Part shown: positions 1-42,721 of the stretch, one piece after another
Position numbering within the stretch: the first letter of the stretch is position 1
How the letters are laid out: each line of letters starts with the position of its first letter
NCBI GenBank assembly: GCA_026389335.1
Contig: JAPLIB010000003.1
Location: 1-42,721 of the forward strand
Origin: Cyanobacteriota bacterium
GTDB lineage: Bacteria > Cyanobacteriota > Cyanobacteriia > PCC-6307 > Cyanobiaceae
Reading direction: 5' to 3'
DNA length: 42,721 bases
Notes under the pieces: model-generated
Told to the model about the DNA's origin: nothing
The model's database searches: none
Seen by the model: only the letters and a program-made list of their open reading frames with translations
Program-made: the position numbers and the translations under genes

Positions 1-332
1 GCTTCCGCCTCCTTCGTTGTAGATCGCCTCTTGGGTGCGGCTTCAGCCACTCCGTTCGAGACTTGGTGAACCTAGCAGCTCACCCTTTCCGCCCCTTCCT
101 TGTGACTTCCAGTTCGAGGCCTTTCACAGCTCTCGATCCTTACGTCCCGCCGTTAGGATGGCTGCTCGGTTTCCCGCGCAGTCCAAAAGATTACCACCCC
201 TTACCCCGGCTTCGTCAACCCCCGCTCCAGTGGGGCCTGATTCAGGTGCAGCCCCTTTGGGGGCCTGGCCGGTCCGCTGAGTCGGCGGCGATGCCAGGCA
301 GGGCTAAAAAGTGGCTTGTTGCTCCAGCCGTG
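1..332. other. Leading region without a recognisable gene
   Basis: No recognisable gene or RNA is seen here. The frame of the downstream VOC gene stays open to the left edge, but the translation before position 333 is Pro/Arg/Ser-rich and resembles no VOC N-terminus. A second plus frame reads 22 codons from base 1 to a TGA at 67-69 and could be the C-terminus of a gene cut by the edge; this cannot be tested here. The promoter of the VOC gene should lie in this stretch. Confidence 0.4.
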
Positions 333-857
333 ATGGCGATCGATCACCTCAGCTTCGGCACCCACGACCTGGAGGCCACAACGGCTTTCTATCGGGGGCA
401 ACTGGGCTTTGAGCTGCTGCTGCACGAATGGATCCTGCTGGAGGAAGGGGGCCGGGTGGACCATGCCTTCTTCGACTGCGGCGGCGGCTGTTGCCTGGCC
501 TTCATGCAGTGGATCGATGTGCCAGGGGTACCCACGGGCTACGTCACGGACATCAACCGTGGCCTCGGCGTACCCGCTGGCACCTTCCATTTCGCCTTCC
601 GCTGCGACTCCCTTGAGGCCCTGGAGGAGCGGCGCCTTGCCCTGATCAGCACCGGAGTGGTGGTTGGGGAGCTGCTCGACCTGAATCCCTACCGCTCCTT
701 TTTCTTCAACGATCCGGTCAACGGGCTGCGGCTGGAGTACACGGTGCGGCTACGGGACCCCGGGGCGGGGGACCGCGACCCACTGCAGCGCCAGCTCAAG
801 ACCAACCTGGGCCTGTTTGCCGCGGCGGCCATCCCGAGCGGAGCCGGCGCCACTTAA
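333..857 (+). CDS. VOC (glyoxalase/dioxygenase superfamily) protein
   Basis: 174-residue protein of the vicinal oxygen chelate fold, a family of metal-dependent lyases, dioxygenases and resistance proteins; the substrate is unknown. It opens directly with the first VOC strand (MAIDHLSFGTHDLEATTAFY), and candidate metal ligands lie at the usual places: His5, His86 (in TFHFAF) and Glu135 (in LRLEYTV). I chose the ATG at 333 because the fold starts immediately after it. An in-frame ATG at 291 would add 14 residues of no visible domain. No signal peptide, so probably cytoplasmic. It converges on the inositol-monophosphatase-like gene, and the two stop codons overlap in the palindrome TTAA (854-857). 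Family call is firm; function is open. Confidence 0.85.
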   Translation: MAIDHLSFGTHDLEATTAFYRGQLGFELLLHEWILLEEGGRVDHAFFDCGGGCCLAFMQWIDVPGVPTGYVTDINRGLGVPAGTFHFAFRCDSLEALEERRLALISTGVVVGELLDLNPYRSFFFNDPVNGLRLEYTVRLRDPGAGDRDPLQRQLKTNLGLFAAAAIPSGAGAT

Positions 858-1648
858 GCCAGGAGCGCCTCAGCCCAGGGCATGAAACGTTCGAGGGTTT
901 CGGGGCGGTCCGCCACGAGCACGGGGAAATCGGTATGGGACAGGTCGGTGGCAGCAGCAATGCCGCCCGGCTCCCGCAGCAGCCAGCGCACTGGGCATTG
1001 CAACTCAGACAACACCAGCCAGGCGGCCGCCAGATCCCAGATCTTGGGTGTGGCTTCCAAGGCCGCTACGGTCTGGCCCATCGCCACGCTCACCAGATTC
1101 AGGCTGGCCACGCCCAGCAGGCGAATCTTGCCTGGGAAGCGACGATCCGGCAGTTTCTGCAGCACGCCAATCGAGCGACTGCAAAGGGAAGCGCAACCGG
1201 CGCTGTGGGCCTGGATCGACGGAGGCTGCAGCGGCTTGCCATTCCGCCAGGCTCCCCCGCCGCGTATCGCCACAATGCGCTGCCGCAGGGGTGGAACGTC
1301 GAGGATGGCCAGCACCGGCTTTCCGGCTTCAAAGCGTGCGATGGAAACCGCCCAGTAAGGGATACCGGCGGCGAAGTTCGTGGTGCCATCGAGGGGATCG
1401 ACAACCCAGTAGGCGGAACTGCCAGGAACCCGCTGCTGTCCCTCCTCACTGAGCACCCCCTCGCCGGGGAACAGTTCGGCCAGGCCTTTAACCAAGGTGA
1501 GATCACTCCAACGATCACAGGCGGTGATCAGCGAGCCATCGTCCTTGATGTCGGACACCATGTGGCCGAAGTCAGCGCGTTGCCGATCGGCGACACGATC
1601 AATCAGGGAAGAGAGCGCCGGATCAAGGGCGGGAGCTGCAAGCATCAT
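854..1648 (-). CDS. Inositol monophosphatase family protein
   Basis: 264-residue member of the Mg-dependent, Li-sensitive sugar phosphatase superfamily, which hydrolyses inositol phosphates, PAP or sugar bisphosphates. Seen: the metal-binding Glu pair in LSEE (about 68-69), the signature DPLDGTTNF at 84-92 and the C-terminal WDLAAA at 204-209 whose Asp completes the metal site. Length is normal for the family. Last gene of a minus-strand run: its ATG overlaps the TGA of the PucC-like gene by four bases (ATGA, 1645-1648), implying translational coupling. A second ATG follows immediately. The exact substrate cannot be decided from sequence; SuhB-like or histidinol-phosphatase-like activity are alternatives. 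Confidence 0.88.
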   Translation of the reverse strand: MMLAAPALDPALSSLIDRVADRQRADFGHMVSDIKDDGSLITACDRWSDLTLVKGLAELFPGEGVLSEEGQQRVPGSSAYWVVDPLDGTTNFAAGIPYWAVSIARFEAGKPVLAILDVPPLRQRIVAIRGGGAWRNGKPLQPPSIQAHSAGCASLCSRSIGVLQKLPDRRFPGKIRLLGVASLNLVSVAMGQTVAALEATPKIWDLAAAWLVLSELQCPVRWLLREPGGIAAATDLSHTDFPVLVADRPETLERFMPWAEALLA

Positions 1649-3027
1649 CCGAGTTCCATGGCCAGGACTTTTGTAAGGCTGCGACCCGTATCCTCCCTGA
1701 ACTGGTGGACGTTGATGCGGTTGAGCAGCACCAGGGCCAGGACGGCAACAACCATTTCAACCGCGAGCACCAGGGCGAAGGGGGGATAGGGGCCGTCGCC
1801 GAGATGGAGCGAGCGCCCCAGGTCGTAGAGGGCACCGCCACAGAGCTTGCCGATGGCCCGGGAAATCGCCTGGGCCAGACCCCAGACCCCCACGAAGGTT
1901 CCCGCCGCCTCCGGCAACGTGAGATCCAGCATCAGGCAGAGGGTGCTGTTGGTGGCAATGCCAGCGGCAAGCCCAAAACCGACCATGACGAGCTTGAGCA
2001 CCGGGACGTTCGGGGCCAGGCCGCAGAGCAGGAGCAGCAGCAGGGAAACCACAATCAGGCGACAGCCAAGACGGGCCGTGGGCAGCTTGCCCAGCCAGGG
2101 CACGATCCAGAGTCCGCCCACCAGCAGACCCGCCAGGGTGCCGATGCCCCAGAAGGCGTTGAGCTGGGTGGTGGCGGCAATCGGCATGGCAAACACCTGG
2201 GCTGCATAGCTCTCAAGCACCGGATCCTGCAGAAACAGCCCGAGGGTGAACAACACCAGAAAAGAGAAGAAGACGAGCACCTGGCGGCTGGAGGTGATCA
2301 AGGCCCAGGACTGGGCCAGGGTGACCCGATCCTCGCGACCGGCCTGGCCGCCGCCCAGCTGGCCAGGCGCTTCCATCCCCCAGGTGGCGATCACCGTCAG
2401 CACCATCACCAATCCGGCAGCGATGGCCATGAAGCGCAACAAGGTGGGCTCCAGAACCGCCGGATCAACCACCCCATCCAGGGATCGCAAGCTGAGGCTG
2501 ATGGTGATGGCCCCAATCACGATGCCAACGGTGAGCATGCACCAGATGATGCCCACGGCCCGAGGCCGCTCCAGCTCCTCGGTGCGGTCGATCACCAGGG
2601 CCAGATAGGGAGTTGTAGCCAGGGAAATGGCCAGGCCATAGAGGGCGAAAAGGCCGCAAAGACCAGCAATCCCAAAGGCAAGGCCGGGCTGATCCCCCAC
2701 CGCCAGCAGACGGCCTACCTGGAAGATCAAGGGGATGGAGGCCACCGCCAGCAAGCAGAACAGCCCCGTGCCGATGAGCACGTAAGGCACCCGATGCCTT
2801 GCGGCGATCGGATGGGCATCGGAAATCTGCCCGAACAGCACCCGGGCCGGAGCCACAAACTGCTCGAAGGCCAGGGCTCCGCCCACCAGCAGGCCGGGGA
2901 AGGCCAGCTCCGAGAGCATCACCCGATTCAGCAGACCGGCAAAAATCACCGCCAGAGCACCCAGGCACGCCTGAAACAACCCGAGCCTGAGGCAAGCGAA
3001 AACCGAGAGACCCGGACGACTGGGCAC
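1645..3027 (-). CDS. BCD-family (PucC-like) MFS transporter
   Basis: 460-residue, roughly 12-helix membrane protein of the bacteriochlorophyll-delivery (BCD/PucC) branch of the major facilitator superfamily. Members are associated with photosynthetic pigment-protein assembly; the cyanobacterial substrate is not established. Family traits seen: an N-terminal stretch RLGLFQACLGALAVIFAGLLNRVM, the loop FGQISDAHP followed by basic residues (RHRVPYVLIG), and repeated hydrophobic helices throughout. The start is a GTG 11 bp after the tolC stop; no good Shine-Dalgarno is seen, so coupling to tolC translation is plausible. It sits between tolC and the inositol-monophosphatase-like gene, overlapping the latter by 4 bp. 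Family confident, function inferred. Confidence 0.85.
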   Translation of the reverse strand: MPSRPGLSVFACLRLGLFQACLGALAVIFAGLLNRVMLSELAFPGLLVGGALAFEQFVAPARVLFGQISDAHPIAARHRVPYVLIGTGLFCLLAVASIPLIFQVGRLLAVGDQPGLAFGIAGLCGLFALYGLAISLATTPYLALVIDRTEELERPRAVGIIWCMLTVGIVIGAITISLSLRSLDGVVDPAVLEPTLLRFMAIAAGLVMVLTVIATWGMEAPGQLGGGQAGREDRVTLAQSWALITSSRQVLVFFSFLVLFTLGLFLQDPVLESYAAQVFAMPIAATTQLNAFWGIGTLAGLLVGGLWIVPWLGKLPTARLGCRLIVVSLLLLLLCGLAPNVPVLKLVMVGFGLAAGIATNSTLCLMLDLTLPEAAGTFVGVWGLAQAISRAIGKLCGGALYDLGRSLHLGDGPYPPFALVLAVEMVVAVLALVLLNRINVHQFREDTGRSLTKVLAMELG

Positions 3028-3038
3028 GGGCAGGAGGC

Positions 3039-4799
3039 TCAGGGAGCGAGCGAGGGAACGGCGGTGGTGGTTGGTCGGAATTTGGCCTGACAGGCGGGCA
3101 CCAGCGGTTGGACTTCCACCGGCACATCGGTGGCCCCCATCACCACCGGCTTATTCGGAGGCAGGCTGGGAGCCGGGCAGATCGAGATCTGATCCAGGCC
3201 GGTACGCCGCTGCAGACTGGCCAGTCCCTTGTTGTAATCGGCGATCGCATTGGAGTAGCGGACCTCCGCCTGGGTCAGGTCCCGCTGGGTGTCAACCACT
3301 TCCCGCTGGGTGGTGACACCGGCCTGGAAGCGCAGGCGGGCCAGACGCAGGGATTCTCGGGCAGAGAGCACCTCACGGGAAGTGGTGGTGATGTTGCGAT
3401 TGTTGGCTTCGAGTTCATAGAAGCTCTTCTCCACTTCCTCGCGAATCGCATCGCGCCGCTGAGCGAAGCGATAACGGCTGGCCTCGGCGACCTGCTTCTG
3501 ACGGCGGTACTGGGCTTTGGACTGGCCGCCATCGAACAGGTTCCAGCTCACATTCAGGCCCACCGTGTTGTCCACGTTCCAGCCCTGCTCATTGGGGATC
3601 GGCTGGGTGACGAACGCGTAACCGTCGCTGCGGCCTCCACTGAGCGTATTCACAATATTGAGGAATGGCTGAACCTTGGCCAGCTCGGCATTGGCCGTGC
3701 TGTTGGCCACGGAGATGTCGAGGATGATCTGATCAAGCTCCTCGCGGAAGGCATAGGCCGCCACGATGCTTTCCTGCAGCGTGGGCAGCCAGGTGCCGAT
3801 CACCCGGGAGGGATCCTTGGCCGTCGGGGTGACGTCCTGGGGCAGGGAGAGCAGTGCGGCCAGGGAACGCCTGGCGATTGACTGACCCGGCGTACCGGAG
3901 CCGCTGTTGGCGCCGTAGAGGGCGTTGGTGAGCAGCTGCTGGTCGCGGGCCAGCTGGGTTTCGGCCTGGAGCACCTCCAGCTTGGTGGCAACCCCAGCCT
4001 GGAAGCGAGCCCGGGCATCGCGCAGGCTCACCTGGGAGGAACGAACCGACTCCTGACCAATGCGCACCTGTTCATCGGCCTGTTGCAGATTGAAATAAGC
4101 CTCAGAAACCTGGAGACGCAGATCGCGCAGACCGATCAGGTACTGATTCTTGGCCTGCTCGAACTGATCACGGGCGGCAGCGATCTGGGGGCTGCGGCTG
4201 GGGTTGATCAAGGCCCAGCTGGCTTCGAGATCGGCACTCATGCGCCAGATGCTGGAAAGGGAGAGTCCTTGCTCCTGGCCCGTACCCGTAAGGCCGTTGC
4301 TGTATTGCTGGCCGCCGGTGTAGGCGGGGAACGAACCAGCCCTGAAATTGAGCTGGGGATACCAGAGAGCAATCTGGGCCCTCAAGGCCGACTGGGCCTG
4401 CTGGACCTGAATCGCCAGCGCCCTGAGGTTGGGGTTGTTGACCTCGGCAAGGGTCAGCGATGCGCTCAGACCCAGGGGACGAAGTTCCCGGATGGCCACC
4501 TGGTTTGGCTTGTTGGGCAGGGCCAGCGGCAAGGGAGCCTGGAGCAACCTGAGATCCGGCGGCAGCACCGTGGCCGCCGGCGGCAGCACCGTGGGATTGG
4601 ACTTGGGACGGTTCCCCTTCAGCTGGGTGGCCAACGGCAACACCTGAAACGCGGGATCCTGGGGAGCTGACGGCAGCACCTGGGCCGCAGTCGATGGGGC
4701 AGCTGTGGGCTGGGACTGGGCGCCGGCGCCTCGCTCAAGCAGAGCAGGGGCCAGGGGGGACACCATCAGGGCCACGAGCAGGAGCTGGTGTTGCCTCAC
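3039..4799 (-). CDS. tolC: TolC-family outer-membrane efflux protein
   Basis: 586-residue outer-membrane channel protein that would dock with inner-membrane exporters for type I secretion or drug efflux. After a GTG start comes a signal peptide (QLLLVALMVSPLAPALL...GAGA), then a Pro-rich linker, then two structural repeats of the outer-membrane-efflux domain (about 110-330 and 340-540) rich in long amphipathic helices with Ala/Gln/Arg, such as QVSEAYFNLQQADEQVRIG and EEVEKSFYELEANN. The linker holds four VLP motifs (residues 41, 53, 71, 78), two of them in a 21-bp tandem duplication. Longer than E. coli TolC (about 490), as is common in cyanobacteria. No membrane-fusion partner is encoded nearby; 28 bp separate it from the upstream radical SAM gene. 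Confidence 0.88.
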   Translation of the reverse strand: MRQHQLLLVALMVSPLAPALLERGAGAQSQPTAAPSTAAQVLPSAPQDPAFQVLPLATQLKGNRPKSNPTVLPPAATVLPPDLRLLQAPLPLALPNKPNQVAIRELRPLGLSASLTLAEVNNPNLRALAIQVQQAQSALRAQIALWYPQLNFRAGSFPAYTGGQQYSNGLTGTGQEQGLSLSSIWRMSADLEASWALINPSRSPQIAAARDQFEQAKNQYLIGLRDLRLQVSEAYFNLQQADEQVRIGQESVRSSQVSLRDARARFQAGVATKLEVLQAETQLARDQQLLTNALYGANSGSGTPGQSIARRSLAALLSLPQDVTPTAKDPSRVIGTWLPTLQESIVAAYAFREELDQIILDISVANSTANAELAKVQPFLNIVNTLSGGRSDGYAFVTQPIPNEQGWNVDNTVGLNVSWNLFDGGQSKAQYRRQKQVAEASRYRFAQRRDAIREEVEKSFYELEANNRNITTTSREVLSARESLRLARLRFQAGVTTQREVVDTQRDLTQAEVRYSNAIADYNKGLASLQRRTGLDQISICPAPSLPPNKPVVMGATDVPVEVQPLVPACQAKFRPTTTAVPSLAP

Positions 4800-4826
4800 T
4801 TCCAGACCAGGACAATGCGACTGAGC

Positions 4827-6224
4827 TTAGGCATCCCTCCCCCAGCTGCCGAGACACATGGCCACCAGATCGTCCGCACCCCCCAGCACCTGGATCGGCA
4901 CCGGCAGAGCTGCCCGGAGCTCCTCGAGGCTGCGATCGTCGAGAAACACCTCCGCGCCTTCCCGCAACATCACCCTGGGCAGAAGCAGCCAATCGCCGAG
5001 ATCCCTGCCGGCAAGCCCCTCCAGCAGATCGGAACCGGTCAGCAATCCCGTCACCACCTGCTCCTGCCCCCAATAGGGACTCGGCAGGCCGATCAGCAAT
5101 AACTCCACTCCCTCGACCCGATTGAGCCGATCCACCACCGGCTGGAGGGCTGCCGCCACCAGATGACCGACCACCCAACTGCAGCGGCGCGGCTGGGGAA
5201 TCCTGACGGGCAAGGCCTGGGTGGCCCGCTCCAGGTCTTCGAGAAACGCCCGGATACTGCCGACGCCATTTTCCTGCTGGGGCAGATCCTCGTAACTGCC
5301 CCTCGGTGGCAGGGGCAGACCGGCCAGCAGATACCACTCGTCGGAGAGCCAGGCAAAACGACTGCCCAGATCCCGCTGAAACCGAGCCTGCAGTGGTTCC
5401 ACCTGGGCAATGACAGTCCGGGCTGCCGCCGGATCGACCGGCCGCAGGGCATCGCCGGCAGGCCGAAAGCGGGTGAGTCCCACCGGCACCACTGCCGTGG
5501 ACAGCACGGCCGGCCAATCGCCATGGCCGAAAGCGGCCAGATCGGTGAGGGTGCGCTCCAGGGCGGGGCCGTCGTTGACACCAGGACACACAACCACCTG
5601 GGCATGAATCTGAAGGCGCCGCTTGGCAAACCACTGAAGCTGCTCCAGGATCAGAGCGGCACGTGGATTGACCAATAAACGGCTACGCAGCTCCGGGTCG
5701 GTGGCATGGACCGAGACGAACAGCGGCGAGAGGCGCTGGTCCTCGATCCGCTGCCAGTCGGAAGTGGTGAGATTGGTGAGTGTGAGATAGGAGCCGTACA
5801 GAAAACTGAGGCGGTAGTCATCGTCCTTGAGGTAGAGGCTGCGGCGGCGTCCCGGCGGCTGCTGATCGATGAAGCAGAAGGGGCAGTGGTTGTTGCATTG
5901 CCGCAGGCCATCGAAAAGCGCCTCGGTGAAGCCCAGCCCCAGGGACTCATCCCAGTCCTTCTCCAGCTCAACCCGATGGAGGCTGCCGTCGGGATCGAGC
6001 ACCTCAAGCACCAGCTCCTCCTCGCCCTGCAGAACCTGAAAATCGATCAGGTCGCGCGGGCGGACACCATTGAGACTCAGCAGGCGATCGCCGGGCTGGA
6101 ACCCCAGGTCCTCGGCAATCGAACCAGGGGCCACCGTATCCACCACCGCCGGCTGGGGCTGCCGCGACTGACTCTGACCCTCGGCCTGGTCCAGGGCGAG
6201 GGCGGCGGAGGGCTCATTCCACAC
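4827..6224 (-). CDS. TIGR03279/DUF512 PDZ-radical SAM-like protein
   Basis: 465-residue protein of a family conserved in cyanobacteria (TIGR03279; DUF512 at the C-terminus). N-terminal PDZ-like segment about 25-75 (VAPGSIAEDLGFQPGDRLLSLNG), then a CxxxCxxC cluster at Cys110, Cys114 and Cys117 (QCNNHCPFCFIDQQPPG), which would ligate an Fe-S cluster, then a TIM-barrel-like region with SFLYGSYLTLTNL, and a C-terminal DUF512 region. Related bacterial proteins occur in Clostridia, where a role in ribosome-related processes has been suggested but not proved. Starts at GTG 6224, 58 bp after uppP. Cytoplasmic, no signal peptide. Family assignment is firm; the reaction is unknown. Confidence 0.85.
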   Translation of the reverse strand: MWNEPSAALALDQAEGQSQSRQPQPAVVDTVAPGSIAEDLGFQPGDRLLSLNGVRPRDLIDFQVLQGEEELVLEVLDPDGSLHRVELEKDWDESLGLGFTEALFDGLRQCNNHCPFCFIDQQPPGRRRSLYLKDDDYRLSFLYGSYLTLTNLTTSDWQRIEDQRLSPLFVSVHATDPELRSRLLVNPRAALILEQLQWFAKRRLQIHAQVVVCPGVNDGPALERTLTDLAAFGHGDWPAVLSTAVVPVGLTRFRPAGDALRPVDPAAARTVIAQVEPLQARFQRDLGSRFAWLSDEWYLLAGLPLPPRGSYEDLPQQENGVGSIRAFLEDLERATQALPVRIPQPRRCSWVVGHLVAAALQPVVDRLNRVEGVELLLIGLPSPYWGQEQVVTGLLTGSDLLEGLAGRDLGDWLLLPRVMLREGAEVFLDDRSLEELRAALPVPIQVLGGADDLVAMCLGSWGRDA

Positions 6225-6282
6225 AGCAGGGTGGGTTCACAGAGGGCGGGCACCACTTTGTCGCCCGCATTGACCGGATGGG

Positions 6283-7155
6283 TCAGGGCGTCGCCGTGTC
6301 CAGCTGGCGGAAGAACAGCAGCAACACCAGACCGAACAGCAGGCGATAGGCCACGAACACCCAGGTGCTGTGCCGCTGCAGGAAGCGCAGCAACCAGGCG
6401 ATCGCCAGCCAGGACACAATCCCGGCCGTCAGCACCCCCACCAAGGTGGGAATCAGGCCGCCGTTGGCAGGCAGGGCGATGGCGTCCTTGAGTTCAACCA
6501 GACCGGCCAGGGTGATCGCCGGGATACCCAGCAGAAACGAGAACCGGGCGGCGTCCGCGCGTTGCCAGCCATCGAACAATGAGGCGGTGAGGGTGCTGCC
6601 TGAGCGGGAAACCCCAGGCACCAAAGCCAGGGCCTGGGCCAGACCGACCAGCAGACCATCGCGGGGGGTGACCTGGTGGAGCTGCCGGCGGCGCGAGCCG
6701 ATCAACTCCGCCGCGGCCAGAACCAGGGCCATCACGATCGAAACGATGGCGATCGACGTGAGGCTGCGCAGGCCGGAGTGTTCATAATCCGGCACGAAGT
6801 GCTTCATCGCCAGTCCGGCCAGCACGATCGGCACTGTGCCCAGAGCGATCGCCACCCCGAGCCGGGCCGACGGATCGCGCCACTGGCCATGGCGAAAGGC
6901 CCGGGAAATGCCGGACACCACCTCCAGCAGATCGGAGCGGAAATAGGCGAGAACCGCGACGATGCTGCCCAGTTGGATCACGGCGGTGAACGCCACCCCC
7001 GGATCTCCCCAGCCCAACAACACAGGCACCACCTTGAGATGGGCGGTGCTGCTGATGGGCAGGAATTCCGTCAGCCCCTGCACGATCCCCAGCACGACCG
7101 CATGCCAGCAGGCTTCCGCCAGGGACAAAACGCCGGCGGTGGCGATGATCGGCAT
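6283..7155 (-). CDS. uppP: Undecaprenyl-diphosphatase UppP (BacA)
   Basis: 290-residue integral membrane phosphatase that recycles the lipid carrier undecaprenyl diphosphate to the monophosphate for peptidoglycan and polysaccharide synthesis. Both family signatures are present: QGLTEFLPISSTAHL at 26-40, with its catalytic Glu and Ser residues, and PGVSRSGST at 180-188 with the catalytic Arg. About eight hydrophobic segments surround them. Length is typical. The ATG start lies right at the first helix. It is the first gene of the minus-strand run ending with the inositol-monophosphatase-like gene, and is divergent from the DUF3120 gene, so the promoter should lie in 7156-7327. Confidence 0.95.
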   Translation of the reverse strand: MPIIATAGVLSLAEACWHAVVLGIVQGLTEFLPISSTAHLKVVPVLLGWGDPGVAFTAVIQLGSIVAVLAYFRSDLLEVVSGISRAFRHGQWRDPSARLGVAIALGTVPIVLAGLAMKHFVPDYEHSGLRSLTSIAIVSIVMALVLAAAELIGSRRRQLHQVTPRDGLLVGLAQALALVPGVSRSGSTLTASLFDGWQRADAARFSFLLGIPAITLAGLVELKDAIALPANGGLIPTLVGVLTAGIVSWLAIAWLLRFLQRHSTWVFVAYRLLFGLVLLLFFRQLDTATP

Positions 7156-7327
7156 GCCTCAGGGCCCGAATGGCTCAAACCCTATGGCGGCGGCAGCCAC
7201 GGGGAGAGGGGTCAGGCCCCTTAAGGTTGGTCAACTTTCTTCACACCGGGTGATCGGGGTTTCTTCCAGCCTGTCCGCCGGCGCCGCGATCCGGTCCTCC
7301 AGCGCCACGCCGCTGACCACCACCCTG

Positions 7328-8029
7328 GTGGCCAATCAGGCCAGACCCCGAGCTCATGCCACCAGCAGGGCCGAAAGCGGAGCCTGGCTACTACCTCTGG
7401 CGGCAGCCTTTCTGGTCACGGTGCCCGTGTTTCTTCAGGCCCCGTGGGTGCGCGTCGCTCCCGCCAGTGCCGTGCTGGTCACGGCGCCGCTCCTGGCCCT
7501 GGGCATCCTGCTCGAACGTCAGCGTCTGCCCTCCTGGTCTGCCTTCGGGGTTCTGCTGGTGGGCTTCAGCGGCAGTTGGCTGGCGGGCTGCCTCTTCTGG
7601 GGTTGGTGCCGGCTGCACCCGATCTGGCATCTGCCGATTGAGGCCTTCGCCCTGCCCCTGGCCGTGGCCGGCCTGGGCAGCCGCTGGCGCCTGGCCGGGG
7701 CCTTCTATCTGGCCTCCCTGCTCGGCACCGCCGCCACCGATGGGGTGATGGCTCTCACCGGCGTCATGCCGCTCTGGCCCTTGGTGGTGGGGGCTCCCCT
7801 GCAGGAGGCCGGGCCACTGCTGCAGCAAGCAGCCCTGTTGGTGGTCCAGCCCCTGCCCCTGCTGGCGATCGGCCTGGCCGCCGGACTGCTGATTGCGATC
7901 TGCCGCCAACTCTGGCGACGAGGGGGCATCTGGCGTGTGAGTGCGGCAGCCCTGGCCACCACGCTGGCGGTGGACGGCCTGTTTCTGACCGCCGCCCTGC
8001 TGGCCCCTGGCCTCAGTGGGCTGATCTGA
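7328..8029 (+). CDS. DUF3120 membrane protein
   Basis: About 233-residue integral membrane protein of DUF3120, a cyanobacterial family of unknown function. Seven or so hydrophobic segments are visible, beginning with AWLLPLAAAFLVTVPVFLQ and ending with AAALATTLAVDGLFLTAALL; conserved-looking loops include GCLFWGWCRLHPIWHLPIEAFALP. The frame is open upstream to 6962 but that part is antisense to uppP. I chose the GTG at 7328 (VANQARPRAHATS...) because it gives a short cytoplasmic N-terminus before the first helix; a GTG at 7247-7249 is an alternative. Divergent from uppP. Function unknown. Confidence 0.78.
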   Translation: MANQARPRAHATSRAESGAWLLPLAAAFLVTVPVFLQAPWVRVAPASAVLVTAPLLALGILLERQRLPSWSAFGVLLVGFSGSWLAGCLFWGWCRLHPIWHLPIEAFALPLAVAGLGSRWRLAGAFYLASLLGTAATDGVMALTGVMPLWPLVVGAPLQEAGPLLQQAALLVVQPLPLLAIGLAAGLLIAICRQLWRRGGIWRVSAAALATTLAVDGLFLTAALLAPGLSGLI

Positions 8030-8219
8030 AGCGTTGCTGCCGAGGCCCGCTGTTCTGAAGATCTGCAAAAGCCGGGCAACCGATCCGGACCCAGTGGACA
8101 GCCTTCTGTAACGTTTGGGTGTGGTCGTCGGGTCCTGAATCCGCGCACCCACCAGGAACCGCTCACCATCAAGGCGGCGTTTCCTCCTCCCCAAGTTCTC
8201 TCTCCGACGGAGTGATGTG

Positions 8220-8597
8220 ATGAAGCGGCTGTTTGCCTGGATCATGAGTGGTGTGGTGATGGCCGGTCTGCTCGTGAGCCTGGTGCTGCCGGCTCCGGCC
8301 TTCGCCGACCAGCGTCGCAACAGCGCCGACGACAAAATTGCCGAGCGGGCCGGCAAGGTTGATCTCAACAACTGCTCGGTGCGTCGCTTTCAGCAGTACC
8401 CCGGGATGTATCCGACCCTGGCCGGCAAGATCGTCCTGGGGGGCCCCTACGAAAGCGTCGATGACGTGCTCAAGCTCGACCTGACCCAACGCCAGCAGGA
8501 GCTGTTCGAGAAGTACAAGGACAACTTCACCGTCACCGCCCCCTCGATCGCCCTGAACGAAGGCTTCGATCGCATCAACGACGGTCAGTACCGCTGA
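8220..8597 (+). CDS. psbU: Photosystem II extrinsic protein PsbU
   Basis: 125-residue precursor of the 12-kDa extrinsic protein that caps the oxygen-evolving complex of photosystem II on the lumenal side. An export signal (KRLFAWIMSGVVMAGLLVSLVLP) ends at AFA before DQRRN, giving a mature protein of about 95 residues, the usual size. The mature part shows the helix-hairpin-helix-like core (VDLNNCSVRRFQQYPGMYP, then GGPYESVDDVLKLDLT). The start is ATG 8220: GGAG lies at 8209-8212, seven bases upstream. A GTG at 8217 is in frame but less well spaced. Monocistronic, followed by a strong terminator at 8801. Presence of psbU argues against Prochlorococcus. Confidence 0.97.
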   Translation: MKRLFAWIMSGVVMAGLLVSLVLPAPAFADQRRNSADDKIAERAGKVDLNNCSVRRFQQYPGMYPTLAGKIVLGGPYESVDDVLKLDLTQRQQELFEKYKDNFTVTAPSIALNEGFDRINDGQYR

Positions 8598-8800
8598 CGG
8601 CCTCGATTCAGCGGCTGGCTGCCCGTGATTGACGATGGGCCAAATCCGCTGGATCCCTGGTTGCAACAGGACCGGAGCCCCACCCCTGTGAGTTTGACTT
8701 CAACCTGAGGCCAAACTCTTTTCAACGCGCTTAGAGAGGCGACTTAGCCAGCCCCAACAGGCCAGAGTCCCCAGCATCTCAACGGGCCCTGCCCCCACCA

Positions 8801-8828
8801 AAGCCGCCGGTATCACCGGCGGCTTTTT
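8801..8828 (+). terminator. Rho-independent terminator after psbU
   Basis: A perfect 11-bp stem (AAGCCGCCGGT 8801-8811, ACCGGCGGCTT 8815-8825) with a three-base loop ATC runs straight into a T-run ending at 8828. It lies about 200 bp after the psbU stop and 55 bp before nadB, so it should end the psbU transcript and insulate nadB. Confidence 0.92.
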
Positions 8829-8882
8829 GCTGTGTTGCCGATCACCCCTCTCCCATAGGCTCATCAGCGCAGCGGACAGGAA

Positions 8883-10565
8883 ATGGCATCAGCACCAGTC
8901 CTGGCAGCCCCGAATCCGGCAGCGACGGAGCCTCCTCTGCCAGGGAGCTGGGATGTGGTGGTGGTGGGCAGCGGTGCCGCCGGCCTGATGAGCTGCCTGG
9001 CGCTGCCGGCGGATCTCCGGGTGCTGCTGCTCAGCAAGAACAGCGAGCCGCCCTCCGCCAGCCGCTGGGCCCAGGGCGGCATCGCGGCGGTTACCGGCAG
9101 TGATGACAGCTTTCAGAGCCACATCGACGACACGTTGCGGGCTGGGGCCGGCCTCTGCGATCGCGAGGCGGTGGAGCTGCTGGTCCGCCAGGCCCCGGCC
9201 TGTGTGGAGGAGTTGCTGCGGCTGGGCATGGACTTCGACCGCCAGGGCCAGGCACTCAGCACCACCCTGGAGGCGGCCCACAGCCATCGCCGTGTCCTGC
9301 ATGCCCAGGATCGCACCGGCGGAGCCCTGGTGGACGCCCTGGAGCGGGAAGTACTGCGGCGGCCGGGGCTTGTCCAGCGCAAGGGCATGCAGGCGCTGCA
9401 GCTGTGGCTGGAAGCGGGCCGCTGTGTCGGCCTGCAGGTGATCGACGGCACCAGGCTGCGCTGGCTGCGCGCTGGCGCCGTGGTGCTGGCCAGTGGCGGT
9501 GGCGGCCATCTCTTCGCCCACACCACGAACCCCAGCCAGGCCAGTGGCGATGGCGTGGCGATGGCCTGGAGCGCCGGGGCGGAGGTGCGGGATCTGGAGT
9601 TCGTGCAATTTCATCCCACCGCCCTGATGCTGCCGGGGGCCCCCCACTTCCTGATCTCAGAGGCGGTACGAGGTGAGGGAGCCCGGCTGCAGGACCGTTC
9701 CGGACGCAGCCCGGTGGCCGATCTCGCCGGCGGTGATCTGGCCCCGCGCGACCAGGTGAGTCGGGCCCTGGCCCGCTGCATGCAGGCCCAGGCGGTGGAT
9801 CACCTCTGGCTCGACCTGCGGCCGGTGGGGCACGAACGCCTCGAACGCCAATTCCCGACGATCCTGGGGCGCTGCCGCAACCTGGGCCTTGAGCCCACAA
9901 CCCAGCCGATCCCCGTGGCGCCAGCGGCCCACTACTGGATGGGCGGCATCGCCACCGATCTCCAGGCCGCCACCAGCCTGCCGGGGTTGTACGCCGTGGG
10001 TGAAGTGGCCTGCACCGGCGTCCATGGCGCCAATCGGCTGGCCAGCAACTCGCTGATGGAGTGCCTGGTGTTTGCCCGCCAACTCGCCTCGATCCAACTG
10101 CAACCCCCGCCGGCCGAGCGTCCTGAGGGGCAGGAGCGCGGCTGGAATGGCCCCTGCAGCGGTGAGCAGCTGGAACCGCATCAGGCCATCACCGAACTGC
10201 GCCAGCTGTGCTGGAGCGTGGCAGGGGTGGAGCGGCGGGCCAGCTGCCTCGCCCCCGCCCTGCGCGAGGTGAGCCTGAACCTGGCCCAACTGCGCCACAG
10301 CCCCCTGATCCGGGCCGCCCATGATCTCGAGCCCGGCGACCGCCTGGATTTATCCCCCGTTCAGCTCCAGGCCCTGCTGGGCCAGCAGAACCTGCACCAG
10401 CGGCTGGTGCTCGCCGGGTTGCTGATCGAAGCGGCCCTGTTCCGCACCGAGAGTCGCGGCGGCCACTTCCGCACCGATGCCCCAGCCAGCGCCTTGTTCT
10501 GGCAGCGACACACGCTGCAGCAGCGCGGCCAGAGGCCCCGAACCGTGCCTGTCTCAAGCCACTGA
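8883..10565 (+). CDS. nadB: L-aspartate oxidase NadB
   Basis: 560-residue FAD enzyme that oxidises L-aspartate to iminoaspartate, the first step of de novo NAD synthesis; NadA, its partner, is not in this window. Seen: the dinucleotide-binding motif VVVGSGAAGLMS at about 26-37, the substrate-loop region SRWAQGGIAAV, the FAD-domain stretch GEGARLQDRSGR, and the conserved GVHGANRLASNSLMECLVF near the end of the flavin domain, followed by the C-terminal helical domain. This pattern distinguishes NadB from fumarate and succinate dehydrogenase flavoproteins, to which it is related. Length is normal. Starts at ATG 8883, 55 bp past the psbU terminator. The Pro/Ala-rich first 20 residues are probably a dispensable extension. 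Confidence 0.95.
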   Translation: MASAPVLAAPNPAATEPPLPGSWDVVVVGSGAAGLMSCLALPADLRVLLLSKNSEPPSASRWAQGGIAAVTGSDDSFQSHIDDTLRAGAGLCDREAVELLVRQAPACVEELLRLGMDFDRQGQALSTTLEAAHSHRRVLHAQDRTGGALVDALEREVLRRPGLVQRKGMQALQLWLEAGRCVGLQVIDGTRLRWLRAGAVVLASGGGGHLFAHTTNPSQASGDGVAMAWSAGAEVRDLEFVQFHPTALMLPGAPHFLISEAVRGEGARLQDRSGRSPVADLAGGDLAPRDQVSRALARCMQAQAVDHLWLDLRPVGHERLERQFPTILGRCRNLGLEPTTQPIPVAPAAHYWMGGIATDLQAATSLPGLYAVGEVACTGVHGANRLASNSLMECLVFARQLASIQLQPPPAERPEGQERGWNGPCSGEQLEPHQAITELRQLCWSVAGVERRASCLAPALREVSLNLAQLRHSPLIRAAHDLEPGDRLDLSPVQLQALLGQQNLHQRLVLAGLLIEAALFRTESRGGHFRTDAPASALFWQRHTLQQRGQRPRTVPVSSH

Positions 10566-10769
10566 TTCCCAGCCACTGATCTCAAGCCCCTGAAGTGAGT
10601 CGAGCGGTGGGTTCGGTAAGCCCATGCATGGACGAACCAGACAACCAGCGGGTGGATGGCGCCGGCCTGGCGCTGCTCAGCTGGCCAGACCGAAGTGACG
10701 TCGGCGATGTCACCAGTGAGCGGCCCACAGACCGTGCCTGGGGCCGAAATCCTGGGCCGCTTCAGGCCA

Positions 10770-11687
10770 TCAGCCTCCCTTGAAGCCGCTCAGCTCGGCC
10801 AGCTTGGCCAGGGGCTTCACACCGGAATCAACCTTGCCATCGATTTCCCAGGAAGGAAAGCCATCGATCTTTTTGGAGGCACACAGGGCCGCCTGGCTGT
10901 TGTGGCCATCCGGAGCGCATTCAATAACGATGAGTTTCTCGCTGGCCTGCTTGCCGAACAGCTCTTTCTGTTCATGGCAGTGGGGGCACCAGTAAGCGCT
11001 GTACATCTTGGCGCCCACCTTGGTGAGGTGTTCAGCCAGAGCGATGCTGGCGGGGGTGCTGGGAGCGGTGACCGGAATCGGCATCCCCTTGCCGACCGAT
11101 CCCGCCGGACGGCCGACGGCGGTGGACCAGCCCAGGCCCAGCACCGTGATCAACAGAGCCGTCAACACCCCCCGGAAGATCAACTGGCCCCGGTCGGCCC
11201 AGTCATTGCCGATCAGGCTGAGCACCAGCAGCGACACACTCAGCAGCGCCGACAGCACACAGAACGGGCAGAACGCCTGAATACGGAAGACCATCAGGCC
11301 CATCAGCAGCAGGCTGAACACCGCCATGCCGGTGCTGATCAGAAACAGCCCCCACCAACTGCGTTCGTTCAGGTTGCTGCGGCTCTCTCCCTTGAACACC
11401 AGCGGCACCAGAGCCAGCAGCAGCACCGCCAGATAGGCCAGACAGCCGAACAGGGACAGGGGCTGACCGAAGAGCGAGCCCCAGACGCTGTTGAGCACCT
11501 TGTCGCAATCGCCGCCACCGCCGGGGCAAAGCAGGGGACCAAGCAGGCCCCAGCGCTTGAGGGTGATCGAGCCCGTATCCAGAGCCCCGATCGTGGCGAG
11601 CACAGCCATCACGATCCGCACCCAGCGGCGGCCAGGCTCAGAGCGACGGCGGCTGTTGAGGCGATCGGCCAGACGGGTGGAGGTCAT
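10770..11687 (-). CDS. VKOR-thioredoxin fusion (disulfide-forming membrane enzyme)
   Basis: 305-residue fusion of a vitamin K epoxide reductase (VKOR) membrane domain and a periplasmic/lumenal thioredoxin-like domain. It would oxidise substrate cysteines and pass electrons to plastoquinone or phylloquinone, the cyanobacterial counterpart of DsbA-DsbB. VKOR part (1-190): loop cysteines Cys54 and Cys61 ([12 protein letters not shown]), the redox pair CPFC at 140-143, and four to five hydrophobic helices. Thioredoxin part (about 215-305): active site WCPHC at 233-237 and a cis-Pro region FPSWEIDG. This architecture is well established in cyanobacteria. ATG start; divergent from rimO with 91 bp between them, so promoters lie in 11688-11778. 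Confidence 0.93.
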
Positions 11688-11778
11688 GGCATGGAGCAGC
11701 AGTGGCTGGATTCTCGCAGTCGCCGCGGAGCGCCGCCGCGAATTTCATAGGGTGGTGGATTGGCCCCGACTCCGCCCC

Positions 11779-13155
11779 ATGGGATTGCCCACCATCGCCT
11801 TTGCCCATCTGGGCTGCGAGAAAAACCGGGTGGACACCGAGCACATGCTCGGCCTGTTGGCCGAAGCGGGCTATGGGGTGAGCGCCGATGAACGGGAGGC
11901 TGCGGTGGTGGTGGTTAACACCTGCAGCTTCATCCAGGACGCCCGTGAGGAATCGGTGCGCACCCTGGTGGAACTGGCGGAGCAGGGCAAGCAACTGATC
12001 ATTGCCGGCTGCCTGGCCCAGCACTTTCAACAGGAGCTGCTGGAGTCGCTGCCGGAAGCCAGGGCGATCGTCGGCACCGGCGACTACCAGCACATCGTTG
12101 AGGTGCTGAAACGGGTGGAGGCGGGCGAGCGGGTGAACCGGGTGAGCGCCAACCCCACCTTTGTGGGCGATGAACACCTGCCCCGCTATCGCACCACCTC
12201 CGAGGCAGTGGCCTACCTGAAAGTGGCCGAAGGCTGCGACTACCGCTGCGCCTTCTGCATCATTCCGAAGCTGCGCGGCAACCAGCGCTCGCGCACGATC
12301 GAATCGATCGTGGCTGAAGCCCAGAACCTGGCGGCCCAGGGGGTGCAGGAACTGATCCTGATCAGCCAGATCACCACCAATTACGGCCTCGATCTCTACG
12401 GCAAACCCCGGCTCGATGACCTGCTGCGGGCCCTGGGCGAGGTGGAGATCCCCTGGATCCGGGTGCACTACGCCTACCCCACCGGACTCACCCCGGAGGT
12501 GCTCGCCGCCTACCGGGAGGTGCCGAACGTGCTGCCCTACCTGGACCTGCCACTGCAGCACAGCCATCCTGAGGTGCTGCGGGCGATGAATCGTCCCTGG
12601 CAGGAAGGCATCACCGGGCCGTTGTTGCACCGCATCCGCGAGCAGCTCCCCGATGCGGTGCTGCGCACCACCTTCATCGTGGGCTTCCCGGGCGAAACCG
12701 AAGCGCATTTCGAGCACCTGCTGGATTTCGTGGCGGAGCAACGCTTTGACCACGTGGGTGTCTTCACCTTCTCGCCGGAGGAAGGCACCGCCGCCGCCGA
12801 CCTGGCCAACCCCGTACCCGCCGCCATTGCTCAGGAGCGCAAGGATCGGCTGATGGCCTTGCAGCAGCCGCTCGCCGGCGAACGCAACGCCGCCTGGATC
12901 GGCCGCATCGTCGACGTGCTGATCGAGCAGGAGAATCCCAGCAGCGGCGCGATGATCGGGCGCTGCGCCCGCTTCGCCCCCGAGGTCGACGGCGAGGTGC
13001 ACGTGCAACCTGGACTCGGCGGGCTCTGCGCCGCGCCCGGCACGATGGTGCCGGTGCGCATCATCGGCGCCGACAGCTACGACCTCCAGGGCGAAGTGGT
13101 CGGCGCCGCCGCCATGGTGCAGGACGCCCAGCAGGCCCACCGGGCAGCCGGTTGA
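11779..13155 (+). CDS. rimO: Ribosomal protein S12 methylthiotransferase RimO
   Basis: 458-residue radical SAM enzyme that methylthiolates an aspartate of ribosomal protein S12. N-terminal UPF0004 domain binds one [4Fe-4S] cluster through Cys13 ([10 protein letters not shown]), Cys49 (NTCSF) and Cys78 (AGCLAQ). The radical SAM cluster is Cys153, Cys157 and Cys160 (GCDYRCAFC). A C-terminal TRAM domain follows (about 390-445). LGCEKNRVD and the length favour RimO over MiaB. The frame is open further upstream, but the ATG at 11779 starts exactly at the conserved N-terminus. Its TGA overlaps the TTG start of the next gene (TTGA, 13152-13155). Confidence 0.95.
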
Positions 13156-14381
13156 GTCCAGCTGCCCCTGCCGCGTGGCGGTACCGCCATCAGCGCACTA
13201 TTTTTCTGTGGGCCTCCGGCCTGAGTACCGCCGGTTCGTTTGCGGGCATCACCGCCAAGGGCTGGATCCTGCTGCATGGCAGCAGCAATCCGATCCTGCT
13301 GGCCCTGCATTTCGGCGCCCTGGCCCTGCCGGCCCTGGTGTTCAGCGGCGCCGCCGGAGTGGCCACCGATCGGCTGGGCTGCGAGAAGGTGCTGATCCGG
13401 GCCCAGTGGGGGCTGGTGGCGGGGGCGTCCCTGGGCGCCGTGGCGATCCCGTTGCTCACGGGAGCGGCGCAGGTCTGCCTGCTGTTGCTCAGCACCCTGG
13501 TGGTGGGGGTCTCCAGCAGCTATGAGCTCACCGCCCGCAACAAGTACTGCGCCCTGTTGGTGGAGCAGCCGGAGCAACTGGCCCCCTACCTGACGAGCTT
13601 TTCGGTGGTGTTCAACGTGGGCAAGCTGGTGGGCCCACCGCTGGGCGGCTGGCTGCTGGCCCTGAGCAGCCCGACCCTGGCGCTGACGATCGATGCGACC
13701 AGCTATCTGTTGCCGATCGCCTCGGTGCTCTGGCTGCTGCAACCCAACCGGGCCGCCGAACAACGCAGTGCCGGCGGCGCCACCGCCTCCCTGGCGACGG
13801 CCTGGCGGGAGTGCGGGCCAACCCTGCGCCACGTGCTGCGATTCACCGCCTTGGCTTGCCTGGTGAGCTTCTTCCACCCCGGACTGGCGGCCCTGATCGC
13901 CTCCCAGCTGCTGGGGCCCTCCCCCCAGGCCCTCGGGCTGTTCACCAGCGTGCTGGCCGCCGGCAGCATCTGCGGTGGCGTGCTGCTGCAACGCAACAGT
14001 GAGGCCCTGAGCCAGCGGCCCGGCCTGTTGCTGGGCGGCTGCCTGGTGCTCACGGCCCTGGCCCAACTGGGCATGGCCGCTTCGCGGGGCCTGCCTATGA
14101 GCCTGGCCATGACCTTCCTGATCGGCGCCGGTACGGCCTGCCTGCTCAGTGGCACCAATCTGATCGGCCAGATCGGCGCACCGATGGTGCTGCGGGGCCG
14201 CATGGCAGGCCTGGGCCAGATTGCCTTTCTGGGCGGCGGTGGGCTGAGCGGGCTGCTGGCGGCACTGCTGACAATGCGGGTGGGCCTGGGCGCCACCTTC
14301 GCGCTGATGGGCAGCGCCGGCCTGGTGCTGGGGATCAGGGAGCTGAGCCGGCACGGCGGCCTGAGGCTCAGATCAGCTTGA
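13152..14381 (+). CDS. MFS transporter
   Basis: 409-residue major facilitator superfamily protein with about 12 hydrophobic segments, of the exporter type with substrate unknown. Typical features: an inter-helix loop near residue 75 with DRLGCEKVL (the MFS motif A position), long hydrophobic runs and short loops, and a central cytoplasmic loop around 200-220. No in-frame ATG or GTG precedes the first helix, so the TTG at 13152, overlapping the rimO stop, is the best start; translation is probably coupled to rimO. The 3' end overlaps petL on the other strand by 14 bp. Relation to RimO is positional only. Confidence 0.82.
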
Positions 14382-14460
14382 CGCCTTTGAGGATCACGGC
14401 CGAGAGGAACGCAGCGGTGAGGCCACCGCCCACCAGTGCCAGATAGATCGCCACACCCAT
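14368..14460 (-). CDS. petL: Probable cytochrome b6f subunit PetL
   Basis: 30-residue single-helix membrane protein (MGVAIYLALVGGGLTAA..., ending KGVKLI). PetL proteins are 30-32 residues, have one transmembrane helix with an early Tyr, and end in a basic segment with KLI; this fits on all counts. It would sit at the periphery of the cytochrome b6f dimer in thylakoids. Too short for automatic gene finding. It converges on the MFS gene with a 14-bp overlap. No Shine-Dalgarno is visible. The frame is open 96 codons further upstream, but that part is Cys/Arg-rich and unlike a protein. Because the call rests on 30 residues, a chance hydrophobic ORF is not excluded. Confidence 0.6.
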   Translation of the reverse strand: MGVAIYLALVGGGLTAAFLSAVILKGVKLI

Positions 14461-14623
14461 GGCCACAACGGCGAAGAAGGAGCTGCCATTACAGCAGAAG
14501 GACGGGCGCCGCGAAGCCACAAGCGGCAAAGGAACGACCACGGATCCCGGGGCCACCAGGGGCCTGGACAACCGAAGCCAGTGGCAGCCGGAGCGTCGGA
14601 GACGCCAGAGACCCCTTAAGGTT

Positions 14624-14639
14624 GCGTGACATGTCACGC
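14624..14639. promoter_or_regulatory. 16-bp perfect palindrome upstream of the radical SAM gene
   Basis: GCGTGACATGTCACGC is a perfect two-fold palindrome, 93 bp before the radical SAM start and 164 bp after the petL start on the other strand. Size and position suit a dimeric repressor or activator site. It is not a CRP/NtcA-type site: those have GTGA-N6-TCAC or GTA-N8-TAC, whereas here the half-sites GTGA and TCAC are four bases apart. The regulator is unknown. Confidence 0.5.
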
Positions 14640-14731
14640 GACAGCGGCTCTCAGGTCCAAACCAGCATTCCCGAACCGCCAGGCAGGCGATGAGGGCTCC
14701 TCCCCTCCAGCACTCCCCACCAGCACTCCGC

Positions 14732-16342
14732 ATGCGCACCCTTTTCATCTATCCGGAGTTTCCCAAAACCTTCTGGAGCTACGAGAAAATCCTCGAGCTG
14801 GTGAACCGCAAGGTGCTGCTGCCACCGCTCGGGATCGTGACTGTGGCGGCCCTGCTGCCCCAGGAGTGGGAGATGAAGCTCGTCGATCGCAATGTGCGCG
14901 AGGTGAGCGAGGCCGAGTGGGCCTGGGCGGAGCTGGTGGTGATCTCCGGGATGATTGTGCAGAAGGCCGATATGGCCACCCAGATCGGTAAGGCCAAACA
15001 ACGGGGCCTGTCGGTGGCGGTGGGCGGCCCCTTTGCCAGCTCGACACCGGACGCACCCGAACTGCAACTTGCAGATTTCAAAATTCTCGACGAGGGTGAA
15101 ATCACCCTGCCGATGTTCATCGAAGCGATCCAGAAAGGCGAAAGCTCTGGACGTTTCAGCTCCAATGGGGTCAAACCGGATGTCACCGGCACACCAATCC
15201 CCCGCTTCGACCTGCTTGAACTGGATGCTTACGACTCGATGTCGGTGCAGTTCTCCCGGGGGTGCCCCTTCCAGTGCGAGTTCTGCGACATCATCGTGCT
15301 GTATGGGCGCAAACCGCGCACCAAGAATCCCGAACAGCTGATTGCCGAACTGCAATATCTCTACGACCTCGGCTGGCGCCGCTCGATCTTCCTGGTGGAC
15401 GACAACTTCATCGGTAACAAACGCAATGCAAAGTTGCTGCTGCCAGCCCTCAAACAATGGCAGATAAAGCGCAACTATCCCTTCAGCTTTGCCACAGAAG
15501 CCTCAGTGGATCTGGCTGCCGACGATGAGCTGATGGAGATGATGGCGGAATGTCGTTTTGACAGCGTCTTCCTGGGGATCGAAACTCCAGATGAGGCCAG
15601 CCTTTCCATAGCCGGCAAGCACCAGAATACCCGCAGCTCCTTGGAGGACTCGGTGGATCGGATCACCTCGTTCGGCATCCGGGTGATGGCAGGCTTCATC
15701 ATTGGCTTCGACGGCGAAAAGACCGGAGCTGGCGATCGCATCGTCACCTTCGTGAGCAACACCGGCATTCCCGCCGCGATGATGGGCATGCTCCAGGCCC
15801 TGCCCAACACCGGCCTGTGGCATCGCCTTGAGAAGGAAGGCCGGTTGATCCAGGAGCAGGCGGATGCCAAGGGCGTGAACCAGACCAACCTGCTCAACTT
15901 CGTACCCAGTCGTCCGATCCGCGACATCGCCAACGAATACGTGGATGCCTTCTGCCGGCTCTACGAACCGAACGCCTACATCGACCGGGTGACTCACTAC
16001 TACACCAAGATGGGGCAGCCCCGCTGGCAGAAGTATGTGAAAGCCGCGGCCTTAGGCAAGGCCACCCTGCCCACCTGGACCGATGTGCGGGCCTTGTTGA
16101 TCGTGATCTGGCGTCAAGGGGTGCTGCGCGACACCCGCTGGCGTTTCTGGCGCTCCCTGCTGAAAATTGCCCGACTCAACCCCAACAACTTCGAGCAGTT
16201 CGTCGTGACCCTGGCGCACAACGAGCACTTCCAGGAATACCGCGGCATCGTGACCCGCGAAATCCAGGTGCAGCTGGCCTCGTTGCCGCCCGAGCCGCCG
16301 CCGGCGCCGGTGGAACAGAGCCGCGAACTGCAGCCGGCTTGA
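14732..16342 (+). CDS. B12-binding radical SAM protein with DUF4070-type C-terminus
   Basis: 536-residue protein of the class B-like radical SAM group: cobalamin-binding-like N-terminal domain (about 1-130, with LLPPLGIVTVAALLP and SGMIVQKADM), then a radical SAM domain with Cys178, Cys182 and Cys185 (SRGCPFQCEFC), then a C-terminal region (about 380-520) like DUF4070. Such enzymes methylate unreactive carbons; relatives include the hopanoid 2-methylase HpnP, but many cyanobacterial members have unassigned substrates. The start at ATG 14732 matches the family beginning (MRTLFIYPEFP); an ATG at 14690 adds 14 unrelated residues. Monocistronic, with a palindromic candidate operator upstream. Product unknown. 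Confidence 0.85.
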   Translation: MRTLFIYPEFPKTFWSYEKILELVNRKVLLPPLGIVTVAALLPQEWEMKLVDRNVREVSEAEWAWAELVVISGMIVQKADMATQIGKAKQRGLSVAVGGPFASSTPDAPELQLADFKILDEGEITLPMFIEAIQKGESSGRFSSNGVKPDVTGTPIPRFDLLELDAYDSMSVQFSRGCPFQCEFCDIIVLYGRKPRTKNPEQLIAELQYLYDLGWRRSIFLVDDNFIGNKRNAKLLLPALKQWQIKRNYPFSFATEASVDLAADDELMEMMAECRFDSVFLGIETPDEASLSIAGKHQNTRSSLEDSVDRITSFGIRVMAGFIIGFDGEKTGAGDRIVTFVSNTGIPAAMMGMLQALPNTGLWHRLEKEGRLIQEQADAKGVNQTNLLNFVPSRPIRDIANEYVDAFCRLYEPNAYIDRVTHYYTKMGQPRWQKYVKAAALGKATLPTWTDVRALLIVIWRQGVLRDTRWRFWRSLLKIARLNPNNFEQFVVTLAHNEHFQEYRGIVTREIQVQLASLPPEPPPAPVEQSRELQPA

Positions 16343-16382
16343 GGCATTCTCATACGCGGTCCAGCGGCGGTTGAAGCCGTCT

Positions 16383-16772
16383 TCAATCCTGCACGTATTC
16401 GATCCCCTCGATCAAGCACAGTTCCGCCTTCTGCAATTCCCGGCCAAGGTAGAGAGCGTGGTCAAGCCGGCTGAGCGCCTGGCAGTCGCCCCCCTCCGTG
16501 AGCGCGATGCCGAGCTGCTTGGCGCTGGTCCCCCGATAGATCGCCAGCGGCGGCCGCGGACCGGCACCACGGCAACTCAGCACCTCACCGGTGTCTGGAT
16601 CGGTGGCCAGGCCCCGCTCATCGACACCGTTGCCGTAGTGCTCGGCCACTAACTCACCGGCCTGCCGATCGAGCTTGATCAGGAAATAACCGGCGGGGTC
16701 CAGGGCGATGAAGCGCTGGGATAACTCCTCATCCAGGCGCTGGCGCGGATGCATCGGATCGGGAAGGGGCAT
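16383..16772 (-). CDS. DUF4346 protein
   Basis: 129-residue soluble protein of DUF4346, a family found mainly in cyanobacteria. The sequence runs RFIALDPAGYFLIKLDRQAGELVAEHY, then GTSAKQLGIAL, HALYLGRELQKAE and a final EGIEYVQD; this order is characteristic of the family. Function unknown. The 5' end overlaps the 3' end of the GNAT gene by 44 bp if the ATG at 16772 is used, or 26 bp with the second ATG at 16754; the family start is near the second. It is downstream of and probably co-transcribed with the GNAT gene. Confidence 0.8.
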   Translation of the reverse strand: MPLPDPMHPRQRLDEELSQRFIALDPAGYFLIKLDRQAGELVAEHYGNGVDERGLATDPDTGEVLSCRGAGPRPPLAIYRGTSAKQLGIALTEGGDCQALSRLDHALYLGRELQKAELCLIEGIEYVQD

Positions 16773-17961
16773 GGGGTGGATCGTAAGCCGCATGGAACGG
16801 CAGTTCGGCGTTGTCCGCAGCAATCTCCGCCAGCAGCTGCTGGTTCGCTCCAGGCAGCCAGTTGCGCAGAATGGCATCGAATTGGGGCTGGCTCCAGCGA
16901 TGCAGGCTGGCCCGCGGTTCGGCGATGAAGCCGCGGCGGCGCTTGTGGCGGCCGCCGGCACCAGGGTCGAATAGGCGAATCCCCGCGGCGATGGCCCATT
17001 CAATCGGGGCGTAGTAACACACCTCAAAATGCAGGTTGTCGAGCTCCAGGTCGCTGCCCCAGTAGCGGCCCCAGAGAGCATCGCCACCGCGCACACACAG
17101 GGACATGGCCACTGGCTCGTGGGGATCACCCCGGTGGGCGCTGAACAGCACCAGATGCTGCCGCAGCTCGATGGCGGCAGCCTCAAAGAAGGCCTCGCTC
17201 AGGTATTTGCTGCCCCAGGCCCCCCAGCGGCTGCAGTGCTGCTCATAGAAATCGTGCATCCGCCGCAACAGGGCAGCCGGAATCGCCTCACCGGCCAGGG
17301 GCGTCACCGTCAGGCCCGCCTCCTGCACCGAGCGGCGCTCGCGGCGGATGTTGCGGCGTTGATTGGCATTGAAGCTGGCCAGATAGGCCTCAAAATCGGC
17401 ATGGCCGGGATTGGTCCACTGGCTCTGCTGATTCAGCCACAGGGCACAGCCCGCCGCCTCCGCCAACGGCTGCCAGGCGGGGTCTACATAGAGAAAATTG
17501 CAGCTGAGAATGCTGTTGCGGCGGCAGAAGTCGTCGATCAGCTCCAGCATCAATGCGGTGAGCTCGGCGGCATCCTCCTCGGCGGCAAACCAGAAGCGAT
17601 AGCCCTGCACCGGACTGAGCGGACTCATCCCCACCAACTTGGGGTAGTAGCGCAGGCCCAGCTGGCCGGCCACCTGGGCAAACGCCTGATCAAAGACGAA
17701 CTCGCCGTAGCTATGGCCTTTGAGATAGAGCGGCGCCACCGCCACCAGCTGCTCGCCGCGCCACAGCCCCAGATGGCAGGGCTGCCAGCCCTGGCGCGGC
17801 ACGATGCTGCCGCTGGTTTCCAGCAGCTGCAGCCAATGCCAGTCATAGAACGGCAGATTGGCGCCTGCCTGGCTGCCCTCGGGCCCCGCCAGCAGCGCCT
17901 GCCACTGGTCTTCGGGTAGCTCGGCCATGGCCTGATGCCAGCGCGCCTGGAGCTCGGCCAT
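16729..17961 (-). CDS. GNAT/FemAB-like acyltransferase (DUF482, peptidogalycan-type)
   Basis: 410-residue protein of the COG3146/DUF482 family, two tandem GNAT-like halves as in FemAB proteins. Recognisable stretches: PFYDWHWLQLLETSGSI near the N-terminus, a central SFNANQRRNIRRERRSV (about 215-231), and LFDPGAGGRHKRRRGFIAEP near 350-370. Family members are proposed to transfer acyl or aminoacyl groups in envelope biosynthesis, but no substrate is proven. No signal peptide or membrane segment, so cytoplasmic. ATG start. Overlaps the DUF4346 gene at its 3' end and is divergent from the small secreted protein gene at 18036. Confidence 0.83.
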   Translation of the reverse strand: MAELQARWHQAMAELPEDQWQALLAGPEGSQAGANLPFYDWHWLQLLETSGSIVPRQGWQPCHLGLWRGEQLVAVAPLYLKGHSYGEFVFDQAFAQVAGQLGLRYYPKLVGMSPLSPVQGYRFWFAAEEDAAELTALMLELIDDFCRRNSILSCNFLYVDPAWQPLAEAAGCALWLNQQSQWTNPGHADFEAYLASFNANQRRNIRRERRSVQEAGLTVTPLAGEAIPAALLRRMHDFYEQHCSRWGAWGSKYLSEAFFEAAAIELRQHLVLFSAHRGDPHEPVAMSLCVRGGDALWGRYWGSDLELDNLHFEVCYYAPIEWAIAAGIRLFDPGAGGRHKRRRGFIAEPRASLHRWSQPQFDAILRNWLPGANQQLLAEIAADNAELPFHAAYDPPHAPSRSDASAPAPG

Positions 17962-18035
17962 GGGCAGGAAGGCCGCGAAGGGTCACACAAGGCGCAAAAC
18001 TAACGAAGCCATCTCTGCGACCGAGCCCCCAGCCC

Positions 18036-18512
18036 ATGGGCCAACCGCCACCAATCGCGGCGCCACCGTTCGCAGCGCCACCAATCGCAGCGTTGCTGCT
18101 CACCGTCCTGGGGGCAGGGGCGTTGGCCCAACCGCTGCCGGTGCGCGCCGGCGTGCTGGGACCGGTGCTGATGCTGCTGCGACCCCAGCTGGAACAGCGG
18201 CTGGCCGCCGCCTGCGTGACCGCCGCCGCTGGCGACGACCAGAACCTGGCCAGCCATCTGCAGGATCCCTGCCGCAAGCTGGCGGTGCCCACCAGCAAGT
18301 GCCTGATCGAGGAAACCGACAACAGCGGCCGTGGCCTCGGCGTGCTCAGCGAAATGCTGGGGGGCCGCTTCGGTGATGACAGCGAGGTGGTGGTGAAACG
18401 CTGCCTGGCCCGGCTGCTGGGCCTGCCGGCCGACAGCCTGCGGGAGGTGCCCTTGCAGGATCTGGCCCGACGCTTCGGCAATCGCAACCTGCTGCAGGGG
18501 AACAAGCCCTAA
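18036..18512 (+). CDS. Small secreted protein with repeat-bearing N-terminus, unknown function
   Basis: 158 residues, not recognised. The N-terminus carries three pentapeptide repeats (PPPIA, APPFA, APPIA) encoded by a 15-bp tandem repeat, followed by a hydrophobic core (ALLLTVLGAGALA) and a likely cleavage site before QPLPVRAG. The mature part has three cysteines (CVTAA, CRKLAV, KCLIEE) and a fourth near KRCLARLLG, so one or two disulfides are possible in the lumen or periplasm, which would suit the VKOR-thioredoxin enzyme of this genome. No basic n-region precedes the hydrophobic segment, so a membrane anchor is also possible. Its stop overlaps the RibD_C stop on the other strand (18509-18512). 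Confidence 0.65.
   Translation: MGQPPPIAAPPFAAPPIAALLLTVLGAGALAQPLPVRAGVLGPVLMLLRPQLEQRLAAACVTAAAGDDQNLASHLQDPCRKLAVPTSKCLIEETDNSGRGLGVLSEMLGGRFGDDSEVVVKRCLARLLGLPADSLREVPLQDLARRFGNRNLLQGNKP
18045..18089 (+). repeat. 15-bp tandem repeat, three units, in the N-terminus of the secreted protein
   Basis: Units 18045-18059, 18060-18074 and 18075-18089 follow the pattern gCGCCACCAATCGCA with few changes and encode PPPIA, APPFA, APPIA. In frame, so copy-number change would lengthen the segment before the hydrophobic core without a frameshift. Confidence 0.85.
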
Positions 18513-19246
18513 GGCCGGCGGTAGCGCACCAGCAGTTCCTCCCCCAGCAGCGGCCGTTGCTCCACCAGGCGCCAGCCACTCTGGCTGGCCAGATCGAGCC
18601 GGGCGGCCGCCCCGAGCCAGCTGTGGGGGCCGCCCAGCAGCCGGGGGCAGAGGGTGAGCTGCAGCTCATCCAGCAGATTTTCAGCCAGCAGGCTGCTCGC
18701 CAGGCTGGCGCCACCGAGCACCACCAGCCGCCCCAAGCCGGCCGCCTTCAGCTGCGCCAGGGCGCTGTTCCAGTCAGGGCCAGCCCACTGGCGAGCAAAG
18801 CCCGGAGACGGCGGACCCCCCTCCGACGGGGGCGACGGCAGACTCCGTTGCCGAGACGGCTCCGGCTGCAGGGCCCCATCCAGAGACGTGGCCGCGGCAA
18901 CGAACGCGGGAACATCGAGCAGCAACAGGCCCCGCTGCAGCGGCTGCTGGAAAAAGGGCAGCGTCGCTGGCAGCAGGCCGCTGCGGCTCACCACGATCGC
19001 CAGCGGCTGGGGGGCAAGGCCAGCGGCGCTCCGCTGAGCCAGCAGCTCGGGCCGATGGATCAGGCAGCTGCTGCCGTGCAGCCGCAGGGTCTGGGCCCCG
19101 AGCAGCACCGCATCGGCCCAGGCCAGGGCTTCTTCGAGCACCTGGCGATCGCCGGCGCCACCGAGCTGGGCCGCACCGCCCTCAGCCGGTGCCAGCCGAC
19201 CATCGAGGCTGATGGCCAGCACCAGCCGCAGCTCCGGGCGACTCAA
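18509..19246 (-). CDS. RibD_C (dihydrofolate reductase-like) family reductase
   Basis: 245-residue NADPH-dependent reductase-type protein resembling the C-terminal domain of RibD (5-amino-6-ribosylaminouracil reductase), without the deaminase domain. Seen: LRLVLAISLDGRLAPAEG at the N-terminus, DAVLLGAQTLR, and GRLVVLGGASLASSLL plus LDELQLTLCPRLLGG, typical of the fold. About 28 residues (near 125-152, Pro/Ser/Gly-rich) appear inserted. The start is TTG 19246, which overlaps the stop of the double PTPS gene (TTGA, 19243-19246), so it is translated with that gene. That coupling suggests a reduced pterin rather than riboflavin as substrate, but this is inference. Confidence 0.78.
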   Translation of the reverse strand: MSRPELRLVLAISLDGRLAPAEGGAAQLGGAGDRQVLEEALAWADAVLLGAQTLRLHGSSCLIHRPELLAQRSAAGLAPQPLAIVVSRSGLLPATLPFFQQPLQRGLLLLDVPAFVAAATSLDGALQPEPSRQRSLPSPPSEGGPPSPGFARQWAGPDWNSALAQLKAAGLGRLVVLGGASLASSLLAENLLDELQLTLCPRLLGGPHSWLGAAARLDLASQSGWRLVEQRPLLGEELLVRYRRP

Positions 19247-20283
19247 GCGCTGGCGAGGGCCTCCAGGGCCGGCGGCACCATCTCCAGCTGGGCCGTTTCG
19301 GCGAACACCTCGGCGGCGTTGTTGGGGCTCTCCTGCAGGCGCACCTTGTGCAGCCTGGCGCCGGTGGCAGCGATCGGCGCCGCCAGCAGATCGGCGATGT
19401 GCAGGGCGATGTTCTCGGCGGTGGGCACGCAGGCGGCGAAATGGTCCACGTCCTTGTTGAGGAAGGTGTGATCAAAGGGCTCCACCACCAGCTCCTCCAC
19501 CAGCTGCTGCAGCACCGCCAGATCGCAGACCATGCCGGTGCGGGCGTCGATCGGGCCGCGCACGGTGACATCCAGCAGATAGTTGTGGCCATGGCCGTGG
19601 GGCCGGGCGCACTTGCCGTAGATCGCCTCGTTTTCCACCTGGCTGAGTTCGGGCCTGGCCAGCCGGTGGGCAGCGGCGAAATGGCTGCGGATCGTGAGGA
19701 AGGCGTCCATGGGATTGAGGTGGGGACCGCTGAGCACATCGGCCCAGAGCTTGGGGTGTTCGTAAAGGCGAATGCCCATCACGGGCAAGTGGGGCGTGAG
19801 CCGATCCCGGATCGCCAGGGCCAGCGCCTCGGTGGTGGGCAGCCGGCCCTCGGGGCGGCTGAGGTCGAACTCGGGCCAGATCCCATTGAGAAAGCGGAAA
19901 TCGAGGGGCTCGGTGATCTCGCGGCGGATGGCGTGCTTCACCTCCGAAAGGTTGAGCACCATGCCATCGGCATCGAGGGCACCCCCCATGGCGACGATCA
20001 GCTCGTAGTTGTGCCCATGACCGGGCGCGATGCTGCAGGGACCGAAGCGGGCCTGGTTCTCGCCATCACTGAGCTCAGGCAGGCGGTAGAGATGGCTGGC
20101 GCTGAACACGGCCTTACGGGTGATCAGGCAGCGGCGCCCCCGACCATGGGGAGCCGCTGCCGACGCGGCTGGGCCCGGTGGCGCCGAGCACGGGGTGGCA
20201 GGGGCCAGGGAGTCGCCAGGTGGGGCTTCGGGTGGCGGGGCGGCTGGAGCCTGGGGCGGCGCCTTCAAGCCTGCGGGGGTCAT
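19243..20283 (-). CDS. Tandem-domain 6-pyruvoyl/6-carboxy-tetrahydropterin synthase
   Basis: 346 residues: a Pro/Ala-rich leader (1-50) and two PTPS/QueD domains. These enzymes convert dihydroneopterin triphosphate to a 6-substituted tetrahydropterin (biopterin, cyanopterin or queuosine-precursor routes). Domain 1 (about 53-180) keeps the zinc ligands His64, His89 and His91 and the Cys83 position, but where the family has a catalytic Asp-His pair it reads PLDFRF (Asp128-Phe129). Domain 2 (about 195-330) keeps Cys225 (GKCARPHGHGHNY), His231, His233, Asp271-His272 (PFDHTF) and the pterin-anchoring Glu (LQESPNN). So domain 2 looks fully active and domain 1 impaired. Starts 42 bp from aroK, divergent. 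No symbol assigned because QueD versus PTPS activity is not decided. Confidence 0.85.
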   Translation of the reverse strand: MTPAGLKAPPQAPAAPPPEAPPGDSLAPATPCSAPPGPAASAAAPHGRGRRCLITRKAVFSASHLYRLPELSDGENQARFGPCSIAPGHGHNYELIVAMGGALDADGMVLNLSEVKHAIRREITEPLDFRFLNGIWPEFDLSRPEGRLPTTEALALAIRDRLTPHLPVMGIRLYEHPKLWADVLSGPHLNPMDAFLTIRSHFAAAHRLARPELSQVENEAIYGKCARPHGHGHNYLLDVTVRGPIDARTGMVCDLAVLQQLVEELVVEPFDHTFLNKDVDHFAACVPTAENIALHIADLLAAPIAATGARLHKVRLQESPNNAAEVFAETAQLEMVPPALEALASA

Positions 20284-20325
20284 GGCCCAGGTCCAGGGCG
20301 CTCCATCCTAGAAACGGAGCCTGAA

Positions 20326-20979
20326 ATGCCGTCGATCGCTGCCATGGCTGCGGCCTCCCCCTCTGCAGGCGAACTGGCCCGGCGGCTGCAGGGTCTCAAC
20401 CTCTATCTGGTCGGCATGATGGGGGCCGGCAAGAGCGCGGTGGGTCGCCCCCTGGCCGAAGCCCTGGGCTATCGCTTCATCGACGCCGACAGCGTCATCG
20501 AACAGACCGCCGGCCGCTCCATCGCCGAGATCTTCGCCAGCGACGGCGAAACCGGCTTCCGCGACCTGGAAACCGCCGTGCTCGATTCGATCGCCCACTG
20601 GCATTCCCTGGTGGTGGCCACCGGCGGCGGCGTGGTCAGTCGGCCGCGCAATTGGGGCCATCTGCAGCAGGGGGTGGTGATCTGGCTGGATGCACCGCAG
20701 GAGCTGCTGCTGGCACGCCTGATCGCCGATCCCACCGTCCGCCCGCTGCTGGCCCAGGCTGAGCCGGCGGAGCGGCTGGCCGCCCTGCTGGCGGAGCGCC
20801 GCCCCCTCTACGGGCAGGCCGACCTGACGGTGGCGCAACAGGCTGGCGAATCGCCCAGCCAGATCGCCCAGCGACTGCTGGAGGGCCTGCCTCGAATCCT
20901 GCGGCAGCGCCAGCAGGCCCCTGGTGCTCCTGCCCAGCTGCGGGACAGCGACGGCCAGCCCACGGCAAGCCTCAACTAG
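20326..20979 (+). CDS. aroK: Shikimate kinase AroK
   Basis: 217-residue cytoplasmic kinase that phosphorylates shikimate with ATP in the chorismate (aromatic amino acid) pathway. Walker A GMMGAGKS at 30-37, shikimate-binding FIDAD at 51-55, GETGFRDLE, the ATGGGVVSR segment, and the lid region DPTVRPLL are all present. ATG 20326 has GGAG at 20316-20319 six bases upstream, which decides the start over the internal ATG at 20344. The C-terminal 30 residues beyond the kinase core are Gln/Pro-rich. Divergent from the double PTPS gene; the 42-bp gap must hold both promoters or they lie inside the genes. Confidence 0.95.
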   Translation: MPSIAAMAAASPSAGELARRLQGLNLYLVGMMGAGKSAVGRPLAEALGYRFIDADSVIEQTAGRSIAEIFASDGETGFRDLETAVLDSIAHWHSLVVATGGGVVSRPRNWGHLQQGVVIWLDAPQELLLARLIADPTVRPLLAQAEPAERLAALLAERRPLYGQADLTVAQQAGESPSQIAQRLLEGLPRILRQRQQAPGAPAQLRDSDGQPTASLN

Positions 20980-21147
20980 GTTGCCAAAATCAGCTCTTGA
21001 TTACGCAGAAGACTCCCTGGCGTGCTGATCCCATACAGGGAAGGTCCGTGTCGCAGCTGAGTCGGCCCAGCCCAGCCAACCGGGCCGGAGCACGCGGTAA
21101 AGGCTGGTCTGACGGAGATCACCGGCTGAGCAGCGGCCCCCTTGGCC

Positions 21148-21414
21148 TCACGCCCCGGGTGGCTCCAGTCGCACCGCGAACCACTGCACCGTGCGCCCCG
21201 GCTCCAGTTCCAGCTCACAGGCGGTGTCGAGCAGGCGCTCCGCCTGGGCCGCCGGTCCAGCCAGGCCCGCCAGATCGGCGGGGGGGTGATCGAGGCGGCC
21301 CAGCTGCTCCATCAGCCACAGGCGCGTCTCCGCCGCCGTGAGGATGCGTTCTGCGGCCGCGGCCGGTTCCAGCACCACGTAATGATCGAGCTCCCGCAGC
21401 AGGGGATCGGACAT
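21148..21414 (-). CDS. CRR7-like (chlororespiratory reduction 7) protein
   Basis: 88-residue protein resembling the CRR7 family, whose plant member is needed for assembly of the chloroplast NDH complex. Seen: HYVVLEPAAAAERILTAAETRLWLMEQL, then QAERLLDTACELELEPGRTVQWFAVRLE; the CELE...PG...QW.AVRLE ending is the characteristic part. Cytoplasmic or peripheral at thylakoids, no signal peptide. Its ATG overlaps the ATG of the divergent DUF6816-like gene in the palindrome CATG (21412-21415). NdhO lies elsewhere in this window, so both would serve NDH-1. Family call from memory of the pattern. Confidence 0.68.
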   Translation of the reverse strand: MSDPLLRELDHYVVLEPAAAAERILTAAETRLWLMEQLGRLDHPPADLAGLAGPAAQAERLLDTACELELEPGRTVQWFAVRLEPPGA

Positions 21415-22156
21415 GACTCATTGCCGGCAGAACGCCATCCTGGCGCTCCTGATCAGCGTCCTGGTGCTGCTGCTGCCCGCAGCCGGCCCCAGCGGATCGC
21501 GGGCCGAGGCGCTGACGACAAGCGGCACCCTTGGCCAGCGACTGGGACAGTGGCCCGAATGGCACCTACCGGCCCCCCTGCCCCGGGCCAGCCAGCGTGA
21601 TCTGGCCTGGCCCGGCTGGTTCGCCGGTGAGTGGCAGGTGCGCAGCAAGGTGCTGCCGGACGGCCGGATCGGCGCCGAGCCAGCAGCAGCCGGCGACCTG
21701 GTCTGGCGCGTGCGCTTCCGCCCTGATGGTCGGGGCGGCGCCGTGGCGGATCGGGCCTTCAATGCCCGATCCGTCGGCCAGGCGCTGCTGGGAGACCAGT
21801 TGCTGGCGGTGCAGGACGATCCGGCCCATCCCAATCGCCAGTTGAGCCGCCTCAGCGGCGAGCGCCTGCTGGAATCCACCGTGCTCGCCCGCGCCGCCGA
21901 GACACCAACTCCCACCTGCTTTCTGAACGACGAACTGAGCCTGCAGGTGTTGCACCGCTCCGGCCAGGAGCCCCGCGTCAGCCAGGTGGAAACCCTGGGC
22001 CGCTGGCAGCGGCGCGCCGATGGCGGCATCGACGGCGAGCAATGGCAGGCCAGCTACCCGTCACCAGCGGCGGGGCTGCTGGCGATCCCCGTGGCCACGG
22101 ATCATCTGCAGCTCAAGCTTGACCCACTTCCGCCAGGATCCGATCCCGCCAGGTGA
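21413..22156 (+). CDS. Secreted/lumenal protein resembling DUF6816
   Basis: 247 residues. Signal peptide (AILALLISVLVLLLPAAGPSGSRAEA) and a mature globular part starting PEWHLPAPL... with DLAWPGWFAGEWQVRSKV, a pattern I associate with DUF6816 proteins of cyanobacteria and plastids. A later stretch TPTCFLNDELSLQVLHRSG carries a single Cys. Function unknown; lumenal or periplasmic. The ATG at 21413 is the only start that keeps the signal peptide intact and it overlaps the start codon of the divergent CRR7-like gene. The 3' end overlaps the GST gene on the other strand by 44 bp. Confidence 0.6.
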   Translation: MTHCRQNAILALLISVLVLLLPAAGPSGSRAEALTTSGTLGQRLGQWPEWHLPAPLPRASQRDLAWPGWFAGEWQVRSKVLPDGRIGAEPAAAGDLVWRVRFRPDGRGGAVADRAFNARSVGQALLGDQLLAVQDDPAHPNRQLSRLSGERLLESTVLARAAETPTPTCFLNDELSLQVLHRSGQEPRVSQVETLGRWQRRADGGIDGEQWQASYPSPAAGLLAIPVATDHLQLKLDPLPPGSDPAR

Positions 22157-22832
22157 ACAGTCCCGCCAGCAGGGGATTATCGGCGATCCCTTCAACCCCG
22201 AGACCGGCAAGCGGGGCGCCGGCGCTGGCGGGGAACTTCAGCAGGCTGAGCTGGGCCGCCACGGCCAGATCCGCCAGGCTGAGGACCTCGCCTTCGAGAT
22301 AGGGGCGATCGGCTGTGAGCAGGGCCAGCTGCTCGAGGTTGCGGCGCAGTTGGCGGGCTTCGCAGGGACCGATCACCTCGCTCACCGCCTCGCTCAGCGG
22401 TGCCATCACCCCGCCGGGGAGAGCACCCACCAGGCGCCGCAGCGGTGATGGCGTGGTGTCGGGCAGCAGGGCCGTGCGCAGCACCGGATTGACGGCCGCC
22501 GCCTGCAGCAGGGCTAACCGGGCACCACTGGCCAGGGCCGTATCGGCCCAGTCCTCGAGCAGCAGCACCCGGGCCCGGGCCTGGGGATCACTCGGCAGCA
22601 GCGCCGGAATCGGATGGCGGGCCTCCAGATGCAGGGCAATCGCCGTGGAATCGGCAATCACCTCGCCGCCATCCACCAGCACCGGCACCTGGCGCTGGCC
22701 GGAGAGGCGAAACACCTCCAGTTGTCCTAACCCTGGAGTGACCTCCACGAGGGTGACCTGGAGGCCTTTGAGGGCCAGGATCAACCTCACCTTTTCGCAG
22801 AAGGCCGAATGCCTGAACTGATGCAGCTCCAT
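22113..22832 (-). CDS. Glutathione S-transferase family protein
   Basis: 239-residue cytoplasmic protein with an N-terminal thioredoxin-like GST domain (MELHQFRHSAFCEKVRLILALKG, then RQVPVLVDGGEVIADSTAIALHLE, which includes the cis-Pro and glutathione-binding DS) and an all-helical C-terminal domain (about 90-235, with PYLEGEVLSLADLAVAAQL). The Ser10/Cys13 region at the N-terminus fits a Ser- or Cys-type GST. Reaction unknown: detoxification or a biosynthetic isomerase. The ATG at 22832 is preferred; the open frame extends to a TTG at 22838. Divergent from the DUF751 gene (78 bp). Confidence 0.88.
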   Translation of the reverse strand: MELHQFRHSAFCEKVRLILALKGLQVTLVEVTPGLGQLEVFRLSGQRQVPVLVDGGEVIADSTAIALHLEARHPIPALLPSDPQARARVLLLEDWADTALASGARLALLQAAAVNPVLRTALLPDTTPSPLRRLVGALPGGVMAPLSEAVSEVIGPCEARQLRRNLEQLALLTADRPYLEGEVLSLADLAVAAQLSLLKFPASAGAPLAGLGVEGIADNPLLAGLFTWRDRILAEVGQA

Positions 22833-22909
22833 CGTCAACGGGGGACTCTGCGGTGCGGGCCTTTGGGCGGCAGAGTAGCGGGCATCTGTACCGAGAGGTT
22901 GCCGCCGCG

Positions 22910-23116
22910 ATGAAGGACTTTTTCCTGAACGTGACGCGCTACCCGCGCTATCTGGTGGCCTTTGGCCTCGGGGTGTTCAACTCGGTGCTGGAACCGCTGG
23001 TGAGCCGGCTGAGCAATCCGGTGACGGCCGTGGCCCTGGTGGGTGCCCTGGTGAGTGGCGTGTTGAGCATGGGGCTGGTGCTGCATGCGATGGTGAATCC
23101 AGCACCGCTGGCATAG
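22910..23116 (+). CDS. DUF751 (Ycf33-like) small membrane protein
   Basis: 68-residue protein of DUF751, conserved in cyanobacteria and some plastids. Sequence begins [30 protein letters not shown] and carries two hydrophobic helices (about 14-30 and 38-60). Function unknown. The frame is open to 22853 but the ATG at 22910 matches the family start. Only two bases separate its stop from the rbfA ATG, so it heads the plus-strand operon DUF751-rbfA-GH3-GT2/TPR-hemD; DUF751 next to rbfA is a recurrent cyanobacterial arrangement. Confidence 0.85.
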
Positions 23117-23118
23117 GC

Positions 23119-23733
23119 ATGGCACAGGGCCGACGGGTGGAGCGCATGGCGGCCTTGATCCGCCGCGAGGTCAGCGAACTGCTGATCAACGGCATCAAGG
23201 ATGAACGGGTCCACAACGGCATGGTGAGCATCACCCATGCCGATGTGGCCGGTGATCTGCAGCACTGCCGCATCTTCGTGAGCGTGCTGGGCAGCGAGGA
23301 AGATCGCCAGCTGGTGCTGGCTGGCCTCAAGGCGGCCGCGCCCTACGTGAAGGGGGAACTGGGGCGCCGCCTGAAGATGCGCCGCACCCCCGAGGTGGTG
23401 TTCCTGCTGGACAAGGGCCTGGAGCGAGGCACGACGGTGCTGGGCCTGCTCGGCCGGCTCGAAACGGAACGGATCAGCCGCGGGGAGGTGCCGGAAGGCA
23501 CCGGTACGGAGGGGAGCGATACGGAGGGGACCGATACGGAAGGGGAGGGCGATGACGAGGACGCTGACAAGGGCCTGGCTCCGGGCGCTGCCAGCGCCCC
23601 CCCCACCAGCGCAGTCACCGCCATTGGGGCGGAAGCCGAAAGCCTGAACGCAGGCCTGGAGGGCCGGCACGAGGCTGAGACCCCTGGAGCTGGCTCTGGC
23701 GCTGCCGCAGGCGATCAAACCAATGGCGACTGA
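23119..23733 (+). CDS. rbfA: Ribosome-binding factor A with long acidic tail
   Basis: 204-residue protein; the first 115 residues are a standard RbfA, a KH-type 30S maturation factor needed for 16S rRNA 5'-end processing and cold adaptation ([52 protein letters not shown]). Residues beyond about 125 are an unusual Gly/Thr/Glu/Asp/Ala-rich tail, doubling the usual 120-135 length, and include a 15-bp tandem repeat ([15 protein letters not shown]). The tail is probably disordered. The last 11 bases overlap the GH3 gene start. Function of the core is secure; that of the tail is unknown. Confidence 0.93.
23497..23541 (+). repeat. 15-bp tandem repeat, three units, in the rbfA tail
   Basis: Units 23497-23511, 23512-23526 and 23527-23541 encode [10 protein letters not shown] and GTDTE; a partial fourth (GEG) follows. 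In frame and confined to the acidic tail after the RbfA core. Confidence 0.85.
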
Positions 23734-25513
23734 ACCCATGGACCTGCGCCAACGGGTGGCCCCGCTGCTGGTGGTGCGCGCCAGCGGCTACCTCAGCGAT
23801 GGCCAGCGCCGCTATCCGCGCTGGGAGCTGGCCAATGCCGAGCTGCAGCGCCTGTTGGCCGCAGGCGTGGGTGGGGTGATCCTGCTGGGGGCCAGTGCGG
23901 CCGAGCTGGGCCAGCGCACCCGCCAGCTGGCCAGCTGGAGTGCCCAGCCCCTGCTGCTCTGCGCCGACGTGGAGGAGGGGGTGGGCCAGCGTTTCGAAGG
24001 CGCCAGCTGGCTGGTGCCGCCCCTCGCCCTGGCCCGCATCCATGCCGTCGATCCCGCCGCCGCCCTGGCCCTGGCCGAGCGCTACGGCCGCTGCAGCGGC
24101 CGTGAGGCCCTGGCTCTGGGCCTGAACTGGGTGCTGGGCCCCGTCTGCGACGTCAACAACAACCCCGACAACCCGGTGATCAACGTGCGGGCCTGGGGGG
24201 AGGATCCAGCCACGGCCGGTACCCTGGCCGCGGCCTTTCTCGCCGGAGCCCAGGCAGAGGGGGTGATCTGCTGCGCCAAACACTTCCCCGGCCATGGCGA
24301 CACCAGCAGCGACTCCCATCTGGAGCTGCCCTTGCTGAACCACAGCCGCGAGCGGCTGGAACGCATTGAACTGCCCCCCTTCCGCCAGGCGATCGCCGCC
24401 GGTGTGGCCGCGGTGATGACGGCCCACCTGCTGCTGCCCAGCCTCGATCCCGAGCGGCCCGCCACCCTCTCGAACGCCGTGCTCACCAAGCTGCTGCGGC
24501 AGGAGCTGGGGTTCGACGGCCTGGTGGTCACCGATGCCCTGGTGATGGAGGCGATCAGCGGCCGCTACGGCGCCGGTGAAGCGGCGGTGCTGGCCCTGGA
24601 GGCCGGCGCCGATCTGGTGCTGATGCCCGCCGACGCCGATGCCGCCCTCGACGCGATCGTGGCGGCAGTCGCCGCAGGCCGCCTTAGTGACGAACGGATC
24701 GGGGCCAGCCTGGAGCGGCGGCGCCTCGCCCTGGATCGCTGCGGCCGTGCCGATCCCAGGCCCGCTTCCATAGCCGTGCGGGGATCACAACCCGATCGGA
24801 CGCCAGCACCGCCCATGGCGCCCGTTGCCCAGGATCCGGCCGGAGCCAGCGATCGATCTGGGTTCGAGTCGCCTGAGATCGACGGGATGGAGAGCGCAAC
24901 GGCCCTTTGCGGCCCCTCCGCGGGCGCTCCCCTGGGGGGCCTCAGCAACGGCCCCTCGCTGGACGATCAGGCCCTCGCCCTGGAGCTGGTGCGACGCAGC
25001 CTGGAGAGGCAGGGACCGCGCCTGAGCCCTGCGTCGCCGGCCGGTGGCGGCCTCAACCTGATCCGGGTGGACACGTTGCTGGGTTGCCCCTTCCTGTCGG
25101 CCACGGCGCCGGCCCTGGTGCTGCCGGCCGAGGCCGGCCTGAACCCCTGCCTGCTCGCTGGCCAGAGTCCTTCCCCCTGGAGCGAAGATCCCCAGGCGCC
25201 CCTGGCCCTGGAACGCCTGCCCCCCGGACCGGTGCTGCTGCAGCTGTTCGTGCGCGGCAACCCCTTCCGCGGCAGCGCCGGCGGCGGCCGGGAGCCCTGG
25301 GCCGCCGTGCTCAACCAGCTGCAGGCGGCCGGCCGCCTGGCGGGGCTGGCCGTCTACGGCAGCCCCTACCTCTGGCAGCAGCTGCAACCCCTGCTGGAGC
25401 CCTCGATCCCCGCCGCCTACAGCCCCGGCCAGATGCCCCTGGCTCAGAGCGAATTGCTGCGCAGCCTGGGGCTGGGGGCCACGGGCCTGAACGCCGAGGG
25501 TTTCACCAATTGA
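23723..25513 (+). CDS. Glycoside hydrolase family 3, NagZ-like
   Basis: 596-residue GH3 enzyme, most like beta-N-acetylglucosaminidases acting on peptidoglycan fragments. The catalytic barrel (about 1-340) has KHFPGHGDT at 186-194 followed by DSH, where Asp197-His199 matches the NagZ acid/base dyad, and [10 protein letters not shown] with nucleophile Asp271. Residues about 345-400 are a low-complexity Pro/Ala/Ser linker, then a C-terminal domain (about 410-590) that canonical short NagZ lacks. No signal peptide, which suits cytoplasmic muropeptide recycling. Starts at ATG 23723, inside the end of rbfA. Its TGA overlaps the next gene's TTG. Confidence 0.87.
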
Positions 25514-26715
25514 GAAGCCGGCTCAGCCTCTCGATGATCGTGCGCGATGAGGCGGCCCAGCTGCAGGAGTGCCTGGCCTCGGTGGCGGGTTTCGTCGATG
25601 AGATCGTGATCCTCGACACGGGCTCCCGTGACGCCACGGTGTCGATCGCCGAAGGCTGCGGCGCCCAGGTGCACCACATGGGCTGGCCAGGGGACTTTGC
25701 TCCGGCCCGCAATCGGGCCCTGGAGCTGGTGCAGGGCGACTGGGTGCTGGTGCTGGATGCGGATGAACGCCTGCGGCCCGAGGTGCGGGAGCCGCTGAGG
25801 GCCCTGATCGAGCAGCCCGACCTGCTGGTGATCAACCTGCTGCGGGCCGAAGAAGGGGCCGTGCAATCGCCGTATTCGAGCGTCAGCCGCCTGTTCCGCC
25901 GCCATCCCGCCATCCGCTGGAGCCGCCCTTATCACGCCATGGTCGACGACAGCGTGCTGGCCCTGCTGGAGCGCGAATCCGGCTGGCGCGTCTTGCAGTG
26001 GGGCGAACCGGCCCTGAGCCATGGCGGCTACCGGCCCGAACTGCTGGCCAGCTCCGGCAAATCCGGGAGGCTGCGGCAGGCCATGGAAGCGGAGCTGCGG
26101 GCCCATCCGGGCGATCCCTACGCCAGCGCCAAACTCGGCGGCCTGGAACTGGCCGAGGGCCACCGCGACCGGGCGATCGCCCTGCTGGAGCCTGGGCTCG
26201 CCGCCTGCCCCCCCCAGGCCACGGCGGAGCGCTACGAGTTGCTGCTGCATCTGGCCATGGCCCACGGCGAGGCCGATCCCGAGCGGGCCCACAGGCTCTA
26301 TCGCCAGGCCCTGACCCTGCCCCTCGATCCGCGCCTGACCCTGGCGGCCCGGCTCAATCTGGCGGCCATGGAGCTGCGGCTGGGGCATCTGGAGGAGGCC
26401 GCCCGCCACTGCCGGCAGGCCACGGCAGCGGCGCCGGAAGTGGCGCTCAGCTGGTACAACACGGGCCTGATCCACCGCCAGCGTGGCGATCTGCCGGCGG
26501 CGATCAGCGCCTATCGCCAGGCACTCGAACTGGCGCCGCACCATGCCGAAGCCCACCAGAACCTGGCCGTGGCCCTGTTGCTCAGCGGCGAGATCGACGC
26601 TGCCCGCCAGGGCTTTCGTCAGGCCATCAGCCTGCTGGAGGCTCAGCATCGCCCCGAGGCCGCCGCCCAGCTGCGCCAGAAAGCTGGCGCCATGGTCCAC
26701 CTGGAAAGCCGATGA
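25510..26715 (+). CDS. GT2 glycosyltransferase fused to TPR repeats
   Basis: 401 residues: an N-terminal family-2 glycosyltransferase domain (1-about 195) and at least four TPR units (about 200-390). The GT2 part has SLSMIVRDEAAQLQECLASV, the nucleotide-binding DTGS (36-39) and the metal-binding DADE (83-86). TPRs show the W-G-Y-P-like spacing, for example SWYNTGLIHRQRGDLPAAISAYRQALELAP. Sugar donor and acceptor unknown; this fusion is frequent in cyanobacteria. No ATG precedes the first strand, so the TTG at 25510, overlapping the GH3 stop, is the start; ATG 25534 would delete part of the first strand. Overlaps hemD by ATGA. Confidence 0.87.
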   Translation: MRSRLSLSMIVRDEAAQLQECLASVAGFVDEIVILDTGSRDATVSIAEGCGAQVHHMGWPGDFAPARNRALELVQGDWVLVLDADERLRPEVREPLRALIEQPDLLVINLLRAEEGAVQSPYSSVSRLFRRHPAIRWSRPYHAMVDDSVLALLERESGWRVLQWGEPALSHGGYRPELLASSGKSGRLRQAMEAELRAHPGDPYASAKLGGLELAEGHRDRAIALLEPGLAACPPQATAERYELLLHLAMAHGEADPERAHRLYRQALTLPLDPRLTLAARLNLAAMELRLGHLEEAARHCRQATAAAPEVALSWYNTGLIHRQRGDLPAAISAYRQALELAPHHAEAHQNLAVALLLSGEIDAARQGFRQAISLLEAQHRPEAAAQLRQKAGAMVHLESR

Positions 26716-27533
26716 CCCACCCCAGCGCCGCCTCTGCCTCCAGCCCGCTGGCGGGCCGCACAATCGCCGTCACCCGGGCGGAGCAGCAGGCCGGTGAAGC
26801 CCGAAGGCTGTTCGAGGCCGCCGGCGCCCGGGTGCTGGATCTGCCGGCCCTGGTGATCGGTCCCCCGGACACCTGGGGGCCCCTGGATGACGCCCTGGCC
26901 GAATTGGAGCACTTCCACTGGCTGATTGTCTCCAGTGCCAATGGCGTCGAGGCGGTGCAGCAGCGCCTGAACCGACTCGGCACCAGCCTGGCGGGCCGGC
27001 CGAGCGGGGTGAAGCTCGCCGCCGTGGGCCGCAAGACGGCCGGCGCCCTGGAGGCGATCGGGGCCGCCGCCAATTTCGTGCCCCCCAGCTTCGTCGCCGA
27101 CAGCCTGATCGAGCACTTTCCGGTGTCGGGTTGGGGCCTGCGATTGCTGCTGCCCAGGGTGCAGAGCGGCGGCCGCACCTTGCTGGCAGAAGCCTTCGCT
27201 GAAGCCGGCGCCCGGGTGGTGGAAGTGGCGGCCTACGAAACCCGCTGCCCCGAAGGCCTGCCCACGGGCACCCTGCAGGCGATCGAGCGGGACCAGCTGG
27301 ACGCGATCACCTTCAGCAGCGCCAAGACGGTGAGCCATACCGCCCAGTTGCTGGAGCGCAGCTTCGGAGCCGACTGGTTGCAGCGGCTGAAGCACACGCG
27401 GGTGATCTCGATCGGACCGCAGACGAGCCTGCGCTGCCAGGCCCTGCTCGGCCGGGTGGAGGCCGAAGCCGACCCCCACGACCTCGATGGTCTGGTGGCA
27501 GCCTGCAGCCGCAGCTTCGGCAGCGACAGCTGA
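26712..27533 (+). CDS. hemD: Uroporphyrinogen-III synthase HemD
   Basis: 273-residue cytoplasmic enzyme that cyclises hydroxymethylbilane to uroporphyrinogen III, the branch point to heme, chlorophyll and cobalamin. HemD is poorly conserved, but the two-domain pattern is present: GRTIAVTRAEQQAGEARRLFEAAGARVLDLPAL, WLIVSSANGVEAVQQRL, a linker, AEAGARVVEVAAYETR, DAITFSSAKTV, and ISIGPQTSLRCQ. Starts at ATG 26712 inside the stop of the GT2/TPR gene and is the last gene of the operon. No terminator hairpin was recognised in the 259 bp before the next gene's 3' end. Confidence 0.92.
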   Translation: MTHPSAASASSPLAGRTIAVTRAEQQAGEARRLFEAAGARVLDLPALVIGPPDTWGPLDDALAELEHFHWLIVSSANGVEAVQQRLNRLGTSLAGRPSGVKLAAVGRKTAGALEAIGAAANFVPPSFVADSLIEHFPVSGWGLRLLLPRVQSGGRTLLAEAFAEAGARVVEVAAYETRCPEGLPTGTLQAIERDQLDAITFSSAKTVSHTAQLLERSFGADWLQRLKHTRVISIGPQTSLRCQALLGRVEAEADPHDLDGLVAACSRSFGSDS

Positions 27534-27792
27534 GGAGCCCCGGATCAACAGCCCAGATCTAACCACAACGCCACCAGGCGCAGCGATGGTTTTCCAGGCT
27601 CACTGCGACCGTTGGCGGGATGGTTCAGGGAGTCGCGGAGCTTGTTCAGTGCAACCCGATCAGAGCAGAACATGGGAGCGAGTTTGGCCCCACGGCGTCA
27701 TCTGGAGACTCAAGGGACGCACGCCCGGCTGCGGACCTCAGAGCCGGACTGCTGGCCTCAGCGCCCGAGTTTGGCTCGGGTTTGGATGGGCC

Positions 27793-28482
27793 TCAGAGCT
27801 TGAGTTTGACCCGCTGGCGCCCCTTCTGCAACACCAGGCGGGGGCCATCCTCCTGGCCGCGCCCCCCCAGATGGATGGCGATGACAGCCCAACCGGCCGG
27901 CAGCAGCTCCGTGGTGCGGCCGCCCAGATCCCCGGCCCGCAGGCTGCCGCTCAGGCCGCCGGTGCTGACGACAGCCTCGGTGTGGCCAGCAGCCTGAATC
28001 ACGCCGGTGAACTGGAGGCCCTGAGGGGCTTGCAGCCCCGCCGGAACGAGGGGGCCAACCGGCGCCCCGGGCCCCGCCTTGGCCCCTGCCTGCGCCTTGA
28101 TGGCCGCCTGAGCCGCCGCCAACTGGGCACCCGCGTCGCCACCGGCCCTGGCCACGGTGGCGATCGCCAGAGCCGGCTTGCTTCCCGGAGCCACGCCCTG
28201 GGGCAGGGGGATGGCAGGCGTCATGATCGGCGCGAAAGGATTGCGCCGGCCGAGTTTCGCCGCTGTCACCACCTGCCGGGGCGTGGGCAAGGGCTCCAGA
28301 CGGGCGTCGACATCGGGCAGCGCCGTCTCCGGGGTCTGGCGAATCGAGGGCAGTGGCGCTGGCGCTGGCGGCGCCACGAATTGGACCAGATCGCAGCCCG
28401 CCGGCAGCAGCAGCAGTGGCGACAGCAATAACCCCTGCAGAGAACGCTTAACGCCCCTCCACCAGATCTCGGAATCGATCAA
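27793..28482 (-). CDS. Putative lipoprotein, unknown function
   Basis: 229 residues, not recognised with certainty. A hydrophobic leader (LLLSPLLLLPAGC) ends in a lipobox with Cys30 as the likely lipid-modified residue. The first half is Pro/Ala-rich; GRRNPFAPI at about 78-86 resembles the xDPFxP motif after the signal of type IV pilus PilP proteins, and the C-terminal half (FTGVIQAAGHTEAVVSTGGLSGSLRAGDLGG...) looks like a small beta domain such as PilP has. That comparison is weak. The start is TTG 28482; its first 35 bp overlap the end of the SRPBCC gene, so the two are probably co-transcribed. Converges on hemD. Confidence 0.6.
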   Translation of the reverse strand: MIDSEIWWRGVKRSLQGLLLSPLLLLPAGCDLVQFVAPPAPAPLPSIRQTPETALPDVDARLEPLPTPRQVVTAAKLGRRNPFAPIMTPAIPLPQGVAPGSKPALAIATVARAGGDAGAQLAAAQAAIKAQAGAKAGPGAPVGPLVPAGLQAPQGLQFTGVIQAAGHTEAVVSTGGLSGSLRAGDLGGRTTELLPAGWAVIAIHLGGRGQEDGPRLVLQKGRQRVKLKL

Positions 28483-28882
28483 GGTTGGCCTGGAGCTCCC
28501 GGGTCACAATGTTACCCATAATGCTGGGTTCCATCAGCGGGGCAAGCACTCCCGGCAATTCATAGCTCACGGTTAGTTTCACGGCGGTGAGCTCGGGACC
28601 AAGGGGATAAAATCTCACCCCGCCTTTGGTAGGCAATCCACCTACAGATTCCCAGTGCAATTGCTGCGATTCAACCCGACGGGTGATTCGGGCCTTCCAG
28701 TGGAAACGAAAGCCCTGGGCCGCCAGGGTCCAATCAGTGAGATTGGGGTCGTCGAGGGTCACCACCGATTCGATCCAGCGCATCCAGCGCGGCATCGCCT
28801 CGAGATCACTCCATACCTCCCAGACACGATCCGCAGGAGCCTGAATCTCGGTGGTGACCGTATGTTCCAGCCAGCGTCCCAT
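28448..28882 (-). CDS. SRPBCC (START-like) family protein
   Basis: 144-residue protein of the polyketide cyclase/START-like superfamily, small hydrophobic-ligand binders. It begins LEHTVTTEIQAPADRVWEVWSDLEAMPRWMRWIESV, the standard first strand and helices, and ends in the long C-terminal helix (MGNIVTRELQANLDRFRDLVE) that closes the cavity. Located 166 bp downstream of zds on the same strand, a neighbourhood common in cyanobacteria, which suggests a link to carotenoids, but no role is proven. ATG start. Overlaps the lipoprotein gene by 35 bp. Confidence 0.87.
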   Translation of the reverse strand: MGRWLEHTVTTEIQAPADRVWEVWSDLEAMPRWMRWIESVVTLDDPNLTDWTLAAQGFRFHWKARITRRVESQQLHWESVGGLPTKGGVRFYPLGPELTAVKLTVSYELPGVLAPLMEPSIMGNIVTRELQANLDRFRDLVEGR

Positions 28883-29048
28883 CAGTTTTGTCCTGGCGTC
28901 ATGGGTTGGATTTGATCATCGGAACAGGCTCAACGGGGATTCAGGCTAACCAGCGGCTCAGGCAGCGGATCAGGTTCTGCAGCCTGTCTGGTTCCGCAGA
29001 GGGGTGGGGGCGGAGGTTCACGTCAGGGTTCAAAGCACCCCCGGGGCC

Positions 29049-30542
29049 TCAGACCTCCGCAGCATGGCTGGCCAGGGTCACCGGGCGATCGAGGATCGCC
29101 GCCGCCGCCAGCCGGCCACTCATCGTGGCACCCTCCATCGAATCGATGTAGTCCTGGCGGGTATAGCTGCCGGCCAGGAAGAAGTTACAGACCGGGGTTT
29201 GCTGGGCCGGCCGATAGGGCTCCATTCCCGGAGCCTCGCGGTACAGGGACTGGGCGAGCTTCACCACATGGCTCCAGAGCAGCTTCAACGGCGCCGCGGA
29301 AGGGAACAACTCCCGCACCTGGCGATCGGTGTGGGCCACGATCTCCTCCGTCTTCCTGGGGATCCAGGGATCGCCGGGGGTGAGCACGCACTGCAGCAGC
29401 GAGCCCTGGCCTTCGCGGCGGTAATCCACCGGGCTGGCCAGGGCCAGGTCGGCGAAACAACTGAAATCGGCATCGGCGGTATAGAGCAGATTGTTGAGCC
29501 CGGCTGGCTGGGCCAGATCACCACGACGCCGAATGGCTTCCGGGCTGGTGCCTAATTCAGTCACCCAGCCGTCGTAACGCAACTGCACCGTGGCCACCGG
29601 CACCGCCTCAAGCTTGTCGATCGCCGCGAATTGGGAGAAACGGCGCCAAGCCTGGGGCAGCAGCCGCTGAATGCCCGGCACATCGCAGGCGGCCAGATAG
29701 GTGTCGGCCTGCACGTGGATGTCGCCCTCCGGGCTGCCCAGAGTCAACCCGGTGACGCGCACTTCGGGGCCCTCCGCCGTGGCGCCACCCGTCTCCTCGG
29801 AATGGACCGCCGTGACCCGGTGGCGCAGGTGCAGCCGGCCGCCACGCGCCTCGATGTAGGCCAGGATCGGGCCGGTCAACCAACGATGGGGTGAGCCCTT
29901 GAGCAGGTTGAGCTTGGAGGCTTCCGTCTTGGTGGCGAACATCAGGAAGATCGTCAGCATGCAGCGCGCTGAGATCGCCTCACAGTCGATGAAGCCGAGG
30001 GCATAGGCGATCGGGTTCCACATGCGCTCGATGCTGCGCAGGCTGCCGCCATGGCCGAGGAACCACTGCTGGAAGCTGATGCGATCCAGGTCGCGGATCA
30101 CCTTCATCGCCGCCTCGTAGTTGACCAGCCCCAGCACGATCGGACTGGTGCCCAGGGCTAGGGCGTTGCGCAGCTTGTCGATCCAGTCGAGCTGGGGAGT
30201 GGTGAAAAAAGCCTTGAGGCCATTTAAGGGAGCGCCGATCGCAAAGCGGAAGTCGAGTTCGCGCAGGTCGCCGCCACGATTGACGAACAGATGGGTGTGG
30301 TCTTTGGGCAACAGGTTGTCGATCGCCCCCACCTTGCGCATCAGGGCGAAGAGATTGGCGTAGTTGAAGAAGAAAACATGCAGCCCCATTTCGATGTGGT
30401 TGCCGCCGTCGTCGACCCAGCTGCCCACCTTGCCGCCGACAAAGGGGCGCGCCTCGTAGAGATCCACCTGATGTCCCGCGTCCACCAGATCGACCGCCGC
30501 CGACAGACCGGCCAGTCCGGCACCCACGATGGCCACCCGCAC
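29049..30542 (-). CDS. zds: Zeta-carotene desaturase (CrtQ/Zds)
   Basis: 497-residue FAD-dependent desaturase that converts zeta-carotene to lycopene via neurosporene, in thylakoid or cytoplasmic membranes. FAD-binding motif [28 protein letters not shown] at 4-31, followed by GGKVGSW and [21 protein letters not shown], a segment that separates plant-type desaturases from CrtI. The C-terminal FAD segment ([28 protein letters not shown]) is intact. The N-terminus starts directly at the FAD fold (ATG 30542). CrtQ versus phytoene desaturase (CrtP): the GLHVFFFNY and SMEGA patterns favour Zds. Divergent from the IscA-like gene. Confidence 0.93.
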
Positions 30543-30926
30543 GCTTGCTCTCCCGTGTCAGGCCAGACTCTATGGAGCGGCGGGGCTGGGTCGGGGCCCT
30601 GGGACAGAAGAACCAGGGGCAGCAGGCAGCGATGGGGCGAACTCCATAGAGTGAATCGAGTTCAACGGCTTCCAGCTCCAGAGCCAATCCCCGGCAGAGC
30701 GCCCCTTTCCCTGGCCGCTCTCCCGGCTGGCTGTCCCGGCTCCCTCTCCCCATCACCGATCCCGATCCGCTGAGGCCAACTACCGCGCCATCGCGTTCCG
30801 GACATCGCTCATGGATCGGCTCTTGACACCAGCCCCCTCAGAGCAGCAGCCGCTGTTGTCCTGAGTTCTGGCTTCAGACCAGCTCAGCGCCAGCCCACCC
30901 AACCCCCGTCCCGCTCCCCCCACGCC
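30543..30926. other. Divergent intergenic region zds/IscA-like with an 11-bp inverted repeat
   Basis: 384 bp without a supported gene between two divergent starts; it should contain both promoters. ACTCTATGGAG at 30567-30577 and its exact inverted copy CTCCATAGAGT at 30642-30652 lie 64 bp apart. No Shine-Dalgarno, hairpin terminator or tRNA-like fold was recognised. Open frames here are out of phase with anything protein-like. Confidence 0.55.
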
Positions 30927-31367
30927 ATGACTACGGAGACCGCCACCACCAACGCAATCGCCGCCAGCTCGACCATTGCCGCCGTGACCAGCAGCCCAGC
31001 CACCTTCACCGGCGTCGACGGCAAAGGCATCCTGATCACCGAGCCGGCGATGAAGCAGCTGGCTGGCCTGATGCAGCAACAGGGCGAGGCCAAGTTGCTG
31101 CGGGTGGGGGTGCGCTCCGGCGGCTGCAGTGGCATGAGCTACACCATGGACTTCATCGACGCTGACGCCATCCGTGACGATGACGAAACCTATGTCTACG
31201 AACCGAACGGAGCGCCCAGCTTCCGGGTGGTGTCCGATCCCAAGAGCCTGCTTTACATCTACGGGATGCAGCTCGACTTCTCCAGCGCCCTGATCGGTGG
31301 CGGCTTCAACTTCACCAATCCCAACGCCACCCAGACCTGCGGCTGCGGCAGTTCCTTCGCCGTCTGA
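30927..31367 (+). CDS. Iron-sulfur assembly A-type carrier (IscA/SufA/HesB family)
   Basis: 146-residue protein of the A-type Fe-S scaffold/carrier family. About 35 N-terminal Thr/Ala/Ser-rich residues precede the core (ILITEPAMKQLAGLM...). The three conserved cysteines are present: one in RSGGCSGMSY and two in TCGCGSSF near the C-terminus. The Asp/Glu-rich middle (DADAIRDDDETYVYE) is longer than in E. coli IscA, as in cyanobacterial homologues. It would deliver clusters to apo-proteins, of which photosystem I and radical SAM enzymes are likely clients. ATG 30927 has no evident Shine-Dalgarno. Divergent from zds. Confidence 0.92.
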   Translation: MTTETATTNAIAASSTIAAVTSSPATFTGVDGKGILITEPAMKQLAGLMQQQGEAKLLRVGVRSGGCSGMSYTMDFIDADAIRDDDETYVYEPNGAPSFRVVSDPKSLLYIYGMQLDFSSALIGGGFNFTNPNATQTCGCGSSFAV

Positions 31368-31440
31368 CCCCGGCGCCGGCCACACCCGGACAGGCGGCGT
31401 GGGAATCTGAGGGTCACGCCCTTTCCCGATCGCCGCAGCC

Positions 31441-31872
31441 ATGACGGCCAGCCCTTCCCCCAGCGACGCCTCCCTGTTCGACCAGGCGGTCGGCCGCTAT
31501 CAGCAGGGGGCCGCCCCCGAAGAGCTGATCGACGACTTCCTGACGATCACCGCCGAGTCGCCGCGGCTATCGGCCGGCTGGACCTGCCTGGCCTGGCTGC
31601 AGCTGCTGCTTGATCGCCCCAACGACGCCCTGGGTTCCGCCCGCACAGCGGTGCGGCTCAATCCCCAGGATCCCCAGGCCCGCGTCAACCTCAGCGTGGC
31701 CATGCTGGAAACCAGTCAGAAGGGGGTGCGCGAGCACATCGAGATCGTGCAGCGGGTGATGCTGATGGCCCCCGAACTGGCGGCGGAACTGAACGACTCA
31801 ATGGCCGATGGCCTGCGGCGACGCCCGGGCTGGCAAGCCCTGGAGAAGGTGCGAGCCTGGCTGCAGGCTTGA
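31441..31872 (+). CDS. Small TPR protein
   Basis: 143-residue soluble protein with tetratricopeptide-like helices: one recognisable unit at about 38-71 (SAGWTCLAWLQLLLDRPNDALGSARTAVRLNP) and a following partial one (QARVNLSVAML). The rest is helical, Ala/Leu-rich. Likely a protein-protein adaptor; the partner is unknown. Its TGA overlaps the TTG of the LpxB-related gene (31869-31872), so the two proteins are probably made together. Confidence 0.8.
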   Translation: MTASPSPSDASLFDQAVGRYQQGAAPEELIDDFLTITAESPRLSAGWTCLAWLQLLLDRPNDALGSARTAVRLNPQDPQARVNLSVAMLETSQKGVREHIEIVQRVMLMAPELAAELNDSMADGLRRRPGWQALEKVRAWLQA

Positions 31873-33164
31873 GCCAGCTGCTGTTGCTGAGCAACGGCCA
31901 CGGGGAAGACCTCAGTGGTGCCTTGCTGGGCCGGCAGCTGCTGGCCCAGGGACTCACGGTGGAGGCCCTGCCGCTGGTGGGTCACGGCCATCCCTACCGC
32001 CAGGCGGGCATTCCGGTGATCAGCCGCACCCGTGAATTCAGCACTGGCGGACTGGGCTACACAAGCCTCGCTGGCCGGATCACCGAATTGCGGGAGGGCC
32101 AGTATCTCGATGTGCTGAGACGGCTGCTCAGCCTGCGCGGCCGCCGCGACCGCCTGATCGTGGCCGTGGGTGACCTGCTGCCGGTGCTGGCGGCCTGGTT
32201 GGTCCGGCGGCCGGCGGTGGTGTATCTGGTGGCCTATTCGAGCCACTACGAAGGCCGCCTGCGGCTGCCCTGGCCCTGCGGCTGGCTGCTGCGTCGCCGC
32301 CGTTTCCGCAAGGTGTGGAGCCGGGATGCCCTCACCGCCAGCGATCTCAGCGAGCAGCTGGGCCGACCGGTGGAATTCCTGGGCAATCCCTTCGTCGATC
32401 TCGTGAGCGAGGCCGGCGAGCCGATCCCCTGTGGTGCCGCCCAGACCCTGGCGGTGCTACCCGGCAGCCGCCTGCCGGAGGCCCTGCGCAACCTTGAGCT
32501 GATGCTGCAGCTGCTCGCTCGGCTGCCCTCCGCCCTGCAGCCAGCGCGAGCGCTGGCGCTACAGGCCGCCCTGGTGGGGGATCTGGATGCCACCACCCTG
32601 GGCCGGATCGGCGCCCCCCTGGGCTGGAACCTGGAACAGGGGCGGGGCCCGGACGATGGCAACGCCTCCCTGGTGCTGGCGCGAGGCCCTCAGCGGCTGC
32701 AGCTGCACTGGGGGCGATTCGCGGCGGTGCTGGGCGGCAGTGATCTGGTGTTATCGATGACCGGCACCGCCGCCGAACAGGCCGTGGGACTGGGCAAGCC
32801 GGTGCTGCAGCTGGAGGGCCCCGGGCCCCAATTCACGCCAGGGTTCGCCGAAGCCCAGCGGCGCCTGCTGGGCTTCGGGCTCAGCTGTGCCAGTAGCGCG
32901 GTGGGCAGTAGCGCGGTGGGCAGTGGCTCAGTGGGCAGTAGCTCAGTGGGCAGTGGCGCAGTTGGCAGTGGCGAGGCCCTGCAGGCCGGCGCCGATCTGG
33001 CCGGCGACCTGCTGGGCCGGCTGGCCGATCCGCAGCGGGGGGCCGCCTGGCGGCGGCAGTTGGCGGCCAGCGGCGCCGAGCGGATCGGCAGTGCCGGCGG
33101 CAGCCAGCGCCTGGCCGCAGCGATCATGGAGCTGCTGAGCACCCTGCAGCCTGGAGCGCAATGA
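31869..33164 (+). CDS. Lipid-A-disaccharide synthase-related protein (TIGR03492-like)
   Basis: 431-residue GT-B-fold protein of a cyanobacterial family related to LpxB and MurG-like transferases. It opens LLLLSNGHGEDLSGALLGRQLL, has VGDLLPVLAAWL, LAVLPGSRLPEALRNLELML (glycosyltransferase loop), and SMTGTAAEQAVGLGKPVLQLEGPGPQFTPGFAEAQ near the C-terminal donor site. True LpxB is a separate gene; the acceptor here is unknown. No signal peptide. A Gly/Ser/Val pentapeptide repeat (residues 344-368) interrupts the last domain just after that motif. The start is TTG 31869, overlapping the TPR gene; the stop overlaps the next ATG. Confidence 0.83.
   Translation: MSQLLLLSNGHGEDLSGALLGRQLLAQGLTVEALPLVGHGHPYRQAGIPVISRTREFSTGGLGYTSLAGRITELREGQYLDVLRRLLSLRGRRDRLIVAVGDLLPVLAAWLVRRPAVVYLVAYSSHYEGRLRLPWPCGWLLRRRRFRKVWSRDALTASDLSEQLGRPVEFLGNPFVDLVSEAGEPIPCGAAQTLAVLPGSRLPEALRNLELMLQLLARLPSALQPARALALQAALVGDLDATTLGRIGAPLGWNLEQGRGPDDGNASLVLARGPQRLQLHWGRFAAVLGGSDLVLSMTGTAAEQAVGLGKPVLQLEGPGPQFTPGFAEAQRRLLGFGLSCASSAVGSSAVGSGSVGSSSVGSGAVGSGEALQAGADLAGDLLGRLADPQRGAAWRRQLAASGAERIGSAGGSQRLAAAIMELLSTLQPGAQ
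32898..32972 (+). repeat. 15-bp tandem repeat, five units, in the LpxB-related gene
   Basis: Five 15-bp units (32898-32912 to 32958-32972) encode AVGSS, AVGSG, SVGSS, SVGSG, AVGSG. The core is GTGGGCAGT. Units differ mainly at the first and last codons and partly alternate in pairs, suggesting 30-bp duplication steps. In frame; probably a flexible surface loop. Confidence 0.95.
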
Positions 33165-33823
33165 CCCCCTCACCGGCCGAAACCGGGGCCGCCAGCGGCA
33201 TCCCCGCCCCCAGCGGCGAGCTGGCCAGCAGCAGCGAGGCAGCCCTGCACACGCAGCCACAACCGATCCCGACGCCAACGCCCAGACCAGACCATCCGGG
33301 GAGCCCAGAGGCTCCCCACAACCCAGATGTTGCGCATGCTGCGGAGCCACCACGCCCTGCCGAAGACAGGCGAAATCGCGCCGCGGCGCAAGCAAGCGCA
33401 GAAGCAGAGCAAGGCTCAGAGCCAGCCAGCCTGGCAGCCCCCCGGAGTCAGGCAGGCGCATCAGCCAACCCCGAACCACTGCGGCGTGCGGTAGCCGGGA
33501 GCAGCACCGAGCGCGCGGCGCCTGGTCCAGGTCCAGAGCCCCAGCCCTCCACCTCCACCGACACTGACACTGACACCGCGACGTTGCTGCAACGGCTGAA
33601 GGGCTGGCTCGATCTGGCCCTGGTGGCCGATGTGTTTCTGGTGATGGCGGCAGCGGTTTGGTTTGCCGTGGCAGTGGTGCTCCACAGCCGCGGGGTGGAG
33701 GCTCCCCTGCGCCGCTTCCAGGCCCTGTGGGAGCCGCTGTTCACCCCCGCGATCGGGGTGCTGATGGCGGCGGCCCTGCTCAGCGGGGCCCTGGGCTGGT
33801 GGCAGCGGCGAGGGCAGCGCTGA
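33161..33823 (+). CDS. Membrane protein with long disordered N-terminus, unknown function
   Basis: 220 residues if read from ATG 33161, which overlaps the stop of the LpxB-related gene (ATGA). Residues 1-135 are Pro/Ala/Ser/Thr-rich and without structure, including a TDTDTDT run; residues about 140-220 have an amphipathic start (LLQRLKGWLDLALVADVFLVM) and two transmembrane helices. Not recognised as a known family. Codon use is odd: between about 33326 and 33490 third-position GC is near 52% in this frame but near 85% in the +1 frame, so a frameshift, a nested 55-codon ORF (33327-33494) or recent sequence drift is possible. The 3' 44 bp overlap the TIGR01777 gene. Confidence 0.55.
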   Translation: MTPSPAETGAASGIPAPSGELASSSEAALHTQPQPIPTPTPRPDHPGSPEAPHNPDVAHAAEPPRPAEDRRNRAAAQASAEAEQGSEPASLAAPRSQAGASANPEPLRRAVAGSSTERAAPGPGPEPQPSTSTDTDTDTATLLQRLKGWLDLALVADVFLVMAAAVWFAVAVVLHSRGVEAPLRRFQALWEPLFTPAIGVLMAAALLSGALGWWQRRGQR

Positions 33824-34715
33824 GCGAGGGGTGCTGAAACTGGAAGCCCTGGGCCTGCAGCCGTTCCGGCAGCACCTGCTGCCCTTCGAGCACCACCCGG
33901 GCGCCATCGCCGAGCAGCAGGTGCAGGATCGCCCCAGGCACCGGCAGCAGGCTGGGCCTTCCCAGCGCCCGCCCGAGGGCGTTGGCGAAGATGACCATGC
34001 GCGTGGGTTCCGGCGCCACGGCGTTGTAGGCCCCGTTGTAGGCGGGGTCTTCGAGGGCCGTGGCGATCAGCCGGCAGAGATCGTGGCGCTCGATCCAGCT
34101 CATCCACTGCTGGCCTGAGCCCACGGGGCCGCCGAAGCCCAGCCGGAACACCGGCAGCATCTTGCCGAGGGCACCACCATCGGGTCCCAGCACGATGCCA
34201 ATGCGCAGAAGCACCACCCGGCACCCCCCGATAACGGCGTTGGCGGCCGTCTCCCAGCGCTGGCAGAGCTGGGCGAGCAGATCGTCGCCGGCCGGACTCG
34301 CCTCGTTGAAACACTGATCCAGGCTGGTGCCGTAATAGCCAACGGCGGAGGCATTGACCAGCACCCGCGGCGGCTGGCGCAGGGGCGCCATCGCCGCCAC
34401 CAGGTTGGCCGTGGTGTGCAGGCGACTGTCCAGCAGCCGCTGGCGATGTTCGGGGGTCCAGCGCTTTTCGGCGATCGGCTCTCCCGCCAGATTCACGACC
34501 CCCTCGGCCGCCGCCAGGGCCTGGCGCAGGGCCTCGTTCTGCCAGCTGGCCGGATCGGCAGGATCGAGCCGCAGGCAGACCAGCCGGTCACTTTCCAGCA
34601 GCGGGAAGGGATGGGCGCGGCGGCTCACCAGGGTGAGGGAATGGCCCAGCTCCAGCAGGAAGGGCACCAGCTCCCGCCCCACAAAACCGGAGCAGCCCAG
34701 CAGCAGCAGCCTCAT
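33780..34715 (-). CDS. TIGR01777 family SDR oxidoreductase
   Basis: 311-residue extended short-chain dehydrogenase (epimerase-like; YfcH/SulA-like family). The Rossmann start is MRLLLLGCSGFVGRELVPFLLELGH with GxxGxxG-type spacing, then EGVVNLAGEPIAEKRWTPEHRQRLLDSR and NASAVGYYG, where the Tyr of the SDR active site sits, and a C-terminal domain of the family type (about 235-311). Plant and cyanobacterial members have been linked to plastid processes but without a defined reaction. I chose ATG 34715 because the Rossmann strand begins there; the upstream open frame adds 21 unlike residues. Divergent from ndhO by 91 bp. Confidence 0.88.
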   Translation of the reverse strand: MRLLLLGCSGFVGRELVPFLLELGHSLTLVSRRAHPFPLLESDRLVCLRLDPADPASWQNEALRQALAAAEGVVNLAGEPIAEKRWTPEHRQRLLDSRLHTTANLVAAMAPLRQPPRVLVNASAVGYYGTSLDQCFNEASPAGDDLLAQLCQRWETAANAVIGGCRVVLLRIGIVLGPDGGALGKMLPVFRLGFGGPVGSGQQWMSWIERHDLCRLIATALEDPAYNGAYNAVAPEPTRMVIFANALGRALGRPSLLPVPGAILHLLLGDGARVVLEGQQVLPERLQAQGFQFQHPSLSAALAAATSPGPR

Positions 34716-34806
34716 GTCGTGATTCCCCACCAGTCTTGGAGGCGAGGCTAGGGGGACGCCCGCTCGCGCCGCTAACACCTAGCCTGAGCCCGCCGCCACG
34801 CTTGCC

Positions 34807-35079
34807 ATGGCCGACACCTCCGCCTCCACCCCGCCGGCCCCCAGCGCCGCTGCGGCTGCCCCCGCCTTCAAGAAAGGTGCCCTGGTGAGGGTGGCCCGCG
34901 CCGCCTATGGCGGCAGCCTGGAGGCCGCTGCCAGCGATCCCCAGCCGCCCTCTTACATCTTTGAAGGGCCCGGCGAAATCCTGGCGATCAAAGGCAGCCA
35001 TGCGCAACTGCGCTGGCGCCGCCCGGTTCCGGACGTGTGGCTACGGATCGACCAGCTCGAGCCCTACAGCGTCGGCTGA
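34807..35079 (+). CDS. ndhO: NAD(P)H-quinone oxidoreductase subunit O (NdhO)
   Basis: 90-residue peripheral subunit of the cyanobacterial/chloroplast NDH-1 complex. After an Ala/Pro/Ser-rich leader of about 20 residues comes FKKGALVRVARAAYGGSLEAAASDPQPPSYIFEGPGEILAIKGSHAQLRWRRPVPDVWLRIDQLEPY, the complete NdhO core. NdhO is stromal and influences cyclic electron flow. ATG 34807 lies at the expected place. Monocistronic, divergent from the TIGR01777 gene. The leader is longer than in many homologues (about 70-80 residues total). Confidence 0.93.
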   Translation: MADTSASTPPAPSAAAAAPAFKKGALVRVARAAYGGSLEAAASDPQPPSYIFEGPGEILAIKGSHAQLRWRRPVPDVWLRIDQLEPYSVG

Positions 35080-35271
35080 AGCCGATCATCCCCATCCCAC
35101 CGGCCACCGTGTCGATCGAGCTGGCGGAACCAGGGAGCACGCGAAGCAACAGTCGCAGTGGACAACCGAAGGCACCATGGGCCAGGCCCTGAGCCCGCGG
35201 CAGCAGCCATCTGGAATCGCGTCCGTGAGCTGACAGCAGCAGCTTGAGTTCCGCCCCAAGCTCGGGGCCCT

Positions 35272-35982
35272 TCAGAGCTCGAGCCGCCGCCGCTCCTCCT
35301 GCAACAGGCTGCGGCGGCGCTTGGCTTCGCGCAGCATTTCGCGGCCGTCGTGCAGGTAGCTGTCGACATAGCCCAGCGTGTAACGCTCCAGTTCCCCCAA
35401 GGCATCCTGCACCTGGCTGAGGCAGTGGTAGAGGCTGAGGCCAAAGCCCTGGGCACTGCGGGGGCAGGCCAGCGAGCGATACAGGGTCACCACCTTCTCG
35501 AGGCGCTTCTGGCTCTGCTCGAGGAAGGTGCAGAACACCTCCATCAGGCGATCGTCGTAGGGATCGGCGGAGAGGGCCCGCAGCTGGGCCGGAAAGGGAT
35601 TGATCACCTGGGCCAGCAAGCGATCGATCGGCGCATACACCTGCTGCAACCAAGCCAGCAGCTCTTCGTCGCGGGCGGCGCCCCGGGGGGGACGTGCGCG
35701 ACGAGGAGCTGCAGCACCTGAGGCTGGCCAGTTCCCCTCTGGAGCTGGCCCGCATGCGGCGTCGTAACGGCGCCGGCGCGGTCCATCGCGCAGCACCTCC
35801 CAGGCGGCGTTGAGGGCCAGGATCTGCTGGTCATCCCCTCCCGCATCGGGATGGTGGAGCTTCACCAGGGCCCGATAGGCGGCCTTGATCTGGGCCTCCG
35901 TCGCCAGGGGCGACACCCCCAGAACGGCGTAATGATCAATCCCAGCCGTCTGGGGAGCAAGGCTGCTGCGCTGACCTGACAC
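35272..35982 (-). CDS. J-domain (DnaJ-like) protein
   Basis: 236-residue cochaperone. The J-domain is at about 16-70: DHYAVLGVSPLATEAQIKAAYRALVKLHHPDAGGDDQQ, with the HPD tripeptide at 44-46 that stimulates Hsp70. No Gly/Phe region or zinc finger, so it is a class C type; a basic Arg/Pro-rich linker (about 88-105) leads to a C-terminal helical region (about 105-236) rich in Leu/Glu/Arg. A family restricted to cyanobacteria; client unknown. GTG start. A terminator for the porin lies 67 bp upstream of it, so it has its own promoter. Confidence 0.83.
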   Translation of the reverse strand: MSGQRSSLAPQTAGIDHYAVLGVSPLATEAQIKAAYRALVKLHHPDAGGDDQQILALNAAWEVLRDGPRRRRYDAACGPAPEGNWPASGAAAPRRARPPRGAARDEELLAWLQQVYAPIDRLLAQVINPFPAQLRALSADPYDDRLMEVFCTFLEQSQKRLEKVVTLYRSLACPRSAQGFGLSLYHCLSQVQDALGELERYTLGYVDSYLHDGREMLREAKRRRSLLQEERRRLEL

Positions 35983-36048
35983 GGGAACTTCGATCGTCCG
36001 CCGCCATCATCGGCCAGCTGTGGACTCCAGTGCGGTGGTTCTGCCAAC

Positions 36049-36074
36049 AAAAAAGCCCCCCGCAAGCGGGGGGC
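36049..36074 (-). terminator. Terminator of the first porin gene
   Basis: On the minus strand GCCCCCCGC and GCGGGGGGC (66-74 and 55-63 of the 360xx bases) form a perfect 9-bp stem around a two-base loop, followed by six T. It lies 74 bp after the porin stop (36148) and ends that transcript. Confidence 0.93.
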
Positions 36075-36147
36075 GATGGCTCCGGAGAACCTGATGTGAG
36101 GAGAGGCTCCCAGGAAGGTTCCGATCTGTTGATCAGAACGGGTTCGA

Positions 36148-37899
36148 TCAGAACTTGAAGGTGGTCTGAACCAGGGCGCCGAAGGTGCCGAGGTTGTCGC
36201 CACTGCTGAGGTTGGGATCGGCGAGGGTCGCGCTCAGGCTGTTGGTACTGGTCTGCTGACCGCGGGCGCGGGACAGCCAGAAGATGGCCGGAGTGACGGC
36301 GATATTGTCCGTCACCTGGAACTTGTAATAGGCCTCCAGGGCGTAGTTACCGTCGTAGACGTTCAGATCGTCGCCGTTGTAGTTGACGCCGGTGATGAAG
36401 GTGGGCTGACCCACCGCAATGCCGAACGCGTTGCCCTTGGCGAACAGATCCTTCCAGTTCAGACCCACAAACCAGGATTGGCTGGTGGCCGAGTCGAGGG
36501 CAAGGGCCACCGTGGAGGAGGAAGCCGTGTCACCCGTGTAGGAATAGGTGTTGTAGCCCCAGCCAGCGCTGAATGAAGGTGCCCAACCGGACTTGAGTGG
36601 CTGCCAGTAACCGGCCAAGGACCAGGACGACACGTGGCCGCCACCGGTGGTCTTGTAGATGCTGGGCAGCAGGTTCTGGGACAGAGGCGTACCGGCGATG
36701 CCGACACCAGCGCTGTTGTAGGTGTAGGCGCCGGTGAGGTTCCAGCCCTTGCCGGTGTAAGCCAGCTGCAGGGTGCCGCTCTGCTTGGAGGCCTCGTTGC
36801 CGATGCCGCCACAGCCGCCTATGTCGTAGTTGGTGCAACCTTCGCCGTTGGGCTGGCCGCTATCGCCATTGGCGGCGACGTAGACAGCACCGAAGCTGAA
36901 GCCAGTCTTACCGGCTTGTTTCCACCACAGACCGGCACCGGGGCCGAGCAGCTGGCTATAAGCACCAGGAGCACCGTTGAAGTCCCACAGTTTGAGGATC
37001 TTGTCGCCGGTGTAGACGCTGGGCTTGACGGGCAAGCCATCGTCCTGGCGCATGCGGCCACCGATCACGGCGGTGAACTGGGAGCTAACCGGGAACTTGT
37101 AGTACAGGCGGTTGATGGCGACGACATCGCCGCAATCAGTACCGGTGCCGCAACCTTCCTCAAAGGCCGCATCCAGGCTGACCAGCGGCGTGACACTGTT
37201 CTGGCTGCTGAAACCGCTGTCGGCGAAGTTGCCGGCGCGCAGGGTGGTGCGCAGCAAGTCCTTGCCGGTGAAGCTGGTGTCGAAGTTCAGGCGAACGTCG
37301 TAGTTGAAGGTGACGGCGTCACGCAGCTGGGTGTATTTGTACGGCGACGCAACCGTGCCTTTACCACTGGTGGGGGGCTTGTAATTATTGTCGTCACCCA
37401 CCTGGTTGCCGCTGTAGCTGAGGCCACCGACCACCCAGCGGGTGTCAGCGCGCAGCTTGGTGGTGGTGGAGAACTGGGTGGCTTCCAGCTCACCCACCTT
37501 GGCCTCGAGGCGATCAACCCGACCACGCAGCAGGGCGAGCTCCTCCTGGAACTCCTCCATCAGCTTCTTGAGCTCGTCGGTGACCTCAGTGACGCGATCG
37601 AGACAGGCATTGAGCAGGGCGGCCGCTTCGTAGCGGGTCATGGCCTGGCCGCCCTTGAAGGTGCCATTGGGATAGCCGGCAACGCAGCCGTACTGCTCCA
37701 CCAGGTTGGTCAGGGCCTGGTAGGCCCAGTCGGTGGGCTGCACATCAGAGAACTGACTGACGCTGGTGACCTGGGCCGCACTGGCCGTAGGCGCGTAGCG
37801 GTTGACATCGCTGAGATTCAGCTCCGACGCGGAGGCAGCCACAGGGGCAGCCAGGCCAAGCGCCACGGGAGCCAACAACAATTTCTGGAACAGTTTCAT
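36148..37899 (-). CDS. SLH-domain iron-uptake-type porin (Som/OprB family), copy 1
   Basis: 583-residue outer-membrane porin. Signal peptide (KLFQKLLLAPVALGLAAPVAASA, cleavage near 25), SLH domain (about 48-105: QFSDVQPTDWAYQALTNLVEQYGCVAGYPNGTFKGGQAMTRYEAAALL), which anchors to peptidoglycan-bound pyruvylated polymer, a coiled coil (about 105-140), then a 16-18-strand OprB-type barrel to a C-terminal Phe (TTFKF). Such porins pass small solutes and are implicated in iron uptake. Cysteines occur in pairs in loops (CGTGTDCGD). The ATG at 37899 has GAGGA five bases upstream and starts the signal peptide. Next to a close paralogue, it has its own terminator. Confidence 0.94.
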   Translation of the reverse strand: MKLFQKLLLAPVALGLAAPVAASASELNLSDVNRYAPTASAAQVTSVSQFSDVQPTDWAYQALTNLVEQYGCVAGYPNGTFKGGQAMTRYEAAALLNACLDRVTEVTDELKKLMEEFQEELALLRGRVDRLEAKVGELEATQFSTTTKLRADTRWVVGGLSYSGNQVGDDNNYKPPTSGKGTVASPYKYTQLRDAVTFNYDVRLNFDTSFTGKDLLRTTLRAGNFADSGFSSQNSVTPLVSLDAAFEEGCGTGTDCGDVVAINRLYYKFPVSSQFTAVIGGRMRQDDGLPVKPSVYTGDKILKLWDFNGAPGAYSQLLGPGAGLWWKQAGKTGFSFGAVYVAANGDSGQPNGEGCTNYDIGGCGGIGNEASKQSGTLQLAYTGKGWNLTGAYTYNSAGVGIAGTPLSQNLLPSIYKTTGGGHVSSWSLAGYWQPLKSGWAPSFSAGWGYNTYSYTGDTASSSTVALALDSATSQSWFVGLNWKDLFAKGNAFGIAVGQPTFITGVNYNGDDLNVYDGNYALEAYYKFQVTDNIAVTPAIFWLSRARGQQTSTNSLSATLADPNLSSGDNLGTFGALVQTTFKF

Positions 37900-37903
37900 T
37901 TGA

Positions 37904-37912
37904 TCCTCACAC
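37904..37912 (-). promoter_or_regulatory. Yfr1-type sRNA target overlapping the porin 1 ribosome-binding site
   Basis: The minus strand reads GTGTGAGGA immediately before ATCAAATG. It contains the Shine-Dalgarno GAGGA and is complementary to nine of eleven bases of the invariant Yfr1 core ACTCCTCACAC. Yfr1 binding to such sites in som porin mRNAs is established in Prochlorococcus; here it is a prediction. No Yfr1 gene is in this window. Confidence 0.6.
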
Positions 37913-37920
37913 CAAAAAGA

Positions 37921-37940
37921 GGAAGCTTCCCTAGGGAAGC
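37921..37940 (-). promoter_or_regulatory. Two overlapping palindromes in the porin 1 leader
   Basis: GCTTCCCTAGGGAAGC (37925-37940) is a perfect 16-bp palindrome and GGAAGCTTCC (37921-37930) a second that shares six bases, so only one can fold in RNA. The minus-strand hairpin is followed by TTCCTCTTTTTGG, an attenuator-like U-run, then the ribosome-binding site. A possible -10 (TATTAA, 37950-37955) would place the transcript start just before the first palindrome; -35 is unclear. Confidence 0.45.
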
Positions 37941-38253
37941 AATGAGAAGTTAATAGGCCAAGACGACCAGTCCGAGCCCTGTCGATACCCGCCGATGTAT
38001 CCCCCGCGACAGGGCAACCCAAGGGCGGGGCCGGTGAAAGTAGTGGCCAGCCAGCCAGCGGACCAACCCGAGAATTGGCTCCAAAGATTGGGAAAAAGAC
38101 AAGGAGCCACGGGCCTGGAACGTCCCATGCTCAGCTCAGAACAGCCAACCCGCGGCTACACGAATCGGCAGCGGAGGGCCGAACAGTCAGTTATCAGGCC
38201 AGGCACCTGGAAGGCTGGCCAATCATTGACTGGAATTGAGATCAGCAAGCCAG
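37941..38253. other. Upstream region of porin 1 with a bulged hairpin
   Basis: 313 bp with no supported gene between the two porin genes. It holds a long imperfect hairpin: CCCTGTCG 37977-37984 with CGACAGGG 38007-38014, extended by inner ATAC 37985-37988 and GTAT 37997-38000, twelve pairs in all with a six-base bulge. The promoter of porin 1 should be here. Nothing else recognised. Confidence 0.5.
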
Positions 38254-38283
38254 AAAAAAGCCCGGCTGCGAGATGCAGCCGGG
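38254..38283 (-). terminator. Terminator of the second porin gene
   Basis: CCCGGCTGC 38261-38269 and GCAGCCGGG 38275-38283 form a perfect 9-bp stem with a five-base loop; on the minus strand six T follow (A-run 38254-38259) after one base. It lies 56 bp after the porin 2 stop. Confidence 0.93.
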
Positions 38284-38339
38284 ACAACGAAGGAGGAGTG
38301 AGTTGAAATGAGTTGGCCGCCGGAGCGGCCGGGCCACAA

Positions 38340-40037
38340 TCAGAACTTGAAGGTGGTCTTGACGATACCGCCAAAGTTGGTTAGGGCAGCGCCGTCGCCA
38401 TTGACATTTGCAGCCTCGTTGGCGCGGTAGCCAACGTTACCCAGCGGGTTGCTGAGGTAGTAGATGGCGGGGGTCACGCTGATGTTGTCGGTGACCTGGA
38501 ACTTGTACCACCACTCCCAGGCGTAGTTGCCATCGTGGGGGGTACGGGAAACGCCATTGTCGCTGCAGACATCGCCGCAACCGGTGATGAAGGTGGGTTC
38601 ACCCACAGCCATACCGAAGGTGTTGCCCTTGATGAAGGCATCAGCCCACTGCAGGCCGACATACCAGGACTGGCTGGTGGGGCCGTCGAAGTTGAAGGCG
38701 TCGTCGTTGAAGTTGTAGGAGTTCAAGCCCCAACCGGTGCTGATCGAGGGGAACCAGCCGCTGTTGGTGGGCTGCCAGTAGCCGCTGATGCCAACGGAGT
38801 TGATCGAGCCGAAGCCGATGTAGTCACCACCGGGGGTTGCGGCCTGGGCGACCACAGCCAGAGGGGTGCCGCTGGCGACGCCGACGCCGTTGCTGTAGTT
38901 ATACGTAGCAGCCAAGCCCCAGTTGGAACCGCCGTACGCCACCTGAACGGTGCCGGTCTCCTGGGAAGCCTCAGTACCGATACCGCCGCAGCTGTTGGTG
39001 TCACCGCCGAGGCAGGGCACGGAGCTGGGGGTGCCACCGTCGCCATTGGCGGCGACGTAGTTAGCGCTGATGCTGAAGTTGCCGCTCTTCCACCACAGAC
39101 CCGCACCTGCACCGAGGTTCAGGTTGTAGGCACCGGGGGCACCGGCGTAGGTGAAGACGTCAAGCACGGTGTCAGCGGGATACACGCTGGGCCACATGGC
39201 CAGCATGTCGTCCTGACGGACACGACCACCGATGGTGGCAGTGAAGTTGGAGCCGATCGGGAACTGGTAGAAGAGGCGGTTGATCGCCACCACGTCACCG
39301 CAATCGATGCCGGTGCCGCAATTCTCCTGGAAGGCAACCTCAAGGGTGTTCAAGCCCTGGATGGCTTGGCCGTTGTTGTCGTAGCCGTAGCCGTTGCCGA
39401 AGGCGGAATCACCGAAGTTGCCGGCGCGCAGGGTGGTGCGCAGCAGGTCCTTACCGGTGAAGCTGGTGTCGAAGTTCAGGCGAACGTCGTAGTTGAAGGA
39501 GGTGGCTCCTTCCTGGGCAGCGGCGTAATCGGAGATCGACCGGTTGCTGCCACCGAAGCTGTTGGCACCCAGCACGAAGGTGGCGACACCCTTCAGCTTG
39601 GTGGTGGTGGAGAACTGGTTGGCTTCCAGCTCACCCACTTTGGCCTCGAGGCCATCGACGCGGCCGCGCAGCACGGCGAGTTCTTTCTCGAACTCAGCCA
39701 TGAGCTTCTTGAGCTCGTCGGTCACTTCGGTGACGCGGTCGAGACATGCGTTCAGCAAGGCAGCCGCTTCATAGCGGGTCATGGCCTGGCCGCCTTTGAA
39801 GGTGCCGTTGGGATAGCCGGCGACGCAGCCGTAGCGCTCAACCAGGTTGGAGAGAGCCTGGTAAGCCCAGTCAGTGGGCTTGACGTCGGAGAACTGGGTG
39901 ACGCTGGTGACCTGGTCCTGGCTGGAGCCGGCGTACTGGCTCAAGTCGGCCAGGTTGAGCTCGGCAGCACCGACGGCCATCGGGGCCAACAGGCCCAGAG
40001 CCGCAGGAGCGACCAGCAGTTGCTGGAAAAGTTTCAT
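38340..40037 (-). CDS. SLH-domain iron-uptake-type porin, copy 2
   Basis: 565-residue paralogue of copy 1 with the same order: signal peptide (KLFQQLLVAPAALGLLAPMAVGA), SLH domain about 49-106, coiled coil, then the OprB-type barrel ending TTFKF. The N-terminal 150 residues are nearly identical to copy 1; the barrel loops diverge, suggesting different solute preference. Paired cysteines again lie in loops (CGTGIDCGD, CLGGDTNSCGG, CGDVC). ATG 40037 has GAGG seven bases upstream. Own terminator and own leader, so the two porins are transcribed separately. Divergent from the GT39/83-like gene by 159 bp. Confidence 0.94.
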   Translation of the reverse strand: MKLFQQLLVAPAALGLLAPMAVGAAELNLADLSQYAGSSQDQVTSVTQFSDVKPTDWAYQALSNLVERYGCVAGYPNGTFKGGQAMTRYEAAALLNACLDRVTEVTDELKKLMAEFEKELAVLRGRVDGLEAKVGELEANQFSTTTKLKGVATFVLGANSFGGSNRSISDYAAAQEGATSFNYDVRLNFDTSFTGKDLLRTTLRAGNFGDSAFGNGYGYDNNGQAIQGLNTLEVAFQENCGTGIDCGDVVAINRLFYQFPIGSNFTATIGGRVRQDDMLAMWPSVYPADTVLDVFTYAGAPGAYNLNLGAGAGLWWKSGNFSISANYVAANGDGGTPSSVPCLGGDTNSCGGIGTEASQETGTVQVAYGGSNWGLAATYNYSNGVGVASGTPLAVVAQAATPGGDYIGFGSINSVGISGYWQPTNSGWFPSISTGWGLNSYNFNDDAFNFDGPTSQSWYVGLQWADAFIKGNTFGMAVGEPTFITGCGDVCSDNGVSRTPHDGNYAWEWWYKFQVTDNISVTPAIYYLSNPLGNVGYRANEAANVNGDGAALTNFGGIVKTTFKF

Positions 40038-40044
40038 GGGGGAA

Positions 40045-40052
40045 CCTCACAC
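40045..40052 (-). promoter_or_regulatory. Yfr1-type sRNA target overlapping the porin 2 ribosome-binding site
   Basis: The minus strand reads GTGTGAGG, containing the Shine-Dalgarno GAGG and complementary to eight contiguous bases of the Yfr1 core. It is the same motif at the same place as in porin 1, although the flanking leader differs. Confidence 0.55.
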
Positions 40053-40057
40053 GTTTT

Positions 40058-40070
40058 GGCGCAATGCGCC
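40058..40070 (-). promoter_or_regulatory. Small hairpin in the porin 2 leader
   Basis: GGCGC 40058-40062 and GCGCC 40066-40070 flank AAT: a perfect 5-bp stem with a 3-base loop, six bases upstream of the GTGTGAGG site. It may expose or protect that site; no direct evidence. Confidence 0.35.
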
Positions 40071-40196
40071 TGGGGGAATGATCACGGGATGTTGCTGAGA
40101 ACACCAACGCCTGTGTGCCAGCTGCTCGAACGCACAGGGGCAAGATCCCCTGGGTCACACTGCTCCCCAAGGCCCCGCCTGGCCGCTGAAATCACC

Positions 40197-42377
40197 ATGC
40201 CTGACAGCTCCGGCCCGCCCCTGACGCCCAGTGGATCCCGGTGGCAGAGGCTGATCTGGTGGCTGTTACTGCTGGCGCTCTGGGCCGGAGCCACCCTGGC
40301 CGATCGGCTCTGGCTCGCCGCCGATGGACGCCTGCCCAGCTGGGATCAGGCCGACTATCTCAACAGTGCCATCGACCATGGCCGTGCCCTCGGCCTGCTG
40401 AGCGGCGGTGGCTGGCAGGGCTGGGGCCAGCTGCTCGATCTCTCGCCCAAGATTCCGCCGCTGGCCTCCCTGATCGACGGCAGCGTCATGGCCCTCAGCG
40501 GCGACACGGCGGATCAGGCCAGCTGGAGCCTGTCGCTCTGGCATGGCCTGCTGCTGCTGGTCGTGGCCTGCTGGGGACGGCAGCTGGGCGGGCGGGGCTT
40601 CGGCCTGCTGGCCGCCACCCTCGTGGCCCTCTGCCCGGCCCTGACGGCCCTGCGGGTGGATTACACCCTCGATGTGCCACTCAGCGCCAGCACCACCCTG
40701 GCCCTGTGGCTGCTGGGCCGCTGGCAGGCCCCGCCCCCCGCTGGTGGGCGCTGGCGGCAGGCCATCCTCGCCGCCCTGGCTTTGGCCGCAGCCCTGCTGG
40801 TGAAACAGAGCGCCCTGCTGCTGGTGGCCCTGCCCAGCCTCTGGGCCGCCCTCCGCGGCCTGGGCCAGCGCCGAAGGCGCCTCCAGGCCCTGGTGGCCCT
40901 GCTGCTCGTGCTGGGCCTGCTGCTGCCCTGGCTGCACCACAACTGGATCACCACCCTGGGGGGCACCAACCGGGCCGTGATCGAATCGGCCGCGGCCGAG
41001 GGCGATCCATCGCCCCTGAGCCTGGCTTCGCTGTTCTGGTATCCGCGGCTCTGGCCCGAGCAGATCGGCCTGCCAATTCTGCTGCCGGCGCTGGCGGGCA
41101 GCCTGCTGGCGCTCTGGCAGGGCCGTCTCTGGCAGAACCATCTCTGGCAGGGCCGCGTCTGGCAGAACCGCGTCTGGCAGAACCGTGGCCAGCTCCAGGG
41201 CCGGCTGCGCCACCCCTTTCAGGCGCTGCCGGCGGACTGGACCTGGCTGATCGGCTGCACCCTGGCCGGCGCCCTGGCCACCACCCTCAGTCCCAACAAA
41301 GACGCCCGTTACATCGCCCCGGTGCTGCCCCTGCTGCTGCTGCTGCTGGCCCGGGGCTGGTGGCAGCTGGGACTGGGATTGGAGCGGCTCTGGGGCCGCG
41401 GCCTGAGTGCCAGCCTGCTCGGCGGCGGCCTGCTGGCGGCTGCCGCCGCCACGGCCCAGGGGGCGGTGGCGGCGATCGAGCGGCCCGAACCCAGCCCGAT
41501 CCCGGCGGTGATCGAGCGGCTGCGGGCCGCGGTGGGCGCTACCCCCACCACGCTGCTGGTGGTGCCAGGCAGCCCCGATCTCAATGAACAGACCGTCTCC
41601 TATTTCGGACGGCTGGGCGGTGGCCGGATTGAAGCCCGCCGGCTCGGCCGCCAGCGCCACGAACATCCCCTGGTGCTGGAGCGCAGCAGCTGGATCCTGC
41701 TGGCCAGCGGCGACCAAGGCACCAATCGCCCGCCGATGCGGGAGTTGAGCCTCAAGGTGCGCCGCGATGGCCGCTTTGTCCAGGTGGGCCGCTGGCCGTG
41801 GAGCGAGGGACGCCGTGTGGAGCTGTGGCAACGGCGGGACGGGGCGGCCCCCCGCTTCGATCCCCAGTTCATCGCCCTGGCGCGGGGGATGGAGCGGGGC
41901 CCCGAGGGCTTGGCGACCCTGTTCGCCCGCATCGGGCCGGAACACCAGCTCGATGGCCACTTTCTCTATCAGCAGCGGGTGCGGGCCTGGGCCCGGCAGC
42001 AGCTGCAGCGGAACCCCGACGACGGCGATGCCCTCTGGTGCCTGGCCCTGCTGGCCACCTTGAACAACAGACCTGGCGAAGCCGAAGGCTGGTACACCCG
42101 GCTCAGCCAGCTGCAGCCCACCAACCCCTGGCCGGCGGCCTATCGGGCGGTGGTGCAGCTGGCCGACTGGCGGCCCGGCGCCGCCGTCGCCGAACTGGAT
42201 CGCGCTCCCGCCATGGTGCGCCGGCAACCGGTGATACGCGCCTTGGCCGATCTGAACGGCGTACTCTCAGGCCGCCTCTGGCGCCTGGGCTCCCTGCGGC
42301 AGCATCTACCCCCGGCCATCAAGGACGTGGTCCAGCGGGTGCAGGCCGGCGCCCACCAACTGGGCCCAGGCGGGTAG
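40197..42377 (+). CDS. GT39/GT83-like polytopic glycosyltransferase
   Basis: 726-residue membrane protein of the dolichyl-phosphate-mannose/ArnT-like superfamily, which transfers sugars from polyprenyl-phosphate donors on the periplasmic side. Early DRLWLAADGRLPSWDQADYLNSA carries the Asp-rich first-loop region typical of the fold (SWDQADY), followed by about ten hydrophobic helices to about 440. The C-terminal part (about 450-726) is soluble with helical, TPR-like repeats (DDGDALWCLALLATLNNRPGEAEGWYTRL). A pentapeptide repeat [LV]WQ[GN][RH] at 306-330 lies in a loop. ATG 40197 begins the N-terminal cytoplasmic tail; the frame is open far upstream antisense to porin 2. Substrate unknown. UppP in this window would serve the same lipid carrier pool. 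Confidence 0.8.
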   Translation: MPDSSGPPLTPSGSRWQRLIWWLLLLALWAGATLADRLWLAADGRLPSWDQADYLNSAIDHGRALGLLSGGGWQGWGQLLDLSPKIPPLASLIDGSVMALSGDTADQASWSLSLWHGLLLLVVACWGRQLGGRGFGLLAATLVALCPALTALRVDYTLDVPLSASTTLALWLLGRWQAPPPAGGRWRQAILAALALAAALLVKQSALLLVALPSLWAALRGLGQRRRRLQALVALLLVLGLLLPWLHHNWITTLGGTNRAVIESAAAEGDPSPLSLASLFWYPRLWPEQIGLPILLPALAGSLLALWQGRLWQNHLWQGRVWQNRVWQNRGQLQGRLRHPFQALPADWTWLIGCTLAGALATTLSPNKDARYIAPVLPLLLLLLARGWWQLGLGLERLWGRGLSASLLGGGLLAAAAATAQGAVAAIERPEPSPIPAVIERLRAAVGATPTTLLVVPGSPDLNEQTVSYFGRLGGGRIEARRLGRQRHEHPLVLERSSWILLASGDQGTNRPPMRELSLKVRRDGRFVQVGRWPWSEGRRVELWQRRDGAAPRFDPQFIALARGMERGPEGLATLFARIGPEHQLDGHFLYQQRVRAWARQQLQRNPDDGDALWCLALLATLNNRPGEAEGWYTRLSQLQPTNPWPAAYRAVVQLADWRPGAAVAELDRAPAMVRRQPVIRALADLNGVLSGRLWRLGSLRQHLPPAIKDVVQRVQAGAHQLGPGG
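41112..41186 (+). repeat. 15-bp tandem repeat, five units, in the glycosyltransferase
   Basis: Five 15-bp units (41112-41126 to 41172-41186) encode LWQGR, LWQNH, LWQGR, VWQNR, VWQNR. The core CTGGCAG is invariant. In frame, in a loop between predicted helices; strongly basic and aromatic. Confidence 0.95.
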
Positions 42378-42587
42378 GGCCCTGTTCCAGGGCACCGACG
42401 CGTTTGCGCAAACGGTGGGCGGAGCCCGATTTCGCCCACCTCCCAGCCCCTGGCCACCCGGTATGGATGGGATTGCCCAGCCGCTGACCAGAGATCCAGC
42501 CGGCTCGCCTGAGACCTTGTGCAGCCAACCCTGGGGTTCCCACCCTTCCTTGCTCAAACAACACTTCCTTGTTCAGCCAACGGCTAA
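42378..42587. other. 3' region of the glycosyltransferase with adjacent inverted repeats
   Basis: No supported gene. CGTTTGCGCAAACG (42401-42414) is a perfect 14-bp palindrome; GGTGGGCG (42414-42421) pairs with CGCCCACC (42433-42440) across an 11-base loop. They share one base and lie 24 bp after the stop, where a terminator is expected, but no T-run follows. CTTCCTTGCTCA (42545-42556) recurs as CTTCCTTGTTCA (42564-42575). Confidence 0.5.
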
Positions 42588-42721
42588 GAGTTCGCTGAAA
42601 AACCCGGCCCCCTCTGCCAGAATTGGGCAGCTGCCCATTCGTTGATGCGAGGCCAACAGGAGCGCAGTAGCTCTTTGTTCTCCTACGTCTCGATCGAGGA
42701 GCGGATCCCGACCAGCCATCC
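42588..42721 (+). mobile_element. Left end of an IS5-type insertion sequence, cut by the window edge
   Basis: A transposase gene begins at 42645. The likely element end is GAGTTCGCTGAAAAACCC from 42588, preceded by CTAA (42584-42587), which fits the YTAR target of the IS5 group. The right end, second terminal repeat and target duplication lie outside the window, so the boundary is provisional. Confidence 0.6.
42645..42721 (+). CDS. IS5-family transposase, N-terminal fragment (continues past the edge)
   Basis: 25 codons from ATG 42645 to the last base read MRGQQERSSSLFSYVSIEE followed by RIPTSH. The LFSYVSxEERxPxxH pattern matches the N-terminus of IS5/IS1182-type DDE transposases, whose next residues are usually PLR. 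The catalytic domain is beyond the edge. The ATG has no strong Shine-Dalgarno; it lies 57 bp from the presumed element end, the usual distance for these elements. Whether the element is intact cannot be seen. Confidence 0.75.
   Translation, partial: MRGQQERSSSLFSYVSIEERIPTSH

Follow-up and report, generated by a model that had tools for sequence, protein, structure and literature searches.

Two tandem porin genes with a common motif at their starts

The window (the whole stretch of 42,721 nucleotides that was analysed) carries two tandem porin genes on its minus strand, the products of which share 63% protein identity. Both proteins combine SLH and OprB domains, and both exceed the curated cut-off of 100 for NF033921 (por_somb), which makes them SomB-type porins. 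The genes are flanked by a DnaJ-domain protein (35272-35982, minus strand) and, on the other side, by a divergent neighbour that matches PMT-family mannosyltransferase profiles (40197-42374, plus strand). The main features are the following:

36055..36074 (36074-36055), minus strand: terminator-like stem 3' of porin 1 (stem scan)
36148..37899, minus strand: porin 1, 583 aa, SLH + OprB, SomB-type (ORF, Pfam, NCBIfam NF033921 por_somb 281.6 bits)
37904..37913, minus strand: predicted Yfr1 pairing site of 10 bp, GGTGTGAGGA, partner UCCUCACACC, overlapping the Shine-Dalgarno (SD) sequence of porin 1 (sequence, predicted dimer, conservation)
38261..38283 (38283-38261), minus strand: terminator-like stem 3' of porin 2 (stem scan)
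38340..40037, minus strand: porin 2, 565 aa, SLH + OprB, SomB-type (ORF, Pfam, NCBIfam NF033921 por_somb 276.9 bits)
40045..40052, minus strand: predicted Yfr1 pairing site of 8 bp, GTGTGAGG, over the porin 2 SD (sequence, predicted dimer, conservation)

An earlier interpretation of this DNA, made from the letters alone (the sequence-only reading), held that a motif complementary to the small RNA Yfr1 covers the SD of each porin and that the two genes are separately transcribed. The placement of the motif was confirmed in both coordinates and strand. The minus-strand GTGTGAGGA at 37904-37912 lies 4 bases 5' of the porin 1 ATG, over its SD, and the start of this gene (36148-37899) reads GGTGTGAGGA-TCAA-ATG. 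Likewise, the minus-strand GTGTGAGG at 40045-40052 lies 7 bases 5' of the porin 2 ATG, again over the SD, and the start (38340-40037) reads GTGTGAGG-TTCCCCC-ATG. Separate transcription fits with the presence of a terminator-like stem after each of the genes; a scan with the sigma-70 consensus found no promoter.

The 8-mer is not rare as such, considering that it occurs twice in the window against an expected 1.58 times. Over the complete 4.05-Mb genome (G000, 171 contigs) the arrangement GTGTGAGG-N(3-10)-ATG was encountered seven times, as compared to once for the reversed-pattern control. Two of the seven occurrences are the window porins; the other five comprise four that precede ORFs of just 8 to 114 codons and one that lies within a longer frame. 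The unusual feature is the placement of the motif at two paralogous start sites, not its frequency.

Yfr1, Yfr2 and the predicted pairing

The small RNA Yfr1 is conserved very widely among cyanobacteria. The genome has a yfr1 gene (G000:C71:3254-3310, minus strand), which was identified with the covariance model RF01116 at 65.8 bits (cut-off 38) and has an exact core. This core lies between two stem-loops in the RF01116 alignment and is unpaired in the minimum free energy (MFE) fold. As judged by eye, the gene is located between guaB and trxA, with a guaB-like frame (L001, 1602-2912, minus strand) on one side and DNA encoding the thioredoxin active-site residues on the other. The sequence ACTCCTCACAC occurs twice in the whole genome, and one of the copies is yfr1. 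The second was rejected as a further small RNA: it terminates an ACTCCTC tandem repeat close to a start codon (L002, 1500-1530) and has no Rfam match. A single yfr2 was found (RF01701, Cyano-1, 44.3 bits, above the cut-off), of which the stretch GTGAGGAGTG is a 10-nt complement of Yfr1 core positions 0 to 9. In the g8 genomes (L163, L164, L170, L173) an RNA resembling Yfr2, which scores under the Rfam cut-off, contains a stretch of 14 bases perfectly complementary to the extended Yfr1 core; these genomes hold a core followed by a terminator-like stem elsewhere, despite lacking an RF01116 match.

The contiguous complementarity between the Yfr1 core and the start region amounts to 10 bp for porin 1 and 8 bp for porin 2, and the predicted dimers with full-length Yfr1 have a ddG of -13.0 and -11.3 kcal/mol, respectively. 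Not one of 200 scrambled cores paired as well with either leader, but the energy does not single the leaders out: with the whole Yfr1 linker, 316 (porin 1) and 2718 (porin 2) of 9478 windows taken from this DNA scored as good or better. The probable reason is that G-rich stretches are bound by the C-run in the linker. Duplex energy was therefore rejected as proof of targeting, as it does not discriminate.

Conservation of the motif within the family

We placed 127 porin starts from 76 related loci and the own genome, where the related loci derive from the best 80 of 483 relatives and the sample is therefore biased to close kin. The own-genome loci L016 and L017 were left out, and six ORFs had no placeable start. 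The motif GTGTGAGG was found at most 40 bases from the start in 97 of the 100 porins whose profile match begins at residue 1, the three porins of this type that lack it being located in L036, L067 and L074. It is absent from all 27 rows of other porin types. Within the own genome, the other porin-like genes with a placed start (two in L012, one in L013) do not have the site either. A quick tree of the porins (121 of the 127 rows, those of at least 300 aa) requires 5 changes of the motif, as compared to 24.6 with shuffled labels; the groups to which the two window porins belong have the motif, and a divergent paralogue clade of 22 rows lacks it.

The leaders were thinned to less than 70% identity, which left 47. 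The most conserved block of their alignment is GTGTGAGGA, with flanks that are mostly near-random: most columns upstream of the motif carry less than 0.5 bit, the exceptions reaching 1.16 bit in a T-rich stretch. The GTGT part does not drift next to a fixed GAGG. When the 47 leaders were anchored on GAGG only, the four positions of GTGT were conserved in 46, 47, 47 and 46 leaders, respectively, and the next A in 43, so that GTGT is as invariant as GAGG. By comparison, none of 44 non-porin ORF starts from the same loci has GTGT before GAGG (a set of ORFs that includes spurious frames). The suggestion that the motif has been selectively kept is supported by its presence in nearly all porins of the type as well as by the invariance of GTGT. 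Neither of the two outcomes named in the sequence-only reading as fatal to it was observed, since the genome has yfr1 and the relatives retain GTGT along with GAGG.

Two of the related loci deserve a comment. In L091 the second porin (near 7600), which adjoins the first copy, has a broken start, with a stop in frame after MKLFQ, and its site is altered to GTGTGAGAT; from its sequence it looks like a pseudogene. The record of L065 (CALPNT020000072.1) is titled Bifidobacterium breve and contains two cyanobacterial SomB-like porins, the best segment being 88% identical to the query; the record is therefore probably mislabelled or contaminated.

Genomes without a recognized Yfr1

A match to RF01116 was obtained for 49 of 50 genomes with related porin loci (50 of the 76 loci were queried, including L067 and L074, each with a porin that lacks the motif). 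Of 300 genomes sampled from the family, 248 have a match, as do 181 of the 197 good ones. From the 52 Rfam-negative genomes we took 14 for inspection; four (G114, G116, G133, G135) were picked by their absence from the matches listed. The 11-mer core was present in 13 of the 14, in many cases with a terminator-like stem after it. G025 is an exception that speaks against Yfr1 control of the porins: ACTCCTCACAC is kept between guaB and trxA, there is no RF01116 match, and the motif is found in none of the three porins.

In the small Rfam-negative genomes (g10, g39), 7 of 13 placed porins have the full 8-mer after the removal of duplicate loci. This is significantly less than the 97 of 100 seen for all porins of the type, but the small genomes make the better-matched comparison, and there the difference from Yfr1-positive small genomes (30 of 40) is not significant (p = 0.18). 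The idea that loss of Yfr1 was followed by loss of the site was thus not upheld; the negative genomes hold cores that, by the published description and not by a model, look like Yfr10. That RNA was reported in strain SS120, with overlapping target sets (PMC6778093), which would fit with the g10/g39 cores if these genomes are of that lineage.

These findings bear on the possibility that Yfr1 is not the main binder of the site, its place being taken by a protein or by a second RNA that shares the core, for example a Yfr10-like small RNA. Several porins of the Rfam-negative genomes that hold a core keep the site, the overlap between Yfr10 and Yfr1 targets points in the same direction, and protein binding was named as an alternative for the core in PMC2190773. 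In the window's own genome, yfr1 is the only core with the structure of Yfr1, given that the second copy is part of the short tandem repeat described above. We therefore consider a different principal binder quite unlikely at this locus. Moreover, any RNA with the same core would act alike, so that such an RNA would alter the actor and not the mechanism.

Conservation of the motif beyond the family

To see the site outside the family, we turned to 80 porin upstream regions in 24 genomes from 15 other families, part of the porin matches listed. The 7-mer GTGTGAG was found in 57 of these regions. By contrast, 104 other 7-mers of the same composition occur in a mean of 2.2 of the 80, the top three being shifted copies of GTGTGAG. 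Of the 15 families, 13 have at least one motif; the two without (f5 and f13) are represented by one region each. A second method, in which frames were placed by HMM, gave 49 of 67 regions; those of the 80 that could not be placed in this way, or whose frame ran off the edge, were dropped. L262, which was misframed, is scored as absent in the first count and as present in the second. All 24 genomes have an RF01116 match, 22 of them above the cut-off. Among nine genomes of other classes (out of 34 of the same phylum, the 25 left out belonging to family f18 and having weak matches only) none has an RF01116 match, and the motif is absent from all 29 of their porin regions, which should be counted as a single phylogenetic contrast, made with porins that are more distant, and not as 29 independent cases.

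The bases adjoining the complementary stretches are nearly fixed in the other families. The exact Yfr1 core is followed by C in 24 of 24 genomes, and GTGTGAG is preceded by G in 48 of 57 regions, a base that can pair with this C. In the small genomes compared, the base that follows the core and the one that precedes GTGT showed no covariation.

The same regions are informative about the simplest reading of the 8-mer, namely that it is an SD and nothing else, with GAGG kept for the ribosome and GTGT either incidental or improving initiation. In favour of this reading, GAGG lies 3-9 nt from the ATG in the 97 motif-bearing leaders of the family. Nevertheless, GTGT cannot lengthen the pairing with the anti-SD at the 16S 3' end, and its invariance within the family and its absence from the 44 other GAGG starts are not accounted for. 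In the other families GTGTGAG stays while the next base varies: in 14 of the 57 cases this is A or T, and GAGG is lost (the GTGTGAGTGAGA type, where the motif has no SD role), so that the site persists without an SD. An in-frame ATG was found for 54 of the 57, the first lying between 1 and 62 nt from the motif; the longest distances may reflect non-ATG starts. On the invariance of GTGT in the family and on GTGTGAG without the final G elsewhere, we reject the SD-only explanation, which appears highly improbable. The presence of the site before porins of many families, even where it is not a ribosome-binding site, implies that pairing with Yfr1 is probably what has been preserved.

Anatomy of the two leaders

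Several further elements were recognized in the leaders:

37919..37923, minus strand: TCCTC, possible cis anti-SD that pairs with GAGGA of the site, 5 bp, loop of 10 (porin 1 only; exploratory)
37925..37940, minus strand: hairpin GCTTCC-CTAG-GGAAGC, 5' of the porin 1 site (fold/stem analysis)
37947..37952, minus strand: TAACTT, -10-like (TANNNT), 6 nt 5' of the porin 1 hairpin (inferred from the sequence, not a mapped start)
40058..40070, minus strand: hairpin GGCGCATTGCGCC, 5' of the porin 2 site (sequence, fold)

The statement in the sequence-only reading that the leaders otherwise differ holds for their sequence and not for their architecture, as both have a hairpin just 5' of the site. In an exploratory survey, 35 of 46 thinned leaders had a perfect stem (at least 5 pairs, loop 3-8) upstream of the site. 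Leaders without the GCGC type showed one in 20 of 30 cases against 3.1 expected from shuffles, with stem sequences that differ (likewise exploratory). Many leaders of the porin 2 type carry the hairpin GGCGCATTGCGCC nearly unchanged, while the stem varies among other leaders; this hairpin may have a second function. When the leaders were aligned on the start of the hairpin, a -10-like TANNNT was weakly enriched just before it (A in 21 and T in 23 of 35; exploratory), and the TAACTT of porin 1 stands at this position. Therefore, the hairpin may constitute the 5' start of the mRNA, as far as can be judged from this enrichment.

In MFE folds, a large part of the 9-mer of the leaders is base-paired (0.40 unpaired on average), which speaks against the Yfr1 reading. 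It is hardly credible that the leader is mainly a cis switch, in which CCUC in the linker pairs with GAGG to hide the SD and the motif is kept for the fold: CCTC does occur upstream in 25 of 46 thinned leaders (8.6 expected), with a spacing of 9-10 nt to GAGG in 18 of them, and 22 of the 25 can form a 5-bp stem with GAGGA or TGAGG, but it is absent from porin 2 and from 21 of the 46 leaders, GTGT would be in or beside the loop and free to vary, and the folding gain over shuffled linkers is small.

Discussion

Taken together, we consider it very likely that both porin leaders have a Yfr1 pairing site over the ribosome-binding site, by which Yfr1 represses porin translation, and that this repression is relieved by Yfr2. 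The sites, the yfr1 and yfr2 genes, the complementarity and a conservation beyond what an SD needs, throughout the family and in most of the other families sampled, are direct observations. Formation of the duplex, repression and relief by Yfr2 we infer from the published work on Prochlorococcus and Nostoc. In the proposed mechanism, the single-stranded Yfr1 linker (core ACUCCUCACAC) would pair with GGUGUGAGGA in porin 1 over 10 bp and with GUGUGAGG in porin 2 over 8 bp. The duplex would cover the SD, block 30S binding and lower the translation of both porins together. Yfr2, the GUGAGGAGUG stretch of which complements the Yfr1 core, would titrate Yfr1 and thereby relieve the repression.

The assertion that Yfr1 blocks porin translation in Prochlorococcus agrees with the text of PMC6778093, where Yfr1 represses the PMM1121 leader 3.8- to 4.7-fold in E. 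coli and Yfr2 relieves the repression. Porins are among the Yfr1 targets predicted for Nostoc, where alr0834, alr4550 and all4499 are named; of 11 reporters assayed there, 10 were lowered by Yfr1 (PMC6974561). Changing AC in the ACAC half weakened the repression of these reporters slightly, whereas a change in CCUC did so strongly (PMC6974561), which implies that the GTGT half may count less than its conservation suggests. The conservation at the porins, as a matter of sequence comparison, suggests that the ACAC part of Yfr1 is under at least equal selection there.

A more general proposition can be formulated on the basis of the other families. GTGTGAG before OprB/SLH porins would have been kept since before the families of the Cyanobacteriia split, irrespective of an SD role; the porins would form an ancestral, class-wide target of Yfr1 and, together with Yfr2, explain the ultraconservation of the 11-base core. 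We lean towards this proposition, with clear reservations. The core positions matched by the porin leaders are 3-11 in this family and 5-11 elsewhere, and those matched by Yfr2 are 0-9 here. If the proposition is true, porin leaders and Yfr2 together account for all 11 ultraconserved bases. The 2007 study asked what the invariant 11-mer pairs with (PMC2190773), and the conserved porin site offers a partner. Moreover, differing functions have been ascribed to Yfr1 in distant strains (PMC6974561); a porin site that is kept in 13 of the 15 further families sampled, also in cases where it no longer serves as an SD, points to the control of outer-membrane permeability as an ancient shared role.

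Neither the mechanism nor the type of target is new, being published for Prochlorococcus porins and predicted for those of Nostoc, and this locus is a further case. Class-wide conservation of the site independent of the SD was not encountered in the open-licence literature consulted, which included text from PMC6778093, PMC6974561, PMC2190773, PMC2518516, PMC4086077, PMC6202907 and PMC5069720, all of which deal with or mention Yfr1.

The closest parallel is found in Prochlorococcus MED4, with the PMM1119/PMM1121 pair: there too, two related, duplicated porins occur together with a small RNA that has the same core and a Yfr2 antagonist. Yfr1 reportedly represses both porins in that strain, as is attributed to Richter et al. 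2010 in PMC6778093. The present case concerns another organism, in which yfr1, yfr2 and the sites are known from sequence alone. A more remote analogy exists with MicF, an RNA unrelated to Yfr1. In the MicF/OmpF-type control of enterobacteria, a small RNA likewise inhibits the translation of a porin mRNA (PMC6202907). The targets in Nostoc sp. PCC 7120 resemble the porins described here in that the conserved core pairs near the start codon (PMC6974561). According to the text of that study, targets were predicted in heterocystous strains, with murC and mraY followed in most detail (PMC6974561), whereas here the site at the porins was traced over 15 other families.
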